Source: Citrobacter farmeri
Lineage (GTDB): Bacteria; Pseudomonadota; Gammaproteobacteria; Enterobacterales; Enterobacteriaceae
Length of the DNA: 64,000 bases
Assembly (NCBI RefSeq): GCF_019048065.1
Contig: NZ_CP077291.1
Span: 124,001 to 188,000 of the forward strand
Reading direction: 5' to 3'
Position 1 is the stretch's first letter; each line of letters starts with the position of its first letter. The notes under the pieces were generated by a model, which was not told the origin of the DNA, ran no database searches, and saw nothing but the letters and a program-made list of their open reading frames with translations. Made by a program: the position numbers and the translations under genes. This document shows, piece by piece, positions 1 to 64,000 of this stretch.

Positions 1-70
1 GTCGTCTCCGTCAGTCAAAGCTTTGTCGCGATTATACCTGAACAGGAGCAAAAGACGGATTTTTCGACAT
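1..70 (-). promoter_or_regulatory. Probable promoter/5' leader of engB (yihA), gene off the left edge
   Basis: No coding frame matching engB is visible, but on the minus strand a perfect TATAAT lies at 31-36, pointing left out of the window. In E. coli and relatives the leftward engB (ribosome-biogenesis GTPase) gene sits immediately beside csrC, so this is inferred to be its promoter and leader. No good -35 box is seen at 16-18 bp spacing. The assignment rests on synteny. Confidence 0.35.
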
Positions 71-268
71 GAGGTTGTTGTGAGTAAAAACCTTGCTCGT
101 TGTAAGACATTGCCGATCGTTCTTATACGAAATTTAAGAGTAATTGCAGGGCAAATAATTAAATAAATCAACTAAATCATGGTATTAAAAGCATGTAATA
201 TTCTGAAAATGCCAGAACTGAGCGGCCAGTGACTTGTTACTTTACTTCAAAAGAGTAGAGTAGCCCTC
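71..268 (+). promoter_or_regulatory. Upstream control region of csrC
   Basis: About 200 bases without a gene. An imperfect inverted repeat (TGTAAGA at 101-107 and TCTTATA at 121-127) resembles half-sites of the BarA/UvrY (SirA) response regulator, which is known to activate csrC in E. coli. The spacing between the arms is longer than in the classical 18-bp palindrome, so this is only a candidate. The stretch is AT-rich. No convincing -35/-10 pair stands out near the inferred RNA start. Confidence 0.35.
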
Positions 269-510
269 ATAGCGAGGATAGCTGTACAGGAAGACGACTC
301 AGGATGAGGGTCAGGAGCGCCAGGAGGCGAAGACACAGGATTGTCAGGATGACAGGCGTTCGGAGACGTTAGTATACGGAAACGGAAAAGACACGGAATG
401 TTCCAGGCTGAAGGAAAAACAGGGTGTGTTGACAGCCGACAGGGAATGTAGGACCCGTTCAGGGTTGTGAGTAAGGTGAAAAGGCGACAGAGCAATCTGT
501 CGCCTTTTTT
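269..510 (+). ncRNA. csrC: CsrC small RNA (CsrA-sequestering)
   Basis: CsrC binds many copies of the RNA-binding protein CsrA and relieves its control of carbon storage, motility and biofilm genes. The stretch carries more than ten GGA motifs, many inside short hairpins (for example CAGGATG, CAGGAGC, CGGAGACG), the hallmark of CsrB/CsrC RNAs. It ends in a strong intrinsic terminator: arms AGGCGACAG (482-490) and CTGTCGCCT (497-505) followed by a T-run. Position upstream of yihI matches E. coli csrC, and the length (about 242 nt) agrees. The 5' end is placed by similarity to the E. coli RNA and could be a few bases off. Confidence 0.92.
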
Positions 511-573
511 CTTTATTTCTGCTAGATTCCGGCGCAATTATATACTGAATAAAACAGCCAAAGACGAATCACT

Positions 574-1083
574 ATGAAATCCACTTCTACACCACGCGGC
601 AAAGGCCCTGCGAAGGCTCGCCGTAAAACCCGTGAAGAGCTGAACCAGGAAGCTCGTGACCGCAAGCGTCAGAAAAAACACCGTGGACACGCGGCGGGTA
701 GCCGTGCGGCCGGTGGCGATGCAGCGTCAGGCGGCAAAAACAAGAATCAACAGAAAGATCCGCGCATCGGCAGTAAAACCCCTATTCCATTAGGCGTGAC
801 CGAAAAGGTCACCAAACAGCACAAACCGAAGAGTGAGAAACCTATGCTTTCACCGCAGGCTGAGTTGGATTTACTGGAAACGGATGAGCGCCTGGATGCG
901 CTGTTAGAACGTCTGGAAGCAGGCGAAACCCTGAGCGCGGAAGACCAGTCCTGGGTGGATGCCAAACTGGATCGCATCGATGAACTGATGCAGAAGCTGG
1001 GCCTCTCCTACGATGACGACGAAGAAGAAGAAGATGATGAGAAGCAGGAAGATATGATGCGCCTGCTGCGGGGCGGTAACTAA
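574..1083 (+). CDS. yihI: YihI, activator of the GTPase Der
   Basis: YihI stimulates GTP hydrolysis by the ribosome-assembly GTPase Der (EngA) and so modulates 50S subunit maturation. The 169-residue protein is cytosolic, with a very basic N-terminal third (about residues 1-60, rich in Lys/Arg) and a very acidic C-terminal tail of Asp/Glu runs near residues 147-160, the usual composition of the family. There is no signal peptide or membrane segment. It lies between csrC and hemN as in E. coli. Its Shine-Dalgarno is weak, but the ATG at 574 gives the family's usual length and N-terminus. The family assignment is secure; the function is from E. coli work. Confidence 0.95.
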
Positions 1084-1114
1084 CGGTTTACACCGTGGGC
1101 CTGCCCGTCCTGCT

Positions 1115-1241
1115 TATAACCCTTCCGGTTATATGTTATCTGGTGTGGTTATTCGTTAAACTACAGCGGTTGTCGCGGCGACAGAAGTGGCTGCGCAGCC
1201 GGCTTAGCACTCGAAATGGAGTGAGGCCGGTACGCCGTACC
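1115..1241 (+). repeat. Cluster of perfect hairpins between yihI and hemN
   Basis: Five inverted repeats follow one another in the 187-bp gap. Their arms are TATAACC/GGTTATA (1115-1121/1127-1133), TGTCG/CGACA (1171-1175/1179-1183), GGCTGC/GCAGCC (1189-1194/1195-1200), CACTC/GAGTG (1209-1213/1220-1224) and GGTAC/GTACC (1229-1233/1237-1241). The last ends about 20 bases before the hemN ribosome binding site. None has a terminator-like T-run. If transcribed they would form a highly structured hemN leader; no function is known to me. Confidence 0.5.
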
Positions 1242-1270
1242 CGCCAGAGACGCCATCGGAAGGAGTGAGC

Positions 1271-2644
1271 ATGTCTGAACAACAAATAGACTGGGATTTG
1301 GCCCTGATCCAGAAATATAACTATTCCGGGCCACGCTATACCTCGTACCCGACCGCACTGGAATTTTCAGATGCGTTTGGTGAACCGGCATTTTTACAAG
1401 CCGTAGCGCGCTATCCTGAGCGTCCACTCTCGCTTTACGTCCATATCCCGTTTTGCCACAAGCTCTGCTACTTCTGTGGCTGCAATAAGATTGTGACCCG
1501 CCAGCAGCATAAGGCCGATCAGTATCTGGATGCCCTGGAACAGGAAATCCTTCATCGTGCGCCGCTGTTTGACGGGCGCCAGGTTAGCCAACTGCACTGG
1601 GGCGGCGGTACGCCAACCTACCTGAATAAAGCGCAAATCAGCCGCCTGATGACGTTGCTGCGAAATAATTTCCACTTCAATGCGGATGCGGAGATTTCGA
1701 TCGAAGTCGATCCCCGTGAGATTGAACTGGATGTGCTCGATCATTTACGCGCAGAAGGCTTTAATCGTCTCAGCATGGGTGTGCAGGACTTCAATAAAGA
1801 GGTCCAGCGACTGGTTAACCGTGAGCAGGATGAAGCGTTTATCTTTGCGCTGCTCAATCATGCGCGTGACATTGGTTTTACTTCGACCAATATCGATCTG
1901 ATCTACGGTTTACCCAAACAGACACCGGAAAGTTTCGCATTTACTCTGAAGCGGGTGGCGGAATTAAGCCCCGACCGTCTGAGCGTGTTTAACTATGCGC
2001 ATTTGCCGACGCTGTTTGCCGCACAGCGCAAAATTAAAGATGCCGATCTGCCCAGCGCACAGCAGAAGCTGGATATTTTGCAGGAAACCATCACCTTGCT
2101 GACAGAGACCGGTTATCAGTTTATCGGCATGGATCACTTTGCTCGCCCGGATGACGAGCTGGCGATTGCCCAGCGCGAAGGTGTACTCCATCGTAATTTC
2201 CAGGGGTACACCACCCAGGGGGACACCGATCTGTTGGGGATGGGCGTTTCTGCCATCAGTATGATTGGCGATTGCTACGCGCAGAACCAGAAAGAGTTGA
2301 AACTCTACTATCAGCAGGTGGATGAACAGGGGAATGCCTTGTGGCGCGGCATTGCGCTCACCCGCGATGACTGTATTCGTCGTGATGTTATCAAGTCGCT
2401 GATCTGCAACTTCCGCCTCGACTATGCGGTGGTTGAACAGCAGTGGGATCTTAACTTCGCGGATTACTTTGCCGAAGACCTGAAGCTGTTGTCGCCGTTG
2501 GCGAAAGACGGGCTGGTGGATGTGACAGAGAAGGGCATTCAGGTCACGCCGAAAGGCCGCCTGCTGATTCGCAATATTTGTATGTGCTTTGATGCTTATC
2601 TGCGCCAGAAAGCGCGGATGCAGCAGTTTTCGCGAGTGATTTAA
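1271..2644 (+). CDS. hemN: Oxygen-independent coproporphyrinogen III dehydrogenase
   Basis: HemN is a radical-SAM enzyme that decarboxylates the two propionates of coproporphyrinogen III to give protoporphyrinogen IX during anaerobic haem synthesis. The CX3CX2C iron-sulfur motif is seen at Cys62, Cys66 and Cys69 in HIPFCHKLCYFCGC, followed by the GGGTPT motif and a C-terminal HemN domain. At 457 residues it equals the E. coli enzyme. The ATG at 1271 is chosen over an in-frame GTG at 1265 because AGGAG (1261-1265) is correctly spaced from it and the N-terminus MSEQQIDW matches the family. It is monocistronic here, followed by a REP pair. Confidence 0.97.
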   Translation: MSEQQIDWDLALIQKYNYSGPRYTSYPTALEFSDAFGEPAFLQAVARYPERPLSLYVHIPFCHKLCYFCGCNKIVTRQQHKADQYLDALEQEILHRAPLFDGRQVSQLHWGGGTPTYLNKAQISRLMTLLRNNFHFNADAEISIEVDPREIELDVLDHLRAEGFNRLSMGVQDFNKEVQRLVNREQDEAFIFALLNHARDIGFTSTNIDLIYGLPKQTPESFAFTLKRVAELSPDRLSVFNYAHLPTLFAAQRKIKDADLPSAQQKLDILQETITLLTETGYQFIGMDHFARPDDELAIAQREGVLHRNFQGYTTQGDTDLLGMGVSAISMIGDCYAQNQKELKLYYQQVDEQGNALWRGIALTRDDCIRRDVIKSLICNFRLDYAVVEQQWDLNFADYFAEDLKLLSPLAKDGLVDVTEKGIQVTPKGRLLIRNICMCFDAYLRQKARMQQFSRVI

Positions 2645-2649
2645 TCTGT

Positions 2650-2717
2650 TGCCGGATGGCGCTTCGCTTATCCGGCCTACAACTTGTAGAGCCATTAAGC
2701 ATTAGCGCCATCCGGCA
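2650..2717. repeat. REP/BIME element
   Basis: Two oppositely oriented repetitive extragenic palindrome units follow hemN: GCCGGATGGCGCTTCGCTTA and the continuation TCCGGCCTAC (to 2680), then GCGCCATCCGGCA at about 2705-2717. This is a typical enterobacterial BIME between convergent genes (hemN and yshB/glnG), where it can stabilise mRNA 3' ends or bind gyrase and IHF. Confidence 0.85.
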
Positions 2718-2722
2718 CAGTA

Positions 2723-2833
2723 TTAGCTGAACAGCCCAACCAGCGCGGCGCACAGTACTGCGGCGACCGCAGTTTGTGGCGTATGGCTGTCGACCGCTCC
2801 GCTTGATAGCAGATTTATAATCGATTCCAGCAT
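2723..2833 (-). CDS. yshB: YshB small membrane-associated protein
   Basis: This 36-residue frame begins MLESIINLLSSGAVDS and ends in a hydrophobic stretch AVLCAALVGLFS. It matches the E. coli small protein YshB nearly residue for residue, as I remember it. The second half (about residues 22-36) could span or attach to the inner membrane. A G-rich stretch (GGGG) precedes the ATG. It lies between hemN and glnG, as in E. coli. YshB has been linked in Salmonella to replication inside host cells; its molecular role is unknown. It is too short for ordinary gene callers. Confidence 0.85.
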   Translation of the reverse strand: MLESIINLLSSGAVDSHTPQTAVAAVLCAALVGLFS

Positions 2834-2943
2834 AGTAAATCCCCCGTTTGCCGGGCACGATCATACTGAACTCATCGGAACAGTAAAGCGCAAAATAACG
2901 GCAATTTGCGCTCAATTATTAATCTTTACACAAGCGTGTGACG

Positions 2944-4353
2944 TTACTCCATTCCCAGCTCTTTTAACTTACGCGTCAGGGTATTACGCCCCCATCCGAG
3001 CAAGCGTGCCGCTTCCTGTTTATGGCCCTGTGTATGACGTAGCGCGGTTGTCAGCAACGTGCGTTCCATTTCAGGCTGTGCCTCTGACAACAGGTTTTGA
3101 TGACCGGAACGCAGTGCCCGATCCGCCCACTGCGCCAACAGCGTGGCCCAACTGTCAGGCTGGAGATGAGACGGGCTTTCCGGCGCGGTGGCTTCGAACA
3201 GTTCAGCAGGGAGATCCTGAATCAACACCTCTTGTCCGGCGGCCATCACGGTTAACCAGCGACAGGTGTTTTCCAGTTGGCGAACGTTGCCAGGCCACGC
3301 CAGACGCGTCAGTGCGGCTTCAGTTTCCGGGTGCAATAACTTGGCTTCTACGCCCAGTTCGCGAGCCGCAACTTGCAGGAAATGGCGGGCCAGGCGCGGA
3401 ATATCCTCCCGACGCTCGCGCAGTGGCGGCAGGTGTACGCGGATGACGTTCAGACGGTGGAACAGATCCTCACGAAATTTTCCTTCCTGGACGCGTAACT
3501 CGAGGTTCTGGTGGGTTGCCGCGATAATTCGCACGTCCACCTTCACCGGCGCATACCCGCCAACGCGGTAAAACTGACCGTCAGCCAGCACGCGCAACAG
3601 GCGTGTTTGCACATCCAGCGGCATGTCACCTATCTCATCAAGAAAGAGTGTGCCGCCATCGGCCTGTTCGAAGCGTCCCTGACGAATGGTATTTGCCCCG
3701 GTAAAAGCCCCTTTTTCATGACCAAACAGCTCGGACTCGATCAAATCTTTGGGTATCGCAGCCATGTTCAGTGCGATAAACGGCGCTTTGGCGCGTGGAC
3801 TGTGGCGATGCAGGGCATGCGCAACCAGTTCTTTACCCGTCCCGGATTCCCCGTTGATTAACACGCTGATGGAGGAACGAGAGAGCCGCCCGATAATACG
3901 AAACACATCCTGCATGGCCGGCGCTTCACCGATGATGTCGGTTGTCGGGCCGTTGAGTTGAATATTGCGCGGCTGCTGCTGTTCCTGATAATGGCTGATG
4001 GCGCGCTCAACCAGCGCCACCGCTTCATCGATATCAAAGGGTTTCGGCAGATAATCAAACGCCCCTTGTTGATAGGCGCTGACGGCGGCATCCAGGTCGG
4101 AATGCGCGGTCATGATGATGACCGGAAGCATCGGATGACGCTGTTTAATTTGTTTTAATAGCGCCAGCCCGTCCATTCCCGGCATCCGAATATCGGACAA
4201 CAGTACGTCCGGCGTTTTGCTTGCCAGCGCGCCCAACACATCGTTACCGTTTTCAAAGGTCGTACAACTCAGACCTGCTCCGGCGAGAGCACGTTCAAGC
4301 ACCCAACGGATGGAACTATCGTCATCGACTACCCAGACTATCCCTCGTTGCAT
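2944..4353 (-). CDS. glnG: Nitrogen regulator NtrC (NR-I)
   Basis: NtrC is the sigma-54-dependent activator of glnA and the nitrogen-limitation regulon. The 469-residue protein has an N-terminal receiver domain (acidic pocket DDD near residues 10-12, phospho-acceptor Asp54 in LLSDIRMPG), a central AAA+ domain with Walker A GESGTGKE, the sigma-54-contacting GAFTGA loop and LFLDEIGD, and a C-terminal Fis-type helix-turn-helix ([17 protein letters not shown]). The start is the ATG at 4353 ([12 protein letters not shown]); a longer frame adds 19 residues foreign to the family. It lies 8 bp downstream of glnL and is co-transcribed with it and glnA. Confidence 0.98.
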
Positions 4354-4361
4354 AAGCACCT

Positions 4362-5411
4362 CTATTTCCGAATCGGCAGATAAACCGAGAACTCGGTATG
4401 ACCTGGCCAACTGGTAAATTCAATTTTGCCGGAATGCTGATCGATCAAATTGCGGGCGATAGATAATCCTAACCCGGTGCCGCCTTCGCGGCCGCTGACC
4501 ATGGGATAAAACAGCGTATCCTGTAAGTGGGAAGGGATCCCCGGCCCGTTGTCTTCAACGTCAATACGCGCCGCCAGGCGATAGCGCTCGCCGTGCAGCG
4601 TGAGCTGGAAAGCGGTGCGGGTACGCAGCACAATCTCTCCGCCGTCGGGCCCCAGCGCCTGTAACGCATTGCGGACAATGTTCAACAACACCTGCTCGAT
4701 TTGTTCCGGGTCGTGCGGCAGTTCCGGCAAGCTGGGATCGTAATCACGGACCAACGTGACGTTGGTCGGTAACTCCATAGAAACCAGTGCTACCACGCGC
4801 TCTGCCACCTTATGAATGCTTTCCGTGACATGCGTTCCTGGCATCTGCGGGCCTAATAACCTGTCGACCAGATTACGCAGTCGATCAGCCTGTTCAATAA
4901 TGACTTTGGTGTATTCCAGCAGCGCCGGATCGGGCAGGGCTTTGCTTAATAGCTGTGCTGCGCCGCGTAAGCCACCGAGCGGGTTTTTAATCTCGTGCGC
5001 CAGTCCACGTACCAGATCGCGTGCGGCGACCTGCTGAGCGTGCTGTAGCTGCTCCTGGCTCAGACGGCGTTGGTTATCCATCGGTGCCATTTCAAGCAGG
5101 ATCTGACCGTCCGGCAAACGCTGCGCGGTGAGAGACAGAATGTGTGAACGCCCGTCAATCACCAGCGTGACTTCATTGTCGGTAAAACCTTGCCCCGCCT
5201 CTAAGCTTTCGCGCATCAGCTCGATATTCAAAGAAAAATAGCTCAGGAGTTCAGGAAGCGGTGTACCAAACAGTTTGCGGGAGCTTTGGGCGAGTAACTG
5301 CTGCGCGGCCGGGTTGGCGTAATGCACCGCCAGCTCATCGTCGACCAGTAAGATGCTGTTGATTAAAGAATTGAGGATCTGCCCAGCATCGGGCAGCGTG
5401 CCTGTTGCCAT
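4362..5411 (-). CDS. glnL: Nitrogen sensor kinase/phosphatase NtrB (NR-II)
   Basis: NtrB phosphorylates NtrC under nitrogen limitation and dephosphorylates it when bound by PII. The 349-residue cytosolic protein has a PAS domain (about residues 10-75), the H-box [12 protein letters not shown] carrying the phospho-His near residue 139, and a GHKL ATPase domain with N-box [14 protein letters not shown] and GGTGLGLS. No membrane segment is present, as expected for NtrB. An NtrC operator sits just upstream, giving autoregulation in addition to read-through from glnA. The length equals that of the E. coli protein. Confidence 0.98.
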
Positions 5412-5432
5412 ATAGCAGTCTCCTGAATAGTG

Positions 5433-5449
5433 TGCACCAATTTAGTGCA
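5433..5449 (-). promoter_or_regulatory. NtrC operator at the glnL promoter
   Basis: The palindrome TGCACCAATTTAGTGCA fits the NtrC consensus TGCACY-N5-GGTGCA closely and lies 21 bp upstream of the glnL start. In E. coli the equivalent glnLp site represses the internal promoter. Confidence 0.9.
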
Positions 5450-5499
5450 TTATAGCTTTTTATGTAGAAAAAGCGCGAAGGATCAGGTTGTTGACGGTG

Positions 5500-5685
5500 A
5501 AAAAAGCCCATCGTGTGATGGGCTAAAAGTTTCCACGGCAACTAAAATTCTCCGTATCTTTCTTACCGCAGCGGTGTTGGCTGCTCTCAGTCACCCGAAT
5601 CACTTAGTGGACTAAGCTCATCGGGATTCCATCGATTGCCGCCTTGCTGCAATAAGAAATCTACGGGAATTACAACTAATTATCA
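5500..5685 (-). ncRNA. glnZ: glnA 3'UTR, probable GlnZ sRNA, with intrinsic terminator
   Basis: The 186-base glnA 3' region ends in a strong Rho-independent terminator read on the minus strand: stem arms GCCCATC and GATGGGC at 5506-5523 with six U residues encoded at 5500-5505. Inside it a second conserved-looking hairpin pairs ACTTAG with CTAAG and CCCGA with TCGGG (about 5593-5628). In E. coli and Salmonella this 3'UTR is processed to the Hfq-binding sRNA GlnZ, which links nitrogen status to central carbon metabolism. The sRNA assignment is by position and architecture; the 5' processing site cannot be seen here. Confidence 0.65.
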
Positions 5686-7095
5686 TTAAACGCTGTAGTA
5701 CAGCTCAAACTCTACCGGGTGCGGCGTCATGCGTACGCGGTCGTTTTCTTCAATACGCAGCGCGATGTAAGCATCGATGGCTTCATCAGTGAACACGCCA
5801 CCTGCTTTCAGGAACTCGCGGTCCAGATTCAGCTCGTTCAGTGCTTCTTCCAGAGAGCCTGCAACCTGTGGGATCTCTTTTGCTTCTTCCGGCGGCAGGT
5901 CGTACAGGTTTTTGTCCATCGCTTCGCCCGGGTGGATTTTGTTCTTAATACCGTCAAGACCAGCCATCAGCAGGGCTGCAAAGCACAGGTACGGGTTCGC
6001 TGCCGGATCCGGGAAGCGGACTTCGATACGACGTGCTTTCGGAGAAGCCACCACCGGAATACGGATAGAAGCAGAACGGTTACGGGCAGAATAAGCCAGC
6101 ATGACCGGAGCTTCGTAACCTGGGACCAGACGCTTGTATGAGTTGGTGGTCGGGTTCGCCAGGGCGTTAATCGCTTTAGCGTGTTTGATCACGCCGCCAA
6201 TGTAGTACAGCGCCTGTTCAGACAGACCAGCATATTTGTCACCAGAGAACAGGTTGGTGCCGTTTTTGGACAGAGACATGTGGCAGTGCATGCCGGAACC
6301 GTTATCGCCGAACATCGGTTTTGGCATGAAGGTCGCGGTTTTACCGAAGCGATGAGCGACGTTGTGCACCACATATTTGTAGATCTGAATTTCGTCCGCT
6401 TTTTTGGTCATGGTGTTGAAGCGAGTCGCCACTTCGTTCTGACCTGCGGTTGCCACTTCATGGTGGTGGGCTTCAACAACCAGGCCCATCTGCTCCATTA
6501 CCAGACACATTTCAGAACGGATGTCCTGAGCGGAGTCTACTGGCGGAACCGGGAAGTAGCCGCCTTTCACTGCCGGACGGTGACCTTTGTTACCACCTTC
6601 GTACTGAGTGGAGGAGTTCCACGCGCCTTCGATGTCATCGATAGCCACGTGAGAACCGGAGATTGACGCGCCGAAACGGATGTCGTCAAACAGGAAAAAT
6701 TCTGGTTCTGGCCCAAACAGAACGGTATCCGCGATACCGGTGGAGCGCAGATACTCTTCAGCACGCTTGGCGATAGAACGCGGGTCGCGGTCATAGCCCT
6801 GCAGAGTGCCGGGTTCCAGGATATCACAACGGATGATCAGCGTAGAATCAGCGAAGAACGGGTCGATAACTGCGGTAGAGGCATCCGGCATCAGCACCAT
6901 GTCGGATTCGTTGATGCCTTTCCAGCCACCAATCGAAGAGCCGTCAAACATTTTGCCTTCTTCAAAGAATTCGGCATTTACCTGATGAGCAGGAATTGTG
7001 ACGTGCTGTTCTTTACCTTTGGTATCAGTGAAGCGCAAATCAACAAACTTCACTTCGTGCTCATTCAGCATCGTCAAAACGTGTTCAGCGGACAT
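5686..7095 (-). CDS. glnA: Glutamine synthetase type I
   Basis: GlnA condenses glutamate and ammonium with ATP to make glutamine, and works as a cytosolic dodecamer. The 469-residue sequence has the beta-grasp N-domain and the catalytic domain, with the signatures [22 protein letters not shown] and [14 protein letters not shown]. The adenylylation-loop tyrosine is present (NLYDLPPEE, Tyr near 398), so GlnE control is expected. It is the first gene of glnA-glnL-glnG, driven by sigma-54 and NtrC. Length and motifs equal those of the E. coli enzyme. Confidence 0.99.
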
Positions 7096-7180
7096 ACTTA
7101 ACTCTCCAGATTGGTCATAGTCGTCGTGGTAACGAGGTGTTCAATTCTTTAATCATTGGCCGTGTCGCCGTAAAAAAGAT

Positions 7181-7200
7181 AAAGCGAAATCTGTGCCAAC
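7181..7200 (-). promoter_or_regulatory. glnAp2 sigma-54 promoter
   Basis: On the minus strand, TTGGCAC (-24 element, plus-strand 7193-7199) is followed by TTTCGCTTT (-12 element with the GC near 7184-7186). This spacing fits the RpoN consensus TGGCAC-N5-TTGCW. It lies about 90 bp upstream of the glnA start and is flanked by NtrC enhancers. Confidence 0.9.
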
Positions 7201-7232
7201 TTTTAAATTGCCCCTAAAAGGCGTTATCATGC

Positions 7233-7320
7233 GCACCATCGTGCAAAAGGGTTGCACCATGTTGTGTATGTTGCACCAGTATAGTGCTTTAATGTGAACA
7301 TTGAGCACCATATTGGTGCA
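7233..7320 (-). promoter_or_regulatory. NtrC enhancer cluster upstream of glnA
   Basis: The best palindrome is GCACCATATTGGTGC at 7305-7319. A second, TGCACCAGTATAGTGC, lies at 7272-7287. Weaker copies are near 7252-7268 (TTGCACCATGTTGTG) and 7233-7244 (GCACCATCGTGC). This array of strong distal and weak proximal sites is the known layout of the E. coli glnA control region. The interval 7096-7471 otherwise holds only the divergent glnA and bipA promoters. Confidence 0.9.
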
Positions 7321-7412
7321 ATGAACCGTGTATAACCCTTTTAACGCTCCGTGAAAGCGATCACAAAGAAACTCTGCAATACTTGTTTGCGGAGGATGTT
7401 TGTGATCCTGTT

Positions 7413-7439
7413 TTGTAGTGCGATTAATCCGTGTACAAT
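7413..7439 (+). promoter_or_regulatory. Candidate sigma-70 promoter of bipA
   Basis: TACAAT at 7434-7439 is a good -10 box. TTGTAG at 7413-7418 may serve as the -35 element, although the spacing (15 bp) is short. It would start transcription about 25 bases upstream of the bipA start codon. Confidence 0.4.
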
Positions 7440-7471
7440 AACGCGCTATTTCTAATGCCTGAGGCAAAGTT

Positions 7472-9295
7472 GTGATCGAAAATTTGCGTAACATCGCCAT
7501 CATCGCGCACGTTGACCATGGTAAAACTACCCTGGTTGATAAGCTGCTGCAGCAATCCGGTACGTTCGACTCTCGTGCCGAAACTCAAGAGCGTGTGATG
7601 GACTCCAACGATTTGGAGAAAGAGCGTGGGATTACCATCCTCGCGAAAAACACCGCTATCAAATGGAATGATTACCGTATCAACATCGTTGATACCCCTG
7701 GGCACGCAGACTTCGGTGGTGAAGTTGAGCGTGTCATGTCCATGGTTGACTCTGTGCTGCTGGTGGTTGACGCATTTGACGGCCCGATGCCGCAGACGCG
7801 CTTCGTAACCAAAAAAGCCTTTGCGCATGGCCTGAAGCCCATCGTGGTCATCAACAAAGTAGACCGTCCTGGCGCGCGTCCGGACTGGGTTGTCGATCAG
7901 GTATTTGACCTGTTTGTGAACCTCGACGCGACCGACGAACAGCTGGACTTCCCGATCATCTACGCTTCCGCGCTGAACGGTATTGCCGGTCTGGATCACG
8001 AAGATATGGCGGAAGACATGACCCCGCTGTATCAGGCGATTGTCGACCACGTACCTGCGCCGGACGTTGACCTTGATGGTCCGTTCCAGATGCAGATCTC
8101 TCAGCTGGACTACAACAACTACGTTGGCGTTATCGGTATCGGTCGCATCAAACGCGGTAAAGTGAAGCCGAACCAGCAGATCACTATCGTGGATAGCGAA
8201 GGCAAAACCCGTAACGGTAAAGTCGGTAAAGTGCTGACTCACCTGGGTCTGGAGCGTATCGACAGCGATCTGGCTGAAGCGGGCGACATCATCGCGATCA
8301 CTGGTCTGGGCGAACTGAACATCTCTGACACCATCTGCGATCCGCAGAATGTGGAAGCCCTGCCGGCGCTGTCTGTTGATGAACCGACCGTTACCATGTT
8401 CTTCAACGTCAACACCTCTCCGTTCTGTGGTAAAGAAGGTAAATACGTTACCTCTCGTCAGATCCTTGATCGCCTGAATAAAGAGCTGGTGCATAACGTT
8501 GCGCTGCGTGTTGAAGAAACGGAAGATGCGGACGCGTTCCGTGTATCCGGTCGCGGTGAGCTGCACCTGTCAGTTCTGATCGAAAACATGCGTCGTGAAG
8601 GTTTCGAAATGGCGGTTTCCCGTCCGAAAGTTATCTTCCGCGAAATCGACGGCCGTAAACAAGAGCCGTTCGAAAACGTTACGCTGGACGTTGAAGAGCA
8701 GCACCAGGGTTCTGTCATGCAGGCACTGGGCGAACGTAAAGGCGACCTGAAAAACATGAATCCAGATGGCAAAGGCCGCGTACGTCTCGACTACGTGATC
8801 CCAAGCCGTGGTCTGATCGGCTTCCGTTCAGAATTCATGACCATGACCTCCGGTACGGGTCTGCTGTACTCCACCTTCAGCCATTACGACGACGTACGTC
8901 CGGGTGAAGTGGGTCAGCGTCAGAACGGTGTACTGATCTCTAACGGTCAGGGTAAAGCGGTTGCGTTTGCACTGTTCAGCCTGCAGGACCGCGGTAAGCT
9001 GTTCCTGGGTCACGGTGCCGAAGTGTACGAAGGCCAGATCATCGGTATTCACAGCCGTTCCAACGACCTGACCGTAAACTGCCTGACCGGTAAGAAGCTG
9101 ACCAACATGCGTGCTTCCGGTACTGACGAAGCAACGGTTCTGGTTCCGCCGGTTAAGATGACCCTGGAGCAAGCGCTGGAGTTCATCGATGACGACGAAC
9201 TGGTAGAAGTGACTCCGCAGTCTATCCGTATTCGTAAACGTCACCTGACGGAAAACGATCGCCGCCGCGCGAACCGTGGTCCGAAAGAAGATTAA
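7472..9295 (+). CDS. bipA: BipA/TypA ribosome-associated translational GTPase
   Basis: BipA is an EF-G-like GTPase that aids 50S ribosome assembly at low temperature and affects virulence and stress responses. The 607-residue protein has the G motifs HVDHGKTT (G1), RGITI (G2), DTPGHADF (G3) and NKVD (G4) in the first 200 residues, then beta-barrel, two ferredoxin-like domains and the BipA-specific C-terminal domain ending in a basic tail. The start is GTG at 7472, the start used in E. coli, giving [10 protein letters not shown]. It is divergent from glnA and followed by a strong terminator. Confidence 0.98.
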
Positions 9296-9314
9296 TTCAT
9301 AATCTTGTGATGAA

Positions 9315-9343
9315 AAAGCCGCTGATATCAGCGGCTTTTTTTT
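9315..9343 (+). terminator. Rho-independent terminator after bipA
   Basis: A perfect 12-bp palindrome (arms AAAGCCGCTGAT and ATCAGCGGCTTT, 9315-9338) is followed by a T-run to 9343. Because it is symmetric with A residues on the left, it may also stop leftward transcription from ompL. Confidence 0.92.
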
Positions 9344-9355
9344 ACTTCAATGTAA

Positions 9356-10048
9356 TCAGAAGAAATATTTCACCCCAACGCGAATCTGGTTTTGTTCGCG
9401 GTGATAGGGTTCCACGTTACGGTCCAGCCAGCGCAGTTCGAAGTAGGGTAACCAGTTCTGGTTGATCCGATAACGGAAGGTATTGGTAATTTCCCAGTGA
9501 TGATCCTTGCCATTGCTGCTATTAAAATCATTCACCCGCATAAAATAGTGGGGTTCAAAGGTATACGAGAACTTATCGGTAATAATAAAGTTCCAATAGT
9601 TGCCGATCTCATAGGTATCGTTATTATCCCGCTCCCCGTTTAAATCAACCGAGCTGTAATTATTATGGTTGTAGCGGTTACGCACGGTCAGGTTAAACCA
9701 CGGAGTAAACTTGTAATTGACGTCCAGATAGACCGCGCCGCTGGAACCTATGCTCTTGTCGGTAATCAACCCGCCGGGTTGGATCGTTAATTTATCCGTG
9801 GGTTTGAATAACGGGTACCACCCCTCGATCTCGTTATAGCCGTGCTTTAACTCGTCTTCGCGCTGGAGCGTATAAGTGTTAGTGAGCATAAGGCCAGCCC
9901 CCATATCGAAGTTATAGCCGACGCGTAACATGATCTCTTGCTGGTCAGAGGCCAGATTATAGGCTTCCCGGTTTTCGACATAAGCACCGGCAAAAACAGA
10001 GGTTGATATCACTGAAGATAACAGAATGATTGAGTTTAACGTTTTCAT
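9356..10048 (-). CDS. ompL: OmpL, outer-membrane porin of the sulfoquinovose locus
   Basis: OmpL is a small monomeric 12-strand beta-barrel of the KdgM/NanC family, thought to admit sulfoquinovose or its glycosides across the outer membrane. The 230-residue precursor has a signal peptide (MKTLNSIILLSSVISTSVFA, cleavage before GAYVEN), alternating amphipathic strands rich in Tyr, Trp and Asn, and ends in Phe (VGVKYFF), the barrel-insertion signature. The MKTLN start gives the E. coli length; a tandem ATG one codon upstream is also possible. It is the last gene of the yihOP-ompL group. Confidence 0.93.
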   Translation of the reverse strand: MKTLNSIILLSSVISTSVFAGAYVENREAYNLASDQQEIMLRVGYNFDMGAGLMLTNTYTLQREDELKHGYNEIEGWYPLFKPTDKLTIQPGGLITDKSIGSSGAVYLDVNYKFTPWFNLTVRNRYNHNNYSSVDLNGERDNNDTYEIGNYWNFIITDKFSYTFEPHYFMRVNDFNSSNGKDHHWEITNTFRYRINQNWLPYFELRWLDRNVEPYHREQNQIRVGVKYFF

Positions 10049-10115
10049 CATAAATCCATTTTTTAAGCGTAGGGAAGCCGCCATCCATCAGGACGGATAT
10101 AGCGGCAAGATTTAT

Positions 10116-11534
10116 TTATAGATTTACAGTAGCGATGTTTTTATTGTTATTAGTTACACCAGGGATATTGTTATTCTTTTTTCGTTGATTAATTTCCTCG
10201 ATAATAAAGGCGAAACGCGCTTCATTGAGTTTATAAAAGAAACCCATGGTCAATGCGGCAATCATCGCCAGACCACAGGGCCAGAGAAATATTAACTGGC
10301 GTAATCCCAGTAAGGTGGCATCGCTTTGTGCGATATTTGGCACATAGCCAATCTGGGTCAACATAATTCCGGGCAGGAATCCCGCCAGCGCAGCGGAAAT
10401 TTTTCGCGAAAAGGTATATCCCGTGTAGACGGAACCTTCCGCACGAATCCCCGTTTTCCATTCGCCGTAGTCCACGGTATCCGGCACCAGTGCCCAGTTC
10501 AGGCTGTTGACAAAAGCGGTGCCGAAGAAGGCAATACAGGAGAAGATGATAAAGGTGAAGGAACTGTCACCCCAGAAATAATTCAAGATATCGCCAAGCG
10601 CCCATAACATCATGCCTGCTAAGTACACCTGCTTTTTACCGAAGCATTTAACCGTCCAGGGGACAAGAATGACGCCAATCAACACACATCCCATGCTGAA
10701 GAATCCCATCCATGACAATAGATGCGGATCGTTCAGAACATATTGTGTGTAATAAACCTGAATGGCTAATTTGATATTAAATGCGGCCAGCGTGCATAAG
10801 TTCGCGATACAGAGCACGAGCAGTGGCGGATTATGAAAAATGGCGAAGAATGATTTAAAGATACCCATCTTATGTTCTGTTGAAACCGTTTCCCGGTAAT
10901 GTTCCTTAACGCCTTTAAAGCACAGCATCATGAACCCGAATCCGCAGGCAGAAAAAATGAAGGCGGCACAAACATAACCGAAGGCTGAAGAGGAAAAGAG
11001 CGCTTGCAGAGGAATAAATGCCACCGTGCAAACTAATAAACCTATGGTCGCGCCTCCCTGCCGAAAAGCAGCGAGTTGCGCTCGCTCGTTTGAGTTTTTA
11101 GTCATCGCCGGGATCATCGCGCCATAGGAGCAGTTCATCAGACTATAGAACAGGCCAAATAACATAAACAAACCCGTCGCGAGTGCTGTTTTGATTGGCA
11201 GACTAAATGTCGTGGTAATAAATTGTACCGTCGCAATGATCGCTGAAGGGATTGCCGCATACAGGATAAAGGGGCGGAATTTTCCCATTGGTCCAATATT
11301 TCTGCGTGAATCAAGCAGGAATCCGGTGAGCATGTCGGTGAATGCGGTGAAGAATTTTGCCACCAGAAAGATAATTCCACCGTACCAGGCGGGCATTCCC
11401 AATTCATCAGTATAAAATTTCAGCAGATATAATGTGCCGACGCTCAGCATGAGATTGGAGCCAATATCACCCACGCCGTAGGCCAGTTTTTCTCGCAAAC
11501 TCAGTTTCAGGGTTAGTGGATCATGGTCAGACAT
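10116..11534 (-). CDS. yihO: YihO, sulfoquinovose importer (GPH family)
   Basis: YihO belongs to the glycoside-pentoside-hexuronide:cation symporters of the major facilitator superfamily, with about 12 membrane segments, and is proposed to import sulfoquinovose. At 472 residues it starts MSDHDPLTLKLSLREKLAYG, typical of the family, and has the loop motif LLDSRRNIG between segments 2 and 3. The ATG at 11534 is chosen because AGGAT precedes it and the N-terminus matches E. coli; a frame 11 codons longer lacks support. It lies downstream of its paralogue yihP (39-bp gap) and upstream of ompL. Confidence 0.93.
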   Translation of the reverse strand: MSDHDPLTLKLSLREKLAYGVGDIGSNLMLSVGTLYLLKFYTDELGMPAWYGGIIFLVAKFFTAFTDMLTGFLLDSRRNIGPMGKFRPFILYAAIPSAIIATVQFITTTFSLPIKTALATGLFMLFGLFYSLMNCSYGAMIPAMTKNSNERAQLAAFRQGGATIGLLVCTVAFIPLQALFSSSAFGYVCAAFIFSACGFGFMMLCFKGVKEHYRETVSTEHKMGIFKSFFAIFHNPPLLVLCIANLCTLAAFNIKLAIQVYYTQYVLNDPHLLSWMGFFSMGCVLIGVILVPWTVKCFGKKQVYLAGMMLWALGDILNYFWGDSSFTFIIFSCIAFFGTAFVNSLNWALVPDTVDYGEWKTGIRAEGSVYTGYTFSRKISAALAGFLPGIMLTQIGYVPNIAQSDATLLGLRQLIFLWPCGLAMIAALTMGFFYKLNEARFAFIIEEINQRKKNNNIPGVTNNNKNIATVNL

Positions 11535-11573
11535 AATCAATCCTCGTGAAGTCTCGCAAGTTGCCATTCATTT

Positions 11574-12962
11574 TCACTCTGCAATGGCGCGTTTACGGGC
11601 TTCAATCTCTTCAACGATACGGATGTACATCTTTTCGTTAAGATTGTAGAAACAACCCATTGCAATGATGGTCACGACTGCCAGCGCACAGGGATAAATA
11701 AAGATCAGCTGTCGCAGGCCCTCGACCGTTCCTGCCGATTGCACCACGTTAGGTACATAGCCGATTTGGGTCAGCATCCATCCCGGGAAGAAACCCGCCA
11801 GCGCTTGCGAGACTTTACGGAAGAAGGTGAAGCCGGTGTAGACCGTCCCTTCAGAACGTACGCCGGTACGCCATTCGCCGTATTCCACCGTATCGGAGAC
11901 CAGCGCCCAGTTCAGGCTGTTTACAAACGCAGAGCCGAAGAACGCCAGGCAGGAGAAGGCGACAAAGCTGACCGACCCTCCGCCGAAGAAGTAGTTGAGC
12001 AGATCCCCTGCGACCCAGATCAGCAGGCCGCCGATATAGACCTTTTTCTTGCCAAAGCGGCGGACCATCCCCGGCATTAAAAAGACGCCGATGAAAATAC
12101 ATCCCATGCTGAAAAACCCCATCCATGACAGCAAAATCGGATCGTTCAGCACGTACTGGGTGTAATAGACCTGGATCGCCAGCTTGACGTTGAACGCGCC
12201 GAGCGTACAGAGGTTGGCAATACACAGAATGAACAGCGGGCGGTTACCGGCGATGGCGCGAAATGATTGCAATAGTCCGGGTTTCTGTGCCGCGTCGGCG
12301 GGTTTGACGTCGACATAGCGCTCTTTTACCCCGGCGTAGCACCACCACATGAAAAACAGCCCGAACAGAGAGAACAGCGTCGCGGCGAAGATATAACCCA
12401 GCTGCGAGTTGCCTTCGATCAGGTTCATCACTGGCACAAAACCGACGGTGCATAGCAACAGGCCAAGCGTCGCGCCACCCTGTCGCCAGGCGGCAAGCGA
12501 GGCGCGTTCGTCCGGGTTTTTGGTAATGGCAGGGACCATTGCACCGTAGGAGCAGTTCATCATGCTGAAGAACAGCCCGTAGAGCATGAACAGAACGGTC
12601 GCCATGACCGTTTTACCGGTGATTTCAAACGGTGTACCGACAAAGTTAGCGATAGCCAGCAGGGTCACCGGAAACGCAGCGTACATCACGAAAGGGCGGA
12701 ATTTACCTTTTGGACCAATTTTACGCCGTGAATCGAGCATAATACCGGTTCCCATATCGGTAAACGCGGTAAAAAACTTGGCGATAAGGAAAATGATGCC
12801 ACCATATGTGCCCGGCAAACCGAGGACATCGGTATAAAACTTAAGTAAATAGAGAGTACCGATATCCAGAAGGATATTGGAGCCTAAATCACCTATCCCG
12901 TAGGCGAGTTTTTCCTTAAAAGGCAAGCGTAGGGTTGCCGGATTGGTTATGTTTTGACTCAT
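11574..12962 (-). CDS. yihP: YihP, second GPH-family transporter of the sulfoquinovose locus
   Basis: YihP is a 12-segment GPH symporter paralogous to YihO (shared EKLAYG start, TLYLLKFYTD, LLSWMGFFSMGC and GYVPN motifs). In E. coli it is proposed to move 2,3-dihydroxypropane-1-sulfonate (DHPS) or another sulfonate; direction and substrate rest on context rather than sequence. The 462-residue protein starts at the ATG at 12962, preceded by GAGGG at good spacing. It is probably co-transcribed with yihO, and yihQ lies 46 bp upstream in the same direction. Confidence 0.92.
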   Translation of the reverse strand: MSQNITNPATLRLPFKEKLAYGIGDLGSNILLDIGTLYLLKFYTDVLGLPGTYGGIIFLIAKFFTAFTDMGTGIMLDSRRKIGPKGKFRPFVMYAAFPVTLLAIANFVGTPFEITGKTVMATVLFMLYGLFFSMMNCSYGAMVPAITKNPDERASLAAWRQGGATLGLLLCTVGFVPVMNLIEGNSQLGYIFAATLFSLFGLFFMWWCYAGVKERYVDVKPADAAQKPGLLQSFRAIAGNRPLFILCIANLCTLGAFNVKLAIQVYYTQYVLNDPILLSWMGFFSMGCIFIGVFLMPGMVRRFGKKKVYIGGLLIWVAGDLLNYFFGGGSVSFVAFSCLAFFGSAFVNSLNWALVSDTVEYGEWRTGVRSEGTVYTGFTFFRKVSQALAGFFPGWMLTQIGYVPNVVQSAGTVEGLRQLIFIYPCALAVVTIIAMGCFYNLNEKMYIRIVEEIEARKRAIAE

Positions 12963-13008
12963 GATCATCCCTCATTTGCCCGTGAGTCTTCCTCACGGGC
13001 AAGCCTTA

Positions 13009-15045
13009 TTAGATGTGGCGTAAAGAAGCAAACAGCGACGCCCACTCACTTTTCGCGCGATAAAAGACCGGAGGCTTACCCAGCGGCGCGTCCACGGTTA
13101 CCTCGCCTCCCCGGTGGGTTTCACCCGTCCAGAGGTTCACCCAGTTGTCCTCCGGCAGATATAGCGTCCAGTCGTTGCGACCCTGCTCATGTACCGGAGC
13201 GACCAGCAGATCCTGTCCCAGCAGGTACTGGTATTTCAGGGTGTAGGTGTGCGCATCGTCTTCGTAATGCAGGAACAGCGGACGCATAACTGGCAGGCCG
13301 GTTGCGGCGTTTTGCGCGACGGCTTGTTTGAGATACGGCTTCAGGGTGGTGAAGATGGTCGTCATTCTGGCGAAATGGGCGAGGGTTTCGTCATCGCCGT
13401 CAAACTGCCAGTTATCACCGGGACGGTTACCTTCATGGGTACGCATCATCGGCGTGAAGGCGCTGAAATCACACCAGCGCAGCAATAGCTCTTTGCTGCG
13501 TTTCATCTCAAACAGCGTGGTGTAACCCCCGATGTCGCTGTGGTGCAGGCCGTGGCCGGTCATGGCCAGCGAGAGCGCAGCGGGGACGACGGAAGCAAGA
13601 CCATCATCCAGACTCCAGTCCACGTTCTGATCGCCAGCCCACATCATGGTGGAGTACTTCTGACTGCCGGTATAACCCGCACGCATGAAGAACAGGATTT
13701 CGCCAAGCTTGCCGGTTTCCTCGAGCGCCTCGTAGTTACATTTTGCCCACAGTGCAGGCCAGGCGTTATGCATGATCTCAGCGCTGACGCCGTTATGCAG
13801 AACCGTGTCGGTCGGCAGGTACTCGCCAAAGTCCGCCATCCAGCCGCCGCAGCCGAGTTCGATCATGTTTTTCTTGATGACGTCTTTGAACCAGTCATAG
13901 GCCGCCGGGTTGGTTAAATCGACCACACCGCCGTAAAACTCACCAAATTCAACGAGGTAATCCTCACCTGCCGCATTCTTTGCCAGATAGCCGTGCTTTG
14001 CCGCTTCAGCGCACAGCTCTTTATCGCTGGCGACATACGGATTGATATACGAAAGGAATTGCACGCCTTCGGCATTCCACTGTTTGATACGGCTGTCCAG
14101 TTGTGGGTAGTTGTCGCTGTTCCACTTCCAGTTCCACATCACGCGCTTGCCAAATGAGGTCATGCGGATCCCGGACCAGTCCTGCGCCCAGATGCCGTTT
14201 ACCTTCACGCCCGCACGACGCATCGTATCCAGCTTCTTCTGGCAGACCTCAGTGCCGCCCTGAATGCCCAGCGTGACGCCATCATAAATCCAGTCCGGCA
14301 GTTCTGGCTGGCGACCCAGCAGCGCGGTCAGTTTTTCCAGCAGCGCGATATAGCTGTCGGCGCATTCAAAACGCAGGGTGGTTTTATCCTCCCACAACGC
14401 CAGTTCGTGATAATCCGGCGCGCTGAAGTCAAAATTCATGTAGCAGCTATTATCAACGTGGCAGTAGTACTTCTGCGTACTGACAAACGTGGGCTGTGGG
14501 AAGAAGGTCCAGTAGTAGTCGCCGCCAGCATTCTCTTTGCAGTCGGCCTGCCAGGTGACATAGCTGGTTTTGTTACGGCCCACCCCTTGCTCACTGGTCC
14601 ACAGTGGGAACGGTTTGCCGCGCAAATCGAAATAAGAAAACTGTTCGCCGCAGCCGTAGATATGGTCGTCCGGGTTAGCCGCCAGCCGTAGCCAGATGCG
14701 GTTATGGTTGCGATCGTCATTGTGCAGATCCAACTGCAGACGACCTGCCTCATCGACAGAAATAAGCAGCGTCGCATTGACGGTATCACCACGGCTAAAG
14801 CGTATCCGCCAGCCGTCGGCTGATTCGCTGACCGTGGCATCGGTCAGCGCAATTTTCTCGTTAAGCTTATCTTTAATACTGAAGTTACCGCGAAACATGT
14901 CGATATCAGCGACGCCAGCACCGACCCACAAACAGGGGGTTTCTGCGCTGTGGCGTAAGATCACACGCTGCCGATAACGTAATGCAAAACCATCAATAAT
15001 TTTTTCGACCTGGACAAAGGATAAATGTAGGGTTTGCGTACTCAT
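13009..15045 (-). CDS. yihQ: Sulfoquinovosidase YihQ (GH31)
   Basis: YihQ hydrolyses alpha-sulfoquinovosides such as sulfoquinovosyl glycerol, from plant sulfolipid, to free sulfoquinovose in the cytosol. The 678-residue protein has the GH31 (beta/alpha)8 barrel with the nucleophile Asp405 in GWMADFGEYLP and the acid/base Asp472 in WAGDQNVDW. The substrate-clamping segment GIWAQDWSGIRM is also intact. The ATG at 15045 follows a GGAG sequence and reproduces the E. coli length exactly; the upstream GTG frame adds only three residues. All catalytic residues are present, so it should be active. Confidence 0.97.
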   Translation of the reverse strand: MSTQTLHLSFVQVEKIIDGFALRYRQRVILRHSAETPCLWVGAGVADIDMFRGNFSIKDKLNEKIALTDATVSESADGWRIRFSRGDTVNATLLISVDEAGRLQLDLHNDDRNHNRIWLRLAANPDDHIYGCGEQFSYFDLRGKPFPLWTSEQGVGRNKTSYVTWQADCKENAGGDYYWTFFPQPTFVSTQKYYCHVDNSCYMNFDFSAPDYHELALWEDKTTLRFECADSYIALLEKLTALLGRQPELPDWIYDGVTLGIQGGTEVCQKKLDTMRRAGVKVNGIWAQDWSGIRMTSFGKRVMWNWKWNSDNYPQLDSRIKQWNAEGVQFLSYINPYVASDKELCAEAAKHGYLAKNAAGEDYLVEFGEFYGGVVDLTNPAAYDWFKDVIKKNMIELGCGGWMADFGEYLPTDTVLHNGVSAEIMHNAWPALWAKCNYEALEETGKLGEILFFMRAGYTGSQKYSTMMWAGDQNVDWSLDDGLASVVPAALSLAMTGHGLHHSDIGGYTTLFEMKRSKELLLRWCDFSAFTPMMRTHEGNRPGDNWQFDGDDETLAHFARMTTIFTTLKPYLKQAVAQNAATGLPVMRPLFLHYEDDAHTYTLKYQYLLGQDLLVAPVHEQGRNDWTLYLPEDNWVNLWTGETHRGGEVTVDAPLGKPPVFYRAKSEWASLFASLRHI

Positions 15046-15164
15046 ATAAAACACTCCATGAATTTGGGAACGCGAGCACAGTAATGGATTATGGTTTGCT
15101 ATTTTTCATTCTCTTTACATCGTTACGCGCGACCGTCAGGTAGCGCGTAAAAAGATAACTCGTA

Positions 15165-16040
15165 TTATTTTTCGGCATCCGCTTTGCGGATCTCCGCTAT
15201 TTTTTTACCCAGCAATAAATGTAATACCGCCAGCAGGACAAAAGGTGGCAGGAGGGCAGTGAGCGCGGAAATACCCATTGCCCCTTTAATTAGCATGGCA
15301 CCTGAAGCGATCAACAATAAAAATACCAGAGTACGGAATACTTTTACTGAAATACGTTTATGCACATACTGTCCCACCAGTGAACCGAGGATCATGGTAG
15401 GAATACAGAAAATGACCAGTTTAAACGTTGAGATTGTCAATATTCCACTGGTTGCCAGACCGCCAACCACGGCAATATTATTCGCCGTAAAGAACGCATT
15501 CAACGTACCCCGAAAAGCAGCCGGGCCTAAATTACGTAACATGCCGTACATCACAACCGGCGGTCCATTTGTGGAGAAGGCGGCCCCCAGCGCACCCGCG
15601 ACAGCACCCAACGGCGCAGCAATCCAGCGCCGGTCATAAACGGGCAGGCGAGGAATAAACATGCTGTAGAATGAGTAGAGGATCAGAAACCCACCCAGTC
15701 CAATTTTCATGATGTGATCGGGCAGGTAAGACAGCGCGTACAGGCCAACCGGGATCCCAAGAAATGAGAAACCGATCAGTACCGCCGCCGAACGCCAGTC
15801 GGTCTCTTTACGTGATAGCCAGGTGGCATAAATGGCCGTCGCCGTACCGACAATAACGGAAAGCGGAGTCGCCATTTTAACCGGCAGCATCAGAGTGATG
15901 AGCGGCATGGTAGTTAATCCGCCACCAAAACCTGCACATATCCCCACAAAGGTATAAAGAAACATTAATGCAATGACAGTATAGACAACCTGGTTATCTA
16001 GCATCACGCCATCGGGAGTAAATAAAGTAAAGAAATCCAT
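15165..16040 (-). CDS. TauE/SafE-type anion (sulfonate/sulfite) exporter
   Basis: This 291-residue membrane protein has about eight predicted segments and the TauE/SafE family hallmarks: an N-terminal GICAGFGGGLTTMPLI motif and a second repeat with GALGAAFSTNGPPVVMYG. The family exports sulfite, sulfoacetate, sulfolactate or DHPS in several sulfonate degraders. It is inserted between yihQ and yihR in the same orientation as the sulfoquinovose genes; E. coli K-12 lacks it here. The ATG at 16040 has AAGGA six bases upstream, better than the ATG six bases earlier. Export of the DHPS end product is an inference from context. The substrate is not readable from sequence. Confidence 0.85.
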   Translation of the reverse strand: MDFFTLFTPDGVMLDNQVVYTVIALMFLYTFVGICAGFGGGLTTMPLITLMLPVKMATPLSVIVGTATAIYATWLSRKETDWRSAAVLIGFSFLGIPVGLYALSYLPDHIMKIGLGGFLILYSFYSMFIPRLPVYDRRWIAAPLGAVAGALGAAFSTNGPPVVMYGMLRNLGPAAFRGTLNAFFTANNIAVVGGLATSGILTISTFKLVIFCIPTMILGSLVGQYVHKRISVKVFRTLVFLLLIASGAMLIKGAMGISALTALLPPFVLLAVLHLLLGKKIAEIRKADAEK

Positions 16041-16129
16041 CGTCATTCCTTCATTATCAAATAAAGCTTCAAAATGTGACCCCGTTTTTTTAATTCCGGA
16101 GCGGTGAGCTTTTTACATTAAATGCGTTA

Positions 16130-17020
16130 TTACCCTGCTGTTTTTCCTCGAATATTAAAAAATAACTGATGTTGTTCTTCTGGTTTGAGTAATATTAAAT
16201 CTGTTCCAGAGTTAAACGCATTTGGCGGGCAACTCATCGGTTCGACCGCTAATCCCTGACGGTTTAATTTTTCACCACTGTAAACCTGTAACCACGGCTG
16301 ATCGGAAAATAGACTGACAGACAGTGCCTGTTGTTGATGAATCATCTGCATTTCCCACGGACTACCGTGAGTTCTGAAGGTATGATCGATTTTTTTATCA
16401 CCGACGGTACGCAGGATGGAATAGTCCAAATCCATTTCTTCAACGGGATATAACGTCGTGGGGTTCGCCTGGGTATCGACGGCAAAAACCTGCTTCGCCG
16501 GAAGGTGCAGCATACAGTCATCAACAGGCGCTAAGTTGCAGGTTAAATAGGGGTGGATCCCGACGCCGTAGGGTGCAGGTTGTTTACCCCTGTTTTTACT
16601 GACGATGGTGACCGAAAGCCCCGTCTCAGCATCCAGTGAGTAGATAACCTGAGACATCAACGTGAAGGGGTAACCATAGCTGGGCGGTAAAAACAGCGTC
16701 AGAGTGGCCCTTGTCGCCGTCAACGCCTCAATCTGCCAATCGCGCCAGGCGAGCAGGCCGTGAATGGCGGCCTGAGAACTGTGCTCATTGATCGGTAACT
16801 GGTAGTCCTGCCCCTCATACTGATAGCAACCGTTGGCAATACGATTAGGCCAGGGGATTAACACCTTGCCCAGATGAGCCAGCGGCATCTCTTCTGGGTT
16901 ATGCGGTATGACCAGATGTTTGCCCTGCCAGGTCAGTTCGGCAAGACCTGCACCGACAGAAACAATCTGCGCCCGGTAATCACCCGCAGCGAGTAAAATC
17001 GTATTCCCACTACTTTGCAT
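16130..17020 (-). CDS. yihR: YihR, aldose-1-epimerase-like sulfoquinovose mutarotase
   Basis: YihR is a galactose-mutarotase-like enzyme expected to interconvert alpha- and beta-sulfoquinovose so that the YihQ product can feed the isomerase. The 296-residue protein shows the family beta-sandwich with PWPNRIANG, the catalytic-His region AAIHGLLAW, GVGIHPYL and a C-terminal AVEPMSCPPNAF stretch bearing the catalytic Glu. The ATG at 17020 is preceded by GGTGA at 6-bp spacing. It lies in the yihR-yihS-yihT-yihU run, here with the exporter gene directly downstream. Confidence 0.92.
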   Translation of the reverse strand: MQSSGNTILLAAGDYRAQIVSVGAGLAELTWQGKHLVIPHNPEEMPLAHLGKVLIPWPNRIANGCYQYEGQDYQLPINEHSSQAAIHGLLAWRDWQIEALTATRATLTLFLPPSYGYPFTLMSQVIYSLDAETGLSVTIVSKNRGKQPAPYGVGIHPYLTCNLAPVDDCMLHLPAKQVFAVDTQANPTTLYPVEEMDLDYSILRTVGDKKIDHTFRTHGSPWEMQMIHQQQALSVSLFSDQPWLQVYSGEKLNRQGLAVEPMSCPPNAFNSGTDLILLKPEEQHQLFFNIRGKTAG

Positions 17021-17106
17021 ATATATCACCTGTCTATGAGAACCCCTTCGTGAACAACGGCACAGGCAACGTTCGCATGTTGCTATGCCGTATTTCTCAG
17101 GTGGAT

Positions 17107-18348
17107 TTATTTCGCATTAATATCCAACAGGCCCGCCGCAACGGCAGGTGCCAGGCCTGGCGCTAACGGGATGCGCGGAATGACCAGACAGTGCAACAGG
17201 TGATAAATATCCTGCTTACCATCCCACACCCGTGTGGTGACCTTGTTGTCCGCATCCAGTTCCTGCCACCAGGAGCCATTGTCGTAATCCATCAGGTATT
17301 TAATGCAGTAGTCCCACCATGTCTGATACCAGGTTTCGTACTGGCGATCGCCCGTTACCGTATACAGCGCATAGGCAGTGCCCATCGCTTCCACAATGGG
17401 CCAGCGCACACGTTCACGAACAATGGGTTTGCCATCCCAGCCAACGGTGTACACGATGCCGTCAGCTCCATCGGGTGCCCAGGCATCGCGAATGGTGGCG
17501 TGGAAGAGACCTTTCGCGTCTTCCAGCAACCAGGCAGGAGGCTGTTCGCATCGTGCTTCTAGCGCGGCGTGGATATGCAGCATCAGGCGGCCCCATTCAA
17601 TCCAGTGGCCTGGGGTGCCGCCATAGGCACGGAAACGGTGGGCAGGGTTGTCTTTGTTGTAATCGCGGACCGGGTTCCAGTTCACGTCGAAATGCTCATT
17701 GACGCGGTATTCCCCTTTGCGGGCGACATCGTGAATGATGACCGAGGCAATGCGGATAGCGCGATCCAACCATTTTTTGTCATGGGTGACGTCGTAAACA
17801 ATCAGGAAGGCTTCGACGGCGTGCATATTGGCATTACCGCCGCGATAGTCTTCGGTTTTGCTGAACGCTTCATCCCAGGATTCCAGACACATTTGCTCTT
17901 CTTCGCTCCAGAAGTATTTCTCAATAACTTCAATGGCGTAATCGAGCAGTTTCCTGGCCTCAGGGTGTCCGGTGGTGACCGCGCTGGCAGCGCCCAGTAG
18001 CGCAAAAAAGTGTTGGTATCCCTGCTTGGACGCATCCACAACGCCTTCGTCATTCACACAGGCGTACCAGCCACCGTATTTTTTGTCCCGCAGCGCGCCG
18101 TTCATGGCGTTGATGCCGTGATCGACCAGGGCGTAGGCGCCCGGTCTGCCCATCGCGGCGGCAACGGAATAGACGTGCAGCATGCGTGCGGTGATCCACA
18201 GATGCGTGCCCATCTCTTCTTTGATTTGTCCCTTGTTACCCAGCCAGCCGAATCCGGTGGGTACCGCCGCATTCTTACCAAAATTGAAGATGCGGTCAGT
18301 TTCTTGTTCCAGCCAGCGGTTGTGGCTCATGGTGTTAAACCATTTCAT
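17107..18348 (-). CDS. yihS: Sulfoquinovose isomerase YihS
   Basis: YihS converts sulfoquinovose to 6-deoxy-6-sulfofructose (and can isomerise mannose and related aldoses). It is a 413-residue (alpha/alpha)6-barrel of the N-acylglucosamine 2-epimerase family. The catalytic histidines are visible in [11 protein letters not shown] (His176) and in the C-terminal DIYHLLHCL segment (His383 region). The start [12 protein letters not shown] has GAGGAGC upstream and the length equals that of E. coli YihS. It lies 20 bp downstream of yihT, consistent with one transcript. Confidence 0.97.
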
Positions 18349-18368
18349 GCTTTGCTCCTCGTATCGTA

Positions 18369-19247
18369 TTAACGGCGGCGGGCCATCATTTCATCGACAA
18401 TTTCACCTAAGCGTTGCAATTTAGGTGCAGAAACATCTCGCAGCATCAGCTCGCTGTCCGGCAAACCAATCACCGACGACCACACCGCACGACCGGCCAG
18501 GAAGCCGGAAGCGCCTGCGCTCATCGCGACGCTGACCGCACGTGGAAACAGCTTTTCGTCAACGCCGGAAGAGAGAATGACCCACGGCATGTTGATGTGT
18601 TCGTTCAGGTGCTGAGAGGCGCTGAGCAGGGCTTGCTGTGTGCCTTTACCGTGCAGCGGCATTTCAACCTTGTAGAGATCGGCACCGCTGTCGCCCAATT
18701 CTTTAGCGGCATCGATAATCGCCTGTTCGCGATCGAAGTTATCTCCGCGACGGGGCGGACGGACTACCGGTTCGATGATGCTCAACAGGCCATTGGCATG
18801 GCACAACGCATTAAACTCTTTCACCATTTCAAGACGTTGCTGCGCGTCTTCATCACTGCGCCAGAGCACCAGCAGCTTTAAGGCTTTCGCACCATCCTGC
18901 TTGACGGCCTGCGGATTGATGCTTTTATCAATCACCACGCTGTCGACGGGAATGCCGTTGCCCGGGATGAAGGCGTCGGCGGCGACAATCATGCCGCAGC
19001 TTTTGGCGACGGCTTTTTGCTCCACTGCCTGGCGGTAACAGAACTGTTGGTCCAGCAGGATCGCGGAGGCATACGGCGAGAGAATTTTTGCAGCATTGAC
19101 TTTGAAATCCGTGAGATGTTGATCGGTGACCGGCGTTGGCGCGCCTGCTGCGGCAAACATCAGGCGCATCGCTTCACGCTGGTCAACGGCCAGCATGGCG
19201 AAACCGCCGGAAGGTCGGGTGATATCTTTCAGGGTGTACGTGGTCAT
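18369..19247 (-). CDS. yihT: 6-deoxy-6-sulfofructose-1-phosphate aldolase YihT
   Basis: YihT is a class I aldolase that splits sulfofructose-1-phosphate into dihydroxyacetone phosphate and 3-sulfolactaldehyde. The 292-residue TIM barrel (LacD/tagatose-bisphosphate aldolase family) has the Schiff-base Lys193 in DLYKVEMPL, and sulfonate-pocket segments such as [10 protein letters not shown]. The ATG at 19247 is preceded by AGGA at suitable spacing. It sits between yihU and yihS and should be translated from the same message. Confidence 0.97.
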
Positions 19248-19266
19248 TCTTCAGTCCTTTTACCTG

Positions 19267-20157
19267 TCAATGGTGGTTTTTCAGTCCGGCAGTCGTGCGA
19301 ACCTGTTCGAGAATGGCGGTCCAGTCTTCCCGCCCACGGCCAGCGGCTCGCGCCTGGTTATAAACTTCCCTGGACGCCGCGCCGAGCGGCACAGGAACGT
19401 GCAGTTGATTGGCGACATCCAGCGCGATACCAAGATCTTTATGGGCCAGGTCGATCATGAAGGCCGGGGAAAGATCGCCCTTCAGCACTTTGTTCGGCCA
19501 CGAGGTGGTGAAGTGGCCTTTTCCGGCAGGCGTCCCGCTCATGACCTGTAGCGCTACATCGAAGGAGAGGCCCAGCGCTTCACACAGCACGGCGGCTTCG
19601 GCTGACAGGGCATTTAGCGCGATGCTCATGTAGTTGTTAATCAACTTCACGCGGATCCCCATTCCCGGACCGCCGGCGTTAATCAACTCATTCCCCATCG
19701 CCATCAGCACCGGCGTGGCGCGCTCGACCTGGTCCGGCGTGCCGCCTGCCAGCAATAGCAATGTGCCAGCAACGGCGTGATCGGAGGTCCGTCCGACCGG
19801 TACATCCATCATGGCGAAGCCTTTGGCATGCAGTTCGGCAATCAATTTGTCGGTCTGCAAGGGATGGATGGTTGACATATCGATCACCAGCGCCTGTGGG
19901 GAAAGGCTTTCGCAAACACCCTCTTCACCCAACAACACGCGGCGTACCAGATCGCCGTTGGGCAGCATCGTGATGACAAACTCAGCGCCTTCTGCAGCCT
20001 GTGCCGGAGAGCGAGCCGGTTGCGCCCCTTTTTCGACCAGGCGCTGTACGGCATCGGCGTTAACGTCAAAAACGCTGAGTTGGTGACCCTGCTTGAGTAA
20101 ATTGCTCGCCATTGGGGCGCCCATCTGCCCTAATCCGATAAATGCGATTACTGCCAT
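19267..20157 (-). CDS. yihU: 3-sulfolactaldehyde reductase YihU
   Basis: YihU reduces sulfolactaldehyde with NADH to 2,3-dihydroxypropane-1-sulfonate, the excreted end product of sulfo-glycolysis. It is a beta-hydroxyacid dehydrogenase of 296 residues with the N-terminal Rossmann motif [13 protein letters not shown], the substrate motif DVPVGR, and the catalytic lysine in KLINNYMS. The start at 20157 has AGGAG ahead of it; a frame nine codons longer has no support. It is the first gene of the leftward yihU-T-S-R run, divergent from yihV. Confidence 0.96.
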
Positions 20158-20323
20158 ATCGTTCTCCTGAGATGCTGATGTCATTTTTTGTCATTTATGA
20201 ATGATGTTTCTTGTCTGTTTTTGATCGTATTTGTAATTTATGGTCAAAAAATTGACAGCCGTCACTTTTTAAACATTTAGTGAAATTAAAATACCCTCAT
20301 CCCAACATGCTTAAGGAACGACC
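20158..20323. promoter_or_regulatory. yihU-yihV divergent control region
   Basis: 166 AT-rich bases separate the leftward catabolic genes from yihV-yihW. A perfect -35 hexamer TTGACA lies at 20252-20257 on the plus strand, but no good -10 box follows at 17 bp; TAAAAT at 20287-20292 is another possible -10. In E. coli the regulator YihW (CsqR) binds this intergenic region and is released by sulfoquinovose pathway sugars. I cannot define the operator exactly. Confidence 0.5.
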
Positions 20324-21220
20324 ATGATTCGTATCGCTTGTATAGGTATTACCGTGCTGGATCGCATCTATTACGTAGAAACGTTACCGACAGAAGGGGG
20401 TAAATATGTGGCGCATCGCTATACCGAGGTTGGCGGGGGGCCTGCTGCGACTGCCGCAGTGGCGGCGGCGAAGTTAGGTGCGCAGGTAGACTTTATTGGC
20501 CGCGTGGGCGATGACGACACCGGAAACCGTCTGCTGTCGGAGCTGGAATCCCTGGGGGTTAATACCCGCTACACCCGGCGCTATGCCGGCGCGAAGTCGT
20601 CACAGTCGGCCATTACGGTCGACGCTCACGGGGAACGAATTATCGTCAATTTTCCGAGCCCCGATCTGCTGGCGGAGGCAGATTGGCTTAACGACATCGA
20701 CTTTTCTCAGTGGGATGTGGTGCTGGCGGACGTTCGCTGGCATGAAGGGGCAAAGCAGGCGTTTACGCTGGCGCGTCAGGCAGGCGTGAAAACGCTGCTG
20801 GATGGCGATGTGACGCCGCAGGACATCAGCGAGCTGGTGGCTTTAAGCGATCATGCTGCGTTTTCGGCACCGGGTTTGGCGCGTCTGACCGGCATCAGTG
20901 AGACCGCCAGTGCGTTGAAACAGTCGCAAACGCTCACAAATGGTCATGTCTACGTCACGCAGGGTCGCGAAGGGTGCTACTGGATAGAAAATGGCATGCT
21001 GCAACACCAGGCTGGTTTTGCGGTGGATGTCGTGGATACGACCGGGGCAGGCGATGTTTTCCACGGTGCGCTGGCATTTAGCCTTGCGTCTGGAAACGAA
21101 CTAAAAGAGGCTGTCAGGTTTGCCAGCGGCGTTGCGGCGCTAAAATGCACCCGACCCGGTGGGCGCGCAGGTATCCCTGACTGTGATCAAACCCGATCTT
21201 TTCTGTCACTTTTTGTATAA
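20324..21220 (+). CDS. yihV: 6-deoxy-6-sulfofructose kinase YihV
   Basis: YihV is a PfkB/ribokinase-family kinase that phosphorylates sulfofructose at C1 with ATP. The 298-residue protein shows the family signatures GGGPAATAAVAAAKLG near the N-terminus and DTTGAGDVFHGAL with the catalytic Asp near the C-terminus. It also has the TRPGGRAGIPD tail typical of YihV. AAGGAACG precedes the ATG. It is divergent from yihU and precedes yihW by 32 bp. Confidence 0.97.
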   Translation: MIRIACIGITVLDRIYYVETLPTEGGKYVAHRYTEVGGGPAATAAVAAAKLGAQVDFIGRVGDDDTGNRLLSELESLGVNTRYTRRYAGAKSSQSAITVDAHGERIIVNFPSPDLLAEADWLNDIDFSQWDVVLADVRWHEGAKQAFTLARQAGVKTLLDGDVTPQDISELVALSDHAAFSAPGLARLTGISETASALKQSQTLTNGHVYVTQGREGCYWIENGMLQHQAGFAVDVVDTTGAGDVFHGALAFSLASGNELKEAVRFASGVAALKCTRPGGRAGIPDCDQTRSFLSLFV

Positions 21221-21252
21221 AATGCAGGGCAATGGTTTTTCGAGGAATTTTC

Positions 21253-22056
21253 ATGAGTTTTACCGAACTGACCGGTAACCCACGGCACGATCAGCTGCTG
21301 TCGCTCATAGGCGAGCGTGGGTATATGAACATTGATGAACTGGCGGATTTACTGGATGTCTCCACCCAAACGGTGCGTCGCGATATTCGTAAATTAAGCG
21401 AACAGGGATTGATCACCCGTCATCACGGTGGGGCAGGCCGCGCGTCCAGCGTCGTTAATACTGCCTTTGAGCAACGTGAAGTCTCGTGGACGCAAGAGAA
21501 GAAAGCCATCGCGGAAGCGGTGGCTGACTATATTCCCGATGGTTCAACGGTGTTCATCACCATTGGCACCACCGTGGAGCAGGTGGCACGGGCATTGTTG
21601 AACCACAATCATCTGCGCATTATCACCAACAGCTTACGGGTTGCGCATATTCTCTATAACAATCCCCGTTTCGAAGTGATGGTACCCGGTGGAACGCTGC
21701 GGCCACATAACAGCGGTATTATCGGCCCTTCTGCGACCGCGTTTGTCGGCGATTTCCGTGCGGACTATCTCGTCACCAGCGTGGGGGCGATTGAAAGCGA
21801 TGGGGCAATGTTAGAATTTGACGTCAATGAAGCCAGCGTGGTGAAGACCATGATGGCCCATTCAAGGCATATTCTGCTTGCTGCCGACCATACGAAATAC
21901 CACGCCTCAGCGGCAGTTGAGATTGGCAATATCTCTTCTGTTACCGCATTGTTTACCGATGAACTTCCCGGTCCGGCTCTCCACACGCTTCTCCAGTCTA
22001 ATCAGGTGGAGATTGTCCAGGTGAGTCCAGACCAGGATGATGTGGTTTCTGCGTAA
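21253..22056 (+). CDS. yihW: YihW/CsqR, DeoR-family repressor of the sulfoquinovose genes
   Basis: CsqR represses the yih genes and is relieved by sulfoquinovose, sulfoquinovosyl glycerol or pathway phosphates. The 267-residue protein has a DeoR-type winged helix-turn-helix (about residues 6-60: MNIDELADLLDVSTQTVRRD) and a C-terminal sugar-phosphate sensor domain (DeoRC) with IGTTVEQVARAL and SVGAIESDGAM. The ATG at 21253 follows GAGGAA at good spacing and matches the E. coli N-terminus (MSFTELTGNPRHD). The C-terminus is about six residues longer than E. coli's, with a divergent tail. Confidence 0.95.
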   Translation: MSFTELTGNPRHDQLLSLIGERGYMNIDELADLLDVSTQTVRRDIRKLSEQGLITRHHGGAGRASSVVNTAFEQREVSWTQEKKAIAEAVADYIPDGSTVFITIGTTVEQVARALLNHNHLRIITNSLRVAHILYNNPRFEVMVPGGTLRPHNSGIIGPSATAFVGDFRADYLVTSVGAIESDGAMLEFDVNEASVVKTMMAHSRHILLAADHTKYHASAAVEIGNISSVTALFTDELPGPALHTLLQSNQVEIVQVSPDQDDVVSA

Positions 22057-22073
22057 CAAACTCTTTTTAAATA

Positions 22074-22097
22074 AACCGCCGTTTCAGGCGGTTCTTA
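22074..22097 (+). terminator. Probable terminator after yihW
   Basis: Perfect 7-bp arms AACCGCC (22074-22080) and GGCGGTT (22087-22093) with a 6-base loop lie 18 bp after the yihW stop. The T-run that follows is interrupted (CTTAT), so termination may be partial. Confidence 0.65.
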
Positions 22098-22495
22098 TCA
22101 CAAAAAATAGAAATAGCTAAACATCCTGGCATTATGTGTAAAATTCCTAAAGCCTGCGAAATTTATCAAAACGAGCCTTTAATGCTTTTTGATTTATAAA
22201 GCTTTTTTGCCTTTGATACCTGTTCAATTATTCTTTGTAAAAAATATCCAGGAATAGTGCGAATAAGTTGATGACCCTCTGTTAATTTGCCTTTTTCGTC
22301 AGTTGAAGCCCCCGTTGACATAATATTTGAATAACTGTATTAATCGCGCAAAGGAAAATAATATTAATTTTAAGGTAAGTGAATCTTTAAGGTTTTAAAG
22401 ATGAACGGACCCGTTTCGCCTTTTAATTAAATTATTTTTTGCCGCGTCTTTTATGCTCTTATCCGAAAAAAGAGTGGTACGGAAAAGGTATTCCT
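22098..22495 (+). promoter_or_regulatory. Long AT-rich region upstream of the autotransporter gene
   Basis: About 400 bases without a gene, clearly richer in A and T than the flanks. This suits an H-NS-silenced, horizontally acquired surface gene. Several TATAAT-like hexamers occur, so no single promoter can be named. No further gene, tRNA or mobile-element end is seen. Confidence 0.45.
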
Positions 22496-25117
22496 ATGAA
22501 AACACAAAAAATGAAATGCAAGCCACCCTCACCAGGGAAATTGGCACTCTGTATCGCCAGTGCGTTAGCGCTTGGCGGTGTCAGCGGGCAAGTCGCTGCG
22601 GCATGCAGTTACACCACCACAGCACAGCTCTTTTGCGATAACACCACGATCTATCACTACGGCAATCCACTTGGTGGCGATGGCCGGGATTACACTGGAT
22701 TTGATGAAGTGCGTATCGATACGACTTCAGAAGGGACTACCGCCGGGCTAACAGGCTGGGGCGTCTATATTGATAATATTGGTTATAAGTTCAAAAACCT
22801 GGTTATCAATACAACAGGCACTGCAGCAGATGGCATCCATTCTAAAAACGCAGGTGGTAAGCTGGTTGCCGATAATATTTACATCACAGCAACAGGGAGT
22901 AGCGCTGATGGTATAAACATCGGTCGTGAACTCCAGGCGGATTATTCAATCGTTGAAGTCAATGGTGATGTGACTGTTGATGCTGAAAATGGAATGGGGT
23001 TACGTGCTAACGCATCGGCGAATAAAGACAATGCCCAGTCATCCATAATCATTCATGGGAATACGGATATTGTTACTCGCGGTCCCGGAGCTGCGAATAC
23101 AGGTTATGGTATTTATGCAGGTAGAGATCCTGCGCAATACACAGGAACTGCAAGAGGAAATGCGGATATTACGCTCAATGGCACGACGTCAGTCACGACG
23201 TCAGGTCGAAGTGCACATGCCGTGTATGTGGGACGTAAAGGAACCATAAACCTGAATAACGTTGATTTAAAAACCTCTGGTGTCACTGCGCACGGCGTTT
23301 ATGCGTCTTCATCTACTGAGTCCGCAACGGTGAACCTGGGTGGCGACACGAAAATTCAGGTGACTGACAGTGGTGCTTTTGCCATTTACGCGTATGGTTC
23401 GCAGGCCATCATTCGTTCATGGGATTACGCTACCGATACGGCTGACTCAGGTGTGTACGACATTGAAGGCAATTTACGTGCTTATTATGGCGGCACCATG
23501 GATCTGCATATGGAGGATGGAAGCCGCTTTGTAGGCAAAGCTGATTCTTCACAAGAGAATAGTAACGCGAACTACCACGGCTCGCTGGATTTGAGTATGA
23601 AGGGTGCCAGCAGCGAATGGAAGATGACCGGAAACTCCGTCGTTTCTAACCTGACGCTGGATCAAGCCACGCTGCGCTACAGCCCTGACGGCGTGTCTCG
23701 TGACGATGCGGGAACGTTCAAAACATTGACTGTGATAGGAAACTACATCGGGACCAACGCGTTGTTAGTGCTGAACACCGTACTGGAAGGTGACGGTTCA
23801 TTAACTGACATGCTGAAAGTGAATGGCGATACCTCCGGCAACACCAAAGTGGGTATCAACAATATTGGTGGTGTTGGTGAACTGACCGTCGATGGGATTA
23901 AAATCGTCGAGGTTGCCGGGAACTCTGACGGTACCTTTACGAAATCAGGGCGTATCGTTGCCGGCGCGTATGACTATGACGTGGTGAAAAAAGCCAGTGA
24001 CTGGTACCTGACCAGCGAACTGTCACCGGTGGACCCGCCGCCCGTTGATCCACCACCTGTCGATCCAGAACCTGAGCCCGATCCGGATCCCGCGCAGCCA
24101 GATCCAGAGGATCCCCCAGGACCGCCAGCGCCGCCATCCACAGAGCATCAGTATCGCCCTGAGTTTGGGAGCTACCTGGCGAACAACTATGCGGCCAATA
24201 CCCTGTTTATCACCCGTCTGCACGACCGTCTGGGTGAGACGCAGTACACCGACATGCTGACCGGCGAAGAAAAAGTCACCACCATGTGGATGCGTAATGT
24301 CGGTGGCCATAATCGCTTCACCGACGGCAGCGGACAGCTGAAAACCACCGCTAACCGTTATGTTCTGCAGTTAGGCGGCGACCTGGCGCAGTGGAGTAGC
24401 GACGGCCTTGATCGCTGGCATCTGGGCGCCATGGCGGGTTATGCCAACCAGAAAAGTAAAACCCATAACAGCTACACGGGCTATGCGTCCCGTGGACAGG
24501 TAGACGGTTACAGCGTGGGTCTGTACGCCACCTGGTATGCAAACGAAGCGGATAAGACCGGGACGTATCTGGACAGTTGGGTGCTGTATAACTGGTTTGA
24601 TAACACCGTGCGCGGCGATCATCTGGCCAGCGAAAACTACAAATCCGACGGTATCACGGCGTCTGTTGAAGGGGGTTATAGCTTCCTGGTAGGGGAAAGT
24701 GAAAATAAAACCTACTGGATCCAACCGAAAGCGCAGGTTATCTGGATGGACGTGCAGGCCGATTCACACCGCGAACACAACGGGACTCAGGTGAAAGACA
24801 AGACTGACGGTAACCTGATGACGCGCCTTGGTGTCCGTGCTTACCTGAAAGGTCATGCGGAGAAAGATGCCGATAAAGGTCGTGATTTCCAACCGTTTAT
24901 TGAAGCGAACTGGATCCACAACACCAATAACCAGACCGTACAGATGGGCTCCATTAAGGATGAAATCAGCGGGACGCGTAACATTGGTGAGCTGAAAGTG
25001 GGCATCGAGGGGCAAATCAATCCTCGTCTGCAAGTGTGGGGTAACGTTGCGCAGCAGGTAGGTGACAACAGCTATAGCGATACTTCCGCGATGCTCGGGG
25101 TGAAATACAGCTTCTAA
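22496..25117 (+). CDS. AIDA/pertactin-type autotransporter (type Va secretion)
   Basis: This 873-residue protein carries a Sec signal (hydrophobic core LALCIASALALGGVSGQ, cleavage near residue 36). A passenger of about 470 residues follows, made of short Gly/Asn/Thr-rich repeats with AHAVYVG and AHGVYAS motifs, typical of a right-handed beta-helix. Next come a Pro/Asp/Glu-rich linker (about 510-546, repeated PPPVD units) and a C-terminal autotransporter barrel from YRPEFGSYLANNYAANTLF to the terminal KYSF. Two cysteines at the passenger start (37 and 47) could form a disulfide. The ATG at 22496 has AAAGG upstream. The role is probably adhesion or aggregation. It is an accessory gene between yihW and yihX, absent from E. 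coli K-12 at this site. Confidence 0.9.
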   Translation: MKTQKMKCKPPSPGKLALCIASALALGGVSGQVAAACSYTTTAQLFCDNTTIYHYGNPLGGDGRDYTGFDEVRIDTTSEGTTAGLTGWGVYIDNIGYKFKNLVINTTGTAADGIHSKNAGGKLVADNIYITATGSSADGINIGRELQADYSIVEVNGDVTVDAENGMGLRANASANKDNAQSSIIIHGNTDIVTRGPGAANTGYGIYAGRDPAQYTGTARGNADITLNGTTSVTTSGRSAHAVYVGRKGTINLNNVDLKTSGVTAHGVYASSSTESATVNLGGDTKIQVTDSGAFAIYAYGSQAIIRSWDYATDTADSGVYDIEGNLRAYYGGTMDLHMEDGSRFVGKADSSQENSNANYHGSLDLSMKGASSEWKMTGNSVVSNLTLDQATLRYSPDGVSRDDAGTFKTLTVIGNYIGTNALLVLNTVLEGDGSLTDMLKVNGDTSGNTKVGINNIGGVGELTVDGIKIVEVAGNSDGTFTKSGRIVAGAYDYDVVKKASDWYLTSELSPVDPPPVDPPPVDPEPEPDPDPAQPDPEDPPGPPAPPSTEHQYRPEFGSYLANNYAANTLFITRLHDRLGETQYTDMLTGEEKVTTMWMRNVGGHNRFTDGSGQLKTTANRYVLQLGGDLAQWSSDGLDRWHLGAMAGYANQKSKTHNSYTGYASRGQVDGYSVGLYATWYANEADKTGTYLDSWVLYNWFDNTVRGDHLASENYKSDGITASVEGGYSFLVGESENKTYWIQPKAQVIWMDVQADSHREHNGTQVKDKTDGNLMTRLGVRAYLKGHAEKDADKGRDFQPFIEANWIHNTNNQTVQMGSIKDEISGTRNIGELKVGIEGQINPRLQVWGNVAQQVGDNSYSDTSAMLGVKYSF

Positions 25118-25143
25118 GAAACCGATAAATATCACACCAGAAC

Positions 25144-25175
25144 AAGGCGATGCTGTAAGGGCATCGCCTTTTTTT
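25144..25175 (+). terminator. Rho-independent terminator after the autotransporter gene
   Basis: Arms AAGGCGATGC (25144-25153) and GCATCGCCTT (25161-25170) pair perfectly around a 7-base loop and run into seven T residues. Confidence 0.93.
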
Positions 25176-25259
25176 CCGTCATCTTTCCCTGACGAGCACA
25201 TAGTCAAAACGCCCCTTTCCCGCTACAGTTATTCATCCACGGCAAGTAAGGAGAGGGAC

Positions 25260-25859
25260 ATGCTCTATATCTTTGATTTAGGTAATGTGATTGTCGATAT
25301 CGACTTCAACCGCGTATTAGGTACCTGGAGCGATCTGAGCCGTGTGCCGCTGGCGTCGTTAAAGCAAAGTTTTACGATGGGTGAGGCCTTTCACCAGCAC
25401 GAACGGGGAGAAATCACCGACGAAGCGTTTGCCGAGGCCATATGCCATGAGATGGATTTGCCGCTGAGCTACGAACAGTTTTCTCACGGCTGGCAGGCCG
25501 TTTTTGTCGCGCTGCGACCTGAGGTTATCGACATCATGCAGAAATTGCGCGAGCAGGGCCATCGTGTGGTTGTCCTGTCAAATACCAACCGGCTGCATAC
25601 AACGTTTTGGCCAGATGAATATCCGGAGATTCACCGGGCGGCGGACCATATTTATCTGTCGCAGGATCTGGGGATGCGAAAGCCGGAGGTGCGGATTTAT
25701 CAGCATGTCCTACAGCAAGAGGGTTTTTCAGCGAGCGACACCGTCTTTTTTGACGACAACGTCGATAATATAGAAGGAGCCAACCAGTTGGGGATAACCA
25801 GCATTCTGGTAACCGATAAAACCGTCATTCCTGACTATTTCGCGAAGCTGTTATGCTAA
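25260..25859 (+). CDS. yihX: YihX, HAD-family alpha-D-glucose-1-phosphate phosphatase
   Basis: YihX hydrolyses alpha-glucose-1-phosphate and other sugar phosphates and affects glycogen-derived glucose release. The 199-residue cytosolic protein has HAD motif I in [11 protein letters not shown] (nucleophile Asp6), motif II in VLSNTNR, motif III Lys in MRKPE and motif IV in VFFDDN. The ATG at 25260 is preceded by GGAGAGG. The stop codon overlaps the start of yihY by 7 bp, so the two are translationally coupled. Confidence 0.96.
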
Positions 25860-26725
25860 AAACGGTACATCAAAAAGCCAGGCATCATACCCGACCGCTT
25901 TGGGCCTGGCTGAAACTCCTCTACAAGCGCATTGATGAGGACAACATGACGACGCTGGCAGGGAATCTTGCCTATGTCTCGTTGCTTTCATTAGTGCCGC
26001 TGATCGCCGTTGTGTTTGCGCTTTTCGCCGCTTTTCCGATGTTTTCCGATGTCAGTGTCCAACTGCGTCACTTTATCTTTGCTAACTTCATCCCGGCAAC
26101 CGGCGATGTGATCCAACGTTACATTGAGCAGTTCGTTGCCAACTCCAATAAAATGACGGCGGTAGGGGCTTGCGGGTTAATCGTTACTGCACTGTTGTTG
26201 ATGTATGCCATTGATAGCGCACTGAATACAATCTGGCGCAGTACGCGCACGCGGCCAAAAGTGTACTCCTTTGCCGTGTACTGGATGATTTTGACGCTGG
26301 GACCATTGCTGGCAGGGGCCAGCCTGGCGATCAGTTCGTATCTCCTCTCATTGCGCTGGGCCAGCGATCTCAATACGGTAATCGATAATGTACTGCGCCT
26401 TTTTCCGCTGATCCTCTCCTGGCTCTCGTTCTGGCTCCTCTACAGCGTGGTGCCAACCACGCGCGTACCGAATCGTGATGCGATTGTCGGCGCCTTTGTC
26501 GCCGCCGTACTGTTCGAAGCAGGAAAGAAAGGTTTCGCGCTTTATATCACCATGTTCCCGTCATATCAGCTTATTTACGGCGTGCTGGCGGTGGTACCCA
26601 TTTTGTTTGTCTGGGTGTACTGGACGTGGTGTATCGTCTTGCTTGGCGCGGAAATAACTGTCACTCTCGGGGAATACCGCAAACTCAAACAAGCCGCAGA
26701 ACAAGAAGAAGCAGACCAACCATGA
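25853..26725 (+). CDS. yihY: YihY, inner-membrane protein of the UPF0761 family
   Basis: A 290-residue membrane protein with about six segments, including [20 protein letters not shown] and two long hydrophobic stretches in the C-terminal half. The cytosolic tail is acidic and coiled. The family was once mislabelled ribonuclease BN; the true RNase BN is encoded elsewhere, and the role of YihY is unknown. It overlaps yihX by 7 bp and dtd by 4 bp (ATGA), making a tightly coupled yihX-yihY-dtd-yiiD run. Confidence 0.95.
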
Positions 26726-27159
26726 TTGCATTAATTCAGCGCGTAACCCGTGCCAGCGTCACCGTGGAGGACGAAGTGACGGGTGAAATTGGCTCAGGAC
26801 TTTTAGTGTTGTTGGGTGTCGAAAAGGATGACGACGAGCAGAAAGCGAATCGCCTGTGCGAACGCGTGCTCGGCTACCGTATTTTTAGCGATGCCGAAGG
26901 CAAGATGAACCTGAACGTGCAGCAGGCGGGCGGGAGCGTGCTGGTGGTTTCACAATTTACGCTGGCGGCGGATACCGAACGCGGTATGCGTCCGGGGTTT
27001 TCTAAAGGGGCGACGCCGGACCGGGCGGAAGCCCTGTACGACTATTTCGTCGAACGCTGCCGCCAACAGGAAATGAACACGCAGACCGGACGCTTCGCTG
27101 CGGATATGCAGGTTGCGCTGGTGAATGATGGCCCCGTGACGTTCTGGTTACAGGTATGA
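26722..27159 (+). CDS. dtd: D-aminoacyl-tRNA deacylase
   Basis: Dtd hydrolyses D-amino acids (and mischarged glycine) from tRNA, proofreading chirality in translation. The 145-residue protein contains both family motifs that form the active site across the dimer: SQFTLAAD in the middle and [11 protein letters not shown] at the C-terminus. The ATG overlaps the yihY stop (ATGA), and the stop overlaps the yiiD start in the same way. Its length matches E. coli Dtd. Confidence 0.97.
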
Positions 27160-28145
27160 ATCAGCTTCCGGCGTGGCCGCGGGTAACAAGAGAGAGTACA
27201 GCTATGTATCACCTTCGAGTACCGCAAACAGAAGAAGAATTAGAGCGTTACTATCAGTTTCGCTGGGAGATGCTGCGTAAGCCGCTGCATCAGCCGAAGG
27301 GGTCCGAGCGTGATGCCTGGGACGCGATGGCGCATCACCAGATGGTGGTGGATGAAGAGGGCAATCTGGTGGCCGTCGGGCGTTTGTACATCAATGCCGA
27401 TAATGAGGCTTCTATTCGTTTCATGGCCGTCGATCCGACCGTGCAGGAGAAGGGGTTGGGTACGCTGATGGCGATGACGCTGGAGTCCGTCGCGCGCCAG
27501 GAAGGGGTCAAACGGGTGACCTGTAGCGCACGGGAAGATGCGGTCGAATTCTTCGCCAAACTGGGGTTTGTCAATCAGGGAGAAATCACCACGCCGCAAA
27601 CCACGCCGGTTCGCCACTTTTTAATGATCAAACCGGTTGCCTCGCTTGATGACATTTTGCATCGCGGCGACTGGTGCGGACAACTACAGCAGGCGTGGTA
27701 TGAACACATCCCGCTGAGCGAGAAGATGGGTGTGCGCATTCAGCAGTACACCGGGCAGAAATTTATTACCACGATGCCAGAGACGGGCAATCAAAATCCG
27801 CACCACACGCTGTTTGCCGGGAGCCTGTTTTCACTGGCCACGCTGACCGGTTGGGGGCTTATCTGGCTGATGTTGCGCGAGCGCCATCTGGGGGGAACGA
27901 TTATTCTCGCCGATGCCCATATCCGCTATAGCAAACCTATTAGCGGCAGACCTGCTGCGGTTGCCGATCTTGGCTCTTTGAGCGGCGATCTTGACCGCCT
28001 GGCGCGAGGGAAAAAGGCGCGTGTTCAACTGCAGGTAGAACTGCTGGGCGACGACACCCCTGGCGCCATTTTCGAAGGTATCTACATTGTCCTGCCCGCC
28101 AGGCCGTTTGGCCCCTATGAAGAGGGCGGAAACGAGGAAGAGTAG
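27156..28145 (+). CDS. fabY: YiiD/FabY, GNAT-hotdog fusion acting in fatty-acid initiation
   Basis: The 329-residue protein joins a GNAT acetyltransferase domain (about residues 17-160, acyl-CoA motif [11 protein letters not shown]) to a C-terminal hotdog thioesterase-like domain (about 185-320, [19 protein letters not shown]). In E. coli this protein (FabY, also called MadA) has been reported to supply acetyl-ACP by malonyl-ACP decarboxylation when FabH is missing; I recall this only in outline. The ATG at 27156 overlaps the dtd stop. The alternative Met17 (MYHLRVP) would remove a poorly conserved N-terminus. Confidence 0.92.
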
Positions 28146-28161
28146 GGGGTCTACCCCCTCT

Positions 28162-29094
28162 CTATCTGATACCAGTTTTTGTGTGCTGAATCCCAATCCG
28201 CCAGGCAATATCCTGCATTGCGCTACGTGCTGCATGGCTGACGCCAGCTAGCTGGAAAAACCCATGAATCACACCGAGATAGCGTTGGCAGGTACAATCG
28301 ACGCCTTGTAAGGTAAGTCGGTGATACAAAAGTTCACCTTCGTCGCGCAGCGGATCAAATTCAGCGGTGATGATATGCGTGGGCGGTAAGCCGCTGAGGT
28401 CATCTCGCCATAGTGGGCTGGCCTCGGGATGCTGGCGTTCAGTATGAGGCAAATACATCTCATACCCGGTAAGCAGCGTATCGCGGGTAATGATGTAGTC
28501 CAGACCGTTGCGGGTATAGCTCTCACATCTGGCGGTCGCGTCGAGCATCGGGTAGATCAGCACCAGTTGTGCGGGCTGCCATTGTTTCGCCGCCTTCAGG
28601 CGTAATGCGGTCACCAGCGCCAGGTGACCGCCCGCACTGTCCCCGGCAAGTGTGATGCGCTGGCGTTCTATGCCAAGTTGTTCTGCATATTGCCAGATCA
28701 GGTTAGCTCCTTTTTCAGCATCATCATGCGCCGCAGGGAACGTTTGTTCTGGGGCAAGGCGGTACTGTACGGCAATAACCCGACAACCGCTGGTATACGC
28801 CAGTTGCCGCAACTGATTATCGTGGGTAGCGAACCCGCCGCTCACGAAACAGCCGCCGTGGTAGTAGACAACGCAGGGCAGAAAGCCCGACGCGTGGCGC
28901 GGCGATACAATGCGCAACGTCATCCCCTCCAGCTCAACATCGCTGACCTCTACGCGCGTTTCAGTCTCTCCGGCCAGCACGGTACTGGCGATATAGCCCG
29001 CCCTCCGGTCATCAATATTTTGCTGACGAGCTGAAGGTCGTCCCGCCGCGATAAATTCTTCGACCAGTTGTGCGATACCGTTTTCAAGCGCCAT
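28162..29094 (-). CDS. Alpha/beta-hydrolase, hormone-sensitive-lipase type esterase
   Basis: This 310-residue cytosolic enzyme has the HSL-family oxyanion motif YYHGGCFVSGG, the nucleophile elbow GDSAGG, the acid in EFDPLRDEG and the catalytic His in VIHGFF. It therefore has a complete Ser-Asp-His triad. The family hydrolyses short-chain acyl esters, as E. coli Aes does; the natural substrate is unknown. No signal peptide is present. It is an accessory gene convergent with yiiD (16 bp apart) and divergent from the toxin-antitoxin pair. E. coli K-12 has no such gene here as far as I recall. Confidence 0.88.
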   Translation of the reverse strand: MALENGIAQLVEEFIAAGRPSARQQNIDDRRAGYIASTVLAGETETRVEVSDVELEGMTLRIVSPRHASGFLPCVVYYHGGCFVSGGFATHDNQLRQLAYTSGCRVIAVQYRLAPEQTFPAAHDDAEKGANLIWQYAEQLGIERQRITLAGDSAGGHLALVTALRLKAAKQWQPAQLVLIYPMLDATARCESYTRNGLDYIITRDTLLTGYEMYLPHTERQHPEASPLWRDDLSGLPPTHIITAEFDPLRDEGELLYHRLTLQGVDCTCQRYLGVIHGFFQLAGVSHAARSAMQDIAWRIGIQHTKTGIR

Positions 29095-29278
29095 TTTCTT
29101 AATCCCTTAAATCTGTATGAATATACAGTGTTATACCCTGGTTTTTCGGGAAAGAGAATGGGGGATTTTGGTCAGGGTGAAATTCTGGAAAGCGCCTCGC
29201 AAAAGGGAAAGTCACCGCGGAGATCGCTTTTTTCCTGCATGCCGACGGTGTATGTTGTTTGAAAATTATTCGCCACTG

Positions 29279-29295
29279 ATATACTGGAGGTATAT
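29279..29295 (+). promoter_or_regulatory. Candidate antitoxin operator over the ribosome binding site
   Basis: A perfect inverted repeat with arms ATATAC (29279-29284) and GTATAT (29290-29295), spaced by 5 bp, ends directly at the antitoxin start. It overlaps a good -10 hexamer TATACT (29280-29285) and the Shine-Dalgarno GGAGG (29286-29290). Short palindromes of this size are usual operators for ribbon-helix-helix antitoxins, suggesting autorepression. A related pair, ATATAC and GTTATAC, occurs near 29121-29136. Confidence 0.6.
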
Positions 29296-29544
29296 GTGAG
29301 CACAATGGCTGGAATGGACATGGGCAGAATATTACTCGACTTATCCGATGAGGCGATCAAACGCCTTGACGATCTCAAGCAGCTGCGGAATCTGCCGCGT
29401 GCGGAGTTGCTGCGCGAAGCAGTGGAACAGTACCTTGAAAGGCAAGGCCAGGCTGAAACCATGATTTCCAATGCGCTAGGGATCTGGCAAGGCTGTGAGG
29501 AAGATGGCGTTGAGTATCAGAAGACGTTGCGCGAGGAATGGTAA
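29296..29544 (+). CDS. yiiF: YiiF-like ribbon-helix-helix antitoxin
   Basis: An 82-residue protein with an N-terminal ribbon-helix-helix DNA-binding fold ([19 protein letters not shown], then [15 protein letters not shown]). Its acidic C-terminal tail ([16 protein letters not shown]) would wrap the toxin. It resembles E. coli YiiF. The GTG at 29296 is used because GGAGG lies 5 bp upstream; an internal ATG at 29305 is possible. The next gene starts on its stop codon (TAATG), as expected of a toxin-antitoxin operon. It would neutralise the PIN toxin and repress its own promoter. Confidence 0.87.
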
Positions 29545-29930
29545 TGCACAAGAAACCCGTGCTGTTCGATACCAATATCCTGATTGATTTATTTAGCGGT
29601 CACCAGGAAGCGCAGCGAGCACTGGAAGCGTTTCCGCCGCAGAATGCTATCAGCCTGATCACCTGGATGGAAGTGATGGTGGGAGCAAAAAAATATCATC
29701 AGGAATATCGTACGCGCGTGGCGTTGAGTGCGTTCAATATCATCGGTGTTTCACCGGAAATTGCTGAGCGAAGCGTGAATCTCAGGCAGGAATATAAGAT
29801 GAAACTTCCGGACGCGATCATTCTGGCTACTGCGCAGATTCATCGGTTTGCGCTTGTGACGCGCAATACCAGAGATTTTGCGGGGATCCCTGGCGTCATC
29901 ACACCTTATCAGTTGCAGACCGGACGGTAA
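29544..29930 (+). CDS. PIN-domain (VapC-type) ribonuclease toxin
   Basis: A 128-residue PIN-domain protein. The acidic catalytic residues are visible in FDTNILIDLF (Asp near 9), WMEVMVG (Glu near 43), PDAIILATA (Asp near 92) and TRNTRDFAG (Asp near 112), so all four metal-binding positions appear intact. VapC toxins cleave tRNA or rRNA and stop growth until bound by the antitoxin. AGGA at 29534-29537 favours the ATG at 29544 over that at 29538. It overlaps the antitoxin stop codon. In E. coli K-12 this toxin partner is missing or reduced, as far as I recall. Confidence 0.88.
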   Translation: MHKKPVLFDTNILIDLFSGHQEAQRALEAFPPQNAISLITWMEVMVGAKKYHQEYRTRVALSAFNIIGVSPEIAERSVNLRQEYKMKLPDAIILATAQIHRFALVTRNTRDFAGIPGVITPYQLQTGR

Positions 29931-29941
29931 GCACCGCCCGG
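29920..29941. terminator. Hairpin between the toxin gene and fdhE
   Basis: The sequence from 29920 pairs CCGG with CCGG and CGGT with ACCG around a 4-base loop with one bulged base on each side. It covers the toxin stop codon and lies between convergent genes. There is no clear T-run, so it may be a degenerate REP unit or a weak bidirectional terminator. Confidence 0.45.
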
Positions 29942-29960
29942 CATCATACGTTGAAAGCGT

Positions 29961-30890
29961 TTACTCCCCTTCACCCGGGAACAGGAACGGGTTGATGGAA
30001 CTGCGGGCGAAGCCTTCTTGTTCCATGCGCGCGTCCAGTACCAGCGAGGCGAGGTCATCGGCGACAGCTTCCACTTTTGGGTCTTTTTCCTGATAGAGGA
30101 TCTTCAGGTAAGTTCCGCAGTCACCACAGCTTTCGGCTTTGATCGCCGCCTGCTCATTGTCCAGTGACCAGTAGTGCAGATCGCGACTTTGCTCGCAGTT
30201 ACTGCATTTAACACGAACCACATGCCACTCAGTTTCGCAGAGGTTGCAGTGCAGATAGCGCAGCCCCTGGGTCGTGCCAATTTGCACCATGCTTGAGACG
30301 GGCATTGAGCCGCACACCGGGCAATACTGGCGTTGTTCGCCGTATTCTGCGCGGGCTTTACCTGGGATCAGGCTGGCCATTTGCGCCCAGTACAGCGACA
30401 GCGCGGCCCAGATAAACGGAGCCTTATCACTGCTGACAGAGGTGAAATCAGAGGCAAACAGGGCGCTGGCCATCTGCTCCAGTTCCTGTTCGGAGGCTTT
30501 TTCCAGATTCTCGATCACCGCCAACGCGGGGCCGCTCATCTCGGGTTTCAGCTCGGCGATCAGTGAGTGCAGCAGTTTCTGCCAGTGCTTATCGCGCGGC
30601 AGAACGTGGATATCCAGAGGTGGCTTACCCTGATCGTTGGCTTCTTTGATACGGGCGGTCAGATCCATCTGCAATGGATGGTCATACAGCACCACTTCCT
30701 GCGCGTGGGCAATTAGCGCGGCAAAGCGCAGATAATCCCCCAGAGGGTTGTTCTCAGCCAGTTCGCGCAGACGCTCGGCACGGCGGTTGTACAGATTTTT
30801 GAGCCGGGGGAATAATAACGGTGGAATCATATCCGTCGCGCGTTTCTCGCTCTTTTCCAGCTCATCTTGCGGGATGATACGAATGCTCAT
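29961..30890 (-). CDS. fdhE: FdhE, formate dehydrogenase accessory protein
   Basis: FdhE is a cytosolic rubredoxin-like protein needed to make active, exported formate dehydrogenases N and O; it binds the catalytic subunit before Tat export. The 309-residue protein has four CXXC pairs in its C-terminal half (CPVCG, CNLCE, CSNCE, CGDCG) that bind iron. In E. coli fdhE lies directly after fdoI. Here about 3.9 kb holding a VWA/two-component operon separates the two, so fdhE probably needs its own promoter or read-through. Confidence 0.97.
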
Positions 30891-31034
30891 TCAGTCACTT
30901 CCTGGTTAGGCAGATTTAGCTATGTGTAATCCGCTCTGTGAATTGGCGGGCATTTCGCGCCCGCTCTGGTGAATGTCATTAATGATAACCGCAATCGGCC
31001 TGCAGGTTATACCTGTGACATCGCAATGTGTGCG

Positions 31035-31721
31035 TTACGATACCTGATATCGATACCCCAGACCATGCACCGTTCGGATTAGCTGCGGGTGATTGGCATC
31101 CCGTTCGATGACTTTGCGTAGCCGGGAAATGTGCTGATCCAGCGTGCGGCTATTGGGCAAATAGTCGTATCCCCATGCCGCATCGAACAACATATCGCGC
31201 GTAACCACCTGATTTTGATGACGCTCCAGGCAGCTTAAAATCCGTACTTCCCGCAGTGTCAGTTCCAGCTTTTGTTCGCCACGCCAGGCGCACAGCTCAT
31301 TCGGGAACACCGTAAGGTCACCAAATACAAAGCTGAGGTTAGGCTGCGTGGCGTGACGGTTCAAACAGCGACGGGCGATGGTTTTTATCCGCGCCCGCAG
31401 TTCATGAATACCAAACGGTTTGCTGATGTAGTCATCCGCTCCCAGTTCCAGCCCTACAACCCGGTCAATTTCCTCGTCTTTGGCAGAGAGAAACACGATG
31501 GGAATGTGTTCGTTTTGACGGCGAATTTCCCGGCAGACCGTGTAGCCATCCATTTCGGGCATCATGATGTCTAACAGTACGAAGTCCGGTTTGTCCCGAT
31601 GATAACTCTCCAGCGCCGCGCGTCCGTCTGGTGCGGCAATGAGCGAGTAACCTTCGCGAGACAGCACATCCACCAGACCCTGGCGGATGTGAGCATCATC
31701 TTCTGCAATCAGTATCTTCAT
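31035..31721 (-). CDS. OmpR/PhoB-family response regulator of the VWA operon
   Basis: A 228-residue regulator with an N-terminal receiver domain (acidic residues EDD at 7-9, phospho-acceptor Asp51 in LLDIMMPEMDG, Lys in ISKPF) and a C-terminal winged helix (about 130-226, LTLREVRIL and TVHGLGYRYQV). It lies 4 bp downstream of the histidine kinase gene and surely forms a pair with it. It should bind tandem 11-bp half-sites, and such a repeat is present upstream of the operon. I do not recognise it as any named E. coli regulator. It resembles CreB/PhoB-type proteins only at family level. Confidence 0.9.
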   Translation of the reverse strand: MKILIAEDDAHIRQGLVDVLSREGYSLIAAPDGRAALESYHRDKPDFVLLDIMMPEMDGYTVCREIRRQNEHIPIVFLSAKDEEIDRVVGLELGADDYISKPFGIHELRARIKTIARRCLNRHATQPNLSFVFGDLTVFPNELCAWRGEQKLELTLREVRILSCLERHQNQVVTRDMLFDAAWGYDYLPNSRTLDQHISRLRKVIERDANHPQLIRTVHGLGYRYQVS

Positions 31722-31725
31722 GTTC

Positions 31726-33222
31726 TCATCCCTGAGGTAGCGTAAGGGTAAAACGGACGCCGGGCTCTTGTGCCGTTACCTGAATCTTACCGTGCAGGCG
31801 TTGTGCCAGTTGGCAAGCGATAGTTAATCCAATACCGGTGCCCGAAACGCCTTCGGTAATGGCGGATTTGACCCGATAAAACGGGCGGAATATCAGGGGC
31901 ATTTCGTTCTCCGCAATACCAGGGCCATAGTCGCGAACAGCGATCTCCACGTTTCCTGCGACGCTTTCAACAGTCAGATCGACGCGCTGACCCTGCGAAG
32001 CATATTTCTCGGCATTGCTCAAAAAATTGCTGACAATTTGCGTGATCACGTCGCGATCGCTATGCAATATCAGTTTCTCGGGGCAGGCCAGTTGAATCGT
32101 CATCCCTTTTGCCTGCAACGCGGGCGTAAAGATCTGCGTGATTTCTGCCATCAGGCTTGGGATATCGACCGCCTGAAGATGCAGTTTCGGCGCGCGCGTA
32201 AAGGTCAGGATATTCTGGATAAGTCGCGATAACCGCTGACCTTCCTGGGTGATCACATCCACATAGCGTCGCTCGTGCGTTTGTTCATCATCCAGTCCTT
32301 CACGCAGCAGTTCGGCATAGAGCGTGATGTTGGTCAGCGGTGTTTTCAGTTCGTGTGACACCTGGCTGACAAAATCGACCTGTTGGCGTGCCTGACGCGC
32401 CGCACGGGTATATTCCCGCCATAACGAGAAACCCAGCAGTGCGACGGCGAGCAGAAGCAGGACGATTAACGCGCCACCCCACAGCCAGATGTGCCAGAGC
32501 GGCGCGTTAACACCGTAAGCGCTGACCTGCCATGTTGTGAGCGGATACTCCAGCGTGCGGGAGTCCAGTAAGGTGAGCCGACGCAAATCCGCCTGCGCGT
32601 TCTGATAAAGCTGACGGCCGTTTTCCGTCACCCGGACAATCTGTTGCGGGTCTTCCAGATTCACCTGAATGCCGTTCGCCATATCCATCATCAATTGTAC
32701 CCAGGAGAGGCGAAAGCCGACGATCGCCTCGTCTTTCTGCCGCCAGTAAATCAACAGAGGTTCCTGCGTCTCAAAACTAATAAACCAGCCGGCCTGCGGC
32801 GTGTCCTGTTCGCTGTGCGTCATGTGGCTGGCAAGTTGGCTGGGATCGTTGACCAGCGGGCTGAGCAGGCGTACCCACTCTTTATCCTCGTTGCTTAACG
32901 GCTGATGCTCATCGGGATAGAGGAGATGATTCTTCCGCAGGATAAAAACGTTGGCAATGTCGCTGTCGTTCTCTTTCAGTGTGCTGAGGGTGGCGACATC
33001 AGCAGGGTCGATAAAATCGCCGATCGCATGCAGGCGCGAAGCTTTTTGCTGCAGGATATTTTCGATACCCGTGGCAACGCTGGCCGTTTGCGATTTCGCC
33101 AGGACCTCAGCCTGGTACTGGCGCAACAAGATTTCATGTTCCAGGGTGCGAATGCCCAGGTAAGCAAGCAGAATAAAAAACATCAGCGTGATGACGAGAT
33201 AAATCGGCTTGCGTCTGAGCAT
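31726..33222 (-). CDS. Membrane sensor histidine kinase of the VWA operon
   Basis: The 498-residue kinase has one membrane segment at about 7-24, a periplasmic sensor of about 220 residues, and a second segment at about 245-268. Next is the H-box VSQVSHELKTPLTN with phospho-His290. The ATPase domain follows with N-box SNFLSNAEKY (Asn403), DYGPG (431-435) and GTGIG (461-465). The sensor domain begins with a long helical stretch and looks like a double-PAS/Cache or four-helix type; I cannot name it. AGGAG precedes the ATG. It is 17 bp downstream of the VWA gene, which suggests the VWA protein modulates signal input. Confidence 0.92.
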   Translation of the reverse strand: MLRRKPIYLVITLMFFILLAYLGIRTLEHEILLRQYQAEVLAKSQTASVATGIENILQQKASRLHAIGDFIDPADVATLSTLKENDSDIANVFILRKNHLLYPDEHQPLSNEDKEWVRLLSPLVNDPSQLASHMTHSEQDTPQAGWFISFETQEPLLIYWRQKDEAIVGFRLSWVQLMMDMANGIQVNLEDPQQIVRVTENGRQLYQNAQADLRRLTLLDSRTLEYPLTTWQVSAYGVNAPLWHIWLWGGALIVLLLLAVALLGFSLWREYTRAARQARQQVDFVSQVSHELKTPLTNITLYAELLREGLDDEQTHERRYVDVITQEGQRLSRLIQNILTFTRAPKLHLQAVDIPSLMAEITQIFTPALQAKGMTIQLACPEKLILHSDRDVITQIVSNFLSNAEKYASQGQRVDLTVESVAGNVEIAVRDYGPGIAENEMPLIFRPFYRVKSAITEGVSGTGIGLTIACQLAQRLHGKIQVTAQEPGVRFTLTLPQG

Positions 33223-33239
33223 CCAGCACTCCTTGTGGA

Positions 33240-34577
33240 TCAGTTCGATTTCGAACTCTGATTTTTGGTTTTATAGCTCTGTTCTTTCAGCGACTTGCGC
33301 GAAGCTTCTTTGCTTTCACTTTCCATTTTATCCAGCAATTTAAGGTTTTCCTCTGCGCTTTCCTGCGCTTTCATTCTGGCAGCCGGTGCGCTAAGGGGTA
33401 ACGCACTGAGCGTACTGGAGTTTTCACGCAGGATCGCTTTTGCTTCGTCCATTTTGCCTTCATCCATGAGCTGTACCGCCTGCTCATTCTGGATGGCGGA
33501 TTTCTGAATGGCGGAATCGACGACCACATCTTCCACCTGCGCTTTCTGAACATCGCTGGCAGAGGCGGTATAGCTGACGGCCATCTTGTCATCCCAGCGC
33601 TCTTTCTGCCCGGTGGCAAGGTTGTTATAGCTGACGTTGACCTCGGCGAGCGGTTTGCGCTGTGCGGCCTGGCCTTTCGCCGGCAGCACCTCCAGCATGA
33701 CATATTTCTCCTGGTTGGCGTAAAGCTGGTTCAGTTTTACGGTAACCGTGTTGTCGCGGATTTCACCCTCACGCCCCAGCAGGCGCAACGGCTTAACGTT
33801 GTCGGCGACGTTAATTTGCACCACCACATCCTGAGCGACGACGGACATCACATCGCCAAACTCATGGGCAAATGCCTTCTCCAGCGCATCGGTGTTTTGC
33901 ACGAACACGTGGTTGCCATCGCTGTACTGGGCGATCGCCGCCATCAGATCTTCATTGTAGCCTTCACCGATGCCCATCGTCGTGATAGCAATCCCTTTGC
34001 GGGCGGCAATTTTACCCAGTTCCGCCAGTTCGCTGGTGGAGGAGGGACCAACGTTCGCCTGACCATCAGACAGCAGGATGATGCGGTTAACATGGTCTTT
34101 ATCGAGGAATTTACTGGTTTCTTTGATGCCGCGACTGACCCCGGCAAACAGCGCGGTACCGCCGCGTGCGGTCAGTCGTTCACGGATATGGCTGATAAGT
34201 TTCGCTTTATTGCTGACTTTGGCCGCAGGCACAATGACATCCACGACGTCGTCATAAATCACTACCGAGAGTGTGTCCTCGGCGCTTAAGGTATTCACTG
34301 CCATCACGGCGGCTTCTGTTGCCTGTTCAATGCGGTCGCCACCCATGGAACCGGAGCGGTCAATCACCAGCGCGAGGTTGATTGGACTGCGTTTGGTGGC
34401 GTTGAGGGGGAAGCCTGTCAGTGAGATTTTCAGGTAGTTTTTGTCCTGGCTATTTTCCAGCACCAACGGAGAAGCCAGTTCAGATTTAATGGCTACTTTT
34501 GGCGCAGGCTGCTGTGCCGACGTCGTTGTCGCAAGCAGTCCTAATGTCAGAACTGCGAAGAGGTGTTTAAGATTCAC
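33240..34577 (-). CDS. Secreted von Willebrand factor A-domain protein
   Basis: The 445-residue precursor has a Sec signal (MNLKHLFAVLTLGLLATTTSA, cleavage before QQPAP) and a VWA domain at about 65-250. Its MIDAS metal site is complete: Asp73, Ser75 and Ser77 in DRSGSM, Thr141 in GGTALF and Asp171 in LLSDGQ. It is followed by a beta-rich region as in YfbK and inter-alpha-inhibitor-like proteins, then a charged helical C-terminus ending in Lys/Ser-rich residues. No lipobox cysteine or sortase-type anchor is seen, so a periplasmic location is likely. The GTG at 34577 follows AGGAG and places the signal peptide at the N-terminus; the upstream ATG frame would bury it. It is the first gene of the operon. 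Confidence 0.88.
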   Translation of the reverse strand: MNLKHLFAVLTLGLLATTTSAQQPAPKVAIKSELASPLVLENSQDKNYLKISLTGFPLNATKRSPINLALVIDRSGSMGGDRIEQATEAAVMAVNTLSAEDTLSVVIYDDVVDVIVPAAKVSNKAKLISHIRERLTARGGTALFAGVSRGIKETSKFLDKDHVNRIILLSDGQANVGPSSTSELAELGKIAARKGIAITTMGIGEGYNEDLMAAIAQYSDGNHVFVQNTDALEKAFAHEFGDVMSVVAQDVVVQINVADNVKPLRLLGREGEIRDNTVTVKLNQLYANQEKYVMLEVLPAKGQAAQRKPLAEVNVSYNNLATGQKERWDDKMAVSYTASASDVQKAQVEDVVVDSAIQKSAIQNEQAVQLMDEGKMDEAKAILRENSSTLSALPLSAPAARMKAQESAEENLKLLDKMESESKEASRKSLKEQSYKTKNQSSKSN

Positions 34578-34651
34578 GGTACGTCTCCTTGTCTTAAGAA
34601 TCGACTCCATTCTTGTGCGACCCCAACGCCGATTGGTCTGTTATCTGTATA

Positions 34652-34673
34652 AAGTTGTCAAAAAGTTGTCAAA
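34652..34673. promoter_or_regulatory. Tandem 11-bp repeat upstream of the VWA operon
   Basis: AAGTTGTCAAA occurs twice head to tail (34652-34662 and 34663-34673). Adjacent direct repeats with an 11-bp period are the binding pattern of OmpR/PhoB-family regulators; the sequence even resembles a Pho box (TTGTCA repeated). On the minus strand each copy reads TTGACA, a perfect -35 hexamer facing the VWA gene. It is a plausible operator for the response regulator encoded in this operon, or for PhoB. Confidence 0.6.
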
Positions 34674-34689
34674 ACCGCACGATACCCAT

Positions 34690-34722
34690 AAAAAAAGCGC
34701 CGGATACAAAGGCATCCGGCGC
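34690..34722 (-). terminator. Terminator of the fdoGHI operon
   Basis: Read on the minus strand, arms of nine perfect base pairs (GCGCCGGAT, plus-strand 34697-34705, with its complement at 34714-34722) enclose an 8-base loop and run into seven U residues (34690-34696). It lies 35 bp after fdoI and separates it from the VWA operon. Confidence 0.92.
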
Positions 34723-34756
34723 CACGTTTTTGACTCGCGAACAGAGCCGCCTCTGC

Positions 34757-35392
34757 TTACAGTTGGGTCTTATCCTGCTTCTCGCGAACTTCACGGTACC
34801 AGCGCGGGTGATGTTTCTTCGCCCAGGAGCGAGTTACCCAGCCTTCCACCATCGCAGTAATGGTGCCTTTTACCCACAGCGCGGCGTAAATATGCACCAT
34901 GATAACCACAATCAGCGCGACGGCGGCAAATGAATGCAGCATTAACGCGAAGCGGATCACCGGAATGGAGAACGCTGGCGCAAAGTACGGACGCCAGATG
35001 ATCACACCGCTCACCAGCAGCAGTACCAGGAAGATAATCGCCGCCCAGAACACGCATTTCTGACCGAAGTTATACCGCCCGGTGTCGCCCACCTCTTCAT
35101 TGACGACAATCTTGCGGATATTCTTCGCCCAGAAGATGTCGTCCCGGTTGATCAGGTTGTGGTGCCAGTACCGGAAGAACATGATGATGAACGAGGCAAA
35201 CATGATGACGCCCACAAACGGGTGCAGAATACGCGCCAGCTGTGGTGTCCCCATGATTTGCATCAGCCAGTTGAAGGACGGGAAGAAAAAGCCCAGTCCG
35301 CTCACCGCCGCCAGCACGAAGCAGAAGGCGGTGACCCAGTGGTTGATGCGTTCCGGCGCCGTGTAGCGCACGATGGTGTCACGTTTTTTCAT
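34757..35392 (-). CDS. fdoI: Formate dehydrogenase-O, cytochrome b556 subunit
   Basis: FdoI anchors the periplasmic formate dehydrogenase-O complex and passes electrons through two haem b groups to quinone. The 211-residue protein has four membrane segments with the haem-ligand histidines in [23 protein letters not shown] and VHIYAALW. It overlaps fdoH by 4 bp. Length and sequence match E. coli FdoI. A strong terminator follows, so the downstream VWA operon is separately expressed. Confidence 0.97.
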
Positions 35393-36294
35393 TTGCGCAC
35401 CTCATCGTCTTTCTCTTCATGCAGGTTGTTCTCTTCCTCATCCGCACGGTTCGGACCGACACCGACGTAATGGAAGATGCTGGCCGCAAAGGTCGCGGCA
35501 AAGCCGACCGCAGCAAGAGGCTTCCAGATCCCTTTCCAGAATTTCACGGTGGCGCTGATTTCCGGGTTCTCCGGCAGACCGTGGTACAGATTCGGTTTGT
35601 CAGCATGGTGCAGCACATACATCACGTGCGTCCCACCAACGCCCGCCGGATCGTACAGGCCCGCATTGTCGTAACCACGGGTTTTCAGTTCCGCCACGCG
35701 CTCGCCTGCCAGCGTTTTCATATCCTCTTTGGTGCCAAAGTGGATCGCACCCGTTGGGCAGGTTTTCACGCAGGCCGGCTCCTGGCCGACATTCACGCGG
35801 TCAACGCACAGCGTACATTTATAGACGCGGTTGTCTTCCGGGTTCAGTCGCGGCACGTCGAATGGGCAACCGGCGATACAGTAACCGCAGCCGATGCACT
35901 GCTCAGACTGGAAGTCGACAATCCCGTTGGCATACTGAATGATAGCCCCTTCTGCCGGACATGCTTTCAGGCAGCCCGGATCGGCGCAGTGCATACAGCC
36001 GTCCTTGCGGATCAGCCATTCCAGTTTGTCGTTCTGCTCTACTTCCGAGAAGCGCATCACCGTCCAGGATTTGGCGGTTAAATCCGCCGGGTTGTCATAC
36101 ACCCCGACGTTGCTACCGATTTCATCGCGGATGTCGTTCCACTCTGAACAGGCCACCTGACAGGCTTTACAGCCGATACAGGTAGTGACGTCGATGAGCT
36201 TCGCCACCTCTTCCTGATGTTCCCGCGCACGCGGCGCGGGGGTGAAACCGTTAGTCGCGGAACGACGGATAATGTCTTGCGATTGATAAGCCAT
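35389..36294 (-). CDS. fdoH: Formate dehydrogenase-O, iron-sulfur subunit
   Basis: FdoH carries four [4Fe-4S] clusters that wire the catalytic FdoG to the haem subunit. Four cysteine clusters are visible: [37 protein letters not shown] and [21 protein letters not shown] single membrane helix lies near the C-terminus ([21 protein letters not shown]), after which the tail is very acidic. At 301 residues it is one residue from the E. coli length. It has no Tat signal and is exported with FdoG. Confidence 0.97.
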
Positions 36295-36306
36295 AAGTCG
36301 TCTCCG

Positions 36307-39300
36307 TTACACCTTTTCCACGTTCACCAGGAAGGACTTAAATTCCGGCGTTTGTGAGTTTGCATCGCCCACCGACGGTGTCAGGGTGTTCGCAATGAAC
36401 CCTTTCTTCGCCACGCCTTCATAGCCCCAGTGAATGGGAATACCGATAGTATCGATATCCTTACCATCTGCCTTCAGCGTGCGAATACGCTTGGTCACCA
36501 CTGCTTTGGCCTTGATGTAGCCGCGGTTAGAGGAGACTTTAACGGTATCGCCATGCGCGATGCCGAGCTTATTCGCCAGCGTTTCCCCGATCTCCACAAA
36601 CTGTTCTGGCTGTGCGATAGCGTTAAGCAGCGCATGCTTGGTCCAGTAGTGGAAGTGCTCGGTCAGACGATACGTGGTCCCGACGTACGGGAACTTATCG
36701 GCTTTACCCAGCGCTTCGGCGTCGCCCTTAAAGATACGGGCGGCAGGGTTAGAGATAACGTTCGGATGCAGCGGGTTGGTCCCCAGCGGCGTTTCAAACG
36801 GTTCGTAGTGTTCCGGGAACGGCCCTTCTGCCATCTTGTCGAGAGCAAACAGGCGACCCATCCCTTCAGGCTGCATGATGAACGGTCCGACATCGCTGCC
36901 TGGTGCGGCGGCGCTGTAGTCCGGAATATCCATCCCGCTCCACTTCGCGCCATCCCATTTCAGGATTTGGCGCTTCGGATCCCACGGATTGCCCTGCGGG
37001 TCAGCGGAAGCACGGTTGTACAGGATGCGGCGGTTCAGCGGCCATGCCCATGCCCAGCCCAGCGTATTGCCGAGACCGGATGGATCGGCGTTATCGCGCC
37101 GCGCCATCTGGTTGCCTTCCGGCGTCCAGCTACCGGCGAAAATCCAGCAGCCGCTGGAGGTGGTGCCGTCGTCACGCAGTTGGGCAAACGAGCTGAGCTG
37201 TTGGCCTTTTTTCACGATCACTGCGCCCGTTGCCGGGTCGATGAGATCGGCCAGCGCTTTGCCGTTGCTCTCCATCGCCACTTCTTCCGATGCCGGTTCA
37301 TGTGGCGTGGCGTAGTTCCAGGTCATGCTCAGCACCTGTTCAGGGTTGGCACCGCTCTGTTCAGCATACATTTTACGCAGGCGCAGGAAGATCCCGGCCA
37401 GGATTTCACCGTCGGTAACCGCGATCCCCGGGGCGTCAGCGCCTTTCCAGTGCCACTGCAGCCAGCGACCGGAGTTAACGATTGAACCGTTTTCTTCGGC
37501 GAAGCAGGTGGATGGCAGACGGAACACCTCGGTCTGGATTTTCGATGGATCCACATCGTTCGACTCACCGTGGTTTTGCCAGAAGGTGGAGGTCTCCGTG
37601 TTAAGCGGATCGATAGTCACCAGGAACTTCAGTTTAGACAGTGAGGCAATCGTCTTGTTTTTATTCGGGAATGACGCGACCGGGTTGAAGCCCTGGCAGA
37701 TGTAGCCATTGACCTTACCCTCTTTCATCATCTCGAAGTATTGCAATACGTCGTACCCTTTGTCCCACTTCGGCAGCCAGTCAAAGCCCCAGTTATTTTC
37801 CGCCGTTGCTTTGTCACCATAGAAGGCCTTCATCAACGAGACGAAGAATTTCGGGTAGTTGCCCCAGTAGTTGACCTGATCTTTCAGCAGCGGTTTCGGC
37901 GTGTTGGCGGTCAGATACGTTTGCAGATCCGGCTGTTTTTCATTTGGCAGCGTCAGGTAGCCCGGCAGACTTTGCGACAGCAGGCCCAGGTCCGTCAGCC
38001 CCTGAATGTTGGAGTGGCCACGCAGGGCGTTAACGCCGCCGCCTGCCATCCCCATGTTGCCGAGCAGCAACTGAATCATCGCCATGGTGCGGATGTTTTG
38101 CGAACCAATGGAGTGCTGCGTCCAGCCCAATGCATACAGGAACGAGGCGGTTTTATCTTTCGCGCTGGTCTCTGCAATGTACTCGCACACTTTCAGGAAG
38201 TCGGCTTTTGGCGTACCGCAGATGTTTTCCACCATGTCCGGCGTGTAGCGGGAGACGTGCTGTTTCAGCAGGTTCCAGACACAGCGCGGGTGTTGCAGCG
38301 TGGTATCGCGTTTCGCAAAGCCGTTTTCGTCCAGCTCATAGTTCCAACTGGTTTTGTCGTACTTGCGTGCATCCGCGTCATAGCCAGTAAACAGACCATC
38401 ATCGAAGCCAAAATCTTCACGCACGATCAGGCTGGCGTTGGTATAGGCTTCGGTGTATTCGCGGTTATATTTTTCGTTAGTTAGCAGGTACAGGATGACG
38501 CCTGACAGGAAGGCAATGTCAGTACCAGAACGAATAGGTGTGTAGAAATCGGCTACCGACGCCGTACGCGTAAAGCGAGGATCGATCACAATCAGCTTCG
38601 CGCCGTTGTGAATTTTCGCTTCCATCGCCCAGCGGAACCCGACCGGGTGTGCTTCAGCGGCATTGCCGCCCATCACCACGATGAGGTTGGCGTTCTTGAT
38701 GTCGACCCAGTGGTTGGTCATCGCACCGCGACCAAATGTTGGAGCAAGACTTGCTACCGTTGGTCCGTGTCAGACACGCGCCTGGTTGTCGACCGCGAGC
38801 ATACCGAGCGCGCGGGTAAATTTTTGCGTTAAAAAGCCGGTTTCATTACTGGACGCGGAAGCACACAGCATCCCGGTAGAAAGCCAGCGGTTAACGGTAA
38901 CGCCTTCGGCGTTTTGCGCAATGTAGTTGGCATCGCGGTCTTCTTTCATCAGCTTAGCGATGCGGTCAAATGCCTCATCCCAGCTGATCTGCTGCCATTT
39001 ATCCGAGCCTGGCGCGCGGTACTCAGGGAATTTCAGGCGGCTTTCGGAGTGGATAAAGTCCACCAGACCGGCCCCTTTCGGGCAGAGCGCACCACGATTG
39101 ACCGGATGGTCCGGGTCACCTTCGATATGGAAGATAGACGCTTTGGCGTTTTTTGCACCGTCACCGAGGCTGTACATCAATAGCCCACAACCAACGGAAC
39201 AGTAAGTGCAGGTATTACGGGTTTCGCGGGTGCGCAGCAGTTTATATTGCCGTGTTTCCGCGAGCGCTACGCCGGGCGCAAAGCCCAGTGCCGCCGCCGT

Positions 39301-39357
39301 GGTGCCTGCCATACCGCCAGCGCAGATCTTAAAGAACTGCCTTCTGCTGACCTGCAT
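36307..39357 (-). CDS. fdoG: Formate dehydrogenase-O, selenocysteine molybdopterin subunit
   Basis: FdoG oxidises formate to CO2 at a bis-MGD molybdenum/tungsten centre in the periplasm. The reading frame is interrupted at codon 196 by an in-frame TGA (38770-38772) in the context QARV-Sec-HGPTVASL, which is decoded as selenocysteine. With it the protein is 1016 residues, as in E. coli. The Tat signal has SRRQFFK. The [4Fe-4S] motif is CTYCSVGCGLLM with a distal CPKG. A SECIS hairpin lies immediately 3' of the TGA. It is the first gene of fdoGHI and should not be called two genes or a pseudogene. Confidence 0.98.
38741..38758 (-). promoter_or_regulatory. SECIS element for the fdoG selenocysteine codon
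   Basis: On the coding (minus) strand the 18 bases starting 11 nt after the TGA fold into a short stem: GG, bulged U, AGCA, loop AGUCU, UGCU, CC. The bulged U and the loop ending GUCU are the features contacted by SelB in the known fdhF and fdnG elements, and the 11-nt spacing agrees. Confidence 0.92.
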
Positions 39358-39434
39358 GGTTTGCTCCTTTTCGACATTGTCACATCCCTTTCACATTCAT
39401 ATTGGTGAGCGCGTGGGGTGTGGTTGTTATTTTT

Positions 39435-39522
39435 CTTTGCGGACGGGACCGCAAAGGTCCAGAATTGGGTCAATTCCCCCCATCCAGGAGGGGCTTGTGA
39501 CAGAATACCACAATGTTGGTAT
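39435..39522. promoter_or_regulatory. Three perfect inverted repeats in the fdoG-fdhD divergent region
   Basis: In the 191-bp gap between the divergent genes are CTTTGCGG/CCGCAAAG (39435-39442/39449-39456), GAATTG/CAATTC (39462-39467/39471-39476) and ATACCA/TGGTAT (39505-39510/39517-39522). The first is a likely hairpin in the fdoG leader; the other two look like operator palindromes. I cannot assign regulators. The 12 bases between the second and third repeat are G/C-rich. Confidence 0.5.
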
Positions 39523-39548
39523 GTGTGTTCTTCTACGGTTAAAAGAAA

Positions 39549-40385
39549 GTGAATAAGATACATCCAAAAGAAGTTAAAAATGTGATAAATGTCACGAGTT
39601 CTCGGCTGATTAACCTCTGGAGACGTGAGGATTTACAACATCCTCAGCCGGATGAGGTAGCCGAAGAGGTGCCCGTTGCGCTGGTCTATAACGGCATTTC
39701 TCATGTTGTGATGATGGCTTCGCCGAAAGATCTGGAACACTTTGCGGTCGGTTTTTCCCTCTCCGAGGGGATTATTGACAGCCCGCGCGAGATCTATGGC
39801 ATGGATGTTGTCCCTTCCTGTAACGGCCTTGAAGTCCAGATCGAACTTTCCAGTCGCCGTTTTATGGGGCTGAAAGAGCGTCGTCGCGCGCTGGCCGGAC
39901 GCACCGGCTGTGGCGTATGCGGCGTTGAGCAACTCAACGACATTGGCAAACCCGTACAGCCGCTGCCCTTCACCCAGACCTTTAACCTCGCCAGGCTTGA
40001 TCAGGCGTTAAGGCATCTGAAGGATTTTCAGCCCGTGGGACAACTCACCGGATGTACGCATGCTGCGGCGTGGGTGATGCCATCAGGCGAACTGGCGGGC
40101 GGGCATGAAGATGTTGGTCGACATGTTGCGCTGGATAAACTGCTGGGGCGACGTGCTGCGCAGGGAGAAAGCTGGCTGCCGGGAGCGGCGCTGGTCTCCA
40201 GTCGTGCGAGCTATGAGATGGTGCAGAAGTCCGCAATGTGCGGTGTAGAGATCCTGTTTGCTGTTTCTGCCGCCACCACGCTGGCGGTTGAAGTCGCCGA
40301 GCGCTGCAATCTGACGCTGGTGGGGTTCTGTAAGCCGGGCAAGGCAACCATTTATACTCATCCACAGCGTTTAATCGCTGAGTGA
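39549..40385 (+). CDS. fdhD: FdhD, sulfurtransferase for formate dehydrogenase
   Basis: FdhD takes sulfur from IscS and delivers it to the bis-MGD cofactor, giving the sulfido ligand needed by formate dehydrogenases. The 278-residue protein has the two redox cysteines in RTGCGVCG (Cys121 and Cys124), the nucleotide-binding-like region [14 protein letters not shown] and the C-terminal [10 protein letters not shown] tail. The start is GTG at 39549 with only a weak upstream ribosome site. Divergent from fdoG, as in E. coli. A CRP-like palindrome lies inside codons 11-16. Confidence 0.96.
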
Positions 40386-40513
40386 TTTATGTTCATTTAA
40401 TTTGAATAAGATGGGCAAATCCTTCCGCTTTTAGTTGTCTGAGTAACGGCCTATTATTTATCACATCAAGGCACAGCGCCTTACTCAAACAACTAATTTA
40501 AAGGGTTTATATC

Positions 40514-40726
40514 ATGAAAAGCATCAAAACTTTTGTCGCAGTTATCGCTCTCGCTACCTCTTTCGGCTCTTTCGCTGCCCAGTCCGTGACAGCGACCGGT
40601 TCTACTCTGGAAAGCACTGAAGCAAAAATCGCTGCGCAGGCTGAACAAGCGGGTGCCAGCTCCTATAAAATCACTCAGGCTTACACCGGTAACCGCGTGC
40701 ACATGACGGCGGAACTGCTGAAATAA
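40514..40726 (+). CDS. Small secreted DUF1471 (BhsA/McbA-like) protein
   Basis: A 70-residue precursor with a signal peptide (MKSIKTFVAVIALATSFGSFA, cleavage near AAQSV) and a single DUF1471 domain ending in VHMTAELLK. Members of this enterobacterial family (BhsA, McbA, YahO, YjfN, YhcN) are periplasmic or surface proteins induced by acid, metals, oxidants or biofilm signals. I cannot tell which paralogue this is. AAGGG precedes the ATG by a suitable distance and a strong terminator follows, so it is monocistronic. Confidence 0.87.
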   Translation: MKSIKTFVAVIALATSFGSFAAQSVTATGSTLESTEAKIAAQAEQAGASSYKITQAYTGNRVHMTAELLK

Positions 40727-40747
40727 GTTCATCTTCATCGTCGAAAG

Positions 40748-40770
40748 AGCGCCCTTGAGGCGCTTTTTTT
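40748..40770 (+). terminator. Rho-independent terminator after the DUF1471 gene
   Basis: Arms AGCGCC (40748-40753) and GGCGCT (40759-40764) with a 5-base loop run into seven T residues. Confidence 0.88.
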
Positions 40771-41127
40771 GTCTCTGCTATTCCCTTCCAGTCCCTTTTT
40801 TTCCCTCCAAAGTCACTAACTGAAAATAAAAATGGGGTCTCAATCACATTTTTATCTTTTTATAAAATACGTCTGCTAAAGGAAAAACAGTTCGAAGATA
40901 AGGGATTTTCCTCTCTGCATTAACTCAATGATATCTAAATAAATAAAAAAATAAGTGTTAACTCCGTCGCTAATTTTAAATGTGATTAATGTCACAAAAA
41001 ACGCCTTATTATGATGGCTGTCAATAGTACTCTCTAACAAATTTATCAGCATTGTGTGATCTTTATTGCAAATATGAGTCTTGAAGTCAGGGAAGAATGT
41101 TTCCACGGGCGCTGCGGAGGAAACACA
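40771..41127 (+). promoter_or_regulatory. AT-rich control region of the PTS operon with a perfect CRP site
   Basis: About 350 bases with no gene. TGTGATTAATGTCACA at 40981-40996 is a perfect TGTGA-N6-TCACA CRP palindrome. A -10-like TATGAT lies at 41010-41015, nearer to the CRP site than in class II promoters, so the true start is uncertain. The message has a good Shine-Dalgarno (GGAGG at 41116-41120) before the first gene. Catabolite control of the downstream sugar operon is the natural reading. Confidence 0.7.
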
Positions 41128-42108
41128 ATGAAAATTGGTATTGTCATTAGTGGTGGAGACGTTGCTGGAATCAATAATTTTATATTCCAGATTGCCAGAC
41201 TCGCGGATGCAAAAATTACGTTATTCAATGGTGGTATTCCCGGGTTGCTGGAGAAAAATCACCATGACGTGACATGGCGAGATTTGGTTGATTTTTCTAT
41301 CGCGGCGATACCGATCATTACCTCGGGAAGAACAACCCGTAAGTTGCAGCGTAGCGAATATGAAACGATCGCCAAAAAACTCAAGTCGCTGCACATTGAT
41401 GTGCTGATTATGGCTGGCGGCGACGGTAGTTTACAGTTTCTCAATACCCTGAGCGAGTTTGATATTAATTGTTTTGGCGTAGGGATGACTATCGATAATG
41501 ATGTTTATGGCAGCCATTATACGATTGGTTTTTCGACTGCCTGCGAACAGATTATTAAGGAGGTTTCGCGTTTAAGAAACACGGGCAGAGCGCTACCCGG
41601 TCGCGTATTTATGGTGGAATTATTGGGCGGGTATTGTGGTGAATTAACCCTGCAATCCGCCATTAAATGTAATGCGGATATTGCCCTGATTCCGGAGTCC
41701 CAGATGCCGCTTGAAACCATAGCGGAACGGGTGAAGCAGAAACTGATCGTCCAGAACAGCGTGATTATTCTGTGCTCAGAAGGCTACACCAGGGAATACT
41801 CTCCCGGTTTTCAGGGAGCGATTGATACAATGATTAAGCAACTCGAGCCGCGTATTGGTGAGCGAATCCGTAAAACGATTGTCGGTTACGGTTTACGTAA
41901 TGGCGATCCGACCTGTGAAGAAATTTATCAGGGTACCATTATGGCGAGCGAAGTGGTTCGGTGTATCCAGTCAGGGATGAAAAATAAAGCGATTATTATA
42001 AATCAAAGCAATAAACCTATTCCGATTGATCTCATAAGTATGAAAAAACGTCTGGTTGATACAGAAGGACATCATTACAAACTTGCCAAACAACTCAATA
42101 TTATTTGA
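41128..42108 (+). CDS. ATP-phosphofructokinase (PfkA-family) of an uncharacterised PTS operon
   Basis: A 326-residue PfkA-superfamily enzyme. It keeps the nucleotide loop ISGGDVAGIN, the GGDGS motif (97-101; Gly rather than Asp after the first GGD favours ATP over pyrophosphate) and the catalytic TIDND (121-125, Asp123). The substrate loop is atypical, GMTIDND in place of PGTIDND, and the effector-site residues differ from PfkA. The ATG at 41128 follows GGAGG. As first gene of an operon with PTS components and a bisphosphate aldolase, it probably phosphorylates an imported ketose-6-phosphate rather than glycolytic fructose-6-phosphate. Confidence 0.88.
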   Translation: MKIGIVISGGDVAGINNFIFQIARLADAKITLFNGGIPGLLEKNHHDVTWRDLVDFSIAAIPIITSGRTTRKLQRSEYETIAKKLKSLHIDVLIMAGGDGSLQFLNTLSEFDINCFGVGMTIDNDVYGSHYTIGFSTACEQIIKEVSRLRNTGRALPGRVFMVELLGGYCGELTLQSAIKCNADIALIPESQMPLETIAERVKQKLIVQNSVIILCSEGYTREYSPGFQGAIDTMIKQLEPRIGERIRKTIVGYGLRNGDPTCEEIYQGTIMASEVVRCIQSGMKNKAIIINQSNKPIPIDLISMKKRLVDTEGHHYKLAKQLNII

Positions 42109-42119
42109 GGAGACCTTAC

Positions 42120-42434
42120 ATGCTGAAAATTCTTTGCGTATGTGGCTGCGGCCTCGGTTCAAGTTTTGCTATTGAAATGACGGCGAAAGCGGTTTTAAAG
42201 AAACTGGAAATTCCTGCTCATATCGAACATACCACGGTATCCGAAGCAGGGGCGTTTAAATCCGACATGATCCTGACGCAAAAAACCTTTGCTGACATCT
42301 TAACGGCCGATGCCAGTGAAGAGGAAATTAAACGGGTCGTGGTTCTGAATAAGCTCACAGACAAAGACGAAATTGAAGCCAAGATCGTCGCGTTTTTAAA
42401 AGAGCGGAATCTGAAGGTAGCCCATTATGAATAG
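42120..42434 (+). CDS. PTS EIIB component, ascorbate/lactose-type
   Basis: A 104-residue cytosolic EIIB with the phosphocysteine loop at its N-terminus (MLKILCVCGCGLGSS; Cys8 by analogy with UlaB CGNGQGSS). It transfers phosphate from EIIA to the incoming sugar at EIIC. The ATG at 42120 has AGGAG 7-11 bp upstream; the longer frame has none. It overlaps the EIIC gene by 8 bp. The presence of three cysteines close together (6, 8, 10) is unusual; only Cys8 is expected to be phosphorylated. Confidence 0.9.
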   Translation: MLKILCVCGCGLGSSFAIEMTAKAVLKKLEIPAHIEHTTVSEAGAFKSDMILTQKTFADILTADASEEEIKRVVVLNKLTDKDEIEAKIVAFLKERNLKVAHYE

Positions 42435-43794
42435 CTTCGTTGAATTCATCGTTAAAGATTTGCTCGGTCAGGCATCGATATTAATTGCTTTTATCGCGAT
42501 GCTCGGGCTTATCCTGCAAAAGAAATCACCGGGAAAAACCGCAGAAGGTACGTTTAAAACATTGCTCGGTTTTTTAATTATGATGGCCGGGATAAACATT
42601 ATTGTCGCCACGCTGACCTTCCTGAACGACATTTTTACTCAGGGATTTGGCATGAAAGGCTACATTACCGATGTGGCCGCCATTGCTGGATTGGCTAACC
42701 GCGAGTTGGGATCGGAAGTGGCATTGACCCTGATGGTGATTTTTGCCGTCAATATCATCATCGCGCGTCTGACACCGCTGAAATACATCTTCCTGACCGG
42801 ACAGGCGTTATTGTGGATGGCGACCATTGGCGCGGTCATTGGCTATAAATCGGGTCTGACCGGGCTTCCGCTGATTCTGACCGGCGGTATTTTTGGTGGC
42901 ATTATGGCGGTTCTGATGCCTGCGCTGGCGCAACCGGTGGTCAGACGTATTACCGGCTCGGATGATGTGGCGCTGGGACACTTTTGCACCATTGGCTACC
43001 TGGTTCAGGCGGCGGTGGCTAAAGTGGTGGGCAAAGGGTCTCGATCCACGGAAGACCTCGAATTACCTGATAACTTCAAGTTCTTACAGGATACCTACCT
43101 CGCAATGGCGGTCGTGATGGTGCCGATGTACCTCATTCCGGCGCTGGCGGCGGGTCCGGAATATATCGCCCAGTTCTCTGGCGGTGTTAACTACCTGATG
43201 TATGCCTTCATGCAGTCCATTCAGTTTGTGGCTGGCGTCTTCGTGCTTTACAGCGGCGTGCGGTTATTGCTCAACGAACTGGTACCGGCGTTTCGCGGTA
43301 TCGCCATGCGTATCGTCCCGGATGCGAAGCCCGCGCTGGATTGCCCGGTTCTGTTCCCTTATGCGCCCAACGCGGTGATTGTTGGATTCCTGGCAACAAC
43401 CGTCGGTTCCATCATCGGCATGCTGGTGTTCCCGATGTTTGGTCTGGCGATGATTCTGCCGGGTCTGCTAACCAACTTCTTTGCCGGTGGTACGGCGGGG
43501 GTCTTTGGGAATGCGCTGGGCGGTCGTCGCGGGGCGATGATCGGCGGCGTGGTTCACGGTTTGTTCATCACCTTCTTGCCTGCGATTCTGGTGCCGATGC
43601 TGGAAACCTACGGTTTCACCGGCGTCACGTTCAGCGATTCAGACGTCATCAGCTCTGGCCTCGTCTTAGGCCACGCCTTCCAGAGTAACTGGCTCTTTGT
43701 TGCGTTGTTCATTGTTTTTGTTGCCGCACTGGCATGGTTCGTAAACGGTAAATCCGCTAAGCCAAAAGGGGAAAATGTTCATGAGTCTGTATAA
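42427..43794 (+). CDS. PTS EIIC permease, SgaT/UlaA family
   Basis: A 455-residue membrane protein with about 11 segments, homologous in layout to the ascorbate transporter UlaA (shared SPGKTAEGTFKTLLGFLIM-like start and the conserved FPYAPNAVIVGFLATTVG region). It translocates and phosphorylates the sugar with the operon's EIIB. The similarity to UlaA looks distant, so ascorbate is not assumed; the neighbouring PFK and aldolase argue for a hexose. It overlaps eiiB by 8 bp and the aldolase gene by 14 bp. Confidence 0.9.
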   Translation: MNSFVEFIVKDLLGQASILIAFIAMLGLILQKKSPGKTAEGTFKTLLGFLIMMAGINIIVATLTFLNDIFTQGFGMKGYITDVAAIAGLANRELGSEVALTLMVIFAVNIIIARLTPLKYIFLTGQALLWMATIGAVIGYKSGLTGLPLILTGGIFGGIMAVLMPALAQPVVRRITGSDDVALGHFCTIGYLVQAAVAKVVGKGSRSTEDLELPDNFKFLQDTYLAMAVVMVPMYLIPALAAGPEYIAQFSGGVNYLMYAFMQSIQFVAGVFVLYSGVRLLLNELVPAFRGIAMRIVPDAKPALDCPVLFPYAPNAVIVGFLATTVGSIIGMLVFPMFGLAMILPGLLTNFFAGGTAGVFGNALGGRRGAMIGGVVHGLFITFLPAILVPMLETYGFTGVTFSDSDVISSGLVLGHAFQSNWLFVALFIVFVAALAWFVNGKSAKPKGENVHESV

Positions 43795-44623
43795 CTTCAA
43801 CGAGATCCTTAAAATCGGCCAGGAAAGAAATTTCAAAGCGATTGGATCTTTTAACCTGCACTGTATTGAAATGCTGCCCGCGTTTTTTAAAGCGGCGCAA
43901 AAAACGAATAGCCCGTTGATGATTCAGATTTCAACCGGGACGGCGGAATATCTGGGCTATCGCCTGTTAGTGGATGCGGTGCGTTCGCTGGCGGAGAGCG
44001 AGAATGTTCCGACCTGCCTGCATCTGGATCATTGCTCTGATATCAGCGCCATTGAGACGGCGATGAACGCTGGATTCTCCTCGGTCATGTATGACGGCTC
44101 GCACCTGGGACTGGAAGAGAATATCGGTAATACCCGTATCGTGGTGGAGATGGCGCGGCCACGAAATATTACGGTAGAAGGCGAGCTCGGCGCTATCGGC
44201 GGCTCAGAGGATGGTAAAGCGGTGGCAGCAGAAGATATCTGCTTTACGACAGTAGAAGATGCCAAACGCTTTGTTGATGAGACGCAGGTCGACATGCTGG
44301 CGGTGTCGGTAGGTACGGTGCATGGCCTGTATACCGGCAAGGCGCAGATTCAACATCAGCGGCTGAAAGAGATCAGCGCCGCGACCGGTGTTCCGCTGGT
44401 ATTACACGGTGGAACGGGGGTGAGTGATGACGACATGCGTCTGGCGGTCACCGAAGGCATTAATAAAGTGAATGTCGGTACGGAAATGAACGTGCAGTGG
44501 GTCGACCAGTGTAAAAACACGTTTGAGAAAGGCAAGGTGAATGACAGCGTACGTAAGTTTTTAATTCCGGCAAATAATGCGGTAACCCAGGTATTAATGG
44601 AAAAGATCGCGTTATTTAAATAA
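43781..44623 (+). CDS. Class II ketose-bisphosphate aldolase (FbaA/GatY/KbaY family)
   Basis: A 280-residue zinc aldolase. The catalytic Asp and first zinc His are in HLDHCSD, a second metal ligand in VEGELGAIGG, and zinc histidines in SVGTVHG and LVLHGGTG, all intact. The family cleaves fructose- or tagatose-1,6-bisphosphate to dihydroxyacetone phosphate and glyceraldehyde-3-phosphate. With the upstream PFK it would complete catabolism of the imported sugar. The ATG at 43781 (MSLYNFNEIL) is favoured over one two codons earlier, based on the AGGGG ribosome site. Confidence 0.9.
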   Translation: MSLYNFNEILKIGQERNFKAIGSFNLHCIEMLPAFFKAAQKTNSPLMIQISTGTAEYLGYRLLVDAVRSLAESENVPTCLHLDHCSDISAIETAMNAGFSSVMYDGSHLGLEENIGNTRIVVEMARPRNITVEGELGAIGGSEDGKAVAAEDICFTTVEDAKRFVDETQVDMLAVSVGTVHGLYTGKAQIQHQRLKEISAATGVPLVLHGGTGVSDDDMRLAVTEGINKVNVGTEMNVQWVDQCKNTFEKGKVNDSVRKFLIPANNAVTQVLMEKIALFK

Positions 44624-44682
44624 TCCCGTTATTAATGAATGATATTTTGTTGCCCTGTTGTCCATCAGGGCGGGGGATCGCT

Positions 44683-44952
44683 ATGTTTGAATCTTTGAAA
44701 TCGTTATGGAAAAAAGAAACACGCCCGCCGGAAGATTATGATGAACAATCCCGTGTTCTGGCGGGAGAAATCGCCAGGCTGGAAGATGAACTACAGGGCA
44801 ACCCAGGTAATGGCGAAATACAGAAAGCATTAATGCTTACCTATAACCGGGCGCTGTCGGTTTATGCCAAAAGCCAAACACATCGCCAGGAAATTGATTC
44901 GCTTTTTGTGCGTATAGATGAGTTACGTAATGTTATTCGCCGGAATATTTAG
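44683..44952 (+). CDS. Small predicted coiled-coil protein in the PTS operon
   Basis: An 89-residue hydrophilic protein (MFESLKSLWKKETRPPEDYD at the start) predicted to be almost all helical, with heptad-like LAGEIARLEDEL and SLFVRIDELRNVI segments. No signal, membrane segment or known domain is recognised. GGGGGAT precedes the ATG. A perfect hairpin (GCCCTG/CAGGGC, 44652-44657/44666-44671) lies just before that site and could tune its translation. It lies between the aldolase and EIIA genes, so a regulatory or scaffold role is possible but unproven. Confidence 0.7.
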   Translation: MFESLKSLWKKETRPPEDYDEQSRVLAGEIARLEDELQGNPGNGEIQKALMLTYNRALSVYAKSQTHRQEIDSLFVRIDELRNVIRRNI

Positions 44953-44984
44953 AGCCGGATGCATTAAGCTCTTAGGGAGTCGTC

Positions 44985-45422
44985 ATGACGATAAAAGAAT
45001 TACTTATCGAGGCCGATGCGATTCAGGTTGGCGTAGCGGAAACGGACTGGCAGAAGGTGATTCAACTGGCGGCCAGTCCATTGGTCGCAAAAGGGTATAT
45101 TTCAGCGGAATACGGTCAGGCGGTTATCGACAACACCCTCAGTCATGGGGCGTATTATGTGTTTGATGAAGGTGTCGCGATCCCCCATGCCCGTCCTGAG
45201 TGTGGGGTGAAGCGTAACTGTTTTAGCATGGTGTTGCTGGATAAGCCGATTCAGTTTGCCGACAGTGAAGCCGCTGACATTGTCATTATGTTTGGCGCGC
45301 AGGACAGTAATGCGCATATTGAAGAGGGCATTCGTGCCATTGTCGCGTTACTCGATAACGATGAACGCATGGCGAAGTTGCGGGCGGCAAGTTCCCGTGA
45401 AGAGGTGGTTGCGCTGCTATGA
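44985..45422 (+). CDS. PTS EIIA component, mannitol/ascorbate (UlaC) type
   Basis: A 145-residue EIIA of the fructose/mannitol superfamily. The phosphohistidine is in VAIPHARPE, followed by NCFSMVLL and the C-terminal helix of the fold. It accepts phosphate from HPr and gives it to the operon's EIIB. GGGAGTC precedes the ATG. Its stop overlaps the start of the kinase gene by 4 bp (ATGA). It supplies the third of the three PTS parts, so the transporter is complete within this operon. Confidence 0.92.
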   Translation: MTIKELLIEADAIQVGVAETDWQKVIQLAASPLVAKGYISAEYGQAVIDNTLSHGAYYVFDEGVAIPHARPECGVKRNCFSMVLLDKPIQFADSEAADIVIMFGAQDSNAHIEEGIRAIVALLDNDERMAKLRAASSREEVVALL

Positions 45423-45979
45423 AACGACACCTCTCGCCAGACTGTAAAACAGTCATTTTAATCAACGGGATCCCCGCTTCAGGCAAAAGTACGATTACCC
45501 GTCAGCTCTCCGAGACATTCAGTCTGCCGCTGCTGACGATTGATGGGATCAAAGAGCCGTTTATGGCGCGCTTTACGGATATCGACCGGCCTTTCAACCG
45601 GCAGTTGGGCTGTGCGGCTTATGAGGTGATCTGGTCTATTATTGGCCACTCTCCGGCAAGCGTTGTCTGGCTGGTTGATGCCTGGTTTGGCTTTCAGCCT
45701 CGCGAGACGTTGCAGCAGCTATTGCAGCAGGCTGGCGTTGAGAAGGTGGTGGAGGTGTGGAATCACATCACGCCCGAGCTGGCGGTAACGCGCTACGCCA
45801 CGCGGCTACAGGCGCGTAAGCCGGGTCACCCTGGTGAGGAGTATCTGCCAGAACTGGCGCAACTGGCAGAACGCGCTGAGCCAATGCGGCTCGGGCCGGT
45901 ATTAACGGTAGACCAGGAGAAAACGCTGGATATTGGCTCTGTTATCACCTGGATAGACAAACAGATAACGAAAACCTGA
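45419..45979 (+). CDS. P-loop kinase of unknown substrate in the PTS operon
   Basis: A 186-residue cytosolic protein with a Walker A loop GIPASGKST (17-25) and a DGIKEPF segment that could be the substrate-binding Asp, like small AAA_33/chloramphenicol phosphotransferase/zeta-type kinases. The Walker B-like stretch is VVWLVDAWF. It is translationally coupled to EIIA by a 4-bp overlap. It could phosphorylate a sugar, an antibiotic-like molecule or a protein; nothing in the sequence decides. Such a kinase is unusual in PTS operons, where sugar arrives already phosphorylated. Confidence 0.8.
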   Translation: MKRHLSPDCKTVILINGIPASGKSTITRQLSETFSLPLLTIDGIKEPFMARFTDIDRPFNRQLGCAAYEVIWSIIGHSPASVVWLVDAWFGFQPRETLQQLLQQAGVEKVVEVWNHITPELAVTRYATRLQARKPGHPGEEYLPELAQLAERAEPMRLGPVLTVDQEKTLDIGSVITWIDKQITKT

Positions 45980-46005
45980 ACGACAAATTGTCGTTAACAC
46001 GTCAA

Positions 46006-46027
46006 GGGCGCCCGCGGGCGCTTTTTT
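46006..46027 (+). terminator. Terminator after the PTS operon
   Basis: A fully palindromic GCGCCCGCGGGCGC core followed by a T-run ends the rightward operon. It abuts the stop codon of the convergent azlD-type gene at 46026. Confidence 0.88.
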
Positions 46028-46349
46028 AGTGTATTCCCGCTATCCGCAGCAATGCTGTAACCACGGCAGCGGCGATAATCACTACGATCAATGGCATTTT
46101 TCGCCAGGCGAGGAAGACTGCGAATGCGACGCCGAGGACGCGCGCCATGCCGGCAAAGTGCTCACCTTCATAAAAAGTGGTGGCCAGCGCGACGGAAAAC
46201 AGCAGCACTGTAGCCGCATCGGATAACAGCGCCTGAGAGCGTTCAGAGAGTGCCAGGCGGCTGCCGAGTTTGGCGCCGCCAAGGCGCATCAAATAGGTTC
46301 CTGCCGATAAAATGGCGATACCGACGATGAACAGCGTCATGTTGCCCAT
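46026..46349 (-). CDS. AzlD/YgaH-type branched-chain amino-acid exporter small subunit
   Basis: A 107-residue protein with about four membrane segments (including LFIVGIAILSAGTYLMR and LIVVIIAAAVVTALLRI). It matches the AzlD/YgaH family, the small partner of AzlC/YgaZ in exporting valine and other branched-chain amino acids. Its start overlaps the stop of the azlC-type gene by one base, so the pair is translated together. The substrate is inferred from family only. Confidence 0.88.
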   Translation of the reverse strand: MGNMTLFIVGIAILSAGTYLMRLGGAKLGSRLALSERSQALLSDAATVLLFSVALATTFYEGEHFAGMARVLGVAFAVFLAWRKMPLIVVIIAAAVVTALLRIAGIH

Positions 46350-47008
46350 TATTTTTTCCTCGTCAGTAAACCCAGCAGAGAGAGCAGAACCGGCAGTCCG
46401 ACCGGGGTAAAAGGAACGGCGGCGAGCGACACGACGGCACCGCTCAGGCCACGAATCAAGGTGGTGCGGTTTTTAAACGCCGGGACAACGAGCGCCAGCA
46501 GGATGGCCGGAAACACGGCGTCCAGCCCGATAGTTTCCGGGGCGGGCAGCAACTGACCCACTACCGTACCCAGTAAGGTTCCCAGCGGCCACAGAATGGC
46601 GACGCCGAGGCCACACAGCCAGTAGGCGGCTTTTCGCTGCTCCGGGGTTTTCTGCGACAGACCGAACACCACACTTTCATCATTCATAATATGACAGCCG
46701 AAAAAGCTCGCCGCGCGGGTGCCGACCAGATCGCGTACCGTCACGCCAAACGGGACATGACGGGCATTAACCAATAAGCCCGCAGCGGCGGCGGCTAACG
46801 GATTGCCGCCGCTGGCGACAATGCCAATAAACATAAATTCGGATGCCCCCGCCAGCACAAAAATAGAGAGTACAAACGGTACCCAAACCGGGAAGCCGTA
46901 AGCCATCGCCAGTGAACCGTAGGACATCCCCACTACGCCCACAGCCAGGCAAACCAGAAAGATTGCTTTTATCGTGTCTGCCTTCAGACAGGAGAAGAAG
47001 TGCGCCAT
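46349..47008 (-). CDS. AzlC/YgaZ-type amino-acid exporter large subunit
   Basis: A 219-residue inner-membrane protein with about six segments and the AzlC family signatures GASEFMFIGIVASGG and NARHVPFG. It works with AzlD-type partners to export branched-chain amino acids (as YgaZH exports valine and methionine). No clear Shine-Dalgarno precedes the ATG at 47008, so the start is less certain. It is divergent from an XRE-cupin regulator 98 bp away, with a perfect inverted operator pair between them. Confidence 0.88.
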   Translation of the reverse strand: MAHFFSCLKADTIKAIFLVCLAVGVVGMSYGSLAMAYGFPVWVPFVLSIFVLAGASEFMFIGIVASGGNPLAAAAAGLLVNARHVPFGVTVRDLVGTRAASFFGCHIMNDESVVFGLSQKTPEQRKAAYWLCGLGVAILWPLGTLLGTVVGQLLPAPETIGLDAVFPAILLALVVPAFKNRTTLIRGLSGAVVSLAAVPFTPVGLPVLLSLLGLLTRKK

Positions 47009-47017
47009 GATTTAGCC

Positions 47018-47087
47018 ATATCGAACGAATTTCCATTATAATGAACGCAACACAGGTGTTTTACAAGATGAACGATTCGTTCGATAT
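47018..47087. promoter_or_regulatory. Paired 13-bp inverted operators between azlC-type gene and regulator
   Basis: ATATCGAACGAAT at 47018-47030 is repeated exactly, in reverse complement, as ATTCGTTCGATAT at 47075-47087. The right-hand copy is part of a local palindrome with arms GAACGA and TCGTTC (47070-47082). The copies flank the divergent promoter gap and are probably bound by the adjacent XRE-cupin protein. Confidence 0.75.
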
Positions 47088-47106
47088 AAAAAACATGGAG
47101 TCGTGT

Positions 47107-47715
47107 ATGACACAACCCATCAGCGTGATCGCCAAAAGTCTGGTTCGCGAACGTCAGCGGACAGGGTTGTCGCTGGCAGAAATCGCCCGCCGGGCTGGGA
47201 TCGCCAAGTCGACGCTTTCCCAACTGGAAGCGGGAAATGGTAATCCTAGCCTGGAAACCCTCTGGTCGCTTTGCGTGGCGCTGGATATTCCCTTTGCGCG
47301 ACTGCTGGAGCCGCAGGCGCAAAAAACGCAGGTGATCCGATGCGGTGAAGGGACAAAAGTGGTGGCCGAACAGGCGCACTATCAGGCGATTTTACTGGCC
47401 GCCTGCCCGCCGGGCGCACGGCGCGATATCTATCTGCTATTGACCCAGCCAGGTGCCGACCGTATTTCTCAACCGCATCCACAGGGCTCGATCGAACATA
47501 TTATTGTGACGAAGGGAAAAGCGCTGGTTGGACTGACGGAAGCGCCAGAGGTGTTAGGTGAGGGCGACTATATTTGTTATCCCGCCGATCAGGAGCATAT
47601 TTTTAAAGCGCTGGAAGCGGATACCCAGGCGATTCTGGTGGCCGAGCAAAGCTTAGCGAACCTGGAATTTCATCGGTATGGTATGCAAAAGGCACCCTCG
47701 AATGATTACTTCTGA
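47107..47715 (+). CDS. XRE-cupin transcriptional regulator
   Basis: A 202-residue regulator with an N-terminal XRE helix-turn-helix (about residues 5-60: LSLAEIARRAGIAKSTLSQLE) and a C-terminal cupin sensor (about 95-185, with PHPQGSIEHIIVTKGKA). The ATG at 47107 (MTQPISVIAKSL) follows GGAG by 7 bp. A frame 22 codons longer exists, but it would cover the operators. It is divergent from the AzlCD-type exporter genes and probably controls them in response to an amino acid or related ligand. Confidence 0.9.
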   Translation: MTQPISVIAKSLVRERQRTGLSLAEIARRAGIAKSTLSQLEAGNGNPSLETLWSLCVALDIPFARLLEPQAQKTQVIRCGEGTKVVAEQAHYQAILLAACPPGARRDIYLLLTQPGADRISQPHPQGSIEHIIVTKGKALVGLTEAPEVLGEGDYICYPADQEHIFKALEADTQAILVAEQSLANLEFHRYGMQKAPSNDYF

Positions 47716-47993
47716 TTATTTGTTCTCTTAATTCATATTTAATTGTTTTTATGATATTTCGTTTATTTTAGCCCTTTTGTTATATTCCTCACGAACTGAA
47801 AGCTTTCTGCGTTTACACAAAGAAAGCTGCGTGCTAGTAATTAATGGCCTGTAGTGTCGTAACAGTTGATTGTTATTTTTGTCAATTGCTACCGTTGTGA
47901 AATATAAAAATAATACATATTACTTTGTTATTCATTCTGCATATTTCTAAAGGAAATATGCTGTTCATTATTTATTTAAAGGAACGCGAATAA
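47716..47993 (+). promoter_or_regulatory. AT-rich upstream region of the porin gene
   Basis: 278 bases without a gene. A perfect repeat TAACA/TGTTA spaced by 6 bp lies at 47860-47875 and may be an operator; the regulator is unknown. TTGTGAAATAT near 47894 is a CRP half-site only. GGAA at 47982-47985 serves as ribosome binding site. Confidence 0.4.
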
Positions 47994-49385
47994 ATGAATA
48001 AATCGACGTTGGCTTTAGCAATAGGTCTATTATTAATAGCGAATAATAGTTTTGCTAAAACGCAAAAAATGACACTGGAACAACGACTCGAACAGCTGGA
48101 AGCGCGACTGGAAGCGGCAGAAAACCGGGCAGCGAAGGCGGAAAATCAGGTTCAGCAATTACAGATCCAGCAGGCAACTGAAATCCGTGAAATTAAAGCG
48201 GCGCAGGGCAACACGCCAGTAAACGGCCAGGCCTCAGCGGAAGAGACGAAAAAGAATGCCGCGTCACCGAATCTGCTGCTTTCCGGTTATGGGGATCTGA
48301 AAATCTATGGTGATGTTGAATTCAACATGGATGCGGAAAGTAATCATGGCCTGCTGGCAATGACCAATGCCAATGTTGGTAGCGATCCGACTAACGAACA
48401 GTGGAATATCAATGGCCGAATTTTGCTGGGCTTTGATGGCATGCGTAAGCTGGATAATGGTTATTACGCCGGATTCTCTGCCCAACCGTTAGGTGATATG
48501 AAGGGCATGGTGAATATCGATGATGCCGTTTTCTTCTTTGGTAAAGAAAATGACTGGAAAGTGAAGGTCGGACGCTTCGAAGCCTACGATATGTTCCCAC
48601 TGAATCAGGATACTTTTGTTGAGCATTCGGGGAATACCGCCAACGATCTGTATGACGACGGCAGCGGTTATATCTACATGATGAAAGAAGGCCGTGGTCG
48701 TTCTGATGCCGGTGGCAACTTCCTTGTCAGCAAGCAGGTGGATAATTGGTACTTTGAGTTAAACACCCTGCTGGAAGAAGGGACTTCACTCTATAACGAT
48801 GATGAATTTCACGGTCGGAAAATGGATCAACAGAAAAATGTTGCCTACTTGCGTCCGGTTATTTCATGGTCACAGGATGCGTTCTCTGTTGCTGCAGCGA
48901 TGGAATCGAACGTGGTCAATAACGCTTATGGCTACACCAACTCAAACGGTAAATTTGTCGATCAGTCCGATCGTACCGGCTACGGTATGACGATGACATG
49001 GAACGGTTTAAAGGCCGATCCGGAGAATGGCATCGTGGTGAACCTGAACACCGCTTATCTTGATGCCAACAACGAAAAAGATTTTACGACCGGGGTGAAC
49101 GCGCTGTGGAAACGCTTTGAGCTGGGTTATATCTACGCACATAACAAGATTGATGACTTTGCCGGGGTAGTGTGTGATGACGGCTGCTGGATTAACAATG
49201 AAGGCACCTATGACATTCATACTATTCACGCTTCTTATCAGTTCGCTAACGTGATGAATATGCAAAACTTCAATATTTACCTTGGCGCATATTATTCGAT
49301 TCTGGACAGCGACGGAGATAACGTGAACGGTGACGATTCTGATAATCGTTATGGTGGTCGCGTTCGCTTTAAATATTATTTCTAA
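47994..49385 (+). CDS. Carbohydrate-selective outer-membrane porin with N-terminal coiled coil
   Basis: The 463-residue precursor has a signal peptide (MNKSTLALAIGLLLIANNSFA) and a heptad coiled coil at about 28-70 (LEQRLEQLEARLEAAENRA). A trimeric beta-barrel follows, from about residue 95 to the terminal FKYYF. The coiled coil-plus-barrel layout is that of ScrY and RafY sugar porins; BglH/YieC-type relatives are similar. The substrate is unknown. Its position between the PTS/AzlCD region and the rhamnose operon suggests a sugar or oligosaccharide, possibly a rhamnose-containing one. No cotranscribed partner is seen. Confidence 0.85.
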   Translation: MNKSTLALAIGLLLIANNSFAKTQKMTLEQRLEQLEARLEAAENRAAKAENQVQQLQIQQATEIREIKAAQGNTPVNGQASAEETKKNAASPNLLLSGYGDLKIYGDVEFNMDAESNHGLLAMTNANVGSDPTNEQWNINGRILLGFDGMRKLDNGYYAGFSAQPLGDMKGMVNIDDAVFFFGKENDWKVKVGRFEAYDMFPLNQDTFVEHSGNTANDLYDDGSGYIYMMKEGRGRSDAGGNFLVSKQVDNWYFELNTLLEEGTSLYNDDEFHGRKMDQQKNVAYLRPVISWSQDAFSVAAAMESNVVNNAYGYTNSNGKFVDQSDRTGYGMTMTWNGLKADPENGIVVNLNTAYLDANNEKDFTTGVNALWKRFELGYIYAHNKIDDFAGVVCDDGCWINNEGTYDIHTIHASYQFANVMNMQNFNIYLGAYYSILDSDGDNVNGDDSDNRYGGRVRFKYYF

Positions 49386-49393
49386 ACGAAGGG

Positions 49394-49420
49394 GCCCGGT
49401 GGCGACGACGCTCACCGGGC
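49394..49420. terminator. Bidirectional hairpin between the porin gene and rhaM
   Basis: Arms GCCCGGTG (49394-49401) and CACCGGGC (49413-49420) pair perfectly between the convergent genes. The T-run is short on either side, so it may be an mRNA-stabilising or weak terminator structure. Confidence 0.65.
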
Positions 49421-49427
49421 TTATTTG

Positions 49428-49742
49428 TTACTCCAGATAAAACACGTTTTTCAGCTCTGCGCTCACCGGGCTGTTATCCGGGTTCGCGGGCATGACATCG
49501 CGCATATGCTTCCACCAGCGCTGACAAACGTCCGTGCTGGCAACGGCATTCCAGCGGTCTTCAGACTCAATCTCCACGGTGGCAAACAGCAGATTACGCG
49601 CCGTATCGAGATAGATCGCGTAATGATGCGCGCCGTGAGCCTTCAGTACAGCTTCCAGCTCCGGCCAGATGGGATTGTGACGGCGCTGATACTCCTCGTG
49701 CGCGTCGGCATTCACCTGCATCACGAACGCTTTGCGGATCAT
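49428..49742 (-). CDS. rhaM: L-rhamnose mutarotase RhaM
   Basis: RhaM interconverts alpha- and beta-L-rhamnose, speeding use of the sugar by the isomerase. The 104-residue protein has the family start [22 protein letters not shown] (catalytic His22 at the end of that segment) and ends near WWKHMRDVM and NVFYLE. It overlaps the upstream reductase gene by 4 bp, so here it is the last gene of a long rhaBAD-ABC-reductase-rhaM transcript rather than being next to rhaD as in E. coli. Confidence 0.96.
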
Positions 49743-50887
49743 AGCGCCTCCAGGTACAGCTCGCGCACGTCGTCGCGGCTGGCAGTACGCGGGTTACACG
49801 GCGCGCAGGGGTCAGCCAGTGCTTTGTCCAGCCAGCCTTCGATATCCTCTTTGGTGACGCCGAGCTGGCTGAAACCTGTCGGAATACCGACGCGTTTGCT
49901 CAGTGCGCGGATGGCGTTGATGGCCTCCTGGCTCGCAGCTTCATCGCTCATACCACGGGTATCAACACCCATCGCCTGCGCAATGCGGGCAAAACGCGCC
50001 ACTGCGTTCGGGCGGTTAAAGTTTTCGATAATCGGCAGCAGGATGGCGTTACAAACGCCGTGCGGCAGGTTATGCGTGGCACCCGGCTGGTGCGCCAGGG
50101 CGTGAACCAGCCCCAGACCGGCGCTGTTAAATGCCATGCCCGCCAGGTACTGACCAAACGCCATCTGCTCGCGCGCTTCCAGGTTGTGGCCCTCATCGAC
50201 CGCTTTTGGCAGCCACAGGTTGATCAGACGAATCGCTTCCAGCGCATTGGCGTCAGTCAGCGGATGCGCGCCAACAGAAACATACGCCTCCACGGCATGG
50301 GTCAGTGCATCCATACCGGTTGCCGCCGTCACGGAGGCCGGAATTTCCAGCATCACGCTGGCATCGTCCACGGCGATGTCCGGGATGATGTTCGGATCGA
50401 TGATGACCTCTTTCACCTGGCGTCCGGAATCGATAATTACCGCGTTACTGGTCATCTCGGCGGCTGTCCCCGCGGTGGTATTGATAGCAACCAGCGGCAC
50501 ACCGGGGTTTTTCACTTTACCCACGCCGGAGTACGCCGTGGAGGGACCAGGGTTTGCTGTGAGGATTTTCACGGCTTTAGCGGTATCGATCGGGCTTCCG
50601 CCGCCAAAGGCGATGATGTAATCACATTTCGCGTCCTGATAGGCCGTGTAGCCTTTTTGTACCAGCGCTTCGGTTGGGTTCGGGAACACGTCATCGAACA
50701 GGTGGTACGACATTTTGTGCTCATCCAGCGCCGCAAACAGGCTGTCGAGCAGGCCCAGCTTAACCAGTTGACCGTCGGTGACGATCAGCGCTTTACCCCA
50801 TTGCTTATTGGCAACGAGGTTCACCATATCGCCAATCGCGCCCGCGCCATGCAGACTGATTTTCGGAAGTGCCAGCATAAAGCTCAT
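49739..50887 (-). CDS. rhaO: Iron-dependent lactaldehyde reductase (1,2-propanediol oxidoreductase)
   Basis: A 382-residue group III alcohol dehydrogenase. The nucleotide motif [11 protein letters not shown], the [10 protein letters not shown] segment, and iron ligands in [14 protein letters not shown] and [18 protein letters not shown] are all intact. It is close to the FucO/YiaY family; the position inside the rhamnose operon, downstream of RhaD (which releases L-lactaldehyde), argues for anaerobic reduction to 1,2-propanediol. E. coli borrows fucO for this step. The symbol is by function; FucO-like would also be fair. Confidence 0.85.
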
Positions 50888-50947
50888 GTTTTTTCTCCTT
50901 AAAGTGATGATATTTCCGGCGGCAAAACTCCATGTCGCCGGAGGGAT

Positions 50948-51952
50948 TCAGATTCGTCGTCGTTGCATAACCCGGCGCGTCAGGATGGGCAGTGAGATCA
51001 CCACAATCAGCATCGCGCCGATAATGATCGACATGACGATGCCCGGCACATTGAGCAGGCTCAGGCCGAAGGTCACCAGCCCCATCAGGAACGCCGCGAT
51101 AATGACGCCGGTCATACTGCCGGAACCGCCGAGAATATTGATGCCACCCAGCACTGCCATCGTCACCACGGCCAGCTCCCAGCCCATCGCGATGGTGGGA
51201 CGTGTACTGCCAAGTCTGGAGGTGAGTAACACGGCGGCCAGTCCCGCCATGAGTCCGACCAGGGCGAATAAAATCAGGTTGTGGCGCTTGACGTTAATGC
51301 CGGAATACCACGCGCCAACCGGGTTATTTCCGATGGCGTAGGTGCGCCGGCCAAAGTTCGTTTTGTGTAGCAGGAAGGTGAACACAACCGCCAGCACGAT
51401 AAACAGCGCGAACTCGAACGACAGTGCCCCCCAGACATAGCCCTGGCCAAACCACGCAAAGCTTTCCGGGTAAGCATTCAGCGCCTGATCGCCAAGCAGA
51501 ATGTAGGTTATGCCGCGATACAAACTCATAGTGCCGATGGTGATCACGATGGACGAGAGGTTGAACCGCGTGACCAGGATGCCGTTCAGCAGCCCGCACA
51601 AGAGTCCGGTTCCCAGCCCGACGCAGACCAGCAGAGGGGTATCCATTCCTGCTGCTGCGCAGAACCCCATGGCTGTTGAACTGAGCGCCAGAGTTGATGC
51701 CACCGAGAGATCGATCTCCCTGGCGATAATCAGCATCGCCATCGGCAGCACGATGATCGCTTTTTCGGTGAAGTTGAACGTCGCGTCGGAGAGATTCCAG
51801 ATATTGAGGAAGTACGGCGAGGCCAGCGCGTTGACGATAAACACCGCCAGGGTGACGGCAAACAGAAAACCTTCCCAGCACAACAGGCGTTGCCAGCCCG
51901 CGCGCGCGTCGGGAGTGCGGTCGATCGCTTCAGACGTCATCACTTTACTCAT
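50948..51952 (-). CDS. rhaQ: L-rhamnose ABC importer permease (second)
   Basis: A 334-residue permease of the ribose/branched-chain-type ABC family with about ten membrane segments and the motifs AREIDLSVASTLALSS and VLGGINILGGSGSMTG. It forms the membrane channel together with its sister permease upstream. The gene overlaps that permease by 4 bp. Names follow the Rhizobium rhaSTPQ system. Length and motifs are complete. Confidence 0.88.
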   Translation of the reverse strand: MSKVMTSEAIDRTPDARAGWQRLLCWEGFLFAVTLAVFIVNALASPYFLNIWNLSDATFNFTEKAIIVLPMAMLIIAREIDLSVASTLALSSTAMGFCAAAGMDTPLLVCVGLGTGLLCGLLNGILVTRFNLSSIVITIGTMSLYRGITYILLGDQALNAYPESFAWFGQGYVWGALSFEFALFIVLAVVFTFLLHKTNFGRRTYAIGNNPVGAWYSGINVKRHNLILFALVGLMAGLAAVLLTSRLGSTRPTIAMGWELAVVTMAVLGGINILGGSGSMTGVIIAAFLMGLVTFGLSLLNVPGIVMSIIIGAMLIVVISLPILTRRVMQRRRI

Positions 51953-52953
51953 GAGTTCACCGCCTGTTTTTGCCGTGCCAGTGCCGCGTTGCGAAGAATT
52001 AAACGGCCTTTGTGTTTATTGCTGCGTTCGTTGAGCAGAACGGCAATCACGATCACCGCGCCGGAAATCGCCATCTGCCAGAAAGGTGAGATGCCAATGA
52101 CGGGCAATGCGTTATTGATCACGCCAAGGAACAACGCGCCACACAGGCAGCCGAGAACGCGCCCAATCCCTCCCATCGTACTGATACCCCCAATCACACA
52201 GGCTGCCACAACCTGTAACTCAAAACCGTTAGCTACATCGACATAGGCAACAGCGAATCGGGAAATCCACAGGTAGCCGCAGAAACCCGCGAGGGCACCC
52301 GACAGGCAGAAGCTGACGAACTGCATTTTCCCGGCGTTGATCCCGGTGTAATACGCCGCGGTGGCGTTACCGCCTGCGGTGTACAGCGCCCGCCCTGTAC
52401 GGCTGTAGCGCAGGAAGTAGCTCACCACGATAACGGCGGCGATGGCGCACCAGCTCAGTACCGGCAGGCCAAAGAGGGCGAAACGGGGGAGCGCGAGGAA
52501 ACTGTCGCTCATCTGATGTGAGTTAATCCAGCCGCCGTTCGACAGCAAAAAGATCATGCCGCGATAAATGCTCATGGTGCCGAGCGTGACCACAATCGCC
52601 GGAATACCTAATTTCCAGACCAGCAGACCGTTGATCGTCCCCATCACCAGACCACAGGCGGTTGCCAGTAACATCAACGCCCAGACGGGGAGCTCAGGAT
52701 GCTGGAAGTTGAGCAGGGCGACGATCATCCCGGTGAGCGCCAGATTGGCGGCCATCGACAGATCGATACCTTTGGTTAGCAACACCATCATTTGCCCGAG
52801 CGCCAGGATGATAAGAATGGCCGTGTCATTGAAGATCTCGACCAGGTTGCCGGGGGAGACAAACGACGGGACGCGACTGCCGATAACGGCGATCATCAGG
52901 AGGATGACCGCTGCCAGCAAGGCTTCGCGATGTTTGAGCAGACGTTGAACCAT
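51949..52953 (-). CDS. rhaP: L-rhamnose ABC importer permease (first)
   Basis: A 334-residue ribose-type permease with about ten segments and the matching motifs TKGIDLSMAANLALTG and VIGGISTMGGIGRVLG. It pairs with the next permease to form the transport pore. The start codon overlaps the stop of the ATPase gene by one base and its stop overlaps the next gene by 4 bp, consistent with a coupled operon. Confidence 0.88.
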   Translation of the reverse strand: MVQRLLKHREALLAAVILLMIAVIGSRVPSFVSPGNLVEIFNDTAILIILALGQMMVLLTKGIDLSMAANLALTGMIVALLNFQHPELPVWALMLLATACGLVMGTINGLLVWKLGIPAIVVTLGTMSIYRGMIFLLSNGGWINSHQMSDSFLALPRFALFGLPVLSWCAIAAVIVVSYFLRYSRTGRALYTAGGNATAAYYTGINAGKMQFVSFCLSGALAGFCGYLWISRFAVAYVDVANGFELQVVAACVIGGISTMGGIGRVLGCLCGALFLGVINNALPVIGISPFWQMAISGAVIVIAVLLNERSNKHKGRLILRNAALARQKQAVNS

Positions 52954-54458
52954 TATGCAGCCTCCTTCCCGATGCCGCTGGCGGCGCTGACAATGGCCTC
53001 CGCCGTGGCTTCACCAGCGCGGTATTGTGCGACCATCAGCCCTTCGTGCATGACGATAATTCTGTCCGCCATGCCCATGACTTCCGGGAGTTCTGAAGAG
53101 ACCATGATTACCGCCAGCCCTTGCGCCACCAGTTCGGACATAAACTGGTGCACAGCCGCCTTCGAGCCGATATCAATCCCTTTGGTCGGTTCGTCGAGAA
53201 TAATCACTTCAGGATGGGTGGCGAGCCATTTGCCGATCACTACCTTTTGCTGATTGCCGCCAGAAAGCGTTTCGACCGCCTGACGCCAGCTAAAGGCTTT
53301 GACCTGCAAGCGTTTGGCGTAGCTGTCCGCCAGTTGCCACTCCCGCGCCGCATTGAGCACACCGCGCGGATTCAGCTTACTCAACTGCGGCAGGCTGATG
53401 TTCTCGGCGATACTCATTTCAATGATTGCCCCCTGTTTTTGCCGCTCTTCCGGCACATAGACAATGCCGGCGCGAATCGCATCGGCGGGCTGATGAAAAT
53501 GCACCGCCTTCCCGTTGAGGCGGATCTCCCCGTGAGAAGGTCGGGAAACGCCGGACAACGCCTGCATCAGCTCAGTACGTCCCGCACCTACCAGTCCGTA
53601 GAAGCCGAGGATCTCCCCCTTTCTTAGGGTGAAATCAATGTGAGCAAATTCGGTGGGATGGCAGAGATTTTTCACCTCCAGCACCGTCTCGCCTTTCTCG
53701 CAGGCCTCTTTGGGGAAGGTCTGGGTTATGGCGCGTCCCACCATCATGGCGACCATCCGCTCTTCACTAATTTCATGGATGTCGCCGGAACTGACGAACG
53801 CGCCGTCGCGCAGAATGGTGTAGCGATCCGCCAGTTCAAAGATTTCATCGAACTTGTGGGAGATAAACAGAATCGCTTTGCCTTCCTGCTTCAGGCGCTC
53901 AACGATTTGATAGAACTCCAGAATTTCGTGTTGTGACAGTGCGGCGGTCGGTTCATCGAGAATCACCACCTGGGCCTCAAAGGAGAGGGCCCGGGCAATG
54001 GCCACCATATGACGCTGGGCGATGCTCAGGGTTTTCAGCGTCGCGTGCGGATCGATCTGCACCTCAAGCCGGGTGAGGATCGCCTGCGCGCGACGGTGCA
54101 TTTCTGGCCAGTCGAGCTTTTTGAGAAGACCTTTATACAGGTACTGGCCGACAAAAATATTCTCGGTCACCGACAGCTCATCGAACAGCACCGTTTCCTG
54201 ATGAATTGCGGTGATACCGATTTTATGCGCCGCTTCCGGATTCGGGAGCCGAACAGGAATAGCCTTGTAGAGGATTTCCCCCTCTTCTGGCTGATAGATG
54301 CCAGTCATCACTTTGACCAGCGTGGATTTACCCGCGCCATTTTCGCCCACCAGAGCGGTCACTTTTCCAGGCCAGAGATCGAGCTGCACATTCTCAAGGG
54401 CGCGCACGCCGGGGAATATCTTGGTGATCCCATGAAGTTGTAGTAAAGGGGTGGACAT
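52953..54458 (-). CDS. L-rhamnose ABC importer ATPase (two nucleotide-binding domains)
   Basis: A 501-residue ATPase with two ABC domains. The first has Walker A GENGAGKST (38-46) and Walker B VVILDEPTAAL. The second has the degenerate loop GLVGAGRTELM and a good signature LSGGNQQKV with LDEPTKGID, as in RbsA/MglA-type sugar importers. The ATG at 54458 is preceded by AGGAG. It is called RhaT in Rhizobium, but that name is not used here because E. coli rhaT is the separate symporter gene at 61463-62497. Confidence 0.9.
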   Translation of the reverse strand: MSTPLLQLHGITKIFPGVRALENVQLDLWPGKVTALVGENGAGKSTLVKVMTGIYQPEEGEILYKAIPVRLPNPEAAHKIGITAIHQETVLFDELSVTENIFVGQYLYKGLLKKLDWPEMHRRAQAILTRLEVQIDPHATLKTLSIAQRHMVAIARALSFEAQVVILDEPTAALSQHEILEFYQIVERLKQEGKAILFISHKFDEIFELADRYTILRDGAFVSSGDIHEISEERMVAMMVGRAITQTFPKEACEKGETVLEVKNLCHPTEFAHIDFTLRKGEILGFYGLVGAGRTELMQALSGVSRPSHGEIRLNGKAVHFHQPADAIRAGIVYVPEERQKQGAIIEMSIAENISLPQLSKLNPRGVLNAAREWQLADSYAKRLQVKAFSWRQAVETLSGGNQQKVVIGKWLATHPEVIILDEPTKGIDIGSKAAVHQFMSELVAQGLAVIMVSSELPEVMGMADRIIVMHEGLMVAQYRAGEATAEAIVSAASGIGKEAA

Positions 54459-54483
54459 GTCAGTTCTCCTCTTCATGTAGCGT

Positions 54484-54563
54484 TGCCGGATGGCGCTAAC
54501 GCTTATCCGGCCTACAAAACGTATCGGTACTCGCCGGCCGGATAAGCACAACGTCATCCGGCG
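54484..54563. repeat. REP/BIME pair within the rhamnose operon
   Basis: Two inverted REP units (TGCCGGATGGCGC... to CCTAC at 54484-54515 and GCCGGATAAGC... to ATCCGGC near 54533-54563) fill most of the gap between the binding-protein and ATPase genes. Such elements often stabilise the upstream mRNA, raising binding-protein expression over the other components. Confidence 0.85.
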
Positions 54564-54577
54564 GCGTGACCCTGGGA

Positions 54578-55564
54578 TCAGAAGATTTTTGAGAACTTAT
54601 CAATGTTGCTGGCATCGTAGACGAATGGCTCAGCCATTGCGCCATTGCCGTCGGCATCCAGTTTCACTTTGCCCAGTTTTCCCATATTGGCTTCAGTTTT
54701 GCTGGCAGTGCCTTTGACGAGGTCGTCCGCCAGATACGTTGCCGCATAGCCCAGATCGATAGGGTTCCAGATAGCAAAGCTTTTCGACGCGCCAGACTTC
54801 ACTGCTCCCGCCATTTCAGACGGTAAGCCGAGGCCGGTCACATACACTTTGCCAATTTTTCCCTGATCCTTCACCGCCTGTGCCGCGGCGACAATACCGA
54901 CGGAAGAAGGGGAGACGATCACTTTCAGGTCAGGGTAAGATTTGAGCAGTCCCACCGCTTCACGGTAGCTCTTGTCAGAGAGATCGTCGCCATAGGCCAC
55001 GGTCACCAGATTGATGGACGGATACTGCGGAAGCACCTTTTTCATCTCCGCAATCCAGATATTCTGATTAGTCGACGTTGGAGTGGCGCTCAGGATCGCC
55101 ACATCGCCTTTCTCCACGTTCAGCGCTTTCAGCGCATCGGCGGCGAGTTTAACGTTGGTTTCGCCGATCAGCGCATTATTCGACGGGTTAAGGTGGATCT
55201 GTCGGCCCGCAGGCGCCACGCCGGAATCCCATGAGACCACTTTGATCCCGCGCTGCATCGCTTTTTTCAATACGGGCACGACGGCATCGGGATCGTTGGC
55301 GGAGATGGCGATCGCATCCACACCCTGAGCGATCAACCCATTCAATACCTCGATCTGCGCTTCTGCGGTAGTCGTGGTAGGACCGGTGTAGATCACTTTG
55401 ACATCACCAATCTCTTTGGCTGCCTCCTGGGCGCCGACGTTTGCAGCTTCGAAAAATCCATTACCTAACGATTTCGCCACCAGGGCGATTTTAACTTCAG
55501 CTAAAGCGGAACCGGACAACGCCAGAGCGGCAACGGTGAGGATCAAGCTTGTCTTTATTTTCAT
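54578..55564 (-). CDS. Periplasmic rhamnose-binding protein of the ABC importer
   Basis: A 328-residue precursor with a signal peptide (MKIKTSLILTVAALALSGSALA) and a periplasmic binding protein type I (ribose-binding) fold. Typical features include KIALVAKSLGNGFFEAAN, GVDAIAISANDPDA, VSWDSGVAPAGRQIH and ILSATPTSTNQNIW. It delivers L-rhamnose to the permeases. The gene is first in the importer cluster, about 100 bp after rhaD, and a REP pair follows it. In Rhizobium the equivalent is called RhaS; that name would clash with the activator gene here. Confidence 0.9.
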   Translation of the reverse strand: MKIKTSLILTVAALALSGSALAEVKIALVAKSLGNGFFEAANVGAQEAAKEIGDVKVIYTGPTTTTAEAQIEVLNGLIAQGVDAIAISANDPDAVVPVLKKAMQRGIKVVSWDSGVAPAGRQIHLNPSNNALIGETNVKLAADALKALNVEKGDVAILSATPTSTNQNIWIAEMKKVLPQYPSINLVTVAYGDDLSDKSYREAVGLLKSYPDLKVIVSPSSVGIVAAAQAVKDQGKIGKVYVTGLGLPSEMAGAVKSGASKSFAIWNPIDLGYAATYLADDLVKGTASKTEANMGKLGKVKLDADGNGAMAEPFVYDASNIDKFSKIF

Positions 55565-55663
55565 TGCTTTTACTCCACATGATGTTGATTCCCATAGGGA
55601 ATGGTTTGGATTTGCAGGTGACAGAGTTCGCCCCGTCTCAGTGAGCGGGGCGCGATGTTGTTA

Positions 55664-56491
55664 TCAATACAGTTCTAATGCACTGGCGAGCGGGGTGACG
55701 CCAAAGCGTTTACCCAGCGCGATCAGTTCTTCGCGGCTGATGGTTTGCTTCATGCCGCCCATCGACAGCACTTTGACTAACACTTCGGCGGACTTCTCGG
55801 CGGTATCGATCAGCCCAAACGTTTCATCCAGCGTCGGGCCGCTGCCGAATACGCCGTGGAACGGCCACAGCACCAACGAATGTTTCTGCATTTCCTGCGC
55901 GGTGGCCTGGCCGATCTCGTCGGTACCCGGCACCATCCACGGCAGAATGCCCACGCCATCCGGGAAGACCACCAGACACTCGGTACTGCCTTCCCACAGT
56001 TTGCGGGTGAAAAGCGCGGTGCTGTTTTCCAGCACATAGGTCAGGGCGATCAGGTTGGTGGCGTGGCAGTGCATGATCACGCGATCTTTACCCTGGGTGG
56101 TTTGGATGCGCTCACAGTGCGACAGGAAATGTGCCGGCAGCTCAGAGGTGGGCACCGCCTCGTTCGTCAGCCCCCATAGAATGTGGTAGCCCGCTCCGTC
56201 GCTGTCCACTTTCACGATGCCTAAATTGGCGGCGGGATCGAGTTGTACGTTGCGGAAGAATTTACCGGAGCCGGTTACGATAAACGGCGTGTTCGCCAGC
56301 AGCGGCATAGGCTGGCTCAGGGCGATGTAGCGCGGTGTACGATGGAAGTCGGCGCTGAAGGGGGCGATGTCCGCATCGTCGAGACGCAGCGTCAGGTTGC
56401 CGCCGTTGCGCTCATCCCAACCTTTCAACCAGGCATCGGAGGTGGCTTTAATCATTCCCTGAACAAACCAGGCGTTGAGAATATTTTGCAT
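55664..56491 (-). CDS. rhaD: L-rhamnulose-1-phosphate aldolase
   Basis: RhaD splits L-rhamnulose-1-phosphate into dihydroxyacetone phosphate and L-lactaldehyde. The 275-residue class II zinc aldolase keeps the zinc ligands in HCHATN and the third histidine in WPFHGVFG, plus the catalytic acid in [18 protein letters not shown] context. The ATG at 56491 ([12 protein letters not shown]) matches E. coli; a longer frame runs into the upstream REP. The C-terminus is one residue longer than E. coli's. Confidence 0.97.
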
Positions 56492-56516
56492 AAAAGATGT
56501 ACCTGTCTTAGTAAAT

Positions 56517-56592
56517 GCCCGATGGCGCTGCGCTATCGGGCCTACGATGTTGAGAGTGTCAGTAGGCCGGATAAGCGCAGCGCCATCCGGCA
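56517..56592. repeat. REP/BIME pair between rhaA and rhaD
   Basis: Two inverted units: GCCCGATGGCGCTGCGCTAT with CGGGCCTAC (56517-56545) and GTAGGCCGGATAAGCGCAGC with GCCATCCGGC (56562-56592). It lies inside the rhaBAD operon and could lower rhaD expression relative to rhaA or protect the rhaBA message. Confidence 0.85.
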
Positions 56593-56600
56593 ATGATGCG

Positions 56601-57860
56601 TTAACCGCGTTTGCTCAAAATCTCTTTCTCATAGGCGCGAACGCTCTCCAGCCACTGGCTGCCGGCTGGCGTGTCATGGCGCTGGCAATACATCTCCCAT
56701 ACTGCCTGCCACGGCAGGCATTTCTGCTCTTCCAGCAGCGCCAGACGCGCGGTGTAATCGCCGCTGGCTTCCAGTTGGCGCAGATGTTCGGTTGGTTCCA
56801 GCAGGGCGCGCAGCAGCGCTTTTTTCATGTTACGGGTGCCGATGACCCATGCCGCGATGCGGTTGATGGAGGCATCGAAGAAGTCGAGACCGATGTGGAC
56901 GCGGTCGAACAGGTTGTGGCGTACGATCTCGCTGGCAATCGCCTGGGTTTCATCATCCAGCAGCACCACATGGTCACTGTCCCAACGCACCGGGCGGCTT
57001 ACGTGCAGCAGCAGACGCGGCACGTACAACATGGCGGCGGAGATTTTGTCGGAGATCACTTCTGTCGGATGGAAGTGGCCCGCATCGAGGCACAGGGCGG
57101 TCTGGCGGCTGGTGGCGTATCCCATGTAGAACTCGTTGGAACCGACGGTGTAGCTTTCCGCGCCGATACCAAAGAGTTTGCTTTCGACGGCGTCGATATG
57201 GTGCGCCGGGTTCAGTTTTTCGCTGATGACCTCATCCAGCGCGTCCATCAGGCGCTGACGCGGGGCCAGGCGGTCCACGGTGACATCTTTCATGCCGTCC
57301 GGGATCCAGATATTCATCACCGACGGTGTGCCCAGTTGCTCTCCAAAGTACGCGGATACGCGGCGGCTGGCCTTACAGTGGTCGATCCAGAACTGGCGGA
57401 TAGTGTCGTCAGCGTGTGCCAGCGTGAAGCCGTCTGCACTCAGCGGATGCGAGAAGCAGGACGGGTTGAAATCCAGACCGAGTTGATGCGCTTTTGCCCA
57501 CTCCACCCAGTTTTTAAAGTGCTCCGGTTTGATTTTGTCGCGGGCGACCGGGGTATCGGATTCCAGATAGATGGCGTGCAGGTTCAGGCGTTTAGGGCCA
57601 GGGATCAGGCTGAGCGCCTGTTCCAGATCGGCGCGTAGCTCATGGGCATTGCGCGCTTTACCCGGATAGTTGCCGGTGGCCTGAATACCGCCGGTCAGCG
57701 ACCCTTCCGGGTTTTCGAAACCGGCTACGTCATCGCCCTGCCAGCAGTGCATCGAGACCGGCAGACGATCGAGCTGGCGCAGTGCCTCCTCGACATCAAT
57801 ACCTACTGCGGCGAAGCGTTGTTTCGCCAGTTCCCAGGCTTGTTCCAGTTGAGTGGTCAT
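56601..57860 (-). CDS. rhaA: L-rhamnose isomerase
   Basis: RhaA isomerises L-rhamnose to L-rhamnulose. The 419-residue TIM-barrel enzyme shows its metal-binding and catalytic segments in [31 protein letters not shown] and [11 protein letters not shown]. The ATG at 57860 ([11 protein letters not shown]) has GGAGC upstream and gives the E. coli length. It overlaps the rhaB stop by 4 bp. All regions needed for activity are present. Confidence 0.98.
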
Positions 57861-59326
57861 GCGCAAAGCTCCTTTGTCTGTCGTTTTGAATGAAATTGCG
57901 CGACATAGCGGGCAATCTCACTGTCAGGATTGGGGGTAAACGTGGTCAGGTTGTAATTGGCGGTGACCACCTGGCGGAAGTCATCGACATTGTTGAGTTC
58001 ATCCAGTGTCATCAGTTGGATACCGATGTTGCCGAGTGTGGACGCTTCAATAGGGCCGGCTATTACGCGGATGCCGCAAGCATCGGCGCAAAGTTGGTTC
58101 AGCAGGACGTTCTGGCAGCCGCCGCCGACAATATGCAACTGGCTGAAGGACTCGCCGCGTAGCGTCGACAGTTCCTGCAACACATCGGCGTAGAGCAGCG
58201 CCAGGCTGTCGAAAATACAGCGGGCCAGCTCCGCGTCGCTGTCGGGTACCGGTTGCCCGGATTCGCGGCAGGCGGCCTGAATTTCGGCGCTCATGTTGGC
58301 GGGGTTAATAAAGCGATCGTCATTCGGGTTGATCAGAAAGCGACAAGCGGGCAATGACTGCGTGGCGGCAATCAGCGCGGGCAGGTCGTCCACCTGACGC
58401 TCTTTTAGCACGCGCTGTAGCAGCCACAGTCCCATAATATTTTTCAGTACCCGATAGCGCCCTTCCGCGCCGCCTTCATTAGTGATGTTCGCCGCCAGCG
58501 CGGCGTCGTTGGTGTAAGGCGTTCTGCTTTCAAAGCCCATTAACGACCAGGTGCCGGATGAGAGATACGCGCTGTGTTTATCGGCCAGTGGCGAGGCGAT
58601 CACCGCGCTGGCGGTGTCATGACTGGCGACAGCCACCACGGGGATCTGATTCTTCTGCGGGCAAATCCAGTAACCAATCACGTTGCCCGGATGCGTCGGG
58701 TGACCAAACCAGGCGTTGTCCGCCCCCGTCCACGCCAGCAGCGTTTCATCCCAGTCGTCGCTGTTGATATTCACCAGTTGCGTGGTGGTGGCGTTGGTGT
58801 ATTCCCAGTTCAATTCGCCGGTCAGACGAAAGCTGAAGTAGTCGGGGATCAGCAGGGCGTGCGTAACGTGCGCAACCAGCTCGGGCTGCTGTTCGACCTG
58901 CGCACGCAGCTGGTAAAGCGTGTTGAACGGCAGGAACTGGATCCCGCTGCGTTGGTAAATAGCGCATTTACCGAGCTGTTCCTGTGCGCGCTGCATCACC
59001 CCTGTGGTACGGCTGTCACGGTAGGAAACCGGTAGCCCGACGCGCTGACCTTGCTTATCGATCAGGACATAGTCCACGCCCCAGGTATCAATACCGATGC
59101 TGTCAATGCGGATGCCTTCATCGCAGACTTTTTCCAGCCCCAGGCGGATGGCGTCTTCGAGGCTGTCGAGATCCCAGGTGTCGAAACCGTCCTGCTTTTG
59201 CAGGCAGTTGACGAAGCGATGGATTTCACGCAGCGTCAGGGTGCGATGTTCACTGTCATAGCGCGCCAGCATTACACGTCCGCTGGAGGCGCCAAGATCG
59301 ACAGCGACACAATGGCGAAAAGTCAT
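57857..59326 (-). CDS. rhaB: L-rhamnulokinase
   Basis: RhaB phosphorylates L-rhamnulose at C1 using ATP. The 489-residue FGGY-family kinase has the N-terminal phosphate loop [11 protein letters not shown], the catalytic-base region [10 protein letters not shown], and the adenosine-binding C-terminal HIVGGGCQN and [12 protein letters not shown]. It is the first gene of the leftward operon, controlled by RhaS and CRP from the intergenic region. Length equals that of the E. coli protein. Confidence 0.98.
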
Positions 59327-59626
59327 AGTGAGGTCCTTCTGAGTTTCATTAAGCCCAGTCTAGAAAACCTCGTCATGGCTCACCTTCTTGTTACTGACAG
59401 GCAGAATAGGCCGCTGGCAAGAAAGCAAAGGTGAACGTGATAACGTTCACAGTTTCCGGTAATAGGCGCGATTTCCCCTGATGTGACGCCGTCCGCATTT
59501 CCGGATCTTTCCCGTCTTTTCTTGAAAAATTGACCCTGTTTGCACGGTTTCGTGTCAAAAATTTAAGGTGAGGTGGCTAACCCTTAATTACTATTTCTGA
59601 CATGTTCATTTGACCCGGATGCCATC
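59327..59626. promoter_or_regulatory. rhaB-rhaS divergent control region (rhaBAD and rhaSR promoters)
   Basis: Exactly 300 bp. For rhaBAD (leftward): a -10 TAGACT (plus-strand 59357-59362), RhaS half-sites at about 59381-59397 and 59416-59432 (containing TTACTGA and TGGCAAGAAAG, as in E. coli rhaI), and a CRP site TGTGAACGTTATCACG on the minus strand (59436-59451). For rhaSR (rightward), RhaR probably binds the AT-rich part near 59520-59600, but I cannot mark it exactly. The layout equals that of E. coli. Confidence 0.9.
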
Positions 59627-60463
59627 ATGACCGTACTGCACAGCGTGGATTTTTTTCCATCAGGTAAAGCGCCCGTGGCCATTGAGCCCCGGCTACCTCA
59701 GTCCGCTTTTCCAGAACATCATCATGATTTTCATGAGATTGTGATTGTGGAACATGGCACCGGTATTCATGTATTCAATGGACAGCCCTATACCATCAGC
59801 GGTGGTACGGTCTGCTTTGTTCGCGACCATGATCGGCACTTGTATGAACATACGGACAATCTTTGCCTGACCAATGTGCTCTACCGCTCGCCCGATGCAT
59901 TCCGCTTCCTGGCCGGGTTGGATCAATTGCTGCCGCAGGAACAGGATGGCGTGTACCCCTCCCACTGGCGGGTGAATCAGAGTGCGCTGCAACAGGTACG
60001 TCAACTGGTGGCAAAAATGGAACAGGATGGCGATGAGAGCGATCTCCCCGGCGTGGCCAATCGTGAAATTCTGTTCATGCAGTTGCTGGTGCTGTTACGC
60101 AAAAGCAGCCTGATGGAAGGGGCGGAAAATAACGATGCGCGCCTGAATCATCTGATGGCCTGGCTGGAAGATCATTTTGCCGAGGAAGTATGCTGGGAGG
60201 TGCTGGCCGATCGGTTCTCGCTGTCCCTGCGGACATTGCACCGCCAGTTGAAACAACAGACCGGGTTAACGCCGCAGCGCTATCTTAATCGTCTGCGTTT
60301 AATCAAGGCCCGCCATCTGTTACGCCATAGCGATGAAAGCGTCACGGAGATCGCTTATCGCTGCGGTTTCGGCGACAGTAACCACTTTTCGACTCTGTTT
60401 CGCCGTGAATTTGACTGGTCGCCTCGCGATATCCGCCAGGGACGGGATGCGTTACTTCAGTAA
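59627..60463 (+). CDS. rhaS: RhaS, activator of rhaBAD and rhaT
   Basis: RhaS is an AraC/XylS-family activator that binds L-rhamnose and switches on rhaBAD and rhaT. The 278-residue protein has an N-terminal cupin sugar-binding domain ([16 protein letters not shown]) and a C-terminal double helix-turn-helix (about 175-275: [17 protein letters not shown], then [17 protein letters not shown]). It is the first gene of rhaSR. Length and N-terminus match E. coli RhaS. Confidence 0.97.
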
Positions 60464-60519
60464 CGCGAATACTATCAACGTTTTTCGCCGCCAAATCGCT
60501 GATAATCATCGTTCTGTGA

Positions 60520-60605
60520 TGCCGGATGGCGACGCGGTGGCGTCTTATCCGGCCTACGTGTTTACGTAATTTGTAGGCCGGATAAGGCGAAGCTGCCATC
60601 CGGCA
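60520..60605. repeat. REP/BIME pair inside the rhaSR operon
   Basis: Inverted units GCCGGATGGCGACGCGG...CCTACG (60520-60557) and GTAGGCCGGATAAGGCG...CCGGCA (60573-60605) occupy the gap between rhaS and rhaR, ending only about 12 bp before the rhaR start codon. They could reduce rhaR translation or protect the rhaS message. Confidence 0.87.
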
Positions 60606-60617
60606 AGGAATATTCTG

Positions 60618-61466
60618 GTGGCGAATCAACTGATTCTTCTAAAAGACGACTTCTTTGCGAATGCCGGACAGGCCGTCGCCGTTGCCGATCGCTATCCGCA
60701 GGATGTGTTTGCCGAACATACGCATGATTTCTGTGAGCTGGTGATTGTCTGGCGAGGCAATGGCCTGCATGTGCTGAACGACCGTCCCTATCGCATCACC
60801 CGTGGCGATCTGTTTTATATCCGCGCTGAAGACAAGCACTCCTATACCTCCGTTAATGACCTCGTGTTGCAGAACATCATCTATTGCCCGGAGCGGCTAA
60901 AGCTGAATCTGGGCTGGGAGAGTGCAATTCCGGGTTTTAACGGCACGCCGCGGCAACCCCACTGGCGACTGGGCAGTGTCGGAATGACGCAGGCGCGCCA
61001 GGTGATAAGCCAGATTGAGCATGAAAGTAACCAGCACGATCCACTCGCCAACGATATGGCGGAGCTGCTCTTTGGCCAACTGGTGATGACGCTGAAGCGC
61101 CATCGCTATGCCACCGATACGCTGCCGGCGACCTCCAGTGAAACGTTGCTGGATAAACTGATAACCGCGCTGGCAGCCAGTCTGGAACGTCCGTTTGCGC
61201 TGGATGCCTTTTGCGATCGGGAAGCGTGCAGTGAACGCGTGCTGCGCCAGCAGTTTCGTAGCCAGACCGGGATGACAATTAACCAGTATCAGCGTCAGGT
61301 TCGCGTCTGCCATGCGCAATATCTGCTTCAGCACAGCCGCCTGATGATTGGTGAAATTTCGATGAAGTGTGGATTTGAGGACAGTAACTACTTTTCTGTG
61401 GTGTTCACGCGGGAAACCGGGATGACGCCCAGTCAATGGCGTCATCTCAGTAACTCAAGTGATTAG
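60618..61466 (+). CDS. rhaR: RhaR, activator of rhaSR
   Basis: RhaR is an AraC-family activator that, with L-rhamnose, turns on the rhaSR operon itself. The 282-residue protein has the N-terminal cupin ([16 protein letters not shown]) and C-terminal helix-turn-helix pair (about 178-278, [16 protein letters not shown] and [15 protein letters not shown]). The start is GTG at 60618, preceded by a short GGA. Its stop codon overlaps that of the convergent rhaT by a few bases. Confidence 0.96.
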
Positions 61467-62497
61467 CTTGCCATGCCCAGGCCGACAATGTTGGCGGCGA
61501 TGATGATCACCACGCATCCCAGACTCAGTACGCCGACAGGACGACGCCCGGCGTTGTTCCACTCTTTCAGCACCAGACCGACGATACCACCGCACAGCAC
61601 GTAGAAACTCATGTGCAGCATCCAACTGATGTAGTCATATTGCGCCGGAATACGCGCGTGGCCCCAGGCGTAGAAAAAGAACTGCAAATACCACATCAGG
61701 CCACCGAGCGCAGACAGCAGCACGTTGGTGATGATCAGTGATTTTGCCAGCGAGAAGTCGGCTTTTACCGACAGGTTCTTCACTTTTGCCAGACGAATAA
61801 AACAGAAGCCCAGGTTGACCAGCGCGCCGCCGCCCATGATCACCACATAGCTTGGCAGCGCGACATACAGCGGGTCTACACCCAGCGCTGCGGCAGCTTC
61901 ATGCATCGGTTTTGCGGCGTTCATCGCAAATGACATACCTGCGGAGAAAATGCCGCACATTACGGCCAGCAGTAGCCCTTTTTTCAGATTGAAATCTTCG
62001 GCTTTGATGCCCATTTTGCGCTCTTTGAGCTGACCCGCACGAGTGACGATCCCAACACCAATCAGCGCAACCAGCACCCCGAGCAGGGTCATACGCCCGC
62101 CTTCGGTGTTAATCAGCACATCAAAGTTGCCGTTGATGATAGGGGTCATCAGCGTACCGACAATCAGCGTGATGCCGATAGCAATGCCAATCCCCATCGA
62201 CATGCCGAGGTAGCGCATGGTCAGGCCGTAGTTGATATTGCCGATGCCCCACATTGCGCCGAACAGAAATACCGGCAGTAGAGTGGAGAGGCTGAACGAA
62301 CTGTAATAGGCCCAGAAGTCGGGCAGCAGCATGGCGCTAATGGTCCAGGGAAGAATCAACCAGGAGACAATCCCGCCGACCGACCACATCGTTTCCCATG
62401 ACCACTGTTTCACTTGTTTGAACGGGGCATAGAAACAGGCCGCACTGGCTGCGCCTATCAAATGCCAAAAAATACCCATCGTAATCGCGTTACTCAT
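61463..62497 (-). CDS. rhaT: L-rhamnose-proton symporter RhaT
   Basis: RhaT is the E. coli-type ten-segment DMT-superfamily importer of L-rhamnose with H+. The 344-residue protein has the repeated helices of the family and the motifs [32 protein letters not shown] and the C-terminal [12 protein letters not shown]. The ATG at 62497 is used; a GTG just before it is in frame. It is a complete second uptake route beside the ABC importer, under its own CRP site and probable RhaS sites. Confidence 0.96.
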
Positions 62498-62594
62498 CAC
62501 ATCATCCTCATTGTTTTTATCGTCGTTTCTACCCTTCCGACGTCATGAGTTTAAAAATTGCGCAGATGTATAACCTTTTGCCGATTGCCGCGAT

Positions 62595-62641
62595 TTTCCC
62601 TTTCTGGCAAAGACCCGGTTAAGTGGGTGATATGGCTCACA
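62595..62641 (-). promoter_or_regulatory. CRP and candidate RhaS sites upstream of rhaT
   Basis: On the minus strand TGTGAGCCATATCACC (62626-62641) fits the CRP consensus with one deviation. Next to it, TTTGCCAGAAAGGG (62598-62611 region) resembles the RhaS half-site seen at rhaBAD. Arrangement CRP upstream, RhaS downstream toward the gene, as at rhaBAD. Confidence 0.65.
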
Positions 62642-62688
62642 TAATCAACAATAGACGCTTTTGTAATAACCTTATTAAAAGTACGGCA

Positions 62689-62726
62689 TTGATAATCATT
62701 TTCAATATCATTTAATTAACTATAAT
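62689..62726 (+). promoter_or_regulatory. sodA promoter with probable Fur box
   Basis: TATAAT at 62721-62726 is a perfect -10 element. Just upstream, TTGATAATCATTTTCAATAT (62689-62708) resembles the Fur consensus GATAATGATAATCATTATC. E. coli sodA is known to be repressed by Fur, ArcA and others and activated by SoxS. The remaining sites are not resolved here. Confidence 0.65.
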
Positions 62727-62783
62727 GAACCAACTGCTTACGCGGCGTTAACACCCGGCCGCTCGACAATAATGGAGATGAAT

Positions 62784-63404
62784 ATGAGTTATACACTGCC
62801 ATCCCTGCCGTACGCTTATGATGCGCTGGAACCGCACTTCGATAAGCAGACGATGGAAATCCACCATACCAAACATCATCAGACTTATGTAAACAACGCT
62901 AACGCGGCGCTGGAAAGTCTGCCTGAATTCGCTAACCTGTCTGCAGAAGAGCTGATCGCTAAACTGGATCAGGTACCTGCCGACAAGAAAACCGTTCTGC
63001 GTAACAACGCGGGCGGTCACGCTAACCACAGCCTGTTCTGGAAAGGCCTGAAAAAGGGCACCACCCTGCAGGGCGATCTGAAAGCGGCTATCGAACGTGA
63101 TTTCGGCTCTGTTGATAACTTCAAAGCAGAGTTTGAAAAAGCCGCGGCAACCCGTTTCGGTTCAGGCTGGGCCTGGCTGGTACTGAAAGGTGACAAACTG
63201 GCGGTTGTTTCTACCGCAAACCAGGATTCCCCGCTGATGGGTGAAGCCATTTCTGGCGCTTCCGGTTTCCCGATTGTGGGTCTGGATGTGTGGGAGCACG
63301 CTTACTACCTGAAATTCCAGAACCGTCGTCCGGACTACATCAACGAGTTCTGGAACGTAGTGAACTGGGACGAAGCGGCTGCGCGTTTCGCGGCGAAAAA
63401 ATAA
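62784..63404 (+). CDS. sodA: Manganese superoxide dismutase
   Basis: SodA dismutates superoxide in the cytosol. The 206-residue protein has all four manganese ligands (His27 in [12 protein letters not shown], His82 in GHANHSLFW, Asp and His in LDVWEHAYY) and the Mn-type GGHANHS and GSGWAWLV segments. The ATG at 62784 ([19 protein letters not shown]) is preceded by GGAG at 7-bp spacing; a frame four codons longer has a poorer site. A terminator follows. Confidence 0.98.
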
Positions 63405-63434
63405 GTCTTATTTAACAAGATGTAGCGTTTGAAT

Positions 63435-63466
63435 AACCCCGTCGGCGCGGCCGGTGGGGTTTTTTT
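63435..63466 (+). terminator. Terminator after sodA
   Basis: Arms AACCCC and GGGGTT enclose an inner CGGC/GCCG stem (63435-63461), followed by a run of T to about 63466. Confidence 0.88.
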
Positions 63467-63502
63467 GTGATCAAAATCGGACCAAAAACAGTGATCCATA
63501 AA

Positions 63503-63523
63503 AAATGAAACATTGTTTTGTTA
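63503..63523 (+). promoter_or_regulatory. KdgR operator upstream of kdgT
   Basis: The sequence AAATGAAACATTGTTTTGTT fits the KdgR consensus (AAATGAAA, A-rich left arm and TGTTTYATT right arm) very well. KdgR represses the KDG/pectin-breakdown regulon and is expected to control kdgT. Confidence 0.8.
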
Positions 63524-63597
63524 TGTGGTTGGGATCACTTTTATTATTGTGCTGAATGTCTATCGTTGACACATCTTTACATCGGAAGGTGATGGAA

Positions 63598-64000
63598 ATG
63601 CAGATTAAACGCACGATAGAAAAAATCCCTGGTGGCATGATGCTCGTCCCTTTGTTCCTGGGCGCGTTGTGCCACACGTTCTCTCCTGACGCGGGGAAAT
63701 ATTTTGGCTCATTCACCAACGGGATGATCACCGGTACGGTGCCAATTCTGGCCGTGTGGTTTTTCTGCATGGGGGCCTCCATCAAGCTGAGCGCGACGGG
63801 GACCGTCCTGCGTAAGTCCGGTACGCTGGTGGTGACCAAAATTGCGGTGGCATGGGTGGTAGCGGCGATTGCCTCACGGATTATCCCTGAACATGGTGTG
63901 GAGGCAGGGTTCTTTGCCGGGCTGTCAACACTGGCGCTGGTTGCGGCAATGGATATGACCAACGGCGGGCTGTACGCGTCGATCATGCAGCAGTACGGCA
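63598..64000 (+). CDS. kdgT: 2-keto-3-deoxygluconate permease (5' part, cut by window edge)
   Basis: KdgT imports 2-keto-3-deoxygluconate with protons. The first 134 codons are present ([18 protein letters not shown], then [17 protein letters not shown]) and match the E. coli protein closely. The ATG at 63598 has GGAAGG 8 bp upstream; an ATG at 63592 is too close. The gene continues past the right edge. It is under a KdgR operator. Confidence 0.95.

What the first reader, a model, noticed from the sequence alone, without database searches (positions are those of the whole stretch)
31035..34577. Secreted VWA protein, sensor kinase and response regulator operon splitting the formate dehydrogenase-O region
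Seen directly: three same-strand genes (17-bp and 4-bp gaps) between fdoI and fdhE, which are neighbours in E. coli. The VWA protein has a signal peptide and an intact MIDAS site; the kinase has a large periplasmic sensor. Known: two-component systems are usually tuned by periplasmic accessory proteins, but a MIDAS-type VWA partner is not standard for named E. coli pairs. Distantly similar kinase/regulator/VWA sets exist in some marine proteobacterial sortase loci, though no sortase is seen here. Inference: the VWA protein binds a divalent metal or an envelope ligand and modulates the kinase. This is the best candidate for an undescribed system in the window.
Basis: partly seen in the sequence, partly recalled or inferred. 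Interest (0 to 1): 0.8.

Follow-up and report, generated by a model that had tools for sequence, protein, structure and literature searches.

The report
Self-regulated VWA two-component signalling module
Three neighbouring genes encode an exported protein with a metal-site motif, a membrane sensor and a gene switch; they travel together in very different bacteria and seem to control mainly their own production, which would make them an unstudied envelope sensing unit.

Summary
Between fdoI and fdhE lies a same-strand operon: a secreted VWA protein with intact MIDAS residues, a histidine kinase whose periplasmic sensor reaches no Pfam cut-off, and an OmpR/PhoB-type regulator. Of 80 named relatives examined, 68 carry all three genes in that order, 7 are cut off by contig ends and 5 lack kinase and regulator. 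In 149 family genomes VWA and sensor occur in the same 13; in 369 class genomes no sensor match lacked the VWA gene. New here: an 11-bp direct-repeat operator at fixed distance from a -10 element upstream of the VWA gene, in 63 of 80 scored loci, 0 of 713 control windows and none of the five VWA-only loci. In 13 triad enterobacterial genomes, long-form sites with at most one mismatch occur in 9, each only at this promoter. So the regulator most likely drives chiefly its own operon, with the VWA protein as main product and probable sensor partner. Two congeners without the operon keep a scar of the regulator gene's end, showing loss. Sortase and formate dehydrogenase links are not supported. 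The signal is unknown; all evidence is computational.

The parts
34690..34723 (-). intrinsic terminator after fdoI, separating fdoGHI from the triad
   Evidence: 12-pair stem plus T run (the scan found 7 terminator-like sites against 3.7 in shuffles); a stem-loop with T-rich tail lies at the same place in all 8 relatives inspected at this site (by eye)
34635..34672 (-). operator: TTGACAACTTT direct repeats at 11-bp spacing, with further half-site-like steps at TATACA and CAGACC
   Evidence: only one such long-form site in the own genome at up to 3 mismatches of the 28-letter version
34609..34614 (-). proposed -10 element AAGAAT of the triad promoter
   Evidence: fixed offset from the operator across relatives; the generic promoter scan did not list it
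34585..34590 (-). AAGGAG Shine-Dalgarno site of the VWA gene
   Evidence: sequence
33240..34577 (-). secreted VWA protein, 445 aa, Sec-type signal peptide (by eye), MIDAS D73/S75/S77/T141/D171 (445-aa numbering)
31726..33222 (-). sensor histidine kinase, 498 aa; HisKA 281-344 with H290, HATPase_c 389-497; no HAMP match
32494..33144 (-). periplasmic sensor region of the kinase (about residues 27-243, limits by eye)
   Evidence: two hydrophobic segments read by eye; no Pfam family above cut-off
31035..31721 (-). OmpR/PhoB-type response regulator, 228 aa, phospho-acceptor D51
30891..31034 (-). spacer to fdhE; retained together with the regulator's last codons as a scar in two triad-less congeners

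Best explanation
The locus is a self-contained three-gene signalling unit. The VWA protein is exported to the periplasm (inferred from its signal peptide) and holds a divalent metal at its MIDAS (residues shown, metal inferred). The kinase senses the state of the envelope or a ligand through its periplasmic domain, most likely together with the VWA protein (inferred). The phosphorylated regulator binds the 11-bp repeats upstream of the VWA gene and activates that promoter (operator and promoter geometry shown by comparison; which protein binds, and the sign, inferred). Because no second strong operator stands out in the genomes searched, the main output of the pathway is more VWA protein plus kinase and regulator: a feedback loop whose effector is also its probable sensor partner. 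In the Citrobacter clade the unit sits by history in the fdo operon and has no lasting functional tie to formate dehydrogenase.
For: Same gene order in 68 of 80 named loci, 7 more cut off by contig ends. VWA and sensor in the same 13 of 149 family genomes; all 9 class genomes of 369 with a sensor match also hold an adjacent full-length VWA gene. Operator core with at most 1 mismatch in 63 of 80 scored loci (window included), 0 of 713 control windows, 2 of 80 reversed upstream regions; 0 of the 5 VWA-only loci have it. A -10 element at fixed offset (72 in the 26 closer sites, 73 in the 38 distant ones) while the distance to the gene varies. The long-form operator with at most 1 mismatch was found in 9 of 13 triad enterobacterial genomes, each time only at the VWA promoter; the 31 other matches, all with 2-3 mismatches, compare with 48 for the backwards control. 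MIDAS invariant in 78 of 78, kinase H in 66 of 66 (one of these, L080, is a non-triad kinase), regulator D51 in 50 of 50. Distances of the VWA protein follow the sensor beyond kinase and regulator: partial r 0.39 (VWA domain) and 0.47 (C-terminal part), against 0.13 and 0.08 with the kinase domain and 0.07 and 0.26 with the regulator (50 loci).
Against: No structure could be predicted, and no binding or expression data exist. The core pattern was drawn from the same upstream regions that it was then scored on, and the loci are not independent. More degenerate operators elsewhere would be missed. In 4 of the 13 enterobacterial triad genomes the long form was not found at the own promoter at this stringency. 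One site with a single mismatch lies away from the VWA gene, in G149 (L174), between genes and in the opposite orientation to a secreted-protein ORF; in the nine class genomes 4 of 8 matches lie elsewhere, against 5 in the control. 12 triad loci lack the operator core; 5 of them show a 10-bp-spaced variant by eye. Five VWA proteins without kinase keep the MIDAS, so the metal site has a role that does not need this kinase. The co-variation test can reflect shared evolutionary rate. Some distant loci are metagenome bins whose phylum labels may be wrong.
Confidence: 0.58

Rival explanations
1. The operator belongs to CpxR, and the triad is one more member of the Cpx envelope-stress regulon.
For: The core read on the other strand is GTAAA-N6-GTAAA in many distant loci and GTCAA-N6-GTAAA in Yersinia/Serratia-type loci, which fits the CpxR motifs GTAAA-(N)4-8-GTAAA and GTCAA-(N)4-8-GTAAA given in PMC12802237 (passages seen).
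Against: In the window's clade both half-sites are GTCAA, away from the CpxR consensus. The composite site is nearly unique per genome, whereas the same passages name around 100 CpxR promoters in E. coli and 37 units in P. aeruginosa. It occurs in betaproteobacterial, verrucomicrobial and spirochaete-labelled loci (whether these have CpxR was not tested) and is missing in the loci without kinase and regulator.
Confidence: 0.12
2. The kinase-regulator pair controls a broader envelope regulon through degenerate sites, and the VWA gene is only its strongest target and feedback modulator, as CpxP is for Cpx.
For: Many OmpR-family regulators bind degenerate sites (general knowledge); the pattern search allows at most 3 mismatches. 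A one-mismatch site away from the triad exists in G149 (L174).
Against: Matches away from the promoter are below or about the backwards-control rate (3 against 13; 31 against 48; 4 against 5). The second exact core match in the own genome (L138) lies inside a permease-like ORF.
Confidence: 0.27
3. The unit is a diverged branch of the proteobacterial dedicated sortase system, with the VWA protein as sortase target.
For: The VWA protein's best NCBIfam match is TIGR03788 (marine sortase target), and TIGR03787 is among the regulator's matches.
Against: Scores are far below the curated cut-offs (78.7 against 551.65; 144.5 against 335.7). No sortase domain match in the own genome (the same search rings in 3 of 14 control genomes). 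No LPXTG-type tail in the sequence (by eye).
Confidence: 0.03
4. The unit serves formate dehydrogenase-O maturation or expression, for example by driving fdhE through read-through.
For: It lies between fdoI and fdhE in one enterobacterial clade; between the regulator and fdhE the scan listed only a weak terminator-like site (6 pairs, 31005-30989) without a continuous T run.
Against: Of the 80 named loci only 8 have fdo genes at the triad; no neighbour recurs outside close relatives. Two congeners that lost the triad keep fdhE with the spacer.
Confidence: 0.05

Closest known systems
CpxA-CpxR with periplasmic CpxP (recalled; CpxR motif from PMC12802237 passages)
   Same: Membrane kinase plus OmpR-type regulator plus a secreted partner as target and probable modulator; similar direct-repeat half-site.
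   Different: VWA/MIDAS protein instead of CpxP; partner gene first in the same operon; operator nearly unique in the genomes searched; regulator scores 145.8 against the CpxR cut-off 341.
Proteobacterial dedicated sortase system (TIGR03787/TIGR03788)
   Same: Regulator and VWA protein are distantly similar to its models.
   Different: No sortase in the own genome, no sorting tail, scores far below cut-offs.
QseE-QseF with lipoprotein QseG (PMC6075780, PMC12691602: search-listing abstracts only)
   Same: A periplasmic accessory protein sets kinase activity.
   Different: QseG is an outer-membrane lipoprotein, not known to me as a VWA protein; QseF acts at sigma-54 promoters, unlike an OmpR-type regulator.
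PhoB-type regulators (operator layout recalled)
   Same: 11-bp direct repeats just upstream of the promoter; same domain layout (PhoB model 180.9 bits against cut-off 296.2).
   Different: Different operator letters, different sensor, VWA partner.

Membership tests
OmpR/PhoB-class two-component system | HisKA/HATPase_c kinase with phospho-acceptor His | tested here: met
   (H290; 66 of 66 aligned kinases, one of them the non-triad kinase of L080)
OmpR/PhoB-class two-component system | receiver domain with phospho-Asp plus winged-helix Trans_reg_C | tested here: met
   (D51, 50 of 50)
MIDAS-type VWA proteins | D-x-S-x-S, T and D metal-site residues | tested here: met
   78 of 78
MIDAS-type VWA proteins | binds a divalent metal | not testable with these tools
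   no structure or assay
Proteobacterial dedicated sortase system | TIGR03788 target and TIGR03787 regulator above curated cut-offs | tested here: not met
   78.7 against 551.65 and 144.5 against 335.7
Proteobacterial dedicated sortase system | sortase in the genome | tested here: not met
   PF04203 0 of 1 (own genome), control rings in 3 of 14
Cpx system | regulator above the CpxR model cut-off | tested here: not met
   145.8 against 341
Cpx system | CpxP-type accessory protein | tested here: not met
   the neighbouring partner is a VWA protein
Cache/PAS sensor kinases | sensor region matches dCache or PAS above cut-off | tested here: inconclusive
   3 of 46 sensors hit dCache_1 weakly, best E 0.0011; the window's own sensor did not
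Accessory-protein-modulated two-component systems | physical contact of the periplasmic protein with the sensor | tested here: inconclusive
   co-inheritance and partial distance correlation only

The most novel reading that the evidence does not exclude
A widespread, undescribed class of one-promoter two-component systems in which the regulator's only dedicated target is its own operon, and a MIDAS VWA protein is both the sole effector and the sensor's partner: a closed periplasmic homeostat with a conserved repeat operator shared by bacteria labelled as several phyla.
Probability: 0.38. Interest if true: 0.75.

Novelty: new variant of a known kind. Interest (0 to 1): 0.6.

Why it matters
A VWA-kinase-regulator unit that is inherited as a block across distant bacteria, and whose operator is nearly unique in the genomes searched, would be a compact, testable model of how a secreted metal-site protein feeds back on a sensor. 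It gives a function class and an experimental entry point (promoter, operator, cognate genes) to VWA proteins that the records seen name only as VWA-domain or 'Ca-activated chloride channel' proteins.

Tried and rejected
Formate dehydrogenase link: rejected as a general function, since only 8 of the 80 named loci, all in one enterobacterial clade, have the unit there. Sortase system: rejected by cut-offs and by absence of sortase in the own genome. Conserved extra partner gene: in the clustering of neighbours none recurs outside close relatives, except a cluster over 7 loci whose longest member reads as an ABC-type ATPase (by eye; not followed up). Single-lineage additions are a DUF4139 protein between VWA and kinase in Wohlfahrtiimonas, ABC-2 transporter genes after the triad in L028/L031, MoxR/DUF58/VWA genes after it in L092 and a GGDEF protein in L078 (Pfam was run on 8 of the proteins listed). 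Plasmid carriage: 4 records at E up to 1e-30, all distant VWA proteins of at most 35% identity. The profile search of the sensor against solved structures gave only weak matches of one helical segment to coiled-coil chains. Regulon search: the extra core match in the own genome lies inside a coding sequence. Literature: the listings (20 of 199 papers shown; 20 of 205; 20 of 20; 2 of 2; 12 of 12; 10 of 118, none on the subject) show no paper that describes this triad by title and abstract; one search was for the CpxR motif. These searches cover open-licence PubMed Central only.

Structure prediction of the VWA protein and of the sensor was planned and could not be run, so no fold search was made.

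Full report
WHAT IS THERE. The three genes lie on the - strand between fdoI and fdhE exactly as described. Pfam assigns VWA, HisKA/HATPase_c and Response_reg/Trans_reg_C. No Pfam domain covers the kinase's periplasmic region above cut-off; of 46 aligned sensors 3 hit dCache_1 weakly. The VWA protein of the window is 97-98% identical to records named Citrobacter farmeri, which is my basis for placing the window there. In the E. coli record inspected fdoI and fdhE overlap by 4 bp, and megablast of the triad finds no match in the E. coli collection.

HOW WIDE IT IS. With profiles for the three proteins, 68 of these 80 have VWA, kinase and regulator in that order on one strand (recounted). Another 7 (L032, L061, L066, L067, L074, L077, L094) are cut by contig ends. 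Five (L069, L076, L079, L080, L084) have the VWA gene without kinase and regulator behind it; L076 holds only 1.4 kb after the gene, and L080 has an unrelated-looking kinase on the opposite strand. In the two Wohlfahrtiimonas loci another gene stands between VWA and kinase; the L047 copy matches DUF4139. The record titles span Enterobacterales, other gamma- and betaproteobacteria, delta groups, and bins labelled Verrucomicrobia, Lentisphaeraceae, Spirochaetia, Myxococcota and Nitrospina. The bin labels were not checked, and L028 (labelled Cystobacterineae, 63% identical to the window) looks mislabelled.

DO THE PARTS TRAVEL TOGETHER. In 149 genomes of the family, full-length VWA relatives occur in 13 (15 at the cut-off, two of them remote VWA hits) and the kinase sensor in the same 13, at adjacent coordinates. 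In 369 genomes of the class, ten have a full-length VWA relative (E below 1e-100) and nine a sensor match; all nine are among the ten and adjacent, and G381 has the VWA gene without a sensor match at the cut-off. The sensor model was built from triad kinases, so very divergent sensors would be missed. Distances of the VWA protein across 50 triads follow those of the sensor even after kinase and regulator are accounted for: partial r 0.39 for the VWA domain and 0.47 for the C-terminal part, against 0.13 and 0.08 with the kinase domain and 0.07 and 0.26 with the regulator. This suggests contact but can also reflect shared evolutionary rate.

A CONSERVED OPERATOR. Upstream of the VWA gene lies TTGACAACTTTTTGACAACTTTATACAGATAACAGACC (34672-34635, - strand). 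In distant relatives it reads about TTTACAAA-TTTTTACA. The core TKACANNNTTTTKACA was drawn up after looking at these upstream regions. It occurs with at most one mismatch in 63 of 80 scored upstream regions (window included; L024 was too short and dropped), in 0 of 713 control windows from the same loci, and in 2 of 80 reversed upstream regions. The other 17 are the 5 VWA-only loci (L076 has a two-mismatch site) and 12 triad loci. Five of these 12 (L033, L034, L035, L037, L044) show a similar repeat with 10-bp spacing by eye. The logo shows further half-site-like positions at about 11-bp steps, and a -10 element at a fixed offset: 72 in the 26 closer sites (W and loci up to L046, mostly enterobacterial; 17 score above 3) and 73 in the 38 distant sites (23 above 3). 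Of the 65 offsets scanned no other has a positive mean score. The distance from operator to the profile-defined start of the VWA protein varies from 91 to 216 bases in the distant loci, so operator and -10 hold together as a promoter. The last half-site falls near where a -35 would be, as in promoters activated by OmpR/PhoB-class regulators (general knowledge), so activation is the likelier sign; this is inferred. The generic promoter scan did not list this promoter.

HOW MANY TARGETS. In the 13 triad genomes of the family the exact 16-letter core gives 12 matches, 9 of them at the VWA promoter and 3 elsewhere; the backwards control gives 13. The 27-letter form gives 40 matches with up to 3 mismatches. 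Those with at most one mismatch are 9, one in each of nine genomes, all at the VWA promoter; G003, G046, G048 and G143 have none at that stringency. The other 31, all with 2-3 mismatches, compare with 48 in the control. In nine class genomes 8 matches with up to 2 mismatches of a similar pattern were seen: 4 (L170, L171, L173, L175) beside the VWA gene by coordinates and 4 elsewhere, against 5 in the control. One of those elsewhere, in G149 (L174), has a single mismatch; it lies between two genes, in the opposite orientation to the ORF that follows, whose reading suggests a secreted protein. So no second strong operator recurs, but a lone extra target or a regulon of degenerate sites is not excluded.

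WHY IT IS NOT AN fdo SYSTEM. A terminator follows fdoI (34723-34690). Among the 80 named loci only 8 have fdo genes at the triad, all in one enterobacterial clade (Citrobacter, Klebsiella spallanzanii, Trabulsiella, Phytobacter, Intestinirhabdus, Entomohabitans). Within the genus 6 of 8 genomes have the VWA gene, the own one included. The two without it (L186, L187) have fdoI, a terminator-like hairpin (by eye) and then about 190-195 bases that align to the end of the regulator gene and the spacer before fdhE (scores 215 and 201; best of 100 shuffles 27 and 34). Both alignments begin at the same point of the regulator gene, so one shared deletion is likely. The unit was therefore lost there, and the retained spacer may hold the promoter of fdhE (inference).

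WHAT IT MOST LIKELY DOES. The MIDAS residues are the same in 78 of 78 VWA proteins, the kinase histidine in 66 of 66 (one of them the non-triad kinase of L080) and the regulator aspartate in 50 of 50. I take it as an active two-component system whose periplasmic VWA protein is its main product and its probable sensor partner. What is sensed, which metal is bound and whether VWA activates or restrains the kinase are open. The nearest working analogy is Cpx with CpxP (recalled). The CpxR motif also resembles the operator (PMC12802237, passages), which makes CpxR the rival most worth testing.

NOVELTY. None of the NCBIfam models shown is passed by the three proteins (the best 25 of 103 for the regulator and of 83 for the kinase were shown, and both of 2 for the VWA protein). 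The literature searches (open-licence PubMed Central only, listings partly capped) showed nothing on this triad. I rate it a new variant of a known kind: a two-component system with a dedicated VWA partner and a near-private operator.

Noticed in passing
L186 and L187 (unnamed congeners): Degraded last part of the regulator gene remains between fdoI and fdhE where the triad was lost; both scars start at the same point.
   Followed up: yes
window 29296-29930: A ribbon-helix-helix plus PIN-domain pair (VapBC-like toxin-antitoxin) lies beside fdhE; an annotated VapC/CopG-type pair is at the same place in an E. coli record (L178).
   Followed up: partly
window 36307-38721 and upstream: The formate dehydrogenase alpha subunit appears as two ORFs (195 and 804 aa), as expected for an in-frame selenocysteine TGA; the codon itself was not inspected.
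   Followed up: no
L069, L076, L079, L080, L084: VWA relatives with intact MIDAS but no kinase and regulator behind them and no clear operator (L076 has a two-mismatch site); possible stand-alone form of the protein.
   Followed up: partly
L047:6763-8211, L048:9391-10839: An extra gene, DUF4139 in the L047 copy and with a signal peptide by eye, stands between the VWA and kinase genes in Wohlfahrtiimonas.
   Followed up: partly
L174:1501-1528: In one class genome (G149) an operator-like site with one mismatch lies between two genes away from the triad, opposite in orientation to a following ORF that reads like a secreted protein.
   Followed up: partly
L019: The kinase gene of one Trabulsiella odontotermitis record is split into two frames (frameshift or sequencing error).
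   Followed up: no
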